In this document: in pieces, positions 1 through 34,762 of the stretch
Numbering within the stretch: position 1 is the stretch's first letter
Layout of the letters: every line of letters begins with the position of its first letter
From: Vampirovibrio chlorellavorus
GTDB taxonomy: Bacteria; Cyanobacteriota; Vampirovibrionia; Vampirovibrionales; Vampirovibrionaceae
Assembly (NCBI GenBank): GCA_903866275.1
Contig: CAIPMU010000019.1
Span: forward strand, 1-34,762
Length of the DNA stretch: 34,762 bases
Reading direction: 5' to 3'
Made by a program: the position numbers and the translations under genes
Notes under the pieces: model-generated
The model's input: the letters and a program-made list of their open reading frames with translations, nothing else
Database searches by the model: none
What the model was told of the DNA's origin: nothing

Positions 1-74
1 CTACCCATCACCTGATCTGGGAAACAAGCCCAAATTAACTCCCACTCCTGCTCACTTAATCTGCGGTATGCCAT
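1..74 (-). CDS. IS5-like transposase, N-terminal fragment cut by the window edge
   Basis: Reading the minus strand from an ATG at 74 gives 24 codons with no stop before the window edge. The peptide begins MAYRRLSEQEWELIWACFPD. This resembles the N-terminal DUF4096 segment of IS5-family DDE transposases, typically RxLSDEQWELIxPLLP. A purine-rich GGAG lies about 11 bases upstream of the ATG. A transposase of this type would cut and join the ends of its own element. The DDE catalytic residues lie outside the window, so intactness cannot be judged. The family call rests on this short motif alone and is tentative. Confidence 0.6.
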   Translation of the reverse strand, partial: MAYRRLSEQEWELIWACFPDQVMG

Positions 75-138
75 TGAAAACGCTGCTCCAGTTCAACCAG
101 ACAGCCAATATTCTACAACGAACTTACCGGATAGGCTC
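1..138 (-). mobile_element. Partial insertion sequence (IS5-like), left part outside the window
   Basis: The transposase start at 74 is preceded on the minus strand by about 64 untranslated bases. These begin near 138 with GAGCCTATCCGGTAAG, which looks like the terminal inverted repeat of some IS5-family elements. The exact end is not proven, because the other end lies outside the window. TAG at 139-141 could be part of a short target duplication. The sequence beyond 141 changes to AT-rich DNA. Confidence 0.45.
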
Positions 139-254
139 TAGAAGGTGCTTTTAAAAAAAACACATCGGATTGTGAAGATACTATAAAATGAATTATTAAA
201 TTTCCATTATTTAAAGTGTTCAAAACAGCTGAATTTTATTTGAAAGCCTGGTCA

Positions 255-707
255 ATGAAAGACAAGAAAACGTACATATTCAATACAATATTCACGCCGA
301 GAGACAAGCTAATTCGGATACTAATTGAACTTATTGTCGGACTGTTTGTTGGTGTGACTAATTACTGGATGTTCAAGGCGCCATTGCCTGTGTCTTTGGT
401 GCTTAGTGTTGTTTTAATGGCATGGTATCATTGGGTGGTGAGTTTCTTCTGCAAAATTTCTGTGCAGGACGAGGGTTTGGTAATTGGCAAACAAAAAATG
501 TTTGATTCCCAGCTGGTTCGATGGGATCAGATTGAGTCTATTGAAGTTTACAAAAAAAAGTCTGGTATTTTCAAGCTGACTTACAGGCCCAGGACTTTTC
601 TGAAATTTTTCACTCAAAAAAGAGTCTCTGGTCTGCTAGTAGATGACCCAGCACGCTTCAAAGCTGCGGTTGAATCATTATCAGACTTTCGCATTGAGTG
701 GTCTTAA
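255..707 (+). CDS. Small membrane protein with PH-like (YcxB/bPH-type) domain
   Basis: The protein is about 150 residues. A hydrophobic hairpin of two membrane segments (LIELIVGLFVGV and SLVLSVVLMAWYHWVV) is followed by a soluble part. That part reads like a bacterial PH-type domain: short strands around GLVIGKQKM, then LVRWDQIESIEVYKKKSG, ending in a helix (ARFKAAVESLSDF). The ATG at 255 has a weak GAAAG 8 bases upstream. An in-frame GTG at 216 would add 13 residues but has no visible ribosome site. Codons are much more A/T-ending than in etfAB downstream, and an insertion-sequence end lies upstream, so recent acquisition is plausible. Function unknown; the domain call is by pattern only. 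Confidence 0.6.
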   Translation: MKDKKTYIFNTIFTPRDKLIRILIELIVGLFVGVTNYWMFKAPLPVSLVLSVVLMAWYHWVVSFFCKISVQDEGLVIGKQKMFDSQLVRWDQIESIEVYKKKSGIFKLTYRPRTFLKFFTQKRVSGLLVDDPARFKAAVESLSDFRIEWS

Positions 708-709
708 CG

Positions 710-814
710 ATGTTTAGTCAACTAAAAAAGATACTATTGCTGAAATGGTTGGGCTTGCGTCTTTTTGAATGGATTTCGATTCTGATTATATTGAAATGGG
801 TTTCCGAGTTCTAA
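710..814 (+). CDS. Possible 34-residue hydrophobic peptide
   Basis: An ATG two bases after the stop of the preceding gene opens 34 codons ending in TAA at 812-814. The peptide starts MFSQLKKILLLKWLGLRLFEW and stays hydrophobic with scattered Lys and Arg, as in small membrane peptides. The tight spacing suggests translational coupling, and the terminator at 882-911 would close a two-gene unit. No recognisable family. It could equally be a chance ORF in AT-rich DNA. Confidence 0.3.
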   Translation: MFSQLKKILLLKWLGLRLFEWISILIILKWVSEF

Positions 815-881
815 TCACCCCTACCAAAAGCGCCATTTGACACAATGCGAGGCGCTGGACTGGCAGTTCTCTCAAACAGAG

Positions 882-911
882 ATCCCGCTTGCGAAAGCGG
901 GATATTTTTAC
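882..911 (+). terminator. Intrinsic terminator after the AT-rich genes
   Basis: A perfect 9-bp stem (ATCCCGCTT at 882-890 and AAGCGGGAT at 895-903) has a 4-base loop and is followed by ATTTTTAC. This separates the AT-rich unit from etfB. Confidence 0.8.
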
Positions 912-1014
912 TAAAGTAGTGCATGAGCCGTGAACATCGGTGCGCGCATGTTATCCAAGCCTTGTAGTATGCACTGCAACCCAGCGGGGAAGCTGATTTA
1001 TAGAGAGGGTCGCC

Positions 1015-1803
1015 ATGAAGATCGTGGTTTTTATCAAACAGGTTTTAGACAACACCAAGCTGAAGTTCAGCGACGGCAAGCCCGTATTGGACGGCGTGCC
1101 GATGATGATCAACCCGTTTGACGAGTACGCACTGGAAACCGCGCTGCGCTTGAAAGAGCAAGCAGGCGGCGACAGCACCGTGACCGTGCTGACGCTGGGC
1201 GCGGCCAACGCCAAGGACATCATTAAAAAAACCATCGCCGCCGGGGCCGATGATGCATTTTTGCTCTCCGATGGGGCCTTTAACGAGGGCGATAGCACCA
1301 GCAACGCCTACGCGCTGGCTCACGGCGTGAAGTCACTGGTGCCGGACGCGCAGATTTTTATTTTCGGGCAAGTGGCGCTGGATGATTTCGCCGGGCAAAC
1401 TGGCCCTAAAGTGGCCGAGATTCTGGGGTTGCCCAGCGTGACCTTTGGCAAAAACGCCGAGCTGAGCGGCAACACCCTCAAAGTCACGCGGGAATCAGAA
1501 CGCGGCACCGAGACTTACGACATGCAGCTCCCCGGCGTGGTGTGCATGATGAAGTGTGATTATGAACTGCGTAGCTCCAATATTAAAGGCGTGATGAAGG
1601 CCAACAAGACCGAGATCCCCATCAAAACCCCCGCCGATCTGGCGCTGGAACCGGCTTTGGTGGGCGCGGCAGGCAGCAGCACCCGCGTGGACAAAACCTG
1701 GCAACGGCCCGCCAAGCCCGGCGGCAAAGTCGTGGATGGGGCGGATGCCAAGGCATCGATTGGCCAGTTGCTGGACTACCTGAAAGAATCCAAGGTGCTG
1801 TAG
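1015..1803 (+). CDS. etfB: Electron transfer flavoprotein subunit beta
   Basis: This 262-residue protein starts MKIVVFIKQVLDNT, the standard EtfB N-terminus, and continues with the family pattern MINPFDEYALETALRLKE. EtfB pairs with EtfA to form the heterodimer that carries one FAD and passes electrons from dehydrogenases to the quinone pool or to bifurcating enzymes. The segment near residues 105-155 (VPDAQIFIFGQVALDDFAGQ, then GLPSVTFGK) is typical. Length matches the family (about 250-265). An AGAGAGGGT ribosome site precedes the ATG by about 5 bases. etfA follows after 194 bases, an unusually wide gap for this pair, with no acyl-CoA dehydrogenase or ETF-QO nearby to name the electron donor or acceptor. 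Confidence 0.95.
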   Translation: MKIVVFIKQVLDNTKLKFSDGKPVLDGVPMMINPFDEYALETALRLKEQAGGDSTVTVLTLGAANAKDIIKKTIAAGADDAFLLSDGAFNEGDSTSNAYALAHGVKSLVPDAQIFIFGQVALDDFAGQTGPKVAEILGLPSVTFGKNAELSGNTLKVTRESERGTETYDMQLPGVVCMMKCDYELRSSNIKGVMKANKTEIPIKTPADLALEPALVGAAGSSTRVDKTWQRPAKPGGKVVDGADAKASIGQLLDYLKESKVL

Positions 1804-1997
1804 TGGCATCTGCTGCAATGGCCTGAGAAGGGATTGCGCCCGGTGGATTTGTTTCCAGCCAACAGAGACGGGATTCAAACTCTGGTCTAAAGCCGAATGA
1901 AATTGAATTCAGGATCTAATCAGGCCGAACATTTTCTGCTTTTCCGAAAGACATTTCGCGAGCAGCGAGCAACGATTGAGCGAGAGGACTTAAAACC

Positions 1998-3014
1998 ATG
2001 AGCGATTTTCAAGGCGTTTGGGTGGTTGCCGAATTAACCGCCGAAGGACAACTCAGCGAAGCCAGCCAAGAGTTGATGACTCCCGCACGTCTGCTGGGCG
2101 ATAAGTTGAGCCAGCCCGTCATCGGGGTGATTCTGGCGGGCAGTCAGGATGCAGCTCAGGCCGTGGGCCTGTTTGGCCAGTTGGGTGCCAATCAGGTGCT
2201 CATCCTCACCGGCGATGCCCTGAACACCTATCAAGTGGAAGCATACAGCGCCGCCCTATCGGATGCGATCAATCAGCGCAAGCCTAATATTGTGTTGTTC
2301 AGTGCGACCACGACGACCGCCGATTTCGCGCCGCGCGTGGCCATTCGCACGAAAGGCGGCCTCATCACCAACGCCAGTGATTTGGATCTGGGTGCGTCCG
2401 GCTCCGTGGAAGTCACCCGTTCCTGCTACGCGGAATCCCTGCTCTCCAGCGTGAGCGCCAGCGCGAAACCGCAGTTGATCAGCATTAAAAAGAAAGCCTT
2501 TCCCAAGCCGGTGGCCGATAGCGCGTACACGGCCAGCGTGGAAACCCTCGCCCTCGATTTATCCGGTGTGCAGACGCGCGTGAAGCTGCTCTCCGTGCAA
2601 AGCGATGAGAATAAAGGGGCCAAAAAGCTGGAAGAGGCGGACATCGTAGTCTCCGGTGGGCGCGGCCTGAAGGGGCCGGAAAACTTTCATCTGGTAGAAG
2701 AGTTGGCCGCAGCACTGGGGGCCGCCGTGGGCGCCTCCCGCGCGGTGGTGGATGCCGGTTGGCGTCCCCATGCCGAGCAAGTGGGCCAGACCGGGAAGAC
2801 CGTTAGCCCCAAGGTGTACTTTGCGCTCGGGATTTCCGGGGCCATTCAGCATCTGGTGGGCATGAACACCAGCCAAATCGTGATCGCCATCAACCGGGAC
2901 GAGAACGCGCCCATCTTCAAGCTGGCCGATTTCGGCATCGTGGGCGATACCACGGAGATTGTGCCGGAACTGATCCGCACCATCAAAGAGCAAAATCTGG
3001 TGCTGCACGTTTAA
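1998..3014 (+). CDS. etfA: Electron transfer flavoprotein subunit alpha
   Basis: This 338-residue protein has an N-terminal alpha/beta domain. Its C-terminal FAD domain shows the EtfA signature: VVSGGRGLKGPENF, then GASRAVVDAGWRPHAEQVGQ, PKVYFALGISGAIQHLVGM and IVIAINRDENAPIFKLADF. These residues bind the FAD shared with EtfB. The ATG follows GAGAGGACTTAAAACC, an acceptable ribosome site. A strong terminator follows at 3077-3116, so etfBA looks like a self-contained transcription unit. No fused ferredoxin domain is present, so nothing in the sequence points specifically to an electron-bifurcating type. Confidence 0.95.
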   Translation: MSDFQGVWVVAELTAEGQLSEASQELMTPARLLGDKLSQPVIGVILAGSQDAAQAVGLFGQLGANQVLILTGDALNTYQVEAYSAALSDAINQRKPNIVLFSATTTTADFAPRVAIRTKGGLITNASDLDLGASGSVEVTRSCYAESLLSSVSASAKPQLISIKKKAFPKPVADSAYTASVETLALDLSGVQTRVKLLSVQSDENKGAKKLEEADIVVSGGRGLKGPENFHLVEELAAALGAAVGASRAVVDAGWRPHAEQVGQTGKTVSPKVYFALGISGAIQHLVGMNTSQIVIAINRDENAPIFKLADFGIVGDTTEIVPELIRTIKEQNLVLHV

Positions 3015-3076
3015 GACGCTGAATCTATTCCAGTTTTCAGCCATCAGAGCGCTCAAACTAAAGATAATGCCATTCA

Positions 3077-3116
3077 AAACAGCCCTCCGTATTGAAAAAC
3101 GGCAGGGCTGTTTTTT
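3077..3116 (+). terminator. Intrinsic terminator after etfA
   Basis: The stem AAAACAGCCCT (3077-3087) pairs with AGGGCTGTTTT (3105-3115). An inner CCGT/ACGG pairing extends it, with one bulged C at 3104. The descending arm runs into a T tract. Strong rho-independent form, 60 bases after the etfA stop. Confidence 0.9.
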
Positions 3117-3188
3117 GCTCTCTGCTGAAATTCGGAGCAATCTGAAGATAACTCAACAACTTTTAAGCCCAACTGGCCAAAAGCAATT

Positions 3189-3210
3189 TATAATTAGACA
3201 GTGTCGTCTA
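3189..3210 (+). promoter_or_regulatory. Candidate -10 box and short inverted repeat upstream of the cNMP-binding gene
   Basis: A perfect TATAAT lies at 3189-3194. Immediately downstream is the inverted repeat TAGAC-6-GTCTA at 3195-3210, about where transcription would start. No good -35 is visible. A related arrangement occurs at 6418-6435. The repeat could be an operator; this is inference. Confidence 0.4.
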
Positions 3211-3286
3211 ATCATCCGGCCTTGGCTGGTAAACGGCAAAAACAAAGACACGCCAGCGAATCCGTCAACCGGGAGGCCATTTTTCA

Positions 3287-3664
3287 ATGACTTTGCAAAC
3301 GTTTTCCGCCGGGGAAGTGATTATTGCCGAAGGGACATCGGGTAGCCATTGTTTTTTGATTGAGGAAGGACAGGTCCTGATCTGCAAAACGCTCTTGGGT
3401 AAGCAACGAATTCCCATTGCCACCCTGGTCAGCGGCGAGTTATTTGGCGAAATGTCCCTGTTTGACGAAAGCGGCATTCGTTCCGCTTCGGCCATTGCCG
3501 AAACCGAGGTGACGGTCCAGCTCATTCCTCGCGAGACTTTGAGTCAAGCCTTGAGTGAAACCCCTACCATTATTCAAGCCCTGTTAAAAACACTCAGTTC
3601 ACGCCTCGCGCAAACCTCACAACAGAACACGGACTTGAAAGCCATTTTGAAGACTGGCCAATAA
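3287..3664 (+). CDS. Stand-alone cyclic-nucleotide-binding domain protein
   Basis: The 125-residue protein is essentially a single CRP/PKA-type cNMP-binding domain. The phosphate-binding cassette is clear at residues 50-70: GELFGEMSLFDESGIRSASA, with the conserved Glu55 and Arg65 that contact the cyclic nucleotide in the family. The barrel precedes it (AGEVIIAEGTSGSHCFLIEEG), and a short helix (LLKTLSSRLAQTSQQ) follows. There is no helix-turn-helix, so it is not a full CRP-like regulator and probably acts on a partner protein. The ATG follows GGGAGGCCATTTTTCA. It stands alone, with a -10 box 90 bases upstream and a stem-loop after its stop. The actual ligand is unknown. Confidence 0.88.
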   Translation: MTLQTFSAGEVIIAEGTSGSHCFLIEEGQVLICKTLLGKQRIPIATLVSGELFGEMSLFDESGIRSASAIAETEVTVQLIPRETLSQALSETPTIIQALLKTLSSRLAQTSQQNTDLKAILKTGQ

Positions 3665-3721
3665 CTGGGCTGAATCACTCAGTCCACTCATTCTAAATGC
3701 CCCTAAAACTCAGTATTCAAC

Positions 3722-3752
3722 CTGTAAAACCGGTCTTAACCCTGTTTTACAG
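3722..3752. terminator. Stem-loop between convergent genes
   Basis: A perfect 9-bp inverted repeat (CTGTAAAAC at 3722-3730, GTTTTACAG at 3744-3752) with a 13-base loop lies between the cNMP-binding gene and the minus-strand mini-protein gene. There is no clean T tract on either side, so its role as a two-way terminator is only possible. Confidence 0.4.
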
Positions 3753-3778
3753 TTAACTGAACTCCGACTAGGTGCCTA

Positions 3779-3949
3779 TCAGAAGCGCATTTTCAAACTT
3801 CTGTAACCCATATAGCCTGCTGTCGCCAGACACATTAATGTCGAAGGCTCCAGTCCGGGCGTAGAATGAGGACTAGCCGCCATTGCTGGTAGCGCGGAAG
3901 TTGCCACCAGAGCAATCAATAATACCAGAGAATGAGATTGATATTTCAT
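3779..3949 (-). CDS. Tiny exported protein with exosortase-type C-terminal sorting signal
   Basis: From the ATG at 3949 (GGGGG about 6 bases upstream) the product is 56 residues. A signal peptide (MKYQSHSLVLLIALVATSA, cut likely after AMA) leaves only about 32 mature residues. Nearly all of that is a PEP-CTERM-like tail: the motif TPGLEPS, a hydrophobic stretch (TLMCLATAGYMGYRSL), and a basic end KMRF. The tail aligns with that of the mini-protein at 4134-4355 over TPGL[ED], L..LA[ST].GY.G...LK.R. The exosortase gene lies 600 bases away on the other strand, so this is a likely substrate. A longer ORF from 4039 exists, but its extra 30 residues do not look like a signal peptide. Confidence 0.65.
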   Translation of the reverse strand: MKYQSHSLVLLIALVATSALPAMAASPHSTPGLEPSTLMCLATAGYMGYRSLKMRF

Positions 3950-4133
3950 TGAGACCCCCACAGTTGTTATTTGCAGTATGGCATTGATGATGGATGACTT
4001 AAATCCCCCGTTGGATCTAAATCTCCTGAATTCAACCAATAATCAGAAAAAATTCGGATTTACATTTGAACATAATTTTAAAACCAAAGTAACACGAAGT
4101 GCTTTCTATGGATTGATAGCGTGATGCAGCCTT

Positions 4134-4355
4134 TTACTTTCCGATCAACCGGCGGGCTTTGAGCCATTGGGCACCAAAATACCCAGTAGAGGCAAGCGCG
4201 GAAAGCATTGGCGCATCCAGACCAGGCGTAGGACGAGGTCCACCATTGCCATTGCCGTTACCATTGTTGCCGTTGCCATTACCGGCATGAACAACAGGCA
4301 TCAGAAAGAACAAAAAAATCAGACTCACAGTTAAAAGCAACCCTTGCTGACGCAT
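4134..4355 (-). CDS. Tiny Asn-Gly-repeat exported protein with exosortase-type C-terminal sorting signal
   Basis: The product has 73 residues. A signal peptide (residues 1-24, ending VVHA) is followed by an Asn-Gly repeat (GNGNGNNGNGNGNGG, residues 25-39), then TPGLDAP, a hydrophobic segment (MLSALASTGYFGAQWL) and a basic tail (KARRLIGK). This tripartite tail is the layout exosortases recognise. The usual Pro-Glu-Pro is replaced by Pro-Gly-Leu-Asp. A good ribosome site (GAGGG, 9 bases before the ATG) supports the start. The Asn-Gly run is encoded by hexamer-like repeats at about 4243-4283, which could vary in number by slippage. It is divergent from the exosortase gene, with 189 bases between them. 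Confidence 0.7.
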   Translation of the reverse strand: MRQQGLLLTVSLIFLFFLMPVVHAGNGNGNNGNGNGNGGPRPTPGLDAPMLSALASTGYFGAQWLKARRLIGK

Positions 4356-4544
4356 GTGAATTACCCTCAGTTGTCGTGCTATCTCTTTTATTATTACAGC
4401 AGTAACAAGATAAATTAACCCCTCATTTATAGGAGCCCCTAATTCTCCTATCGAACGTTACAATATATATAAAGTCGCAGCTGATCGCTCATGACAGACA
4501 AAGTCATCAAAGCAGGTCTCCCCTAGCCTCAGACTGGAGCCCGA

Positions 4545-6224
4545 ATGGCCAGCCAAGCAGAATCTGGTTCAACACAAGATCCACACCCATTGCCCCCAGA
4601 CCCTTTCAAAACTGCCAGGTCGCAGTTTAGCCTGAGTGTGGGCGTAACGCTGCTCTTGTTCATCACACTAGCCTTTCCCACCCTAACCACATGGTGGACC
4701 ATCCTCAATCAACGCCCCCTATCTGAGAACACGCCCCAATACCTCACCGTTCTGTTTTTGCTGGGAAGGCTTTGGCAAGCCGGAGCCACACGCAAACACC
4801 TCCCCCCGGTGAATGTTTCCGGTAACAGGGCAGGCATACTTGCATTGGGTATCACTGGCCTGGTCTATGTTGTCAGTGTCTGTCTGTCTATTAAAGTACT
4901 CATGTTTACCAGTCTGCTGGCCTTGCTGGCCAGTTTGTGTCGCATCAGCCTGGGTCGGGTTATCTTTCAGCGGTGTATTCCCGGCTTTCTGTTTGCGCTG
5001 TTTTTGTTACCCCAGTTCCCCACGGATATTCGGACCGCCATCAGCCTTCCTTTACAGCTCATTTCAACCCAACTGGCCACGGGACTAGCCTCTCTGTTTA
5101 TTCCCATTCAGACCCTGGGGAACATTTTCTACATTCGGGGGGAGGCTTTTGAAGTGACCGTGGCCTGTAGCGGCCTGAATACCTGGGTGGGTTATCTGTT
5201 TGCGGGAATGTTGGGGATGTTCATGGGCCATTTCAGCTGGGGAAGAATGCTACGCCTCCTGATCGGGGCGCCATTGCTGGCTCTGACGGGGAACGCCCTT
5301 CGACTCTGGATTACTGCGCTAGTCGCTTACTGGGTGTCCGCCGACACGGGCATGGCCATTCACACCAATTTGGAATTCGTGTTGTTTCCGCTGGGGTTGT
5401 GGGGCATGGTGCTGGCCGAACGAGCCATTCAACGGCGCTGGCTTCAGACACCTGCCATGGCCGATTCGGCTTTAACCCCAGGAGATCCAGTTTCCGAGAG
5501 GGCTGCCAACGCGCAAACCAATATAAACGCTGTCAACCCTGAATGGCGCCCTGCACGCTTTACCACAAAGGGCACCGTGCTGTTGGTTCTCATGCTGATT
5601 ACGCTGGGCGTGTGGTTGCCGCAATTCAATCCGCCCGCCGATAGCACAAATCAAAGCCAGTCAGGGAAAACTTTACCGGCGATTCCCATGAAGATTGGTG
5701 ATTGGAAAGGTCATGACCTGCCCCTGCTCCATGATGAGGCCAGTATTCTGGCCCCGGCCCAGCTCACCAGCCGGGAGTATCAGCTGCAGCCTGGCCCTTC
5801 TGCCGACCGCAAGGCGCCACAGTCCATTATTTGGCTCAACCTGCTGGAAGCCACCTCCATGAACACGCTGCACAATCTGGTAGACTCTCTGATTGCTTCG
5901 GGAGCCAAACCCACACTGCAGGGAACCCTGACACTGTCCACCCCAAAAGGCCCCTTGAAGGCTTCCTGGTATCACTGTGTGGATGAGACAGGAAAACCCT
6001 ACTATTTGCTGCTGTGGTACGAATGGCCCGGTGGCAATGCGGATAACCGCTGGCTATGGTACTGGCATGTCCTCAGCCTGAAGCTCCAGAAACGGGAGCC
6101 CACCTGGCGACTGGTAGAAATTGCCGCACCGGCCAGCGAGAATGACGCCAGTCCGGCTCAGGCCCAAAAACTGGCTCAGCTGAAAGCGTTTGCTGCAGAA
6201 TTGTACGCTAAAACCACGCCCTAG
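4545..6224 (+). CDS. Exosortase fused to a C-terminal EpsI domain
   Basis: Of 559 residues, the first ~295 form a multi-pass membrane exosortase. This is a cysteine transpeptidase-like enzyme that cleaves C-terminal sorting signals of exported proteins. The catalytic triad is visible: Cys208 (TVACSGLNTW), Arg253 (GNALRLW) and His273 (MAIHTNLEF). After a linker and another membrane segment (about 342-360), residues 376-555 match EpsI/DUF3485 (PMKIGDWKGHDLPL, later ASWYHCVDETGKPYYLLLWY). EpsI is usually a separate gene beside the exosortase in exopolysaccharide loci, but fused forms are known. Start chosen at ATG 4545 with GGAG 6 bases upstream. Two candidate substrates lie divergently upstream and a glycosyltransferase follows. 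The subtype cannot be fixed from sequence alone. Confidence 0.92.
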   Translation: MASQAESGSTQDPHPLPPDPFKTARSQFSLSVGVTLLLFITLAFPTLTTWWTILNQRPLSENTPQYLTVLFLLGRLWQAGATRKHLPPVNVSGNRAGILALGITGLVYVVSVCLSIKVLMFTSLLALLASLCRISLGRVIFQRCIPGFLFALFLLPQFPTDIRTAISLPLQLISTQLATGLASLFIPIQTLGNIFYIRGEAFEVTVACSGLNTWVGYLFAGMLGMFMGHFSWGRMLRLLIGAPLLALTGNALRLWITALVAYWVSADTGMAIHTNLEFVLFPLGLWGMVLAERAIQRRWLQTPAMADSALTPGDPVSERAANAQTNINAVNPEWRPARFTTKGTVLLVLMLITLGVWLPQFNPPADSTNQSQSGKTLPAIPMKIGDWKGHDLPLLHDEASILAPAQLTSREYQLQPGPSADRKAPQSIIWLNLLEATSMNTLHNLVDSLIASGAKPTLQGTLTLSTPKGPLKASWYHCVDETGKPYYLLLWYEWPGGNADNRWLWYWHVLSLKLQKREPTWRLVEIAAPASENDASPAQAQKLAQLKAFAAELYAKTTP

Positions 6225-6398
6225 TTCGTCCACCACCATTGAATATCTCAAGAACCCACGTCAGTGTGTGGCGTTATGCATTGTGACGTTCTCCAACATG
6301 ACGCGTTGAACTTAATGAAAAATTGTAAACATTTCACCTCAAAGCATCCGGTTTTTGTCAGGGAAAAAAACCGTCAAGATACAGCGCCTAAGGGACGA

Positions 6399-6435
6399 TT
6401 GACACCGTCGTTTGATTTATATTGGACACTGTAGT
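6399..6435 (+). promoter_or_regulatory. Candidate promoter in the 336-base gap before the glycosyltransferase
   Basis: The gap 6225-6560 holds no gene. It contains TTGACA at 6399-6404 and TATATT at 6418-6423, only 13 bases apart, which is short for a housekeeping promoter. GGACACTGTAGTCTG follows at 6424-6438 and resembles the sequence after the -10 box at 3189. The rest of the gap is AT-rich leader with no other clear structure. Confidence 0.35.
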
Positions 6436-6560
6436 CTGTAAATCCTGTCTTAAATTTTGTTTTTATTTAGATTGAGTGTTCGAATCTTGGGGAATTTTTC
6501 ATAGACAGGGTATCAGTTATCAGGAATGAGGCACACGAAATTCCTGCTTCGAAGGTGAAT

Positions 6561-7952
6561 ATGTCGCAAATTTTATATCTTGCACAGTTTTTCAGCCTGG
6601 ATATGGAACCGGGCGGGCAAGGGCAACGACACTATAAACACGCACTGGCCCTGGCCAATTTTGGCCATCAGGTGACCGTCATCACCGGCGGCGGTACCAC
6701 CATGTGCCCGGACAACACGGATAACCGGGTCAAGCTTGAAAACATTGATAGTTTAACCGGAGGCACCCGCAGTAACGAACTCCCGCCCAACTTGCGTGTG
6801 ATTCGCCTGAGTGTATCGGCTATGAAAAAACGATCGGTGCTCAACCGGGCACTGGCCTACTTTGATTTTAGTGGCAAGGCTCTCTGGACAGGTCTCAAGC
6901 TGGCCTTTCAGGAGAAACAGCAGTTCAGTTTTGTGCTGGGCTCTTCGCCGCCCTTGCTGGTTGCTCTGGTGGCTTATCTACTGGCACTGGTGTTCAAGGC
7001 CAGTTTTTATCTGGAAGTGCGGGATCTCTGGAGCCAGACCATGAACGCCAACGGCTTTATCACGAACCCGTGGGCCATTGCCCTGAACCGGGCAATCGAA
7101 AGCTGGCTGTATCGGCACAGCGAGCGAATTATTACACTCTCCCCTGCCTTCAACGACGAAATTGAAGCGCAAACACCGGGCGTGCGCCACAAAATTGTCT
7201 ATATCCCCAATGGGGCAGACATGGAGTTCTATCAGCACCCGCAACTGTGGCATGGCAGTTATCTGCGTACCACGAATACGAATCGGTCCCGATTCCAGAT
7301 CAATTACGCCGGTGTGTTCAGCGATTACACCCACCTGGAAACCCTGTTGGAAGCCGCACAAATTGTGCAAGCTCAGCACCCCAAAATTCATTTCAATCTG
7401 GTCGGCGGTGGGTATCAGGCAGAGCAACTCAAAACCTACGCCCAGCAACTCCAGCTGGAAAACGTCACCTTCTGGGATGCGCTACCGAAAAGCCGCATCA
7501 GCAAGTTCCTGATGGAAGGTGATCTGTCCATTATCAACTATCGCAATCTGAGCATCTTCGGGCAGGTGTTGCCCAACAAGCTCTACGATTATCTGGCCGC
7601 AGGACGACCGATTCTTGCCGCCGCCCCGCCCGGAGAAGTGTGCCGGGTGATTGAAGAAAGCAACGCGGGCAAGACCGTGCCGCCCGAGGATGCAGCGGCA
7701 TTGGCGGAAGCCATGATCTGGTTTTATCAGAATCAGGTCACGGGCACTCAGATGGGCTTGAAAGGTCAGCAGTATGTACTGCGGCATTTCAACCGCAAAC
7801 ATCTGATGGATCAAATTGTGGATCTGTTCCCCAAGGTGATTCCCTTGCCCTTACCAGAGCAGGACGAACAAGCGGACTTCGATCTGGACAGTGCCCTGAA
7901 TCTGGGCAGCAGCGCCAATGTGGCTGGCAGTAAGTGGCAACCCCTGCCCTGA
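6561..7952 (+). CDS. Family 4 glycosyltransferase (WcaI/WbuB-like)
   Basis: The 463-residue GT-B enzyme probably transfers a sugar from a nucleotide donor during polysaccharide assembly at the inner membrane. The N-terminal acceptor half shows PGGQGQRHYKHALALANFGH, then VTVITGG, typical of GT4. The linker carries IVYIPNGADMEFY. The donor-binding half has INYAGVFSDYTHLETLLEAA, FNLVGGG and the loop LPNKLYDYLAAGRPILAA followed by GEVCRVIEESNAG, where the conserved acidic residues bind the nucleotide sugar. The C-terminal ~35 residues are acidic and probably disordered. ATG 6561 was chosen because GAAGG lies 5 bases upstream; an in-frame GTG two codons earlier is less likely. Its place after the exosortase gene fits a surface-polysaccharide role. 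Sugar specificity is not visible. Confidence 0.9.
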   Translation: MSQILYLAQFFSLDMEPGGQGQRHYKHALALANFGHQVTVITGGGTTMCPDNTDNRVKLENIDSLTGGTRSNELPPNLRVIRLSVSAMKKRSVLNRALAYFDFSGKALWTGLKLAFQEKQQFSFVLGSSPPLLVALVAYLLALVFKASFYLEVRDLWSQTMNANGFITNPWAIALNRAIESWLYRHSERIITLSPAFNDEIEAQTPGVRHKIVYIPNGADMEFYQHPQLWHGSYLRTTNTNRSRFQINYAGVFSDYTHLETLLEAAQIVQAQHPKIHFNLVGGGYQAEQLKTYAQQLQLENVTFWDALPKSRISKFLMEGDLSIINYRNLSIFGQVLPNKLYDYLAAGRPILAAAPPGEVCRVIEESNAGKTVPPEDAAALAEAMIWFYQNQVTGTQMGLKGQQYVLRHFNRKHLMDQIVDLFPKVIPLPLPEQDEQADFDLDSALNLGSSANVAGSKWQPLP

Positions 7953-8003
7953 ATAAAGTTCAACGAAAACGCTCAGCTTTTGACGCACGTCGGCTTCAGT
8001 CTG

Positions 8004-8045
8004 TATAAAATTAGCCCCCTGTCAGCAACGCTTCAGAGGGCTAAT
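8004..8045 (-). terminator. Terminator of the minus-strand repeat-protein gene
   Basis: The inverted repeat ATTAGCCC (8010-8017) / GGGCTAAT (8038-8045) has an inner CTG/CAG pairing. On the minus strand it is followed by TTTATA. It lies 44 bases beyond the stop of the gene at 8089-8898 and may also limit read-through from the glycosyltransferase. Confidence 0.65.
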
Positions 8046-8088
8046 GGTGTGGTGAAACCTGTTGTGCCAGTTTGGCTTCTGCCCACGA

Positions 8089-8898
8089 TTAATGGTGCAT
8101 CATTTTATTCCAGCCTTGCTCAATGTGTTTGCCGGTGTCTTTAACACCCTGCTCCACTTTTTGCACCGGAGACTCCTTGGCGGGGGCCGGTTCAGTTTTC
8201 TTCACCGATTTCTCAGGAGTCTGACGCACTTCACTCTGCCCTTTTTTGACGGGCTCTGATTTTTTAGGTTCTGTTTTCATGGGCTCAATCATTTTTTTCT
8301 CAGATTCTTGTTTCTCGGTTTTGGTGTTGACCATGTTTTTTTCAGTCATCGTCTGGGGTGCTTGCCGAACTTCGCTTTGGCCCTTCTTCACCGGCTCGGA
8401 CTTTTTGGGCTCAGTGATTGTTCGGCTCGACGCTCCTTCTCCTGTTTTAGATTGAATCACATGCTTTTCAGTTCGGGTCTTCGTGGTGGTCACCGGGATC
8501 TGGCGGATCTCGCTTTTGCCTTTTTTGACCGTGTACTCACCGCTGGGCTTGGTGATTTTCTGATGCACCGTGGTCTTGTGCGTGGTGGTAACGGGCTTCA
8601 TCCCATGCTCGGCTTTTTCCTGCGCCGGTGTCTCATGCTCAGCCTCTTCTTTTTCCCGAACCATGCTTTTACCCGTTTTAACCGGTTGTCCAGAGGGTGT
8701 GGCTGGCCCGGTAGAAGACCTGGATTCCACTTTCTGGCTAGTGGTTACCTTGCTTTCCGGCTTCATCGGCTTTGCCGATTCTGGTTGCTGCATTTGCGCG
8801 GATACCAGCATCGGGCTCAGACTCATCAAACTGGACAACAAGATAGCACCCATCCGCTGCGGGCAGGTCATACGATGCCAAACGAACTGAATCATCAT
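8089..8898 (-). CDS. Exported Lys/Glu/Thr-rich repeat protein
   Basis: The 269-residue protein has an N-terminal signal peptide (hydrophobic MGAILLSSLMSLSPMLVSA, cut likely near residue 35). A low-complexity chain rich in Lys, Glu, Thr, Pro and Ser follows. A unit near KKGQSEVRQxP recurs three times (KKGKSEIRQIP, KKGQSEVRQAP, KKGQSEVRQTP), each preceded by EPKKSEPV or similar and followed by a Thr-rich stretch. The C-terminus (VEQGVKDTGKHIEQGWNKMMHH) is a short amphipathic helix. No cysteine follows the predicted cleavage site, so it is not an obvious lipoprotein. AGAGGAGAG lies just upstream of tandem ATGs at 8898 and 8895. No known family; a highly charged, probably disordered periplasmic or surface protein. 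Confidence 0.75.
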   Translation of the reverse strand: MMIQFVWHRMTCPQRMGAILLSSLMSLSPMLVSAQMQQPESAKPMKPESKVTTSQKVESRSSTGPATPSGQPVKTGKSMVREKEEAEHETPAQEKAEHGMKPVTTTHKTTVHQKITKPSGEYTVKKGKSEIRQIPVTTTKTRTEKHVIQSKTGEGASSRTITEPKKSEPVKKGQSEVRQAPQTMTEKNMVNTKTEKQESEKKMIEPMKTEPKKSEPVKKGQSEVRQTPEKSVKKTEPAPAKESPVQKVEQGVKDTGKHIEQGWNKMMHH

Positions 8899-8979
8899 TA
8901 CTCTCCTCTAATCATAAACAACTAACGAACTGCGATAATTTGAATTTAAAAAACACCCCTTATTCTCGGAATGGGAGTA

Positions 8980-9011
8980 GGCGGACCGGCTCCCAAAAGC
9001 GCCAGTCCGCC
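8980..9011 (-). terminator. GC-rich stem-loop downstream of the SLH-protein gene
   Basis: GGCGGACCGGC (8980-8990) pairs with GCCAGTCCGCC (9001-9011) with one mismatch and a 10-base loop, just after the SLH gene on its strand. T-rich sequence comes only about 25 bases later, so termination there is uncertain; it may instead stabilise the mRNA end. Confidence 0.4.
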
Positions 9012-9018
9012 CCCTACC

Positions 9019-10335
9019 TTACTGGTTAACCTGCACCGTAATGGGCTGGTCCAGTTTAATTTCCAGTTTGTCACCGGAACTCACCGTGACATCCGTGCCC
9101 TTTTGCGCTGCGGCAGCCAAAGCGCCAACCCCGGCACCCACTGCGGTGCCATAGATTGCACCCTTACCCACCTTGCCGCCAGACAGTGGGCCCATCGCCG
9201 TTCCCAGCGCAGCGCCCAAGCCAGCCCCAATGCCGGTGGTCCCCAGGGCTTTTAAAACACGGCCCTTGGTGGTGCCGCCATGCAACAGGCCATCTACGGT
9301 ATCCACAGAGCCCTGAATGGCGTAGCTCTGGCCATCCGGGGTGATGATCTTGTCGAAATTGATGTCCATCGTGGCGGGTTTACCCGTGCGACCGGCGGCC
9401 TCAATCTGACTGACCCGTCCCACGATGTGACTACCGGCGGGAATAATCACCTGATTGTCCGAACTCAGTAAAGGCTGATCGGTAGTCAGATGAATCTCAT
9501 CGCCCACCTTGTTCAATTCCGAACTCAGCACGCCCTGCGTGATAGTGCCGGTAAACTTGGTGTTGGCAGGCACCACGGCGACCCGCCCCTGCAAAACCGT
9601 CGTGCCATTGGGGAGCGTTGATACACTACCAGTCGATGATCCAGACGGCACGCCCATTCCTGGGGCCGTGCCAGATTGACCGGCGTTTGCCAGGTTCAGG
9701 CGCTCCCGCAGATTTTCGACCATTGCAGCCACTTCTGCCCTGGTGGCGGGCTGCAAGGGGGTAATGGCATTACCCATCGCCGGATCGTTGGCATAGATTC
9801 CGTTTAAAATTACCGCAGCCACAGCCGGACGGGCCCAGGCTGGGATACTGCCAGAATCGTTGTACGCTGCCAGTGTCTGGTTAATCGCAGCGTCGTTGGG
9901 CATGGGCATCCGCGACGCATTGGCCAGAGTGGCCATGGCCTCAGCGCGGGTAATGCTCTGGTTAGGCATGAACGCCCCGTTGGGGTATCCGCTGACCAGA
10001 CCGGACGCCCGCACGGTTTCAATCGCCGGATACGCCCAATTGGTGCGTGGCACATCGTTAAAGGTTTCCGTGCCGGATGCCACCGACGCAAGGCCCAGCG
10101 CCTTGACCAGCATGGCCGAGTATTCGGCACGGGTCACCAGTCCCTGAGGCCGGAAGGTGCCATCGGGATAACCGGTAATAATCCCTTGACTGGAGAGGGT
10201 CTGAATGGGTGTTTGGGCCCAGTTGGACTGGGTATCCTGAAACACGGCTGCCGAGGCCATTAAGGTCATTGCGGGGGCTGCCAGCAATTGCACCGTCATG
10301 GCCAATGTCAGCCATTTTGTTGATTTAGGGTTCAT
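9019..10335 (-). CDS. SLH-domain surface protein with C-terminal glycine-zipper region
   Basis: The 438 residues begin with a signal peptide (about 1-30, ending ASAA). Three SLH repeats follow at about 32-80, 92-145 and 155-215. The first two carry the hallmark GYPDGTFRP and GYPNGAFMP followed by TRAE; the third keeps PLQPATRAE. SLH domains bind cell-wall-linked polymers beneath the outer membrane or S-layer. The C-terminal half (about 250-360) is a beta-rich domain (GRVAVVPANTKFTG, IIPAGSHIVGRVSQIEA) similar in pattern to TrbI/VirB10-type folds. A glycine zipper (GIGAGLGAALGTAMG, then GTAVGAGVGALAAAA) and a last beta segment follow. No OprB porin barrel is evident. AGGAG precedes the ATG by 7 bases. 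Confidence 0.85.
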   Translation of the reverse strand: MNPKSTKWLTLAMTVQLLAAPAMTLMASAAVFQDTQSNWAQTPIQTLSSQGIITGYPDGTFRPQGLVTRAEYSAMLVKALGLASVASGTETFNDVPRTNWAYPAIETVRASGLVSGYPNGAFMPNQSITRAEAMATLANASRMPMPNDAAINQTLAAYNDSGSIPAWARPAVAAVILNGIYANDPAMGNAITPLQPATRAEVAAMVENLRERLNLANAGQSGTAPGMGVPSGSSTGSVSTLPNGTTVLQGRVAVVPANTKFTGTITQGVLSSELNKVGDEIHLTTDQPLLSSDNQVIIPAGSHIVGRVSQIEAAGRTGKPATMDINFDKIITPDGQSYAIQGSVDTVDGLLHGGTTKGRVLKALGTTGIGAGLGAALGTAMGPLSGGKVGKGAIYGTAVGAGVGALAAAAQKGTDVTVSSGDKLEIKLDQPITVQVNQ

Positions 10336-10538
10336 CGTGTTACTCCTACTAAACAGCGGTACCTGTAGCTCTCTGGGTACATTGACTTTACAACGTACTC
10401 CTCCAGCAGGAAAGGGTTAAGGGGGATGGGCTTGAAAACCGAAACGGGACCATCAAAACGCCCATCGGATTCCATCACCCGTTCATTCTCGCCTTGATGG
10501 TAAGGTCCGTTGACGGAGAACAAACTCAACAGTTCCAT
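10332..10538 (-). CDS. Possible small ORF coupled to the SLH gene
   Basis: From the ATG at 10538 (GGAAGG upstream) 68 codons run to a TGA that overlaps the SLH ATG as ATGA, the usual sign of translational coupling. The product begins MELLSLFSVNGPYHQGENER and has no hydrophobic segment or known motif. The SLH ribosome site lies inside it. Only position and start signals support it. Confidence 0.25.
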   Translation of the reverse strand: MELLSLFSVNGPYHQGENERVMESDGRFDGPVSVFKPIPLNPFLLEEYVVKSMYPESYRYRCLVGVTR

Positions 10539-10581
10539 CACATCAAAAACCTTCCGGCTGACTCCAGTCGCCTCAATCGTT

Positions 10582-11070
10582 TTATTGCGTCAAAAAACTG
10601 CGTAACATCCAGGCCGTTTTTTCATGGGCCTCCACTTGCTTGGTCACTAAATCCAGCGTGGAAATATCATTGGCCTGCTCGGCGACCCTGGCGACTTCTC
10701 GGCCCACCCGAATCACCGATTCACGTCCTTCGACCAAAAGCTGCAACATGGTGTCGCTATCGGGCACCTTGGCTTCTTCGGCAATAGAGGTCAGGTGGTT
10801 AAACTGCTGGAATGTACCGGGCGCAGGATACCCCAACGAACGAATCCGCTCGGCCAGCTCATCCACGGCCAGGGCCAGCGCCTGATACTGGGTTTCAAAA
10901 ACGCTATGCAGCGGCTGAAACATGGGGCCCGTGACGTTCCAGTGAAAAAACAGAGTTTTAAGATAGACCATGAAGCTATCCGCCATCATGCGTTCCAGCC
11001 CGCTCACAATTTGCTTGCGGTTGGCTTCGGAGATGCCAATGTTAATCGGTACAGCCTGTTGCGTAATCAT
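10582..11070 (-). CDS. dps: Dps-family ferritin-like DNA-protection protein
   Basis: The 162-residue product is a Dps-type four-helix ferritin. Dps dodecamers oxidise Fe(II) with peroxide, store iron and can shield DNA. The ferroxidase ligands are present with the family spacing: His43 (FFHWNVTGPMF), His55, Glu59, Asp70 and Glu74 (LHSVFETQYQALALAVDELAER). The last helix contains VEAHEKTAWMLRSFL. Start at 11070 (MITQQ) is preferred because AAAGGG lies 8 bases upstream; an ATG two codons earlier is possible. The N-terminus is short with one Lys and one Arg in the first 20 residues, so strong DNA binding is not assured. A single gene flanked by gaps, which fits stress-controlled expression. Confidence 0.93.
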   Translation of the reverse strand: MITQQAVPINIGISEANRKQIVSGLERMMADSFMVYLKTLFFHWNVTGPMFQPLHSVFETQYQALALAVDELAERIRSLGYPAPGTFQQFNHLTSIAEEAKVPDSDTMLQLLVEGRESVIRVGREVARVAEQANDISTLDLVTKQVEAHEKTAWMLRSFLTQ

Positions 11071-11626
11071 GATCATTTCCCTTTCCTCAACAACTGAAAC
11101 AAGGTCATGCATCCCCGAACACTGCAGCTTGACCGACTTGAACCATTGGCCAATCTCTGGCCATGCATTCAGTCATCGTCAAGGTTAATGCCGCCAAGGT
11201 TAATACCAAGCTTGAAAAGCACTGCAACCAAAGCCTGAAACAGCAATTGGGTGCGACTGTTCAGAATGCACTAAACCTGGCATTAGGATAGCCAGAACTC
11301 AACCCATGCACAATCCGACAATAGACTAACATTCATATCCCCAAAAGGCTGGGCTTCCACCCACAAACAGACGGAGGGCTATCACCCCGGACGTCTCCCG
11401 ATTTGCCCACGCTCAGGCGGTCAAAAGTGTCATGGCAGGCTTTTGTAACACGATACCTTTTTAGAATCTTGTTTATAATCTTGTCATTTGTAAATGGTAC
11501 TGTTCAGGTTAATATGACACCCAAACGGAACAATAATACAACCTGTGCGTCATAAGGCTACAACCAGGCACCACCGCGGGCGAACAGATTAGCGTCTGCG
11601 CTGTATTAATAAGGAGAGTACGGGAT
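11071..11626. other. Gene-poor gap before the glycine-zipper gene
   Basis: No convincing gene is seen. CAAGGTTAAT occurs twice at 11180-11189 and 11195-11204 (15-base period). A 42-codon ORF at 11163-11291 spans this repeat but has no ribosome site. A -10-like TATAAT lies at 11474-11479, inside AT-rich DNA with ATCTTGT repeated on both sides, and could drive the gene at 11627. Confidence 0.4.
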
Positions 11627-12067
11627 ATGAAACATCTGAAATCAACCGCTGTCAAAACCAGTCTGCTCGCCCTGTCGGCCTTGCTCACCCTGGGGTCGTT
11701 TTCTGGCGCACTGGCCAACGACACCAAACAGGACAAATGGAGCGCCAAGAGCCTCTGGCAAAAACCGGTGGTCCGTGACGCTGCGGTCGGAACTGCCATT
11801 GGGGTAGGCGCCGGTTTGTTCACCCATAAAACCTCGGTGGGCAAAGGCGCTCTGGCGGGTGGCTTGACCGGGGCCGGTGTCGGCGCGCTGGGTCAGGCAA
11901 AATACCTGAAAGACAAACCCCTGTTGCGCAACACCCTGCAAGGCGCCGCCGTTGGCACAGGAACAAGCTACGCGACCGACTCCAGCCGGCTGAAAGGTGC
12001 CGCAGTAGGCGCGGGCGCCGGAGCGGGATACAGCCTCCTGCGTAAATACATGGACGAAAAGCATTAA
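11627..12067 (+). CDS. Exported glycine-zipper protein
   Basis: The product has 146 residues. A signal peptide (residues 1-30, ending SGALA) is followed by a short polar stretch. Three glycine-zipper blocks come next (AAVGTAIGVGAGLF, GALAGGLTGAGVGALGQA, GAAVGAGAGAGYSLL), separated by loops with Lys-rich KYLKDKPLLRN. The regular G/A-x3-G spacing is that of small-residue helices that pack in or on membranes, as in outer-membrane lipoprotein-like SlyB/YMGG families. There is no lipobox Cys, so it is a soluble or integral periplasmic/outer-membrane protein. AAGGAG lies about 10 bases before the ATG, and a strong terminator follows. Exact function unknown. The C-terminal part of the SLH protein has a similar zipper. 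Confidence 0.75.
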   Translation: MKHLKSTAVKTSLLALSALLTLGSFSGALANDTKQDKWSAKSLWQKPVVRDAAVGTAIGVGAGLFTHKTSVGKGALAGGLTGAGVGALGQAKYLKDKPLLRNTLQGAAVGTGTSYATDSSRLKGAAVGAGAGAGYSLLRKYMDEKH

Positions 12068-12126
12068 TTAAAACCTTTGGTTCGCGCAACGCGTTCAATC
12101 GCTCAACCCACACGCTTAACACGCTG

Positions 12127-12165
12127 AAAAAACCGGTTTCCTTCCATCAGGCGAGCCGGTTTTTT
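12127..12165 (+). terminator. Intrinsic terminator after the glycine-zipper gene
   Basis: AAAAAACCGG (12127-12136) pairs with CCGGTTTTTT (12156-12165). The ascending A-run and descending T-run allow termination in either direction. Confidence 0.85.
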
Positions 12166-12247
12166 CTGATTGAGTGAATGGAGCCGATCCCAACCGCCAT
12201 CGACTGCTCCCTTGTGGTGTGGGGCCAGTCTGTTTTAAATTGGAAGC

Positions 12248-13108
12248 ATGAACGCCCCGACAAATCGCCAGACCTCAATCCAGGATCCGCGCAAAAGGAC
12301 CGACTCAGCACCAAGTCCAGACCCGACCCAATCCGCCTCAACGGTTGAGTTACAGGCGCGCGAAGAAGCGAGTATTAGCGCCCTGCATGATATGCTCGAA
12401 ACGATGACCCACTGCCGCAAATGCCCCAGGCTGGTAGCGTGGCGAGACACCGTGGCCGAAGTCAAGGTCAAACGTTTTGCCAGCGAGCCTTACTGGGGTC
12501 GTCCAGTGCCCAGCTTTGGCGATTTACGGGCCCGTTTGCTCGTCCTGGGTCTGGCCCCTGCGGCCCACGGAGGCAATCGGACTGGCCGGGTGTTTACCGG
12601 CGATCGCAGCGGCGACTGGCTGTATCGCGCCTTGCATAAGGCAGGCTTTGCCAGTCAATCCGAGTCGGTCAGTCTCTCGGATGGACTCTATCTGAAGGAT
12701 TGTTACATCACCGCGGTGGCCCATTGCGCTCCGCCAGAAAATAAACTGCTCCCCTCCGAAGTTGCACACTGCCATCCCTATCTGCAACAGGAGTTCGAGC
12801 AACTGCCCCGGCTAAAAGTAATGATCGCCCTGGGGAAAATTGCCTGGGATGCCATTTTACGTGAGCCCCAGTTCGCCATGCCCAAAGGCACGCCCAAACC
12901 CAAATTCGGCCACGGGCTCGTCGTGGATCTCCCCGCCGGGCACACCCTGATTGGTTCCTATCATCCCAGCCAGCAAAATACGTTCACCGGCAAACTCACC
13001 GAGCCCATGTTTGACGCCGTTTTTACCTTGGCCCGAAAAGTGCTGGCCGCTGAAACCCAGACCTTTAGGTCTGATTCCCACACCACCCCAGAAACAGAAT
13101 GTTGTTAA
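12248..13108 (+). CDS. Uracil-DNA glycosylase, family 5 (UDGb)
   Basis: The 286-residue DNA-repair enzyme excises uracil and other deaminated bases from DNA. Motif A reads LGLAPAAHGGNRTGRVFTGD (about residues 100-119); the Ala-rich GLAPAAHG form, lacking the catalytic Asn/Asp of other families, marks family 5. Motif 2 is LIGSYHPSQQNTFTGKLT (about 234-251). Cysteines expected to hold a 4Fe-4S cluster are Cys56 and Cys59 (CRKCPRL), Cys160 (AHCAPPENK) and Cys175. The first ~45 residues are polar and look disordered; an internal ATG at residue 49 would remove them. The gene converges on the TPM-protein gene with only 18 bases between stops. Confidence 0.9.
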   Translation: MNAPTNRQTSIQDPRKRTDSAPSPDPTQSASTVELQAREEASISALHDMLETMTHCRKCPRLVAWRDTVAEVKVKRFASEPYWGRPVPSFGDLRARLLVLGLAPAAHGGNRTGRVFTGDRSGDWLYRALHKAGFASQSESVSLSDGLYLKDCYITAVAHCAPPENKLLPSEVAHCHPYLQQEFEQLPRLKVMIALGKIAWDAILREPQFAMPKGTPKPKFGHGLVVDLPAGHTLIGSYHPSQQNTFTGKLTEPMFDAVFTLARKVLAAETQTFRSDSHTTPETECC

Positions 13109-13126
13109 TCTGTGCCCATTGAAAAA

Positions 13127-14050
13127 CTAGCGACCCGCGCCCCCGCCACCGCTGGAATCGCCACCCCCACCGAAGCCGCCACCAAACCCGCCGCCGCCAT
13201 CGCCGAAGCCACCACCACCGCCAAAGCCGCCAAAACCCCCGCCATAAAATCCACCACCGCCATAGCGGTTTCGACGGCCAAACAAAAACCACAGAAAAAA
13301 CAGCAACAGCAACACACTGCGCCAATCCACCGAATGTTTCGGGCTGGCGTAAGTGGCCCGCAGTTGTTTATCGCCGGTGACAATTTTAGCCAGCGTCAAC
13401 GTGGCACGAGTAACCCCGCCGGAGTAATCGCCCTGGGCAAAAGCAGGCAAAGCCTGTTCATCCAGAATACGACCCACCAGCGGATCCGGCAAAATTTCCT
13501 CCAGTGCCAGTCCAGTACCCACAAAAATACGGTTCCCGGAAAGATTTTCCCGGACCCGCCGGGCATTGACCAGCACCAGCAAGCCATCCGGTTTATCCCG
13601 GTGCCGAATGCCCCACCGGTTCATAATATCCGGTGCAAACTGGGATAAATCCTGATCAGTATCCGTCAGGATCAACACCGAAATCTGCGCCAGCCCGGCC
13701 TCATCCACCGCCTGAAGCCGCTCCTGCAAGAGGGCCGTATCCTCCGGGGTCAGCAACCGGGCGTAATCGTTGACATAAATATGCAGCCCCCTGGGTTGAC
13801 GGGGAATGGCATTCATCATCGGCACAGCACCATGATCCGATGCCCTTCGGGCATCCTGCAACGGCGGGGCATCAACGGCAGTGCCTGAACCAGCCTGAAC
13901 GGGTTCAGCCACAGCGGGTTGCGGCCACAGGCCAGCCCAATGCGCCCCGGCCAACATCAGAAAAACCAGCCAAACCAGCACCCGCTTGCGCCAAAGAGGA
14001 CAGGCGGCCATGGCGACAACTCGATTTCTGATGTGGTTCACATTTCCCAT
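13127..14050 (-). CDS. TPM-domain membrane protein with glycine-rich tail
   Basis: From the ATG at 14050 the product has 307 residues. An N-terminal hydrophobic segment (VLVWLVFLMLAGAHWAGLW) serves as signal or anchor. A TPM domain (DUF477) follows: VNDYARLLTPEDTALLQERL, then ISVLILTDTD and GLLVLVNARRVRENLSGNR. A second membrane helix (SVLLLLFFLWFLFG) is followed by a Gly-rich tail with repeated GGGFGG. TPM proteins such as YgcG are often encoded beside LemA, as here. In other organisms the domain has been linked to phosphatase activity or photosystem II repair, but the bacterial role is unclear. A longer ORF to 14212 would overlap lemA and cross a hairpin, so the ATG with AAAGG upstream is preferred. 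Confidence 0.87.
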   Translation of the reverse strand: MGNVNHIRNRVVAMAACPLWRKRVLVWLVFLMLAGAHWAGLWPQPAVAEPVQAGSGTAVDAPPLQDARRASDHGAVPMMNAIPRQPRGLHIYVNDYARLLTPEDTALLQERLQAVDEAGLAQISVLILTDTDQDLSQFAPDIMNRWGIRHRDKPDGLLVLVNARRVRENLSGNRIFVGTGLALEEILPDPLVGRILDEQALPAFAQGDYSGGVTRATLTLAKIVTGDKQLRATYASPKHSVDWRSVLLLLFFLWFLFGRRNRYGGGGFYGGGFGGFGGGGGFGDGGGGFGGGFGGGGDSSGGGGAGR

Positions 14051-14082
14051 CAATCGGTAACCTTTAAACAAAAAAGGACGGA

Positions 14083-14124
14083 AACGGGTTGGGTTTGATT
14101 GTATGAAGGAAAACCCAACCCGTT
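14083..14124 (-). terminator. Perfect 14-bp hairpin between lemA and the TPM gene
   Basis: AACGGGTTGGGTTT (14083-14096) pairs exactly with AAACCCAACCCGTT (14111-14124) across a 14-base loop. On the transcribed minus strand the hairpin is followed by TCCGTCCTTTTTTG. The T-run starts about 6 bases late, so this is a possible attenuator or partial terminator that would lower TPM expression relative to lemA, or an RNA-stability element. Confidence 0.6.
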
Positions 14125-14147
14125 CTAAACTATCCCGGAAGCGTGGG

Positions 14148-14759
14148 CTAAAATTCGACTTTCGGTACCGCTTTTTCGGCTTCAGTGGCCTCAAAGGGGG
14201 TTTTGGGAGCAAAACCGGTCATCCCTGCAATCACGTTGTTCGGGAACGTGCGCACAGACAGGTTGTACTCTTTCACCGAATCATTGTACTCCAGACGCGC
14301 ATAGTTGATGCGGTTTTCGGTACCCGATAACTCATCCTGCAAGCGGATAAAGTTTTGATCCGCCTTGAGCTGGGGATAGTTCTCGGCAATGGCGAGCAGA
14401 CGACCCAGTGAACTGGTCATCGCGGCATTCGCGGACGCGGCCTCACGGGGGTTCGTTCCCACATTCGCCGACAATAACCGGCTGCGAGCCTGTGCAATAT
14501 CGGCATACACGCCGCTCTCATGCTTGGCGTACCCCTTGACCGTGGCCACCAGATTGGGAATTAAATCCGCGCGGCGCTTGAGCTGCGACTGCACGTTGGA
14601 GGCGCGCAACTGCACTTCGGTATCCCTGGACACCAGACCGTTATAACCGCCCATCACCCACAGGCCGACCACAATCACCAACGCGCCCAGCGTCAGCAAA
14701 ACAATCGGTAAAGCACCCAGGCCGGGTTGACGTTTTCTCAATTGACGTGAAGCAGTCAT
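14148..14759 (-). CDS. lemA: LemA family protein
   Basis: The 203 residues match LemA in length and layout. One N-terminal membrane helix (GALPIVLLTLGALVIVVGLW) is followed by a cytoplasmic or periplasmic helical bundle. The family signatures are the N-terminal YNGLVSRDTEVQLRASNVQS, then LKRRADLIPNLVATVKGYAK, ENYPQLKADQNFIRLQDEL, TENRINYARLEYNDSVKEYN and the terminal FPNNVIAGMTGF. GAGGAG lies 9 bases before the ATG. It precedes the TPM gene in the same direction, the standard LemA-TPM pairing, so the two probably act together at the membrane. Biochemical function is not established for the family. Confidence 0.93.
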   Translation of the reverse strand: MTASRQLRKRQPGLGALPIVLLTLGALVIVVGLWVMGGYNGLVSRDTEVQLRASNVQSQLKRRADLIPNLVATVKGYAKHESGVYADIAQARSRLLSANVGTNPREAASANAAMTSSLGRLLAIAENYPQLKADQNFIRLQDELSGTENRINYARLEYNDSVKEYNLSVRTFPNNVIAGMTGFAPKTPFEATEAEKAVPKVEF

Positions 14760-15007
14760 GTCTGCAACTCCTCAAGATTCCATTGAATGTATCGAACGCC
14801 GTCATTCTACCACGAGAACAGTGGAATTCAGCCGCCCTCACGACAGCAGCCAACCTTCAGTTTTTGCTACTGAGCGGCAACAAGCGATCCTGCCAGACAA
14901 AACATGACCCCCACTCACACCTTGAAAGTTAAACGGACACAAGCCCAATCCCGCCTGAGCGAGCCCATTCGGAGAAACCGTTGCCGTTCGAAAATTGTGC
15001 GCTGCTC

Positions 15008-16195
15008 TCAACCCTCTGAGGCAGGTGGGATCGAGGCAGGCGAAGAGGTTGAACCCTCCGCAGGCTTCGCAACCTCACGCGGCCCCAATCCGGCATCGGC
15101 TCGGGAGGAGCGCCCACCGACATCGGCCTCATCCTCAACATGCTCGATACGCACCGAGGTTTCCCCCCGCAGCGATTGCCACTCCGGCAGACTTCCCGTG
15201 TCCATCTCGGTATCCAGCTCTTCACGAAAACTGTCCAGATCCTCATCCGAGACATCCATGCTGTCGGTAAAGACATCCATGCGGGAGGGCACACCCAGCT
15301 CCTCGTCCCGAATCTCAATCCAGTCCTCATTGGATAAAGCACCAGCCGCACCCAGATAGGGCACTTCCTCATCCTGAATCATCTGCAGTTCCAGAGCATC
15401 CTCAGGACGCAAGCGAACCGCTTCCGTCGGGGCTGGCAAGTCATCTTCCATGCCATAGATCAGCTCGTACTCATCTTCATCCACCGCCGCAGCCGACCCG
15501 CTGAAAGCCGAATCTTTAAAGGTTCGGGCAGATCCTGTTCCTTGCGATTGTGATACCTGCCAGGATTCCGTCATCAGTTCAGACTCTTCCACCGGTTCCG
15601 GCATTAACGGGTTGCCCGTATTGGGAGTCCGTCTGTTTTCAGATTGCATGTCCGCATCGGTTTTTCGGTAAATGAGCGGATTCGCCGATTGAGGCGGCAC
15701 CACAAACGGATCTGGCTCCAGGGTGTGCCCCACATGCACTCTCGCAGCGGGAACATTGGTGCCTTCCACCAACGCTTTAAAATGCTCCAGATTCTGTATC
15801 AGGAGTTGCTCCGGGTTCAGCAGCAAATGGGTCAGTATGTCGCCAATCCAGCCGGACTGAGGGGATGTTTCCAGTTCACAGGTGATCGCGGTGCGCTCCA
15901 CGTCCTGCTCGGCTGGCAACGCCTGAAAGGTCACCATACCGGAAAGACTGAAGCTGGAGCCGCTCAGGGAATGCCAGGCGATCAATTGACCGGGCTCATC
16001 CCGATCCAGAATGGCGTCCCATTCAGTCCGTTGTCCCAACGGGCCACGAACCTCCCAGTGCCAGACCCTATTGCCAATTTTTTCCACCGCTTCCACGTTT
16101 TCCATAAAATGCGGAAACTGCTCAAAATGATGCCATTTATCGTAACAAACCATCGGGGAAGCATTAACAACGATGGTGCTCTCGATCCGGTCCAT
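15008..16195 (-). CDS. SRPBCC (START/polyketide-cyclase-like) protein with long acidic tail
   Basis: The 395-residue protein begins with a SRPBCC domain (about 1-145): MDRIESTIVVNASPMVCYDK, HFEQFPHFMENVEAVEKIGN, WHWEVRGPLGQRTEWDA and later SGWIGDILTHLLLNPE. This layout is that of the SRPBCC/cyclase-dehydrase group, a hydrophobic pocket that binds small lipophilic molecules. The remaining ~250 residues are strongly acidic (for example VDEDEYELIYGMEDDLP and DSMDVSDEDLDSFREELD), without membrane segments, and probably disordered. ATG 16195 is chosen because AAAGGGGAAAG lies just upstream; an earlier start eight codons away removes that site. It is the first gene of a minus-strand run before lemA. 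Ligand and purpose of the tail are unknown. Confidence 0.82.
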   Translation of the reverse strand: MDRIESTIVVNASPMVCYDKWHHFEQFPHFMENVEAVEKIGNRVWHWEVRGPLGQRTEWDAILDRDEPGQLIAWHSLSGSSFSLSGMVTFQALPAEQDVERTAITCELETSPQSGWIGDILTHLLLNPEQLLIQNLEHFKALVEGTNVPAARVHVGHTLEPDPFVVPPQSANPLIYRKTDADMQSENRRTPNTGNPLMPEPVEESELMTESWQVSQSQGTGSARTFKDSAFSGSAAAVDEDEYELIYGMEDDLPAPTEAVRLRPEDALELQMIQDEEVPYLGAAGALSNEDWIEIRDEELGVPSRMDVFTDSMDVSDEDLDSFREELDTEMDTGSLPEWQSLRGETSVRIEHVEDEADVGGRSSRADAGLGPREVAKPAEGSTSSPASIPPASEG

Positions 16196-16683
16196 ATCTT
16201 TCCCCTTTCTAATCCTCAAAAAAATGGGCTTGAAACGCTAAAACCTGGAGCGCTCAAAAGCGAAATCAACACATCCCGAATATGGGAAATCTTTTAAATT
16301 AGATGCGCCATTAAGCCATCACAGAAAGGTTTTACGCCTGAACAACCAATCATCAATCACAATGGAATGCAGCCCAAAGATCGTCCCAAAGCCTTTTAAT
16401 AACAGGAGACTGGTGTTTTCGTCATCTGGTTGGGAGTGCAAAAACGATCAGGATAATTCAGTAATTATCCAGTGGATGACTGGCTGCATGCACGACGAAT
16501 TAAATTTCTAATTTGAATTTCTTTAGGGTAGCAGCCCGTTTTCGAAAACACTATTCCCCATTGGTCTAATTGAACGCATCGGGCTAAAGCACCACCTGAG
16601 CTGTTTTGGCAGATCGTGCAAATCGCAATATAAACATTGCGATTTGCAATTGCCAAGACCAATCAGACTGCCCGAATCAGATT
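16196..16683. other. Gene-free gap with a perfect inverted repeat
   Basis: No convincing gene in 488 bases. A perfect 12-bp inverted repeat, GCAAATCGCAAT (16618-16629) and ATTGCGATTTGC (16636-16647), with a 6-base loop lies about 40 bases beyond the bolA stop on its strand. No T tract follows, so it may be an operator or an mRNA-end stem rather than a terminator. Confidence 0.5.
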
Positions 16684-16914
16684 TTAGGATACAGCCGTTT
16701 GAATTTCTGCGGCGTGAAGTCGACCATCCTGCATGGCGGCCTGTAAAGCGCTCATCACCTGGCGATGACGATCCATGAGCGGTACGTTTTCAAACGCAGG
16801 AGACACCACGCGAATGATATAGTGATCGCTCATCCCGGTTTTATCCAGCACATCCACTTTGGCATCCGGGAGATCGGCCTGAATCAGGGCAATTAAGTCT
16901 TGAGATTGAATCAT
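16684..16914 (-). CDS. BolA family protein
   Basis: The 76-residue product matches the short BolA/IbaG group: LIALIQADLPDAKVDVLDKT, then SDHYIIRVVSPAFENVPLMD, RHRQVMSAL and a C-terminal ELH-like segment DGRLHAAEIQTAV. The conserved His of RHRQV (HRxV motif) and the C-terminal His are typical of metal or cluster ligands. BolA proteins partner with monothiol glutaredoxins in iron-sulfur cluster handling. AGGA lies 10 bases before the ATG. It follows leuD on the same strand after 95 bases, so it may be the last gene of a leuC-leuD-bolA unit, whose first two products form an iron-sulfur enzyme. No glutaredoxin gene is in the window. Confidence 0.88.
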   Translation of the reverse strand: MIQSQDLIALIQADLPDAKVDVLDKTGMSDHYIIRVVSPAFENVPLMDRHRQVMSALQAAMQDGRLHAAEIQTAVS

Positions 16915-17009
16915 GAGTGGAAGTCCTTTGAATTTAAGTGGGGTGGATTAAAATGGGTCTCAGCTAAAAATCGGCGACCAGCCTGGAGCGTTTTCTAGGG
17001 CAGCAGAAG

Positions 17010-17597
17010 CTAGGCGTGGGCCGCTTCGTAGGCCTGAATGGCGACCTCCTGTTGCCGGGTAAAACCAATATCGTCCAGCCCTTCCAGCAGGCATTTTTTA
17101 CGATACGGATCCACTTCAAACCCCTGAGGCGCCTGTCCGGGAATAGTTACGGTCTGGCTGGCCAAATCCACCGTGACCGCCAATGCGGGATCCGCCTCAA
17201 TGGCTTCAAACAAGGCCAGAATGACGGGTTCGGGCAAGGGAATGGGGAGCAGTTGATTCTTCAGCGCATTGTTGCGAAAAATATCGGCGAATGACACGGC
17301 CAGAATCACCTGAAAACCATAGTCTTTCAAGGCCCAGGGGGCATGCTCGCGAGAACTGCCGCAGCCAAAGTTGTGCGCCGCTACCAGAATGGAACCCGCA
17401 TAGCGTGGATTGTTCAGGGCAAACGCCGGATTCGGTTCCCCATCCGGCAGATAGCGCCAATCGAAAAACAGATTTTTTCCCAGTCCCGTTTTGGTAGTGC
17501 CCTTCAAAAACCGGGCGGGAATAATTTGATCGGTATCCACGTTATTTTGATTCAGGGGGACACAGGTGCTGGTCAGGGTGCTGATTTTATTACTCAT
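17010..17597 (-). CDS. leuD: 3-isopropylmalate dehydratase small subunit
   Basis: The 195-residue protein is the swivelling small subunit of isopropylmalate isomerase, the second step of leucine synthesis. Signatures are VPLNQNNVDTDQIIPARFLK, then FALNNPRYAGSILVAAHNFG, CGSSREHAPWALKDYGFQ and ILAVSFADIFRNNALKNQLL. The ATG at 17597 has AGGAAAG about 9 bases upstream. The ORF could extend to 17732, but that would overlap leuC and adds no LeuD-like sequence. It follows leuC by 118 bases in the same direction, a wider gap than usual for leuCD. Confidence 0.96.
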   Translation of the reverse strand: MSNKISTLTSTCVPLNQNNVDTDQIIPARFLKGTTKTGLGKNLFFDWRYLPDGEPNPAFALNNPRYAGSILVAAHNFGCGSSREHAPWALKDYGFQVILAVSFADIFRNNALKNQLLPIPLPEPVILALFEAIEADPALAVTVDLASQTVTIPGQAPQGFEVDPYRKKCLLEGLDDIGFTRQQEVAIQAYEAAHA

Positions 17598-17715
17598 GGC
17601 GTTCTGCTTTCCTGTAAAAATTTGATGAATCTGATCTGGGATGAGCCTGATTTGAACTGTCTCATACTGAAACCTGACAGGAATCACGACCGATGCATGC
17701 AGGCGTGAAACGGGA

Positions 17716-19134
17716 TTAGTGAGCTGGGGCAAATTTTCGAATATCGACCAGCTTGCCGGTAATGGCCGCAGCAGCAGCCATCGGGGGACTTACCAGAAAA
17801 GTTCGGCCGCCCTTGCCCTGACGTCCCTTGAAGTTCCGGTTGCTGGTACTGGCACAGGCCTGTCCCGGCTGAATCATATCGCCGTTCATGGCGATGCACA
17901 TGCTGCAGCCCGGTTCGCGCCACTCAAAACCGGCCTCCCGAAAAATTCGATCCAGCCCTTCGGCTTCGGCCTGCCGCTTGACCGGGTAGGACCCTGGTAC
18001 CACCAGCGCGCGCACTGAGGGGGAAACCTGCTGACCTTTCGCAATTTGGGCCGCGTCCCGCAAATCCTCGATCCGGGAGTTGGTGCAACTGCCGATAAAG
18101 ACCACATCCACCGGCGTGCCCGCAATCGGCGCACCAGCCTGCAAGGCCATATACCCGAGGGCATCCGTCAATTCATTCTGATCATCGGGGTTGGTAAAAT
18201 CGGCCACGGTGGGAACGGTTTGAGAAATTCCCATCGCCATACCGGGATTGGTACCATAAGTCACCATCGGCTCGATTTCTTCAGCATGCAGTGTGACCAC
18301 GGCGTCATAGCAAGCACCGGGATCGCTGACCAGGGTTTTCCACTCAGCCACGGCGGCCTCAAAGGCATCCCCCTGCGGGGCAAAGGGACGGCCACGCAGA
18401 TAGGCAAAGGTGGTCTCATCAGGGGCCACCATGCCCGCACGGGCACCGGCCTCGATGGACATATTGCACAAGGTCATGCGGCCTTCCATGGAGAGCTGGC
18501 GAATGGCGCTGCCGGTGTATTCCAGCACATAGCCTGTGCCGCCGCCCACGCCAATCTTGGCAATGATGGCCAGAATAATATCCTTGGCGGTAATCAGCGG
18601 GGAAAGTGTTCCTTCCACCCGAATTTCCATGGTTTTGGAAGGCTGTTGCAACAAGCATTGGGTGGCAAACACATGCTCAATTTCGCTGGTCCCAATGCCA
18701 AAGGCCAGTGCCCCAAACGCCCCGTGGGTGGAGGTATGGCTATCGCCGCAGACAATGGTCATACCCGGCAGGGTTAGTCCCTGTTCCGGCCCGATGACAT
18801 GGATGATGCCCTGCTGGTCGCTGTCCACACCGAAAAACTGCACCCCAAATTCGCGGCAGTTTTGCTCAAAGGTCTGAATCTGGCTGGCGGCTTCCGGGTC
18901 GGCAATGGGCAAGCTGCGATCGGTGGTTGGGATACTATGATCCACCGTGCCAAAAGTTTTTTCAGGCCGACGCAAGGGCAGACCCTTATCGCGGAGCCCC
19001 TGAAAGGCTTGCGGAGAAGTGACTTCGTGGATTAAATGCCGGTCAATGTAAAGAATGGTGGGAAAACCGGGCGACTGTTGCACCACATGGCGATTCCAAA
19101 TCTTCTGGTACAGGGTTTGTGGGGTGGAAGTCAT
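17716..19134 (-). CDS. leuC: 3-isopropylmalate dehydratase large subunit
   Basis: The 472-residue aconitase-family enzyme interconverts 2- and 3-isopropylmalate with LeuD. It shows [47 protein letters not shown] and [17 protein letters not shown]. The cluster-binding cysteines appear as [14 protein letters not shown] and [11 protein letters not shown], giving the three Cys ligands of the 4Fe-4S cluster. Start at ATG 19134; a TTG six codons earlier is unlikely. About 330 bases separate it from the thioredoxin-like gene upstream. That leader shows no leucine-rich leader peptide or T-box sequence. Other leucine genes (leuA, leuB) are not in the window. Confidence 0.97.
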
Positions 19135-19467
19135 AAGAGAAGTCACTCGCAAATACTGGCTAACGATGTTTCTGGTTTACGGCCTATTCTACTGCAATAA
19201 TGCCCAACGACCAACCGCGAAAACGCCCCGATAAAGCGCTGATTTCTGCTGTCGCCCTGAGCGGGTCCTGCCTGGGTTGCGATTGCCCCGGCTGCTCGAC
19301 AAAGCCCGGTGAAACTTTTATGATGAGAACACGTCTTTAATATCAGGAATAGCGGATTCCGGTTTGGCGACCTCCGACTGACCATCCGCCCAAAAAACGC
19401 CAGAAAATCTGCACTCTGGCAGGGCAAAGCCACTGCCACACCCCACTCAATCAGGAAACAGCGTCCC
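19135..19467. other. Divergent intergenic region between leuC and the thioredoxin-like gene
   Basis: No gene can be supported in these 333 bases. It must hold the promoters of two divergent units. No clear -35/-10 pair stands out, and no T-box or Leu-codon-rich leader is visible on the leuC side. The long antisense frame across it is not protein-like. Confidence 0.35.
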
Positions 19468-19887
19468 ATGCGTAAAGCCGAGGCAATTATGAACCTATCG
19501 AAAAAACTGACACTCAGTCTGGGCGTGGCCCTGATCTTAGGCCTGACCGTGGGCCGGGGCGTGATGATGGGCTGGGCCGCCACGCGGGGCAACATTGTGC
19601 TCTTTAATGCCAACTGGTGCGCCAGTTGCCGCGAGGTAGATCCGATTGTCCGGGATATTGCCAGTCAGAACGGCTTAAGCATTACCGCCATTGACGTGGA
19701 CGCGCCTACCGCGCCCAAAGAGGCCCGCAACTACGGCTTATCCATTCCCAATGACGGCCCGCCGCAAGTGTATTATGTGGAGCATGGCCGCTCCACCCTG
19801 CTGTACAACGGCAAGGACTACAAGTTCGGCTACGGCGAAGCGGCCCGGACTACGATTCTTCAGAGCCTTCAGAAGGTTCTTCAATAA
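19468..19887 (+). CDS. Membrane-anchored thioredoxin-like protein
   Basis: The 139-residue protein has an N-terminal hydrophobic segment (LTLSLGVALILGLTVGRGV) acting as signal or anchor, then a thioredoxin fold. The active site is NWCASCREVDP with Cys51 and Cys54, preceded by the strand IVLFNA. A cis-Pro is plausible in GPPQVYYVEHG. It probably works as a thiol-disulfide oxidoreductase on the outer face of the inner membrane. ATG 19468 has AGGAAA 9 bases upstream; ATG 19489 with GAGG 6 bases upstream is an alternative that would trim seven residues. Its last 38 bases overlap the end of the convergent exonuclease gene. Confidence 0.85.
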   Translation: MRKAEAIMNLSKKLTLSLGVALILGLTVGRGVMMGWAATRGNIVLFNANWCASCREVDPIVRDIASQNGLSITAIDVDAPTAPKEARNYGLSIPNDGPPQVYYVEHGRSTLLYNGKDYKFGYGEAARTTILQSLQKVLQ

Positions 19888-20812
19888 CCACCTGAGGTTT
19901 CACGAAGTTAATCCCCCGCGCCTCGTGCATGGACAATCGGCACTCGCGGAACTCCTCCTTGAAGGATTCATCGATGTCGGCCCGGTCAATCAGCTTATCC
20001 AGCGCACGCGGGTTGAGCTTGAAGATCTTCTCGCAGACCCCGGCCCGCATGGCGATGTCCCAGATGCGCTTTTCATCGTAGCTGTAGGAACGCCGGTAGT
20101 GGGACACCATGACTTCGTTCGAGCTGGCTTCCAGCGAGGCACCGCCATGCTGAAAGTAGAGCTTGAAAATGTCTTTCAGATCGCTCATTTCCGCCTGCAT
20201 GGCCTGAGCCGCCTTTTGCACCCGCAAATAGCGCTCCAGCAGGTACGGTACATTCTTGATTTGAGACAACTGCCAGCTGTACTTTTGCTCGTACAGCTCG
20301 CGCAGACGGGGATACACTCTGGCCAGATTCTCGGCGTCATCCAGCGCCCGATGCAATACATGCGGGTCAAAGCCAAACCGGCGCAACAACGAACTTAACC
20401 CGTGCGACAGGTCATCCGGGAATACTGCGCGGTACATCTCAAAGGTGTCGATGCGGTTGTTGGTAAAGCGTTTGCCGTAGAGGGCCTTGGTGGCCTCGTT
20501 GATAAAGCTGTAATCGAAGATGGCATTGTGCGCCACGAAGCTATGCTCGCCGACAAATTCCAGAAATTTGGGGAGCACTTCATCAATGTTAGGGGCGCTT
20601 TCCACCATTTCCTGCGAGATATTGTGGATGAGGAAGCTGGAATGCCGAATGGGTTTTTGGGGGTTCACCAGCGAGGTGAAGGTGTCGATGATCTCGCCGT
20701 TGTGCATTTTCACGGCGGCGATTTCGATCAGTTTTTCTGTTTTGTGATCCAGACCCGTGGTTTCGGTATCCAGAATAATAATGGGGTCTTGCGGGGAATA
20801 AAGTTCTGTCAA
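19850..20812 (-). CDS. DEDDh 3'-5' exonuclease (DnaQ/PolIII epsilon-like)
   Basis: The 320-residue protein begins with a RNase T/DnaQ exonuclease domain (about 8-180). ExoI is PIIILDTETTGL with Asp15 and Glu17, ExoII lies in FVAHNAIFDYSFINEA, and ExoIII-epsilon in VLHRALDDAENLARVY, giving the catalytic Asp and His set. These enzymes remove nucleotides from 3' ends for proofreading or repair. The C-terminal ~140 residues (SWQLSQIKNVPYLLERYLRV, then DLKDIFKLYFQHGGASLEAS) are not part of the catalytic domain and I do not recognise them. Start chosen at TTG 20812, because AAGG lies 9 bases upstream and no in-frame ATG precedes the ExoI motif. It is not clear whether this is the replicative epsilon subunit. 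Confidence 0.85.
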   Translation of the reverse strand: MTELYSPQDPIIILDTETTGLDHKTEKLIEIAAVKMHNGEIIDTFTSLVNPQKPIRHSSFLIHNISQEMVESAPNIDEVLPKFLEFVGEHSFVAHNAIFDYSFINEATKALYGKRFTNNRIDTFEMYRAVFPDDLSHGLSSLLRRFGFDPHVLHRALDDAENLARVYPRLRELYEQKYSWQLSQIKNVPYLLERYLRVQKAAQAMQAEMSDLKDIFKLYFQHGGASLEASSNEVMVSHYRRSYSYDEKRIWDIAMRAGVCEKIFKLNPRALDKLIDRADIDESFKEEFRECRLSMHEARGINFVKPQVVIEEPSEGSEES

Positions 20813-21228
20813 CAGTAAGATCCTTATCAATCTTCATCTTACACAAATGGACTGTGGCTTGAGCGCCATTTCAACGCGCCCAAGGTAGCCCGGATTTCAT
20901 GGTTTCAGTTCGGGTGCGACTCGGATCCACATCCATTGAATGCCGTGTGATCCAGATTCCAGTATAATCTGCGCTAGGCTTTTTGCAACAAAGAGCCGCC
21001 CAGAAACTGGAAATACGGTCAGTGAGTCGCGGGTCCTGGCGACGCCAATCTGCCAGCCGGGGGTTCTGCTACACTACTTGCATACCCTGGATTGAACCTG
21101 CCCAATATTAAATCCTTTTGACCTCGAACAACTGTCCTTTTCTTTCGTCAATGGTTATATGAACGCACTGTACGGATGACAAGGCACCCAGTTCGGCATT
21201 GAGAACATGAAAGGGAGTCGTCGAGAAT
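20813..21228. other. Gap upstream of the copper ATPase gene
   Basis: 416 bases without a supportable gene, between divergent dnaQ-like and copA. A -10-like TATAAT lies at 20963-20968 without a well-placed -35 (TTGAAT is 21 bases away). No convincing CopY, CueR or CsoR site was found. Confidence 0.35.
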
Positions 21229-23601
21229 ATGAGCCAACTGAGCCAGATGACTGACGCCACCACATCAACCCCTTCTTCCGACACGTTCAGGATTGAAGGC
21301 ATGCACTGTGGCTCCTGCGTGGCCCGGATTGAAGCGGGGCTCAAGCGCGCTTTTCCTCAACTGAGTGATGTGCGGGTTAATTTGGCCACCGGAGTCGCGG
21401 TGATGGAAGGCTCCACCGGTGTGGCGATTGAACCACAACAAATCGTTGACGCCATTCAGGCGATGGGGTATCAGGCCCACTGGCAACCCGCCGAATCAAC
21501 CGAGGGTCAAACCGATTCAAAACAGACCGTCAAGACGAAGGAATCCGGCCATTCAGAAACCATGCGGGCAACACGGCGGTTGATGCTCGCGGTGTGCCTG
21601 ACGCTCCCCCTGTTTGTGTTGCATATGACCGGCTGGCCTCTCGCCCATAGTGGCTGGATTCAATTTGGGCTGGCCACCCCGGTGGTCTTTTTCTGCGGCT
21701 TTCCCATTTTTCAATCTGCATGGCGTTTGCTGCTGCGCGGAGAGAGCAATATGGACACCCTGATTGCTCTGGGTGCTGGCGTTGCATGGTCGGCCAGTCT
21801 TTCGACAATTCTGCTGGAAGGTTTCTCCAGTCATGTGAACCTTCCCCCCGCAGTTCTGGGGTCGGGAATGCCCCACGCTTCCCCCAGTCTCTATTTTGAA
21901 ACCAGCGCCATGATCATCACCCTGATACTTATCGGGCGTTATCTGGAAAGCCGCGCGCGAGGCAAGGCGAGCGAGGCCATCAGCGCCCTGATGCGTTTGC
22001 AACCGGAAACCACCTGGGTACAACAGCAGGGCAATTGGGTGGAAGTCCCCGTGGGCAGTGTCACCGTGGGCACTGCTGTGATGGTGCAGCCCGGTGGCCG
22101 GATTCCGCTGGATGGGGTGGTACTGGAAGGCCATGCCCTGGTGAATGAAGCCATGATGACTGGGGAAAGTATCCCCGTGGCTAAAAGTCCGGGCGACAAG
22201 GTCATTGGCGGGACAGTGCTGAGCGCCATCGACCGCAAAACCGAAAGCCTGATCCTTACCGTGACCGAAGTCGCCTCTCAGACGGTGCTGGCCCGCATCA
22301 TCAGCCTGGTGAATGAGGCCCAGACGAGCAAGCCCCCGATTCAACGGCTGGCGGATCGGGTTGCGGGTGTCTTTGTACCGGTGGTGTTGTTTTTGGCGCT
22401 AGTGACCCTGCTGGGCTGGACGCTCAGTGGGCATCCCCTCTCCAGCGGATTGAACGCCGCCATTGCCGTCTTGGTGATTGCCTGTCCCTGCGCGCTGGGT
22501 CTGGCCACCCCCACAGCCATTCAGGTGGGTCTGGGGCGTGCGGCCTCCAAAGGCATTCTCATTCGCAAGCCGGAAGGGCTGGAACTGGCCCGAAAACTGG
22601 ACGTGCTGGTCATGGACAAAACCGGCACCCTGACATTGGGTCGGCCGGAAGTCGTCCAGTTTGAGCCCCGTCTTGCCTCGCAGGCGAACCGGGGTGGCTC
22701 GGCCAGTGATAACGCCAGTTACTCCGTGAGCGATTGTTTGCGCTGGGCGGCGGCATTGGAGGCCCGTTCCGAGCATCCTCTGGCGCGGGCGGTGCTGACC
22801 TATGCCAAAACCCATCTCTCCCCGGATGCCAGTACAGGCCCAGTTCAACATTTTGTCAGTCAGACGGGTTCCGGAGTCAGCGCGCAGGTGGAAGGGCGAC
22901 GGGTTCTGATTGGCAAGGCCGACTATCTGGCATTGCACGGGGTGGTGGTTGCCCCCGTATCCGAACATCTGGAAGCGGCCGCCCGAAAAGGCCAGACTCC
23001 GGTGCTTATGGCGGTAGAAAATCAGCTGGCCGGTATTTTTTACATCAGCGACCCCCTAAAGCCCAATGTGGCGGATGCCATAGCGCACCTTCGGCGTTTG
23101 CACATCAAGCCCATCATGCTCAGCGGGGATCGTCAGGAGACGGCGCAGGCCATTGGTCGTCTGGCCGGGTTGGAGCCTCAGGAAATCAAGGCGGAGCTGT
23201 CTCCACAAGAAAAGCTGGAATACCTGAAAACCCTGCAACTGGTTCAGGATGGGACCGGTCAGGCAGCCATTGTCGGTATGGTCGGAGATGGCATCAACGA
23301 TGCCCCGGCGCTGGCTCAGGCCGATGTCAGCATTGCGCTGGGTACGGGCACAGAACTTGCTATGCAGACCGCGCAGATGACGCTGGTGCAGGGGGATATA
23401 CTCAAAGTGCTTGAAGCCATCACCTTAAGCCGTGCCATTGTACGCACCATTCGCCAAAACCTATTCTGGGCATTTGGGTACAACCTGCTGGCCTTGCCAA
23501 TGGCCGCATTGGGCCTGCTCAACCCCATGATTGCTGCTGGTGCAATGGCATTAAGCTCCATCAGCGTCGTCTTAAACGCCTTGCGACTGAGAAAAGCTTG
23601 A
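21229..23601 (+). CDS. copA: Copper-exporting P1B-type ATPase
   Basis: The 790-residue ATPase pumps Cu(I) out of the cytoplasm. One N-terminal metal-binding HMA domain carries GMHCGSC (Cys27, Cys30). Membrane helices follow, then the actuator loop with MMTGESIPVAKSPGD. The transport-site CPC motif in IACPCALGLATPTA has Cys419 and Cys421, typical of class 1B-1 Cu pumps. Phosphorylation is at Asp463 in VMDKTGTLT, the nucleotide-binding HP is in SEHPLARAVL, and GDGINDAPALAQAD lies near residue 687. The last membrane region contains FWAFGYNLLALPMAALG and MALSSISVVLNALRLR, as in CopA. GGGAGT lies upstream of the ATG. No regulator or chaperone gene is adjacent. Confidence 0.95.
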   Translation: MSQLSQMTDATTSTPSSDTFRIEGMHCGSCVARIEAGLKRAFPQLSDVRVNLATGVAVMEGSTGVAIEPQQIVDAIQAMGYQAHWQPAESTEGQTDSKQTVKTKESGHSETMRATRRLMLAVCLTLPLFVLHMTGWPLAHSGWIQFGLATPVVFFCGFPIFQSAWRLLLRGESNMDTLIALGAGVAWSASLSTILLEGFSSHVNLPPAVLGSGMPHASPSLYFETSAMIITLILIGRYLESRARGKASEAISALMRLQPETTWVQQQGNWVEVPVGSVTVGTAVMVQPGGRIPLDGVVLEGHALVNEAMMTGESIPVAKSPGDKVIGGTVLSAIDRKTESLILTVTEVASQTVLARIISLVNEAQTSKPPIQRLADRVAGVFVPVVLFLALVTLLGWTLSGHPLSSGLNAAIAVLVIACPCALGLATPTAIQVGLGRAASKGILIRKPEGLELARKLDVLVMDKTGTLTLGRPEVVQFEPRLASQANRGGSASDNASYSVSDCLRWAAALEARSEHPLARAVLTYAKTHLSPDASTGPVQHFVSQTGSGVSAQVEGRRVLIGKADYLALHGVVVAPVSEHLEAAARKGQTPVLMAVENQLAGIFYISDPLKPNVADAIAHLRRLHIKPIMLSGDRQETAQAIGRLAGLEPQEIKAELSPQEKLEYLKTLQLVQDGTGQAAIVGMVGDGINDAPALAQADVSIALGTGTELAMQTAQMTLVQGDILKVLEAITLSRAIVRTIRQNLFWAFGYNLLALPMAALGLLNPMIAAGAMALSSISVVLNALRLRKA

Positions 23602-23726
23602 ACTTTTTTAGGACAGCTGCCTTTTAGAACAGGGTTTCGTCCAAGCCGATACGACAGAGGGGAATGGAATCCACGGTCAAACCGGGCGCTTGCGCTGAGC
23701 CAGTGGCCTTTGCAGGCAGGGAGGCT

Positions 23727-23753
23727 TTGCCTGAAGCACTTTGGCTGTATAAT
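23727..23753 (+). promoter_or_regulatory. Candidate lpxI promoter
   Basis: TTGCCT (23727-23732) and a perfect TATAAT (23748-23753) are 15 bases apart, and the -10 is followed by AGAG. It lies about 55 bases before the chosen lpxI start and supports trimming the longer ORF, whose upstream part would span this promoter. Confidence 0.5.
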
Positions 23754-23808
23754 AGAGTTTACTTTTCTGTTTACGAATGGTAAGACTGCGCGTGACTCTG
23801 GAAACGAC

Positions 23809-24747
23809 ATGGCCCTGATGAATCCACTATCCCATAGCAATAAGGCGGAAGCCCCCTCTAAATTCGAGTTTTCCAGTCTGTCCTCCGGATTTTCGAATGT
23901 GACCCGGATTGGACTGATTGCAGGCGAGGGACAGTTGCCCCTGTATGTGGCCAAGAATGCACGCATTCAGGGCATTGATGTGGTGCCGTTCATGGTTGGC
24001 AAGGACAGCAGCAAGCTGCGCGACCTGTGCAAGCATAAAGGGCACCGGATTGTCCCCGGCCTGGTGGGACGAACGCTGGACATGCTGCTGAAAGAAAAGA
24101 TCACGCATCTGGTGTTTGCAGGCAAAGTGGACAAATGGGTCCTCCTGAAAGACCCCCGCATTGATTCGATTGCCGTCGAGGCCATTCGTCAGTTTTCCCG
24201 GATGAATGACGATGCGATTATGCTCTGGTTGATTGACCAGCTGGAACAGCGTGGCATTCAGGTGCTGCCTCAGGCGGATTTCCTGCGGGAGCTATTCCTG
24301 CCGGAGCGCCTTCTGACGAAACGGGCACCACAGGAGTGGGAGTTGCGAGACGCGCGCTACGGCTTTGAAATGGCCAAGGAAATGGGCCGTCTGGATATTG
24401 GGCAGAGCATCGTGGCGCACAGCGGCATGATTCTGGCGGTGGAAGCCATTGAAGGTACGGATGAGTGTCTGAAGCGGGCGGGCAAAGTCTCGGGTCGCAA
24501 GGGTGGCGTGGTCGTCAAGGTGGCCAAACCCGATCAGGACCCCCGCTTTGATATTCCCACGGTGGGTCTGCGCACCCTGAAAACCATGCGTAAGGCCGGC
24601 CTGCACATGTTGGTCACCGAGGCCAACCGAACCCTTTACCTCGAACCGGAAGAGATGATCGCCTTTGCCGATCGGCATCGGATGATCCTCTGGTCCACCG
24701 CCAATCCGGGCACACCCGGTCAGTCTGCCGAAGCCAGCCGGATTTAA
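23809..24747 (+). CDS. lpxI: UDP-2,3-diacylglucosamine pyrophosphatase LpxI
   Basis: The product has 312 residues from the ATG at 23809, slightly longer than the usual ~270 because of a ~35-residue polar N-terminus. LpxI (DUF1009) cleaves UDP-2,3-diacylglucosamine to lipid X in lipid A synthesis, replacing LpxH. The N-terminal domain shows IGLIAGEGQLPLYVAKNARI and HLVFAGKVDKW. The catalytic C-terminal domain shows IGQSIVAHSGMILAVEAIEG, TDECLKRAG, GGVVVKVAKPDQDPRFDIPT and VGLRTLKTMRKAGLH, with the acidic residues expected to bind metal. A longer ORF to 23710 overlaps the likely promoter. lpxB follows after 53 bases and uses this product. Confidence 0.93.
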   Translation: MALMNPLSHSNKAEAPSKFEFSSLSSGFSNVTRIGLIAGEGQLPLYVAKNARIQGIDVVPFMVGKDSSKLRDLCKHKGHRIVPGLVGRTLDMLLKEKITHLVFAGKVDKWVLLKDPRIDSIAVEAIRQFSRMNDDAIMLWLIDQLEQRGIQVLPQADFLRELFLPERLLTKRAPQEWELRDARYGFEMAKEMGRLDIGQSIVAHSGMILAVEAIEGTDECLKRAGKVSGRKGGVVVKVAKPDQDPRFDIPTVGLRTLKTMRKAGLHMLVTEANRTLYLEPEEMIAFADRHRMILWSTANPGTPGQSAEASRI

Positions 24748-24800
24748 CCCAATCGCCCACAGTAGCCACAGTCTGAAAGTCAGGGGATTACAGAGAGAGT

Positions 24801-25982
24801 ATGAGCGCGAACCCTTCAACCAAACGGTTATTTATCCTCACCGGGGATTATTCCGGGGACATGCATGCGGGTAACGTGGTCAAGGCGCTGCGTGAACAAC
24901 AACCCGATCTGGAAATTGCCGCCGTGGGCGGCCAGCATCTTCAGGCCCAGGGGGTTCAGCTGATTAGCGATCAATCCCGCATGGGGCGGGTGGGGGCGGG
25001 TAGCCTGCTGGGAGCGCCCTACCATTACTTTTTGGGTCAGCGCATTTTAAAGTTTCTGGAAGAATTTCGCCCCACTGCGGTTTTGCTCATCGACTACGGG
25101 GTGTTTAACCTGTACATGGCCCAGCAACTCAAAAAGCGCGGTATTCCGGTCTATTACTTCATTCCGCCGCAAGTGTGGGCGACCCGCAAAGGCCGCATCA
25201 AAAAAATCAAGGCCTTTGTGGACCATGTCTTCTGTATCTTTCCCTTTGAGGAAAAACTGTATCAGGAGCACGGCATTCCCGTGACCTATGTGGGGCATCC
25301 GCTCGTCGGCCAGTTGCCACCGCCTGCCAACCGGGAGGCCTTCTGCAAGGAGCACGGCCTGAAGCAGAACGTCCCCATTGTGGGCCTGTTTCCGGGCTCT
25401 CGCAAAATGGAAATCGATTATCTCCTCAAGCCCATCATTCAAAGTGTGCCCATTATGCAGCGGGAGGCTCCCCATGCGGAGTTCGTGGTGGCGCAAGCCG
25501 GTTCGCTAGACCCAACGTTTTTCCAGCAACGTCTGGATGCCGCCCTGGAGAGCGTGCCTCACTACAATCGCCCCAAGGTTACCGTGGTCCAAAACCAGAA
25601 TCACGCCCTGCTCAGTGTCTCGGACGTCACCGTGCTGGCTTCGGGTACCGTCACGCTAGAGGCGGCGCTGTACCGCACCCCCATGATTCTGATCTACAAA
25701 CTGCACCCGCTGGTTTATCAAATCGCCATTCGGATTATGTACCTGCCCTGCATGGGGTTGCCCAATATTCTGACGGACATGAAACACCCCATCGTGCCAG
25801 AACTCTGGCAGGATGCAGCCAACCCCAAAGGCATCGCCGAAGCGGTTAAACCACTGTTTGACGCCACTACGCCGCAATGGATCCGTCAAAAAGCAGGCTT
25901 TGAAAAGATCAGAAAAGACATGGCGGTGGGCGACGCACCCCAAAACGTGGCCCGTGCGCTGTTAGCACTCATGAACGCCTAA
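24801..25982 (+). CDS. lpxB: Lipid-A-disaccharide synthase
   Basis: The 393-residue GT19 glycosyltransferase joins lipid X and UDP-2,3-diacylglucosamine into the tetra-acyl disaccharide precursor of lipid A. It shows LTGDYSGDMHAGNVVKAL (the family's GExSGD-like start), AAVGGQHLQAQG, the central ALLIDYGVFN equivalent (VLLIDYGVFNLYMAQQLKKR), VYYFIPPQVWATRKGRIKKI, VGHPLVGQLP and LFPGSRKMEI. The donor-site segment is VTVLASGTVTLEAALYRTPM. Length is typical. GAGAGAGT precedes the ATG. Together with lpxI it shows that the cell makes lipid A; the other lpx genes are outside the window. Confidence 0.95.
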   Translation: MSANPSTKRLFILTGDYSGDMHAGNVVKALREQQPDLEIAAVGGQHLQAQGVQLISDQSRMGRVGAGSLLGAPYHYFLGQRILKFLEEFRPTAVLLIDYGVFNLYMAQQLKKRGIPVYYFIPPQVWATRKGRIKKIKAFVDHVFCIFPFEEKLYQEHGIPVTYVGHPLVGQLPPPANREAFCKEHGLKQNVPIVGLFPGSRKMEIDYLLKPIIQSVPIMQREAPHAEFVVAQAGSLDPTFFQQRLDAALESVPHYNRPKVTVVQNQNHALLSVSDVTVLASGTVTLEAALYRTPMILIYKLHPLVYQIAIRIMYLPCMGLPNILTDMKHPIVPELWQDAANPKGIAEAVKPLFDATTPQWIRQKAGFEKIRKDMAVGDAPQNVARALLALMNA

Positions 25983-26008
25983 TCGATTCCGCTCGGTCAG
26001 CTCCTCTT

Positions 26009-27841
26009 TTAAGGACCGGCTATCGGTTTTGTCCCGGCCTCAGACCGTTCGGGGCGGGCAACCACCCGATACAGATGGCGATTTTTATGCTGCGATGACA
26101 GCCATTGAACCTGCACGGGCACAAATTGTACAAGGCGATGGTAGTGTTGCCCAATAAAGTCCTGCAGCACAGGCAAGTTTTGATCCTTGAAGAAGTATAA
26201 AATCTGGGGATTATCGAAAGAGGCCGGAATCAGACCAGCCCCATTGGCCACACCGAACTGTTGCAACCGGGCATAAAAGGGGAGCGAGTGAATCAGCCAA
26301 CCCGGACCAATATCGGGTGCGGAAAGCGGCATAGGGTCCAGCGGGTCAAAGCTGCTCACCGGGATCACACTGGACTCTCGCAAAATATAATGCGTTGTCT
26401 GCAGCTGGTTAAACCCTGCCAGTAAGGCGCGAGTCTGTTTAACCGGGGCAGTCCAGGATTTCCAGAGGCGAACCGGCCCATTAAAAATCAGCAAGCTTGC
26501 AGCGGTGAACAGTAAAACCATGCGACTGACCGGCTGCAAGCGCCCGGAGGAACTGAACAGCCGCTGAACTGAAAAACCGGGAAGCGCCAATAAACTCAAG
26601 GCGCTCACCGTTATGACGGGGTAGGCTACCCGGTAGGGGAAGCGCAAAACCGCCTGCATCAGAAGGCTTTCCAGAAAGACAACGCCCAGGGCAAGCGCCG
26701 GAAAGCATCGAGCCGCACGGCTTGTCCCCATTTTTACAAATAGCAGGTACAAGCCAACACAGTAGAGGGTAAATGGAAAGTTGGACAGCCAGGTCTTCTG
26801 AAACGTCCGCAACATTGACGATAAGAGAGTGGCTGGCGTGAGCACTTCCTGTAGCCGAGCGCCCAGGGCTTGGGGCAAGAGCTGGCTCAGCGCGGTAATG
26901 CGGGCCTGAGAGAACACCTGATCATCCCAGTACAAAAAGCGCTCCAGCATCCCGAAGTCAGCCCGAGTCCAGCCTATGGAGCTAAGCCATTCGGGGTGGC
27001 GCTTGAGCAACTCGGTAAAGCCAAAGCCAAAAGCATTATTGCTTTGCACCACATAGTGAAGATAAGGAACCTGAGCAGCCGGATAATGCAGCCAGCCCTT
27101 CTCCAAAATCAGCCAGAGCAAAAGCGGCGCCAGAAAAACAAGCCCAAGGCGCATACCCTTGCGGGAGCAAACAGTCTTTCTGGCAGCCAGCATGCCATAA
27201 AGCAGCACCGGAAAGAGAAAGATCAGCGTCCCCAAACCCTCGGGACGAACCAGATACCCCACCGAAAAAATGCAACCAAAGCCTAAAACAGACCAGAACG
27301 AGTGAGACGACGGACTGACACCACCCGGTTCTGCAAGGGCATGGGCACCCGAATTCACCCCGATCGCACTTCGTGCCTGCTCCTGCCGATTCAGGATCGT
27401 CAACAGGCCCATCAGCCCAATACCCAGACTAAGGATACAGGTACAAGTGAACGTGATTTTCAGAAAAAATGGATAAAACAGTAAAATGACCACCCCGATT
27501 AAAACCCACTGAAGTTTGGCCGAGAGGCGTTGGGCCTGAGCCCAGTCTGAGGTGAGCATTAACAGAATGCCCAAATCAATGGTTAAAAGGCTGTAATGCA
27601 GGATTCCATACCAGCCAAAACTCGGAAAATGCCCATAGAGATAGAGCAGTAGCTCACAACACACCTTGGAAATCCAGGGGGCATATAGCCCATGCGTCAG
27701 GAGATATATAAAGCCAATGTCGTCGTTTTCCATAAAAACACGCGGAAACAGCAACAGGCTGAACAGGGCCACACTCAGAGCCAACCCGAAATATCGAACC
27801 ACGGAAAAAGCCTGAGGGAGCGCGCGAGACTGGGGGAGCAT
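26009..27841 (-). CDS. Large multi-pass membrane protein, possibly a GT-C glycosyltransferase
   Basis: The 610-residue protein has about ten or more membrane segments across residues 15-460 (for example YFGLALSVALFSLLLFP, LQWVLIGVVILLFYPFFL, VLGFGCIFSVGYLV) and a soluble C-terminal part (about 480-610). The first extracytoplasmic loop carries an acidic MENDDIG (Asp40, Asp41). This is the position where lipid-linked GT-C sugar transferases keep catalytic acidic residues. A large periplasmic C-terminal segment also fits that class. I cannot match it to a named family. The ATG at 27841 has only a weak ribosome site. It converges on lpxB, stops 26 bases apart, and its position amid lipid A and acyltransferase genes suggests envelope polysaccharide modification. 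Confidence 0.7.
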   Translation of the reverse strand: MLPQSRALPQAFSVVRYFGLALSVALFSLLLFPRVFMENDDIGFIYLLTHGLYAPWISKVCCELLLYLYGHFPSFGWYGILHYSLLTIDLGILLMLTSDWAQAQRLSAKLQWVLIGVVILLFYPFFLKITFTCTCILSLGIGLMGLLTILNRQEQARSAIGVNSGAHALAEPGGVSPSSHSFWSVLGFGCIFSVGYLVRPEGLGTLIFLFPVLLYGMLAARKTVCSRKGMRLGLVFLAPLLLWLILEKGWLHYPAAQVPYLHYVVQSNNAFGFGFTELLKRHPEWLSSIGWTRADFGMLERFLYWDDQVFSQARITALSQLLPQALGARLQEVLTPATLLSSMLRTFQKTWLSNFPFTLYCVGLYLLFVKMGTSRAARCFPALALGVVFLESLLMQAVLRFPYRVAYPVITVSALSLLALPGFSVQRLFSSSGRLQPVSRMVLLFTAASLLIFNGPVRLWKSWTAPVKQTRALLAGFNQLQTTHYILRESSVIPVSSFDPLDPMPLSAPDIGPGWLIHSLPFYARLQQFGVANGAGLIPASFDNPQILYFFKDQNLPVLQDFIGQHYHRLVQFVPVQVQWLSSQHKNRHLYRVVARPERSEAGTKPIAGP

Positions 27842-28008
27842 CCGTTCAATTCCAAGCCAATAATCTAAATCTGCTGATGTTACTTTAAAGCAAATCCGGA
27901 AGCGATGTCCAGGAAGACGGTCTTCATGGCAAAAGCCAGGAGTTGATCCATTTTAACAAAGGATACTGAACCACTCACATACGTTTTTTACAGCCCGTTT
28001 TAGCCGGA

Positions 28009-28203
28009 TTAAACCGCTTGCCCCGAACAGTAAATCTGCATCCCCGCCCAGAGCAGGGCAAAAAAGCGATGCATGGCTTCAGGCGCCAGCATCAGCGCCA
28101 ATAGCAGACACAGGCCACTCCAGAACAGGGGCATCAGATATTCCCCAGGCCATACTGGAATCGTCGGAAAGTGTCGTAAATCAGGGAGAACTTGAATACG
28201 CAT
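28009..28203 (-). CDS. Small membrane protein, 64 residues
   Basis: Starting MRIQVLPDLRHFPTIPVWPG, it has one or two hydrophobic segments (YLMPLFWSGLCLLLALMLA and FFALLWAGMQIYC). No family recognised. No strong ribosome site precedes the ATG. It sits 167 bases upstream of the large membrane protein on the same strand, so the two may be co-transcribed. Base use resembles its neighbours, which favours a real gene, but evidence is thin. Confidence 0.4.
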   Translation of the reverse strand: MRIQVLPDLRHFPTIPVWPGEYLMPLFWSGLCLLLALMLAPEAMHRFFALLWAGMQIYCSGQAV

Positions 28204-28585
28204 CGTTCATTCAATCTTTGAAATTCAGTTTTGGAAAAGGTTTGAGGGGTGAAGGTTGAGGGGTCAAACTTGTTGTTGTGCTTAGGCCTGCAAACTATTC
28301 AAAACATTCTGCTGCCCAAATGAATTGGCCCAAGGGTCGCTCTATATAATCAGAGTCCAAACAAAACCAAAATTGCCCCTTGGGCTAAAACTATATCGAT
28401 TCAGCTCCCCCCTTATCAAACAGCCTCTGAGGCAACAGGCGGAAGTCATGATGACTACATGGTTTGAAAACACCAGAATGGAAGCTGTCTCTGCCCAAAT
28501 CCGCAGAAAATACCGACCCGTCTCGCTCTAAAACGGTATACTAGACTCATCACATTCCCCAAATGGCCAGAATCAGGAGTGAGTG
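28204..28585 (+). promoter_or_regulatory. Gap with candidate promoter for the first acyltransferase
   Basis: No gene is supported in this 382-base gap. TATACT lies at 28537-28542 within GGTATACTAGACTC, about 45 bases before the start; the same signal precedes the paralogue at 29981. Near 28239-28267 there is an imperfect tandem repeat of GGTTTGAGGGGTGAA. No matching -35 is clear. Confidence 0.4.
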
Positions 28586-29836
28586 GTGGCGATCGAACGC
28601 CTCAAAAATGTATTAGCCCCGGACAAGGGGCTTGTCTCAGCGGACGGACGTCCGCCAGAATCGCTCTATTGGCCACAACTGGATGGTTTGCGTGCGCTCG
28701 CCTTTTTGCTGGTGTTTATGGAGCATCAGTCTCCCATCCCCATCACGCCTCAAATGGCTGCCATTCCTGGGCTACCGCCAGTCATCGCATTGATTTACCA
28801 GGCTATGCGCTGGGGCTGGCTGGGAGTCGATCTGTTCTTTGTCCTCAGCGCCTTCCTGATCACCACCTTGCTCTTGCAGGAACGCGAACGCTTTGGAACC
28901 CTCTCATTTTCCAGATTCTTTATCCGTCGGGCGCTGCGTATCTGGCCTTTGTATTTTGCCACGCTGGTGCTGGGATTTGCGGTACTACCCGCGCTGCAGT
29001 ATTACGAATTTCCCTGGGGTAGCCCGGAATGGAAGAGCATGATCTCCAGCTATCTGCCCGCCTATCTCATCTTTCTGGGCAACCTGAAGCAGGCTGTGGT
29101 TCAGCCAGCCCCATTGTCCTTTTTATTGGCGATTTCCTGGAGCGTGGCCATGGAAGAGCAGTTCTATGTTGTCTGGGGGCTGATACTCAAATGCTGTTTG
29201 CGACCCGCAGTATTGGGCTGGCTGATCACTCTGGGATTTCCGGCCACCCTGGGACTGCGCTGGCTGATCTATCTTCAAACACACCATCAGCGGGCATTCT
29301 ACTTTAACACCTTCACTCATCTGGACCCCATTCTGATTGGCGCAGGGCTTGCTCTGCTGATTCAATCGGGCAAATTGGGCCCTGCCCAACTGAAACGTTG
29401 GGGACCAGCCCTGATGGCTACCCCCCTTGCCCTGTTCGGGCTGCTGGTTCTTCTGGCGCCGCCATTAGAGCAGAGTCACGGTTCTATGGTGTTCATTTTG
29501 AGTCTGATTGCCTTGGGCGCAGGGATGTTTTTACTCGCCCTGTTGTATTGGGAGCCTGCAAAGCGCCTGTTTTCTCATCCGCTGCTGGTTTGGCTGGGAC
29601 AGCTGAGCTTTGGTCTCTATCTGCTGCACCCACTGGGCAAGGATTTAGGTCGTCTACTCACAATGTCTGTCTTTGAAGCGAATCTATCAGCTCACTTGCT
29701 ATTCGCCTGGGGGTTTTACCTGATGAGCTCCTTACTGGCCACCATCCTGCTGGCCTGGTTATCCTGGCATCTGCTGGAAAAACACTGCAATCGTTTACGA
29801 AAACATTTCATGAGAGTCCCTTCCGGTACCCCATGA
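28586..29836 (+). CDS. Acyltransferase family 3 (OafA-like) membrane protein, copy 1
   Basis: The 416-residue integral membrane O-acyltransferase probably adds acetyl or another acyl group to a surface polysaccharide or lipid A sugar. The family start is clear: YWPQLDGLRALAFLLVFMEH, followed by WLGVDLFFVLSAFLITTLLL and FFIRRALRIWPLYF. SWSVAMEEQFYVVWGL marks the conserved active-site loop, and FGLYLLHPLGK and the terminal helix LLEKHCNRLRKHFM follow. About ten membrane helices are expected. Two GTG codons (28583, 28586) are possible starts; the second sits 6 bases from AGGAG and is preferred. The next gene is a close paralogue. No SGNH extension is present. Confidence 0.93.
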   Translation: MAIERLKNVLAPDKGLVSADGRPPESLYWPQLDGLRALAFLLVFMEHQSPIPITPQMAAIPGLPPVIALIYQAMRWGWLGVDLFFVLSAFLITTLLLQERERFGTLSFSRFFIRRALRIWPLYFATLVLGFAVLPALQYYEFPWGSPEWKSMISSYLPAYLIFLGNLKQAVVQPAPLSFLLAISWSVAMEEQFYVVWGLILKCCLRPAVLGWLITLGFPATLGLRWLIYLQTHHQRAFYFNTFTHLDPILIGAGLALLIQSGKLGPAQLKRWGPALMATPLALFGLLVLLAPPLEQSHGSMVFILSLIALGAGMFLLALLYWEPAKRLFSHPLLVWLGQLSFGLYLLHPLGKDLGRLLTMSVFEANLSAHLLFAWGFYLMSSLLATILLAWLSWHLLEKHCNRLRKHFMRVPSGTP

Positions 29837-29980
29837 AGAATTCAGCCCTTAAAGGCACCGACATGACCGCCCAAATTCTAAACACCAAGACTATCAGACA
29901 CCTTTGAAAAGGTGACTTGGCATCATTGACCTCCAATAGGCCACAGAAGCTGAACCAGATTACAGACACTGATGATGCGG

Positions 29981-29986
29981 TATACT
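29981..29986 (+). promoter_or_regulatory. -10 box of the second acyltransferase, duplicated from the first
   Basis: CGGTATACTGGAGTC at 29978-29992 nearly repeats CGGTATACTAGACTC before copy 1. A TTACAG 15 bases upstream is a weak -35. A stem-loop CACCTTT-GA-AAAGGTG at 29899-29914 lies between the two genes. The second copy therefore probably has its own promoter. Confidence 0.45.
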
Positions 29987-30045
29987 GGAGTCTCTGAGAG
30001 TGTGTTAAGCGGGTTCGATAACTGTATCGTTCCAGGGAGTGAGTC

Positions 30046-31296
30046 ATGGCATTTCAGCCTGAACAGGCAGATGAGACACCCACTGACAAACCAGAACCTG
30101 TTCTGGTTCAGCCTCTCGAAGTGCTGTATTGGCCTCAGCTCGATGGGCTAAGGGCGCTCGCGTTTTTAATGGTCTTTTTGACCCACCAAACCCCTTTTCT
30201 GGTGTCTCCGGAAGCAGCAAGCATACCCGGAGTGATGCCGGTCGTTCTGCTGATCAACTGGATCATTGGATGGGGATGGATGGGCGTAGATGTATTCTTT
30301 GTGCTCAGCGCCTTCCTGATCACTACCCTGCTGTTGCGCGAACGGGCCCAATTTGGGAACATTTCCTTTCCCCAATTTTTCATGCGACGGATGTTACGCA
30401 TTTGGCCGCTCTATTTTTTGATTCTCCTGTTGGGGTTTTTCATACTACCCGCATGCCAATATTATCAATACCCTTGGGGAAGTCCTGAGTGGAAGGCCAT
30501 GATTTCCAGCTATTTACCGGCTTTTCTGCTGTTTCTGGGCAACATGAAACTGGCATTGCTCAGCAAAGCCCCTATAGCAGACTCCTTAAGGATTACCTGG
30601 AGTGTGGCGATGGAAGAACAGTTTTATCTGGTTTGGGGATTAATTCTGACCCGTGTTCAACAGCTAAAAACCCTGACCATGTTGATCATCATGCTCATTC
30701 CGTTTACCCTGCTGTTACGGTTATCGGTTTATTTTTCGTTCCATCATCCGTTTGCATTCTATTACAACCCCCTAACCCACCTGGATCCGCTATTGGTGGG
30801 TATTAGTATAGCCATCCTGTTTCATGCCAATAAATTGCCTGTGACACGGCTCGAATCCTGGGGGGCAGTGCTTTTTCTGGCACCGATTTTACTCTATTTG
30901 GGGCTGGGATTAGGGGCTCCCAACCTGGACAAAATGCACATCTCGATGGTTCTGATTATGTCTCTGAGCGCACTGGGAGCGGGAAGTTTTCTGTTGGCAC
31001 TACTCTATTGGCCGCCGGCGAAACGTTTATTCTCCATTCGACCGCTAATATGGCTGGGACGACTTAGTTTTGGGCTGTATCTGTTTCATCCGCTGGCCAA
31101 ACATCTAACGGATTCCCTGATCCTGGATGCCTACCGAACCGGCATAATCTCGGATCAAATTTTGGCATGGATACTTAGTTTGCTATGCGGCCTGATCACC
31201 ACCGTACTCTTCGCCTGGCTCTCCTGGCACCTCCTGGAAAAACACTGCAGTCGTTTACGAAAACATTTCATGAGAGTGCCTTCCGGCAGCCTTTGA
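30046..31296 (+). CDS. Acyltransferase family 3 (OafA-like) membrane protein, copy 2
   Basis: The 416 residues align along their whole length with the preceding gene: LYWPQLDGLRALAFLMVFLTH, WMGVDVFFVLSAFLITTLLL, FFMRRMLRIWPLYF, TWSVAMEEQFYLVWGL and LLEKHCSRLRKHFM. The middle is more diverged (AQFGNISFPQ, GLGAPNLDKMH), so the substrates may differ. The last ~55 bases are nearly identical between copies. AGGGAGTGAGTC precedes the ATG, close to the AGGAGTGA of copy 1. The pair is a tandem duplication; the product is likely another O-acylation enzyme of the envelope. Confidence 0.93.
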   Translation: MAFQPEQADETPTDKPEPVLVQPLEVLYWPQLDGLRALAFLMVFLTHQTPFLVSPEAASIPGVMPVVLLINWIIGWGWMGVDVFFVLSAFLITTLLLRERAQFGNISFPQFFMRRMLRIWPLYFLILLLGFFILPACQYYQYPWGSPEWKAMISSYLPAFLLFLGNMKLALLSKAPIADSLRITWSVAMEEQFYLVWGLILTRVQQLKTLTMLIIMLIPFTLLLRLSVYFSFHHPFAFYYNPLTHLDPLLVGISIAILFHANKLPVTRLESWGAVLFLAPILLYLGLGLGAPNLDKMHISMVLIMSLSALGAGSFLLALLYWPPAKRLFSIRPLIWLGRLSFGLYLFHPLAKHLTDSLILDAYRTGIISDQILAWILSLLCGLITTVLFAWLSWHLLEKHCSRLRKHFMRVPSGSL

Positions 31297-31673
31297 ATGA
31301 CTCAGGGCAACGAATCATAAATCCATCTATCAGTGGGGGGCAACCTGTAGCCAGCGAACACTGTTTGAAGGATTTTTCGCGATTGAACTCCTCCATGTCC
31401 CTGATGATTAATCACCCCTAAAAAGCTATTTTTACCGCGAATCCATCGCGCCAGCAAGCAAAATTGGGTATTTTATGACTCCTGCATTTTAGCTAAACTC
31501 CTCCATTTGCTGGAGTTTCATCAATCGAGGCAAAAAGAATTCAAGTCTATCCATTGCCTGCCGATACCTTGAATAACAAAGCTAAACAGGTTATGGCCGA
31601 GCCAATCAGCATGAATTGCTGTTTCACAGGCTAACAGGCTGTTGTGAACTTGAATCAACAGGAGGGGCAGGCG
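31297..31673. other. Gap after the acyltransferase pair
   Basis: Nothing gene-like in 377 bases. AACTCCTCCAT occurs twice (near 31386 and 31496). The second copy forms a short stem with GGAGTTT (AAACTCC 31495-31501, GGAGTTT 31512-31518). No terminator of standard form was found after copy 2. Confidence 0.35.
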
Positions 31674-31997
31674 TTGGCTATGGATAAAGGCTGGGTATCA
31701 ATCGGATTATGCAACTGTCTCACCCTGATGACGCTGGGGCATGTCTTTCAGGGCCTGGATCGTCAAAGCGGCTTAAACTCCATTGAGGCACTCCATCGTG
31801 CTGAACAGTCGCTGCGCGTGATTTGTGAAGAACAGGGCCTGCCCGCTAAAGGCATGACCTTGCAGGAGGCGACTGCACCCCAAGATCAACATTCGGTCTG
31901 GCGTTTCGATTTTCGATCCCCTTCCAGCGAAAAGCTGCTGAGCATTGAAGTGGATGAACAGGGCCATGCCCATGCGGCCAAACGAATCAAAGGTTAA
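31674..31997 (+). CDS. Small protein with PepSY-like C-terminal part
   Basis: The product has about 107 residues. A mildly hydrophobic N-terminus (GWVSIGLCNCLTLMTLGHVF) could be a signal or anchor. A helix follows (IEALHRAEQSLRVICEEQGL), then WRFDFRSPSSEKLLSIEVDE with a turn and a basic end (AKRIKG). The W.F.F ... I.VD..G pattern resembles a PepSY-type fold, a tentative call. TTG 31674 is suggested as start because GGAGGGG lies 6 bases upstream; ATG 31680 is also possible. Function unknown; a large stem-loop follows its stop. Confidence 0.5.
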   Translation: MAMDKGWVSIGLCNCLTLMTLGHVFQGLDRQSGLNSIEALHRAEQSLRVICEEQGLPAKGMTLQEATAPQDQHSVWRFDFRSPSSEKLLSIEVDEQGHAHAAKRIKG

Positions 31998-32008
31998 GCC
32001 GACATCGT

Positions 32009-32055
32009 TGCACCCCAGTCAAACCGGAATAGTCCGGAATTGACTGGGGTCTGCA
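32009..32055 (+). terminator. Long stem-loop after the small protein gene
   Basis: ACCCCAGTCAA (32012-32022) pairs perfectly with TTGACTGGGGT (32040-32050). An inner CCGGA/TCCGG and outer TGC/GCA extend it. No T tract follows, so it is not a textbook terminator. The rest of the gap to 32359 holds no supportable gene. Confidence 0.5.
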
Positions 32056-32359
32056 ATGCATCACTGAATGTAATGACTCTAAATTCCTGCATGTGGTGGA
32101 GTGGCTTTCATTCATTTGGATGACTCAGAGCCCTGGTATTAAAGGCTATTCTGTCAGTAGTGTGCCATTGAATGAGTTTCAAATCGAGCATTGCAAGGTT
32201 GTTCACCATTCTGGGAAAGCGGCACATGAGTGGATTGAGTCGCAGTATGCTCATTGGTTTTGCGCCAATCCAAAACCGGCAAAGTTATCCAAGAGTCTTT
32301 CCACACCAATCGGTGATCAGGGATTTCTGTGAGTGAACGATTCAGGGAAAGGTTAAACA

Positions 32360-33730
32360 ATGTTTAGGGAAGATACGCTGCAAAATTCCGGGAAATCGGG
32401 AATGCCAAAAAAACAGAGTTTATCCGATCAGGAAGCTGACTTGGCATCGCTCAGAGAAGCGTATCTCGCCGCTGTTGGCGACTCTGGCAGAGTGGTATCA
32501 GGTAAAATGCTGAACCAGTCCCAGGGAAATACCCGGCGCACCGACATCAATGCCCGCCCAGCAACTATTAAAGCCAATCCCATTAAAAGCAATGCCAATA
32601 TTACCTCCACCCAAACTCAAAATACCATCAATCCAGTCACTGGTCATTTAGCATTCAAGGAATTTTCGGAAGCGATGGGTCAGATACAAGAACCTCAGCG
32701 CAACGTGAAGGTTCCAACCTTTTTAATAACGGATGAGCCAGACAGGGTTAAACAGTCGCAATGGGACAAGCCTCTGGGAGCTTCTATTGACGATTTCATG
32801 AATACGGCCACATGGTCCGATTCAAGCACAGACTTACTGCCGAATGAAGCCATGAATCCAGATGGTGAGCTCAATTGGAACAGTCAATTTCACCGGTATG
32901 ATTCCGTCTGGGTCAAACTGTTTGAAAAACCCAGATTACTCCTGGGCATCCTGGGGCTTGGTCTGGTGAGCTGCTCGGTGTATATCGCTCTGGGCTATTG
33001 GTGGCTTGGTAGCGCACCCCCTTCTCAGGCTGCCGAACCGGTAAACCTGTTAAACCTGGAAACTAAAACGCCACTGGAAAATCAGGATTCCACCAGTCGA
33101 TTCAACAATATACATAACATTCAGCAAAATCCAGCCACCGGCGGCTCCAGTAGTAGCCCCCCCCTGAAACCGGTGATGGAAAAAACAGATCAGGATCTAC
33201 TGGCTCAAACCCTGCCATCCAGTCAGCCTAACCTGCAATTGGACTCCAGTGCCAAGGAAGCTGGAGCACTGGGACGTCCTGATCCTTTTTCCCCGCTTGT
33301 CATCGATACCAAAACACCAGGGGGAGGCACGATTAGTGATGACACCAAAAAAGATCTGTTAGCCGATGTAATGTATACGGGATTTATTGGTGACAGTAAT
33401 TCCAAAAACAAGGTTGCCCTGATTCGCGTATTCGACACAATCAGTGGAATGGCCAAGACGCAAATCAAGAAAGTGGGAGAATCCATCAACATCAACGGCC
33501 AGGATGCAGTCGTGAAATCAATTTCAAAAACAAGCGTGAAATTGAATGCAGCCGGTGAGCTTAGGGAATTAACCATACAGCCCTACCAAACCGGTACACC
33601 ACAGCCACTGGGAGGCACAAACAATTCAACGACCTCCAATTTCAATACTGACGGCAACTATAGCGCCGATGGTTCGTATGGTAACGCCAATCCAGCACAA
33701 CCCGTTTTAAGGGAGCCCTCGAGCCGATAA
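32360..33730 (+). CDS. PilP/GspC-like inner-membrane protein upstream of the secretin
   Basis: The 456-residue protein has a long polar cytoplasmic N-terminus (1-190, Gln/Asn/Ser-rich), one membrane helix (about 193-216, LLLGILGLGLVSCSVYIALG), a disordered linker, then a small domain at about 306-408. That domain starts GRPDPFSPL, like the DPF motif of PilP. It continues MYTGFIGDSNSKNKVALIRV, KKVGESININGQDAVVKSIS and KTSVKLNAAGELRELTI, the beta-rich pattern of PilP/GspC HR domains that dock on secretin N-domains. The tail is Asn/Gly/Ser-rich. It lies 81 bases before the secretin on the same strand, as expected for such a partner. AAAGG precedes the ATG by 9 bases. The long N-terminus is unlike normal PilP, which is a lipoprotein. 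Confidence 0.65.
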   Translation: MFREDTLQNSGKSGMPKKQSLSDQEADLASLREAYLAAVGDSGRVVSGKMLNQSQGNTRRTDINARPATIKANPIKSNANITSTQTQNTINPVTGHLAFKEFSEAMGQIQEPQRNVKVPTFLITDEPDRVKQSQWDKPLGASIDDFMNTATWSDSSTDLLPNEAMNPDGELNWNSQFHRYDSVWVKLFEKPRLLLGILGLGLVSCSVYIALGYWWLGSAPPSQAAEPVNLLNLETKTPLENQDSTSRFNNIHNIQQNPATGGSSSSPPLKPVMEKTDQDLLAQTLPSSQPNLQLDSSAKEAGALGRPDPFSPLVIDTKTPGGGTISDDTKKDLLADVMYTGFIGDSNSKNKVALIRVFDTISGMAKTQIKKVGESININGQDAVVKSISKTSVKLNAAGELRELTIQPYQTGTPQPLGGTNNSTTSNFNTDGNYSADGSYGNANPAQPVLREPSSR

Positions 33731-33811
33731 TTGGATATACCCGCAAAAAATAGTATCACTTCAACCGTATTGCCAGACCAACTCAAACGATAACAGTGAG
33801 GCAACTCTTTC

Positions 33812-34762
33812 ATGAAAAAATTGCTACTTCCCTATCTGATATTTTCTCTCAGCGGTATGGCCATATGCCCCAGCCCGGTCCTGGCTCAACAGACGTATCA
33901 TCAAACATCTCCCGGTATCGCCAACCTGGATGAGAATACGGTATTGGACGGCAATGTTCATGTGCCTCACGGTACTCAAAAAATCAATACCCTGTCCTAT
34001 ACGCATCAAAATATCAAGGACGTTCTGCATGATTTGGCTGAGGAAGGACAGTTTAACCTGATTATGGATGACTCTGTGTCAGGCAATGTCACCCTCGAAC
34101 TTTCCAATGTGACCCTTGATCAAGCGTTGCAAGCAGTCGCCAACCTGGGAGACTTACTCATTCTGCCTCAACGGGGCAATATTTTTATGGCCATCACTCG
34201 ATCAGCCGCAAGCACTAAAGGCGTTTCAAGGCAGCTGTCTAAACTCATTCCGATACGCTATACCAATGCCACTCGCATTGCGACATTACTCAACCAGACT
34301 GTTTTTTCAAGCTCAGGTGGTAGCAGCTCCGGTGGTTCAGGTGCTTCTAGTGGCAGTAGTGGTGGTGGCGGCTCTGTGACAAAAGTGAAAGCGGATCTCA
34401 GAAGCAACAGTATTATGGTCCTGGGGACTGCTCAGGAAATTGCGGTGGCCCAGGCTGCAGTGGAAAAACTGGATTTGCCCCGTAAGCGAAAAACATTTTA
34501 TCTCAGTAACGCCAATGCGCTGGATGTGGCAACCATGCTGGCCAGTAGCGTTTTTAACGATGGAACAGCAAACATCAAAATTGGTAATGCCGGTTCCTCA
34601 GGAACAGCAACGCCATCTTTAATGAAAGTCGAAAGACAGGACTTGAGTGAAGGCAGCGGGATTAACCAATTTGGAACCTCTTCTGCTGGCTCCAGTGGTG
34701 GTCTATCCGCATCAATCACACTTCGTGGGTACACCAAGACAACAGACAGCCTGTCGGTATCC
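33812..34762 (+). CDS. Secretin (PilQ/GspD-like), 3' end beyond the window
   Basis: 317 codons are open to the last base; the C-terminal secretin barrel is missing. A signal peptide (residues 1-25, ending SPVLA) is followed by an STN/N0-like domain (about 60-110: LSYTHQNIKDVLHDLAEEGQ, then NVTLELSNVTLDQALQAVAN). N1-type repeats follow (LIPIRYTNATRIATLLNQTV, VKADLRSNSIMVLGTAQEIA, VAQAAVEKLDLPRKRKTFYL). The second N1-like unit is LSNANALDVATMLASSVF. A Gly/Ser-rich loop (about residues 170-190) interrupts the first repeat. Secretins form outer-membrane channels for type IV pili or type II secretion; the PilP-like gene just before favours the former. ATG follows GTGAGG by about 10 bases. Confidence 0.9.
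   Translation, partial: MKKLLLPYLIFSLSGMAICPSPVLAQQTYHQTSPGIANLDENTVLDGNVHVPHGTQKINTLSYTHQNIKDVLHDLAEEGQFNLIMDDSVSGNVTLELSNVTLDQALQAVANLGDLLILPQRGNIFMAITRSAASTKGVSRQLSKLIPIRYTNATRIATLLNQTVFSSSGGSSSGGSGASSGSSGGGGSVTKVKADLRSNSIMVLGTAQEIAVAQAAVEKLDLPRKRKTFYLSNANALDVATMLASSVFNDGTANIKIGNAGSSGTATPSLMKVERQDLSEGSGINQFGTSSAGSSGGLSASITLRGYTKTTDSLSVS

Follow-up and report, generated by a model that had tools for sequence, protein, structure and literature searches.

The window, by which we mean the whole stretch of 34,762 nucleotides analysed here, belongs to a 3.0 Mb genome of the genus Vampirovibrio, a group of cyanobacterial relatives with an algal predator among them. The locus contained a gene for an exosortase with a fused EpsI-like region and, on the opposite strand, two genes for miniature proteins (Table 1). 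Both mini-genes carried a purine-rich stretch ahead of the ATG, which read GGGGG for the 56-residue protein. A simple scan of the divergent intergenic region found no sigma-70-like promoter, the promoter/terminator scan being uninformative, and neither Rfam nor the plasmid sequences gave a match. The GT4-type glycosyltransferase adjoining the exosortase is tied to the system only by its position, and no homologue of it was found at the other loci of the exosortase clade described below. Among the further neighbours, a 125-residue protein adjoining the mini-genes (3287-3664, plus strand) matched only the cyclic-nucleotide-binding part of CRP-type regulators and is too short to fit the DNA-binding domain, a 269-residue ORF (8089-8898, minus strand) had no Pfam match, and an SLH-domain protein with a C-terminal glycine zipper (9019-10335, minus strand) showed weak similarity to iron uptake porins.

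Table 1. Features of the exosortase locus, in positions of the window.
Feature	Position	Strand	Basis or remark
Miniature candidate substrate, 56 aa: TPGLE tail after a signal peptide and the 5-residue linker ASPHS	3779..3949	-	ATG at 3949, inside longer ORF 3779-4039
Tail of the 56-aa protein, TPGLEPSTLMCLATAGYMGYRSLKMR	3785..3862	-	Tail profile searches
Miniature candidate substrate, 73 aa: TPGLD tail after a signal peptide and an 18-residue Asn-Gly linker	4134..4355	-	AxA-type site by sequence
Tail of the 73-aa protein, TPGLDAPMLSALASTGYFGAQWLKAR	4152..4229	-	Tail profile searches
Intergenic region of 189 bp separating the divergent 73-aa and exosortase genes	4356..4544	.	Sequence
Exosortase of 559 aa, EpsI-like region fused at the C-terminus	4545..6224	+	PF09721
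Exosortase (EpsH) domain	4653..5411	+	PF09721 match
Codons of Cys208, Arg253 and His273	5166-5168, 5301-5303, 5361-5363	+	Triad invariant in 8/8 clade members
EpsI/DUF3485-like region, fused in the window	5580..6146	+	PF11984, 24.4 bits against a cut-off of 26.1
GT4-type glycosyltransferase adjoining the exosortase	6555..7952	+	PF13692/PF00534

The enzyme of the window is a member of the exosortase superfamily and lies outside every named type. It matched PF09721 with 96.8 bits (curated cut-off 25.7, E 1.8e-27), which was the single match to this family in the window genome, and it passed the exosortase/archaeosortase signature TIGR04178 (29.6 against 23 bits) and failed the cut-off of TIGR02602 8TM_EpsH (59.8 against 105.55 bits). 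None of the named Xrt types in NCBIfam (XrtA, B, D, N, V, W and others) scored above its cut-off, the best being XrtW with 65.3 against 425 bits, and the relatives likewise reached none of the named types. In the tree of 35 exosortases of the class, eight members formed one clade with support of 100/100, four of them from genomes of the genus Vampirovibrio (the window genome, G001, G003 and G004, the last being Vampirovibrio chlorellavorus NCIMB 11383, LAPX01000005) and four from another family (G047, G062, G076 and G143). The enzymes of G001, G003 and G004 were also exosortase-EpsI fusions, with 33-36 % identity to that of the window. The catalytic triad named in the first-pass annotation proved exact in its positions, and the alignment showed Cys208, Arg253 and His273 to be invariant in all eight clade exosortases. 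The fused EpsI domain is probable: the PF11984 match, over residues 346-414, is slightly below the cut-off and is backed by homologous stand-alone ORFs that follow the exosortase in three relatives (L085, L086, L014), one of them with a weak DUF3485 match of its own. AlphaFold2 with three sequences gave a model too poor for use (pLDDT 42.6, pTM 0.33), and no relative was found among solved structures.

The clade was narrowly distributed. In the other family it was present in the four genomes named above out of 50 searched, and no further genome among the 382 class or 386 phylum genomes drawn gave a strong match, PF09721 itself being matched in 41 of 289 genomes of the class. The exosortases of G287 and G556 (family f12) matched the clade profile weakly, and no mini-protein was seen near them in 12 kb of G287 (L067) and less than 4 kb of G556 (L146). 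G002, a genome of the same genus without the clade enzyme, carried an XrtT-type exosortase (344.8 against 250 bits, L065:7891-9027), whose target was not found in the stretch examined around it. Most of the class exosortases examined lay just downstream of a protein of 800-1100 residues with a VPE[PSA]-type tail (L015, L072-L074, L076-L084, L088-L089). The target protein at L015 gave weak, sub-cut-off matches to the MSEP-CTERM and XrtN-system models, and G010 encoded a classic PVPEP protein of 118 residues.

The 56- and 73-residue proteins had been described as a signal peptide, a short linker and a tripartite tail and little else, and the ORF coordinates, the AxA-type sites and the tail alignment bore this description out. 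The two tails aligned without gaps, with 13 of 26 residues identical and TPGL[ED] in both. Among 20,000 block shuffles that kept the tripartite composition, none equalled the score or the identity of the window tails. PF07589 matched the tail of the 56-residue protein weakly and below threshold (11.5 against 20.7 bits). Across the clade, every copy of the mini-protein had a hydrophobic N-terminus and an AxA-type signal-peptidase site before the linker, as judged from the sequence pattern rather than by a trained predictor, and every tail was ordered by sequence into the motif, the hydrophobic segment and the basic cluster. The full length was 55-76 residues in most copies, and the tail was kept across low-complexity linkers that ranged in length from 4 to about 55 residues. 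The motif is separated from the predicted signal-peptidase site by only 4-5 residues in three proteins and by about 16-55 in the remaining copies, so that the product would be a peptide and not a protein.

In each of G001, G003 and G004, one Asn-Gly-repeat mini-protein, orthologue-like to the 73-residue protein of the window, was encoded divergently adjacent to the exosortase, with the tail TPGLALVA[IV]AALSSASY[MT]GYKRLK. A mini-protein was also found in each of the four other-family genomes whose enzymes group with that of the window. These were detected by a generic scan for a signal peptide with a C-terminal hydrophobic tail, before the tail profile was applied to those genomes. The protein of G047 read APGLDPATLALL... 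after a Gly/Asp repeat and had a twin-arginine-like N-terminus, G076 encoded two tandem copies (APEVDAGMLALL...), and the sequences of G062 and G143 read APELDGGMLSSL... and TPELDGGMLSSL..., respectively. The mini-protein at L014:10293-10757 (minus strand) combined a long Gly/Gly/Asp repeat with a twin-arginine-like N-terminus; the others looked Sec-type. At the other-family loci, a protein of 370-394 residues with no clear Pfam or NCBIfam match adjoined the mini-gene in three genomes (L085:8951-10135, L086:355-1467 and L075:2-436, the last cut) and is a possible third component there, and a protein of 248-249 residues from an unassigned family lay beside the exosortase in two (L085:6598-7347, L086:3166-3912).

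The mini-proteins and the exosortase occurred together. Mini-proteins with such a tail were present at the exosortase locus in 8/8 clade genomes, with ten intact copies, and a further copy in G143 was probably cut by the contig end (E 0.007). The tail profile gave ten matches with E < 1e-11, every one at the exosortase loci of the eight clade genomes, and none in G002 and G090, the two genomes tested that are without the clade enzyme. This combined search speaks for uniqueness and not for discovery because the profile contains these tails. The profile built from the two window tails alone, searched in related genomes as the first-pass annotation had proposed, ranked the three same-genus tails as the first non-training matches among 12,108 ORFs (E 2e-4 to 2e-3). 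With the profile of the other-family tails, the 73-residue protein of the window was the top non-training ORF at an E of 0.036, not significant alone, and the tail similarity across the two families, if taken by itself, is weak. No other genome of the wider class gave a tail match better than 1e-3. Three matches of the A2 tail profile in other genomes (E 1e-3 to 1e-2) lay inside larger frames, left the motif uncovered and were rejected as chance. Exosortase/EpsI and the mini-protein were the only genes common to the loci of both families; as no other neighbour recurs between them, the pair survives the loss of synteny. The pairing claimed at the outset was thus found at every locus of the clade, and neither a clade genome without the tails nor a classic PEP-CTERM set matching the enzyme was seen.

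The mini-genes are under purifying selection. The pN/pS was 0.06 for G003 and G001, 0.19 for G004 and G003, 0.29 for G062 and G143, and 0.32 for the tandem pair of G076. The tail was more conserved than the rest of the mini-protein in every pair compared (88 against 65 %, 87 against 58 % and, for the tandem pair, 100 against 84 %).

The sorting motif was broader than the two window proteins indicated. TPGL[ED] is common to both of them, and the conserved signal across the clade was [TA]-P-[GE]-[LV], usually followed by Asp or Glu; the acidic residue after TPGL is not conserved, because the V. chlorellavorus-group tails of G001, G003 and G004 read TPGLA. PGL occurred in the Vampirovibrio-genus genomes and in G047, and PEL or PEV in the three others. 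The mini-protein tails lack the near-invariant Pro-Glu-Pro of PEP-CTERM proteins, in agreement with the departure from that motif which had been noted earlier; the PEL and PEV tails nevertheless show the signal to be related to the PEP tail and not a separate kind, and its breadth within the clade lets it grade into PEP-like tails. The P-[GE]-[LV] range of this one clade bridges PEP-like tails and PGL tails reminiscent of the archaeal PGF.

In G004, and by synteny in G003 and G001, the mini-gene immediately preceded a set of Wzz-, Wza-, glycosyltransferase, epimerase and sugar-transferase genes encoded on its own strand. The exopolysaccharide linkage is clear only in these three V. chlorellavorus-group genomes and is suggestive, not general, because the Wza homologues of the window genome sit on other contigs, one glycosyltransferase being adjacent, and it fails for the other family. 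For the matrix anchor proposed in the first-pass annotation, the one hint is the exopolysaccharide operon of the V. chlorellavorus group.

The system of the window appears, from the sequences compared, to be a dedicated pairing of an exosortase with adjacent and co-distributed putative substrates, previously unnamed; in the literature searched no paper paired an exosortase with Vampirovibrio, and descriptions may exist elsewhere. We favour the reading, with a probability of roughly 0.7, that a dedicated exosortase system cuts the mini-proteins and transfers a short peptide to an acceptor. The anatomy of the proteins, their gene pairing, their co-occurrence with the enzyme and the selection on their genes are the observed part of this reading. 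By analogy with the exosortase family, the mini-protein would be exported by means of its signal peptide, which signal peptidase I would remove at the AxA-type site, and the hydrophobic segment and basic end at its C-terminus would hold the stub in the inner membrane. Relying on Cys208 together with Arg253 and His273, the exosortase would then cleave at the P-[GE]-[LV] motif and hand the short peptide ahead of the motif (about 5 and 18 residues in the window, 4-55 in the clade as a whole) to an acceptor, for which a lipid or a precursor of a surface polysaccharide is the most likely candidate. The processed peptide proposed in the first-pass annotation is plausible on the signal-peptidase-like sites of every copy and the minimal linkers. 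The 4-5 residues before the motif in a few mini-proteins leave little for a passenger, which counts against a dedicated system, as do the failure of the exopolysaccharide linkage in the window genome and the other family and the weak tail similarity across the two families. A more specific version, in which the exosortase acts as a peptide maturase/ligase and two cuts leave a peptide of 4-20 residues covalently on a surface glycan or lipid, is tentative and, at about one chance in four, rather doubtful; exosortases would then be able to produce peptide decorations in addition to anchoring proteins.

The main rival is that the mini-proteins are small membrane hairpins, with an uncleaved N-terminal helix, a short periplasmic loop and a C-terminal helix, acting as accessory or regulatory subunits of an exosortase/EpsI complex. 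Strict pairing and adjacency would look identical for such a subunit, and the loop of just a few residues in some copies, with a length of 55-76 residues in most, would suit it; against this, the AxA-type pattern precedes the linker in every copy, the tail follows the tripartite order of known sorting signals, the tail is kept while the low-complexity linkers range from 4 to about 55 residues, and the two paralogues in each of two genomes suit substrates better. We therefore regard the hairpin as unlikely. Still less probable is that the exosortase mainly serves larger surface proteins whose tails have diverged beyond the reach of the profiles, and that the mini-proteins are minor or degenerate members of that set. 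Many exosortases do have many targets, with a median of eight PEP-CTERM proteins per genome (PMC1569441), but neither the tail profiles at lax thresholds nor PF07589 found anything else in the window genome, enzyme-target adjacency is typical of single-target systems such as rhombosortase (PMC3237569), and the mini-genes are under purifying selection.

Two further explanations can be given very little weight. A pilin-like coat, in which the mini-proteins would assemble into filaments, had been suggested earlier and has in its favour the small size and the hydrophobic segments only; by sequence the hydrophobic segment is C-terminal, before a basic end, unlike a pilin helix, which is N-terminal and follows a prepilin-peptidase site, and no pilus assembly gene was present at the loci examined, so that this suggestion was dropped as highly improbable. 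Short ORFs are common and these are short, which raised the question of chance open frames or of a chance likeness among hydrophobic C-termini, but the 0/20,000 result of the composition-keeping shuffles, the conservation in seven other genomes and the pN/pS well below 1 refute it, leaving it the least likely of all.

Exosortases are established to act on C-terminal tripartite tails and to sit in exopolysaccharide loci (PMC1569441, PMC12188702). As in the PEP-CTERM/EpsH (XrtA-type) system with EpsI described by Haft et al. 2006 (PMC1569441), the clade has a PF09721 enzyme with the Cys/Arg/His triad, an EpsI-like region fused or adjacent, targets with an N-terminal signal and a tripartite tail, and, in 3/8 genomes, adjoining exopolysaccharide genes; unlike it, the clade lacks Pro-Glu-Pro, has one or two targets instead of many, these being almost only signals, and reaches the cut-off of no named exosortase model. 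In the same class, the exosortase loci with large proteins likewise have enzyme and target side by side, one pair per locus, but their targets have 800-1100 residues with VPE[PSA] tails and their enzymes fall outside the clade of eight. Archaeosortase A, for which proteolysis with lipid anchoring is known, shares with the clade a P-G-hydrophobic motif followed by a hydrophobic segment and a basic end, and both Sec and Tat substrates (PMC7157517); it differs in being archaeal, in Phe at the third position and in its large substrates, whereas the enzyme of the window has a bacterial host and a P-G-L motif, with P-G grading into P-E within its own clade. Cyanoexosortase B of Nostoc is likewise an exosortase from the cyanobacterial side, lies at a Wza/Wzc/Wzy locus and takes part in polysaccharide adhesion, but the Nostoc genome has 35 PEP-CTERM genes and the enzyme of the window misses the CrtB-type models; the linkage of exosortase targets has been discussed there as being to polysaccharide "or some other molecule" (PMC12188702).

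What is odd about this pairing is how short the mature chain is predicted to be, at about 4-55 residues. Tiny proteins that hold an export signal and a sorting tail and are encoded next to the enzyme suggest that very short surface peptides are made or anchored by this exosortase, and a system whose one or two targets consist of little beyond signals is as simple as could be wished for. If the mini-proteins are processed, the complete mature product would be a peptide short enough for mass spectrometry, and a mass shift would reveal the acceptor. Because one enzyme clade spans P-G-L and P-E-L/V tails, the recognition rule of exosortases would be widened. The attachment pad of Vampirovibrio on Chlorella is of unknown composition (PMC4451040), and we speculate that the mini-protein system may be a candidate surface factor for this attachment.
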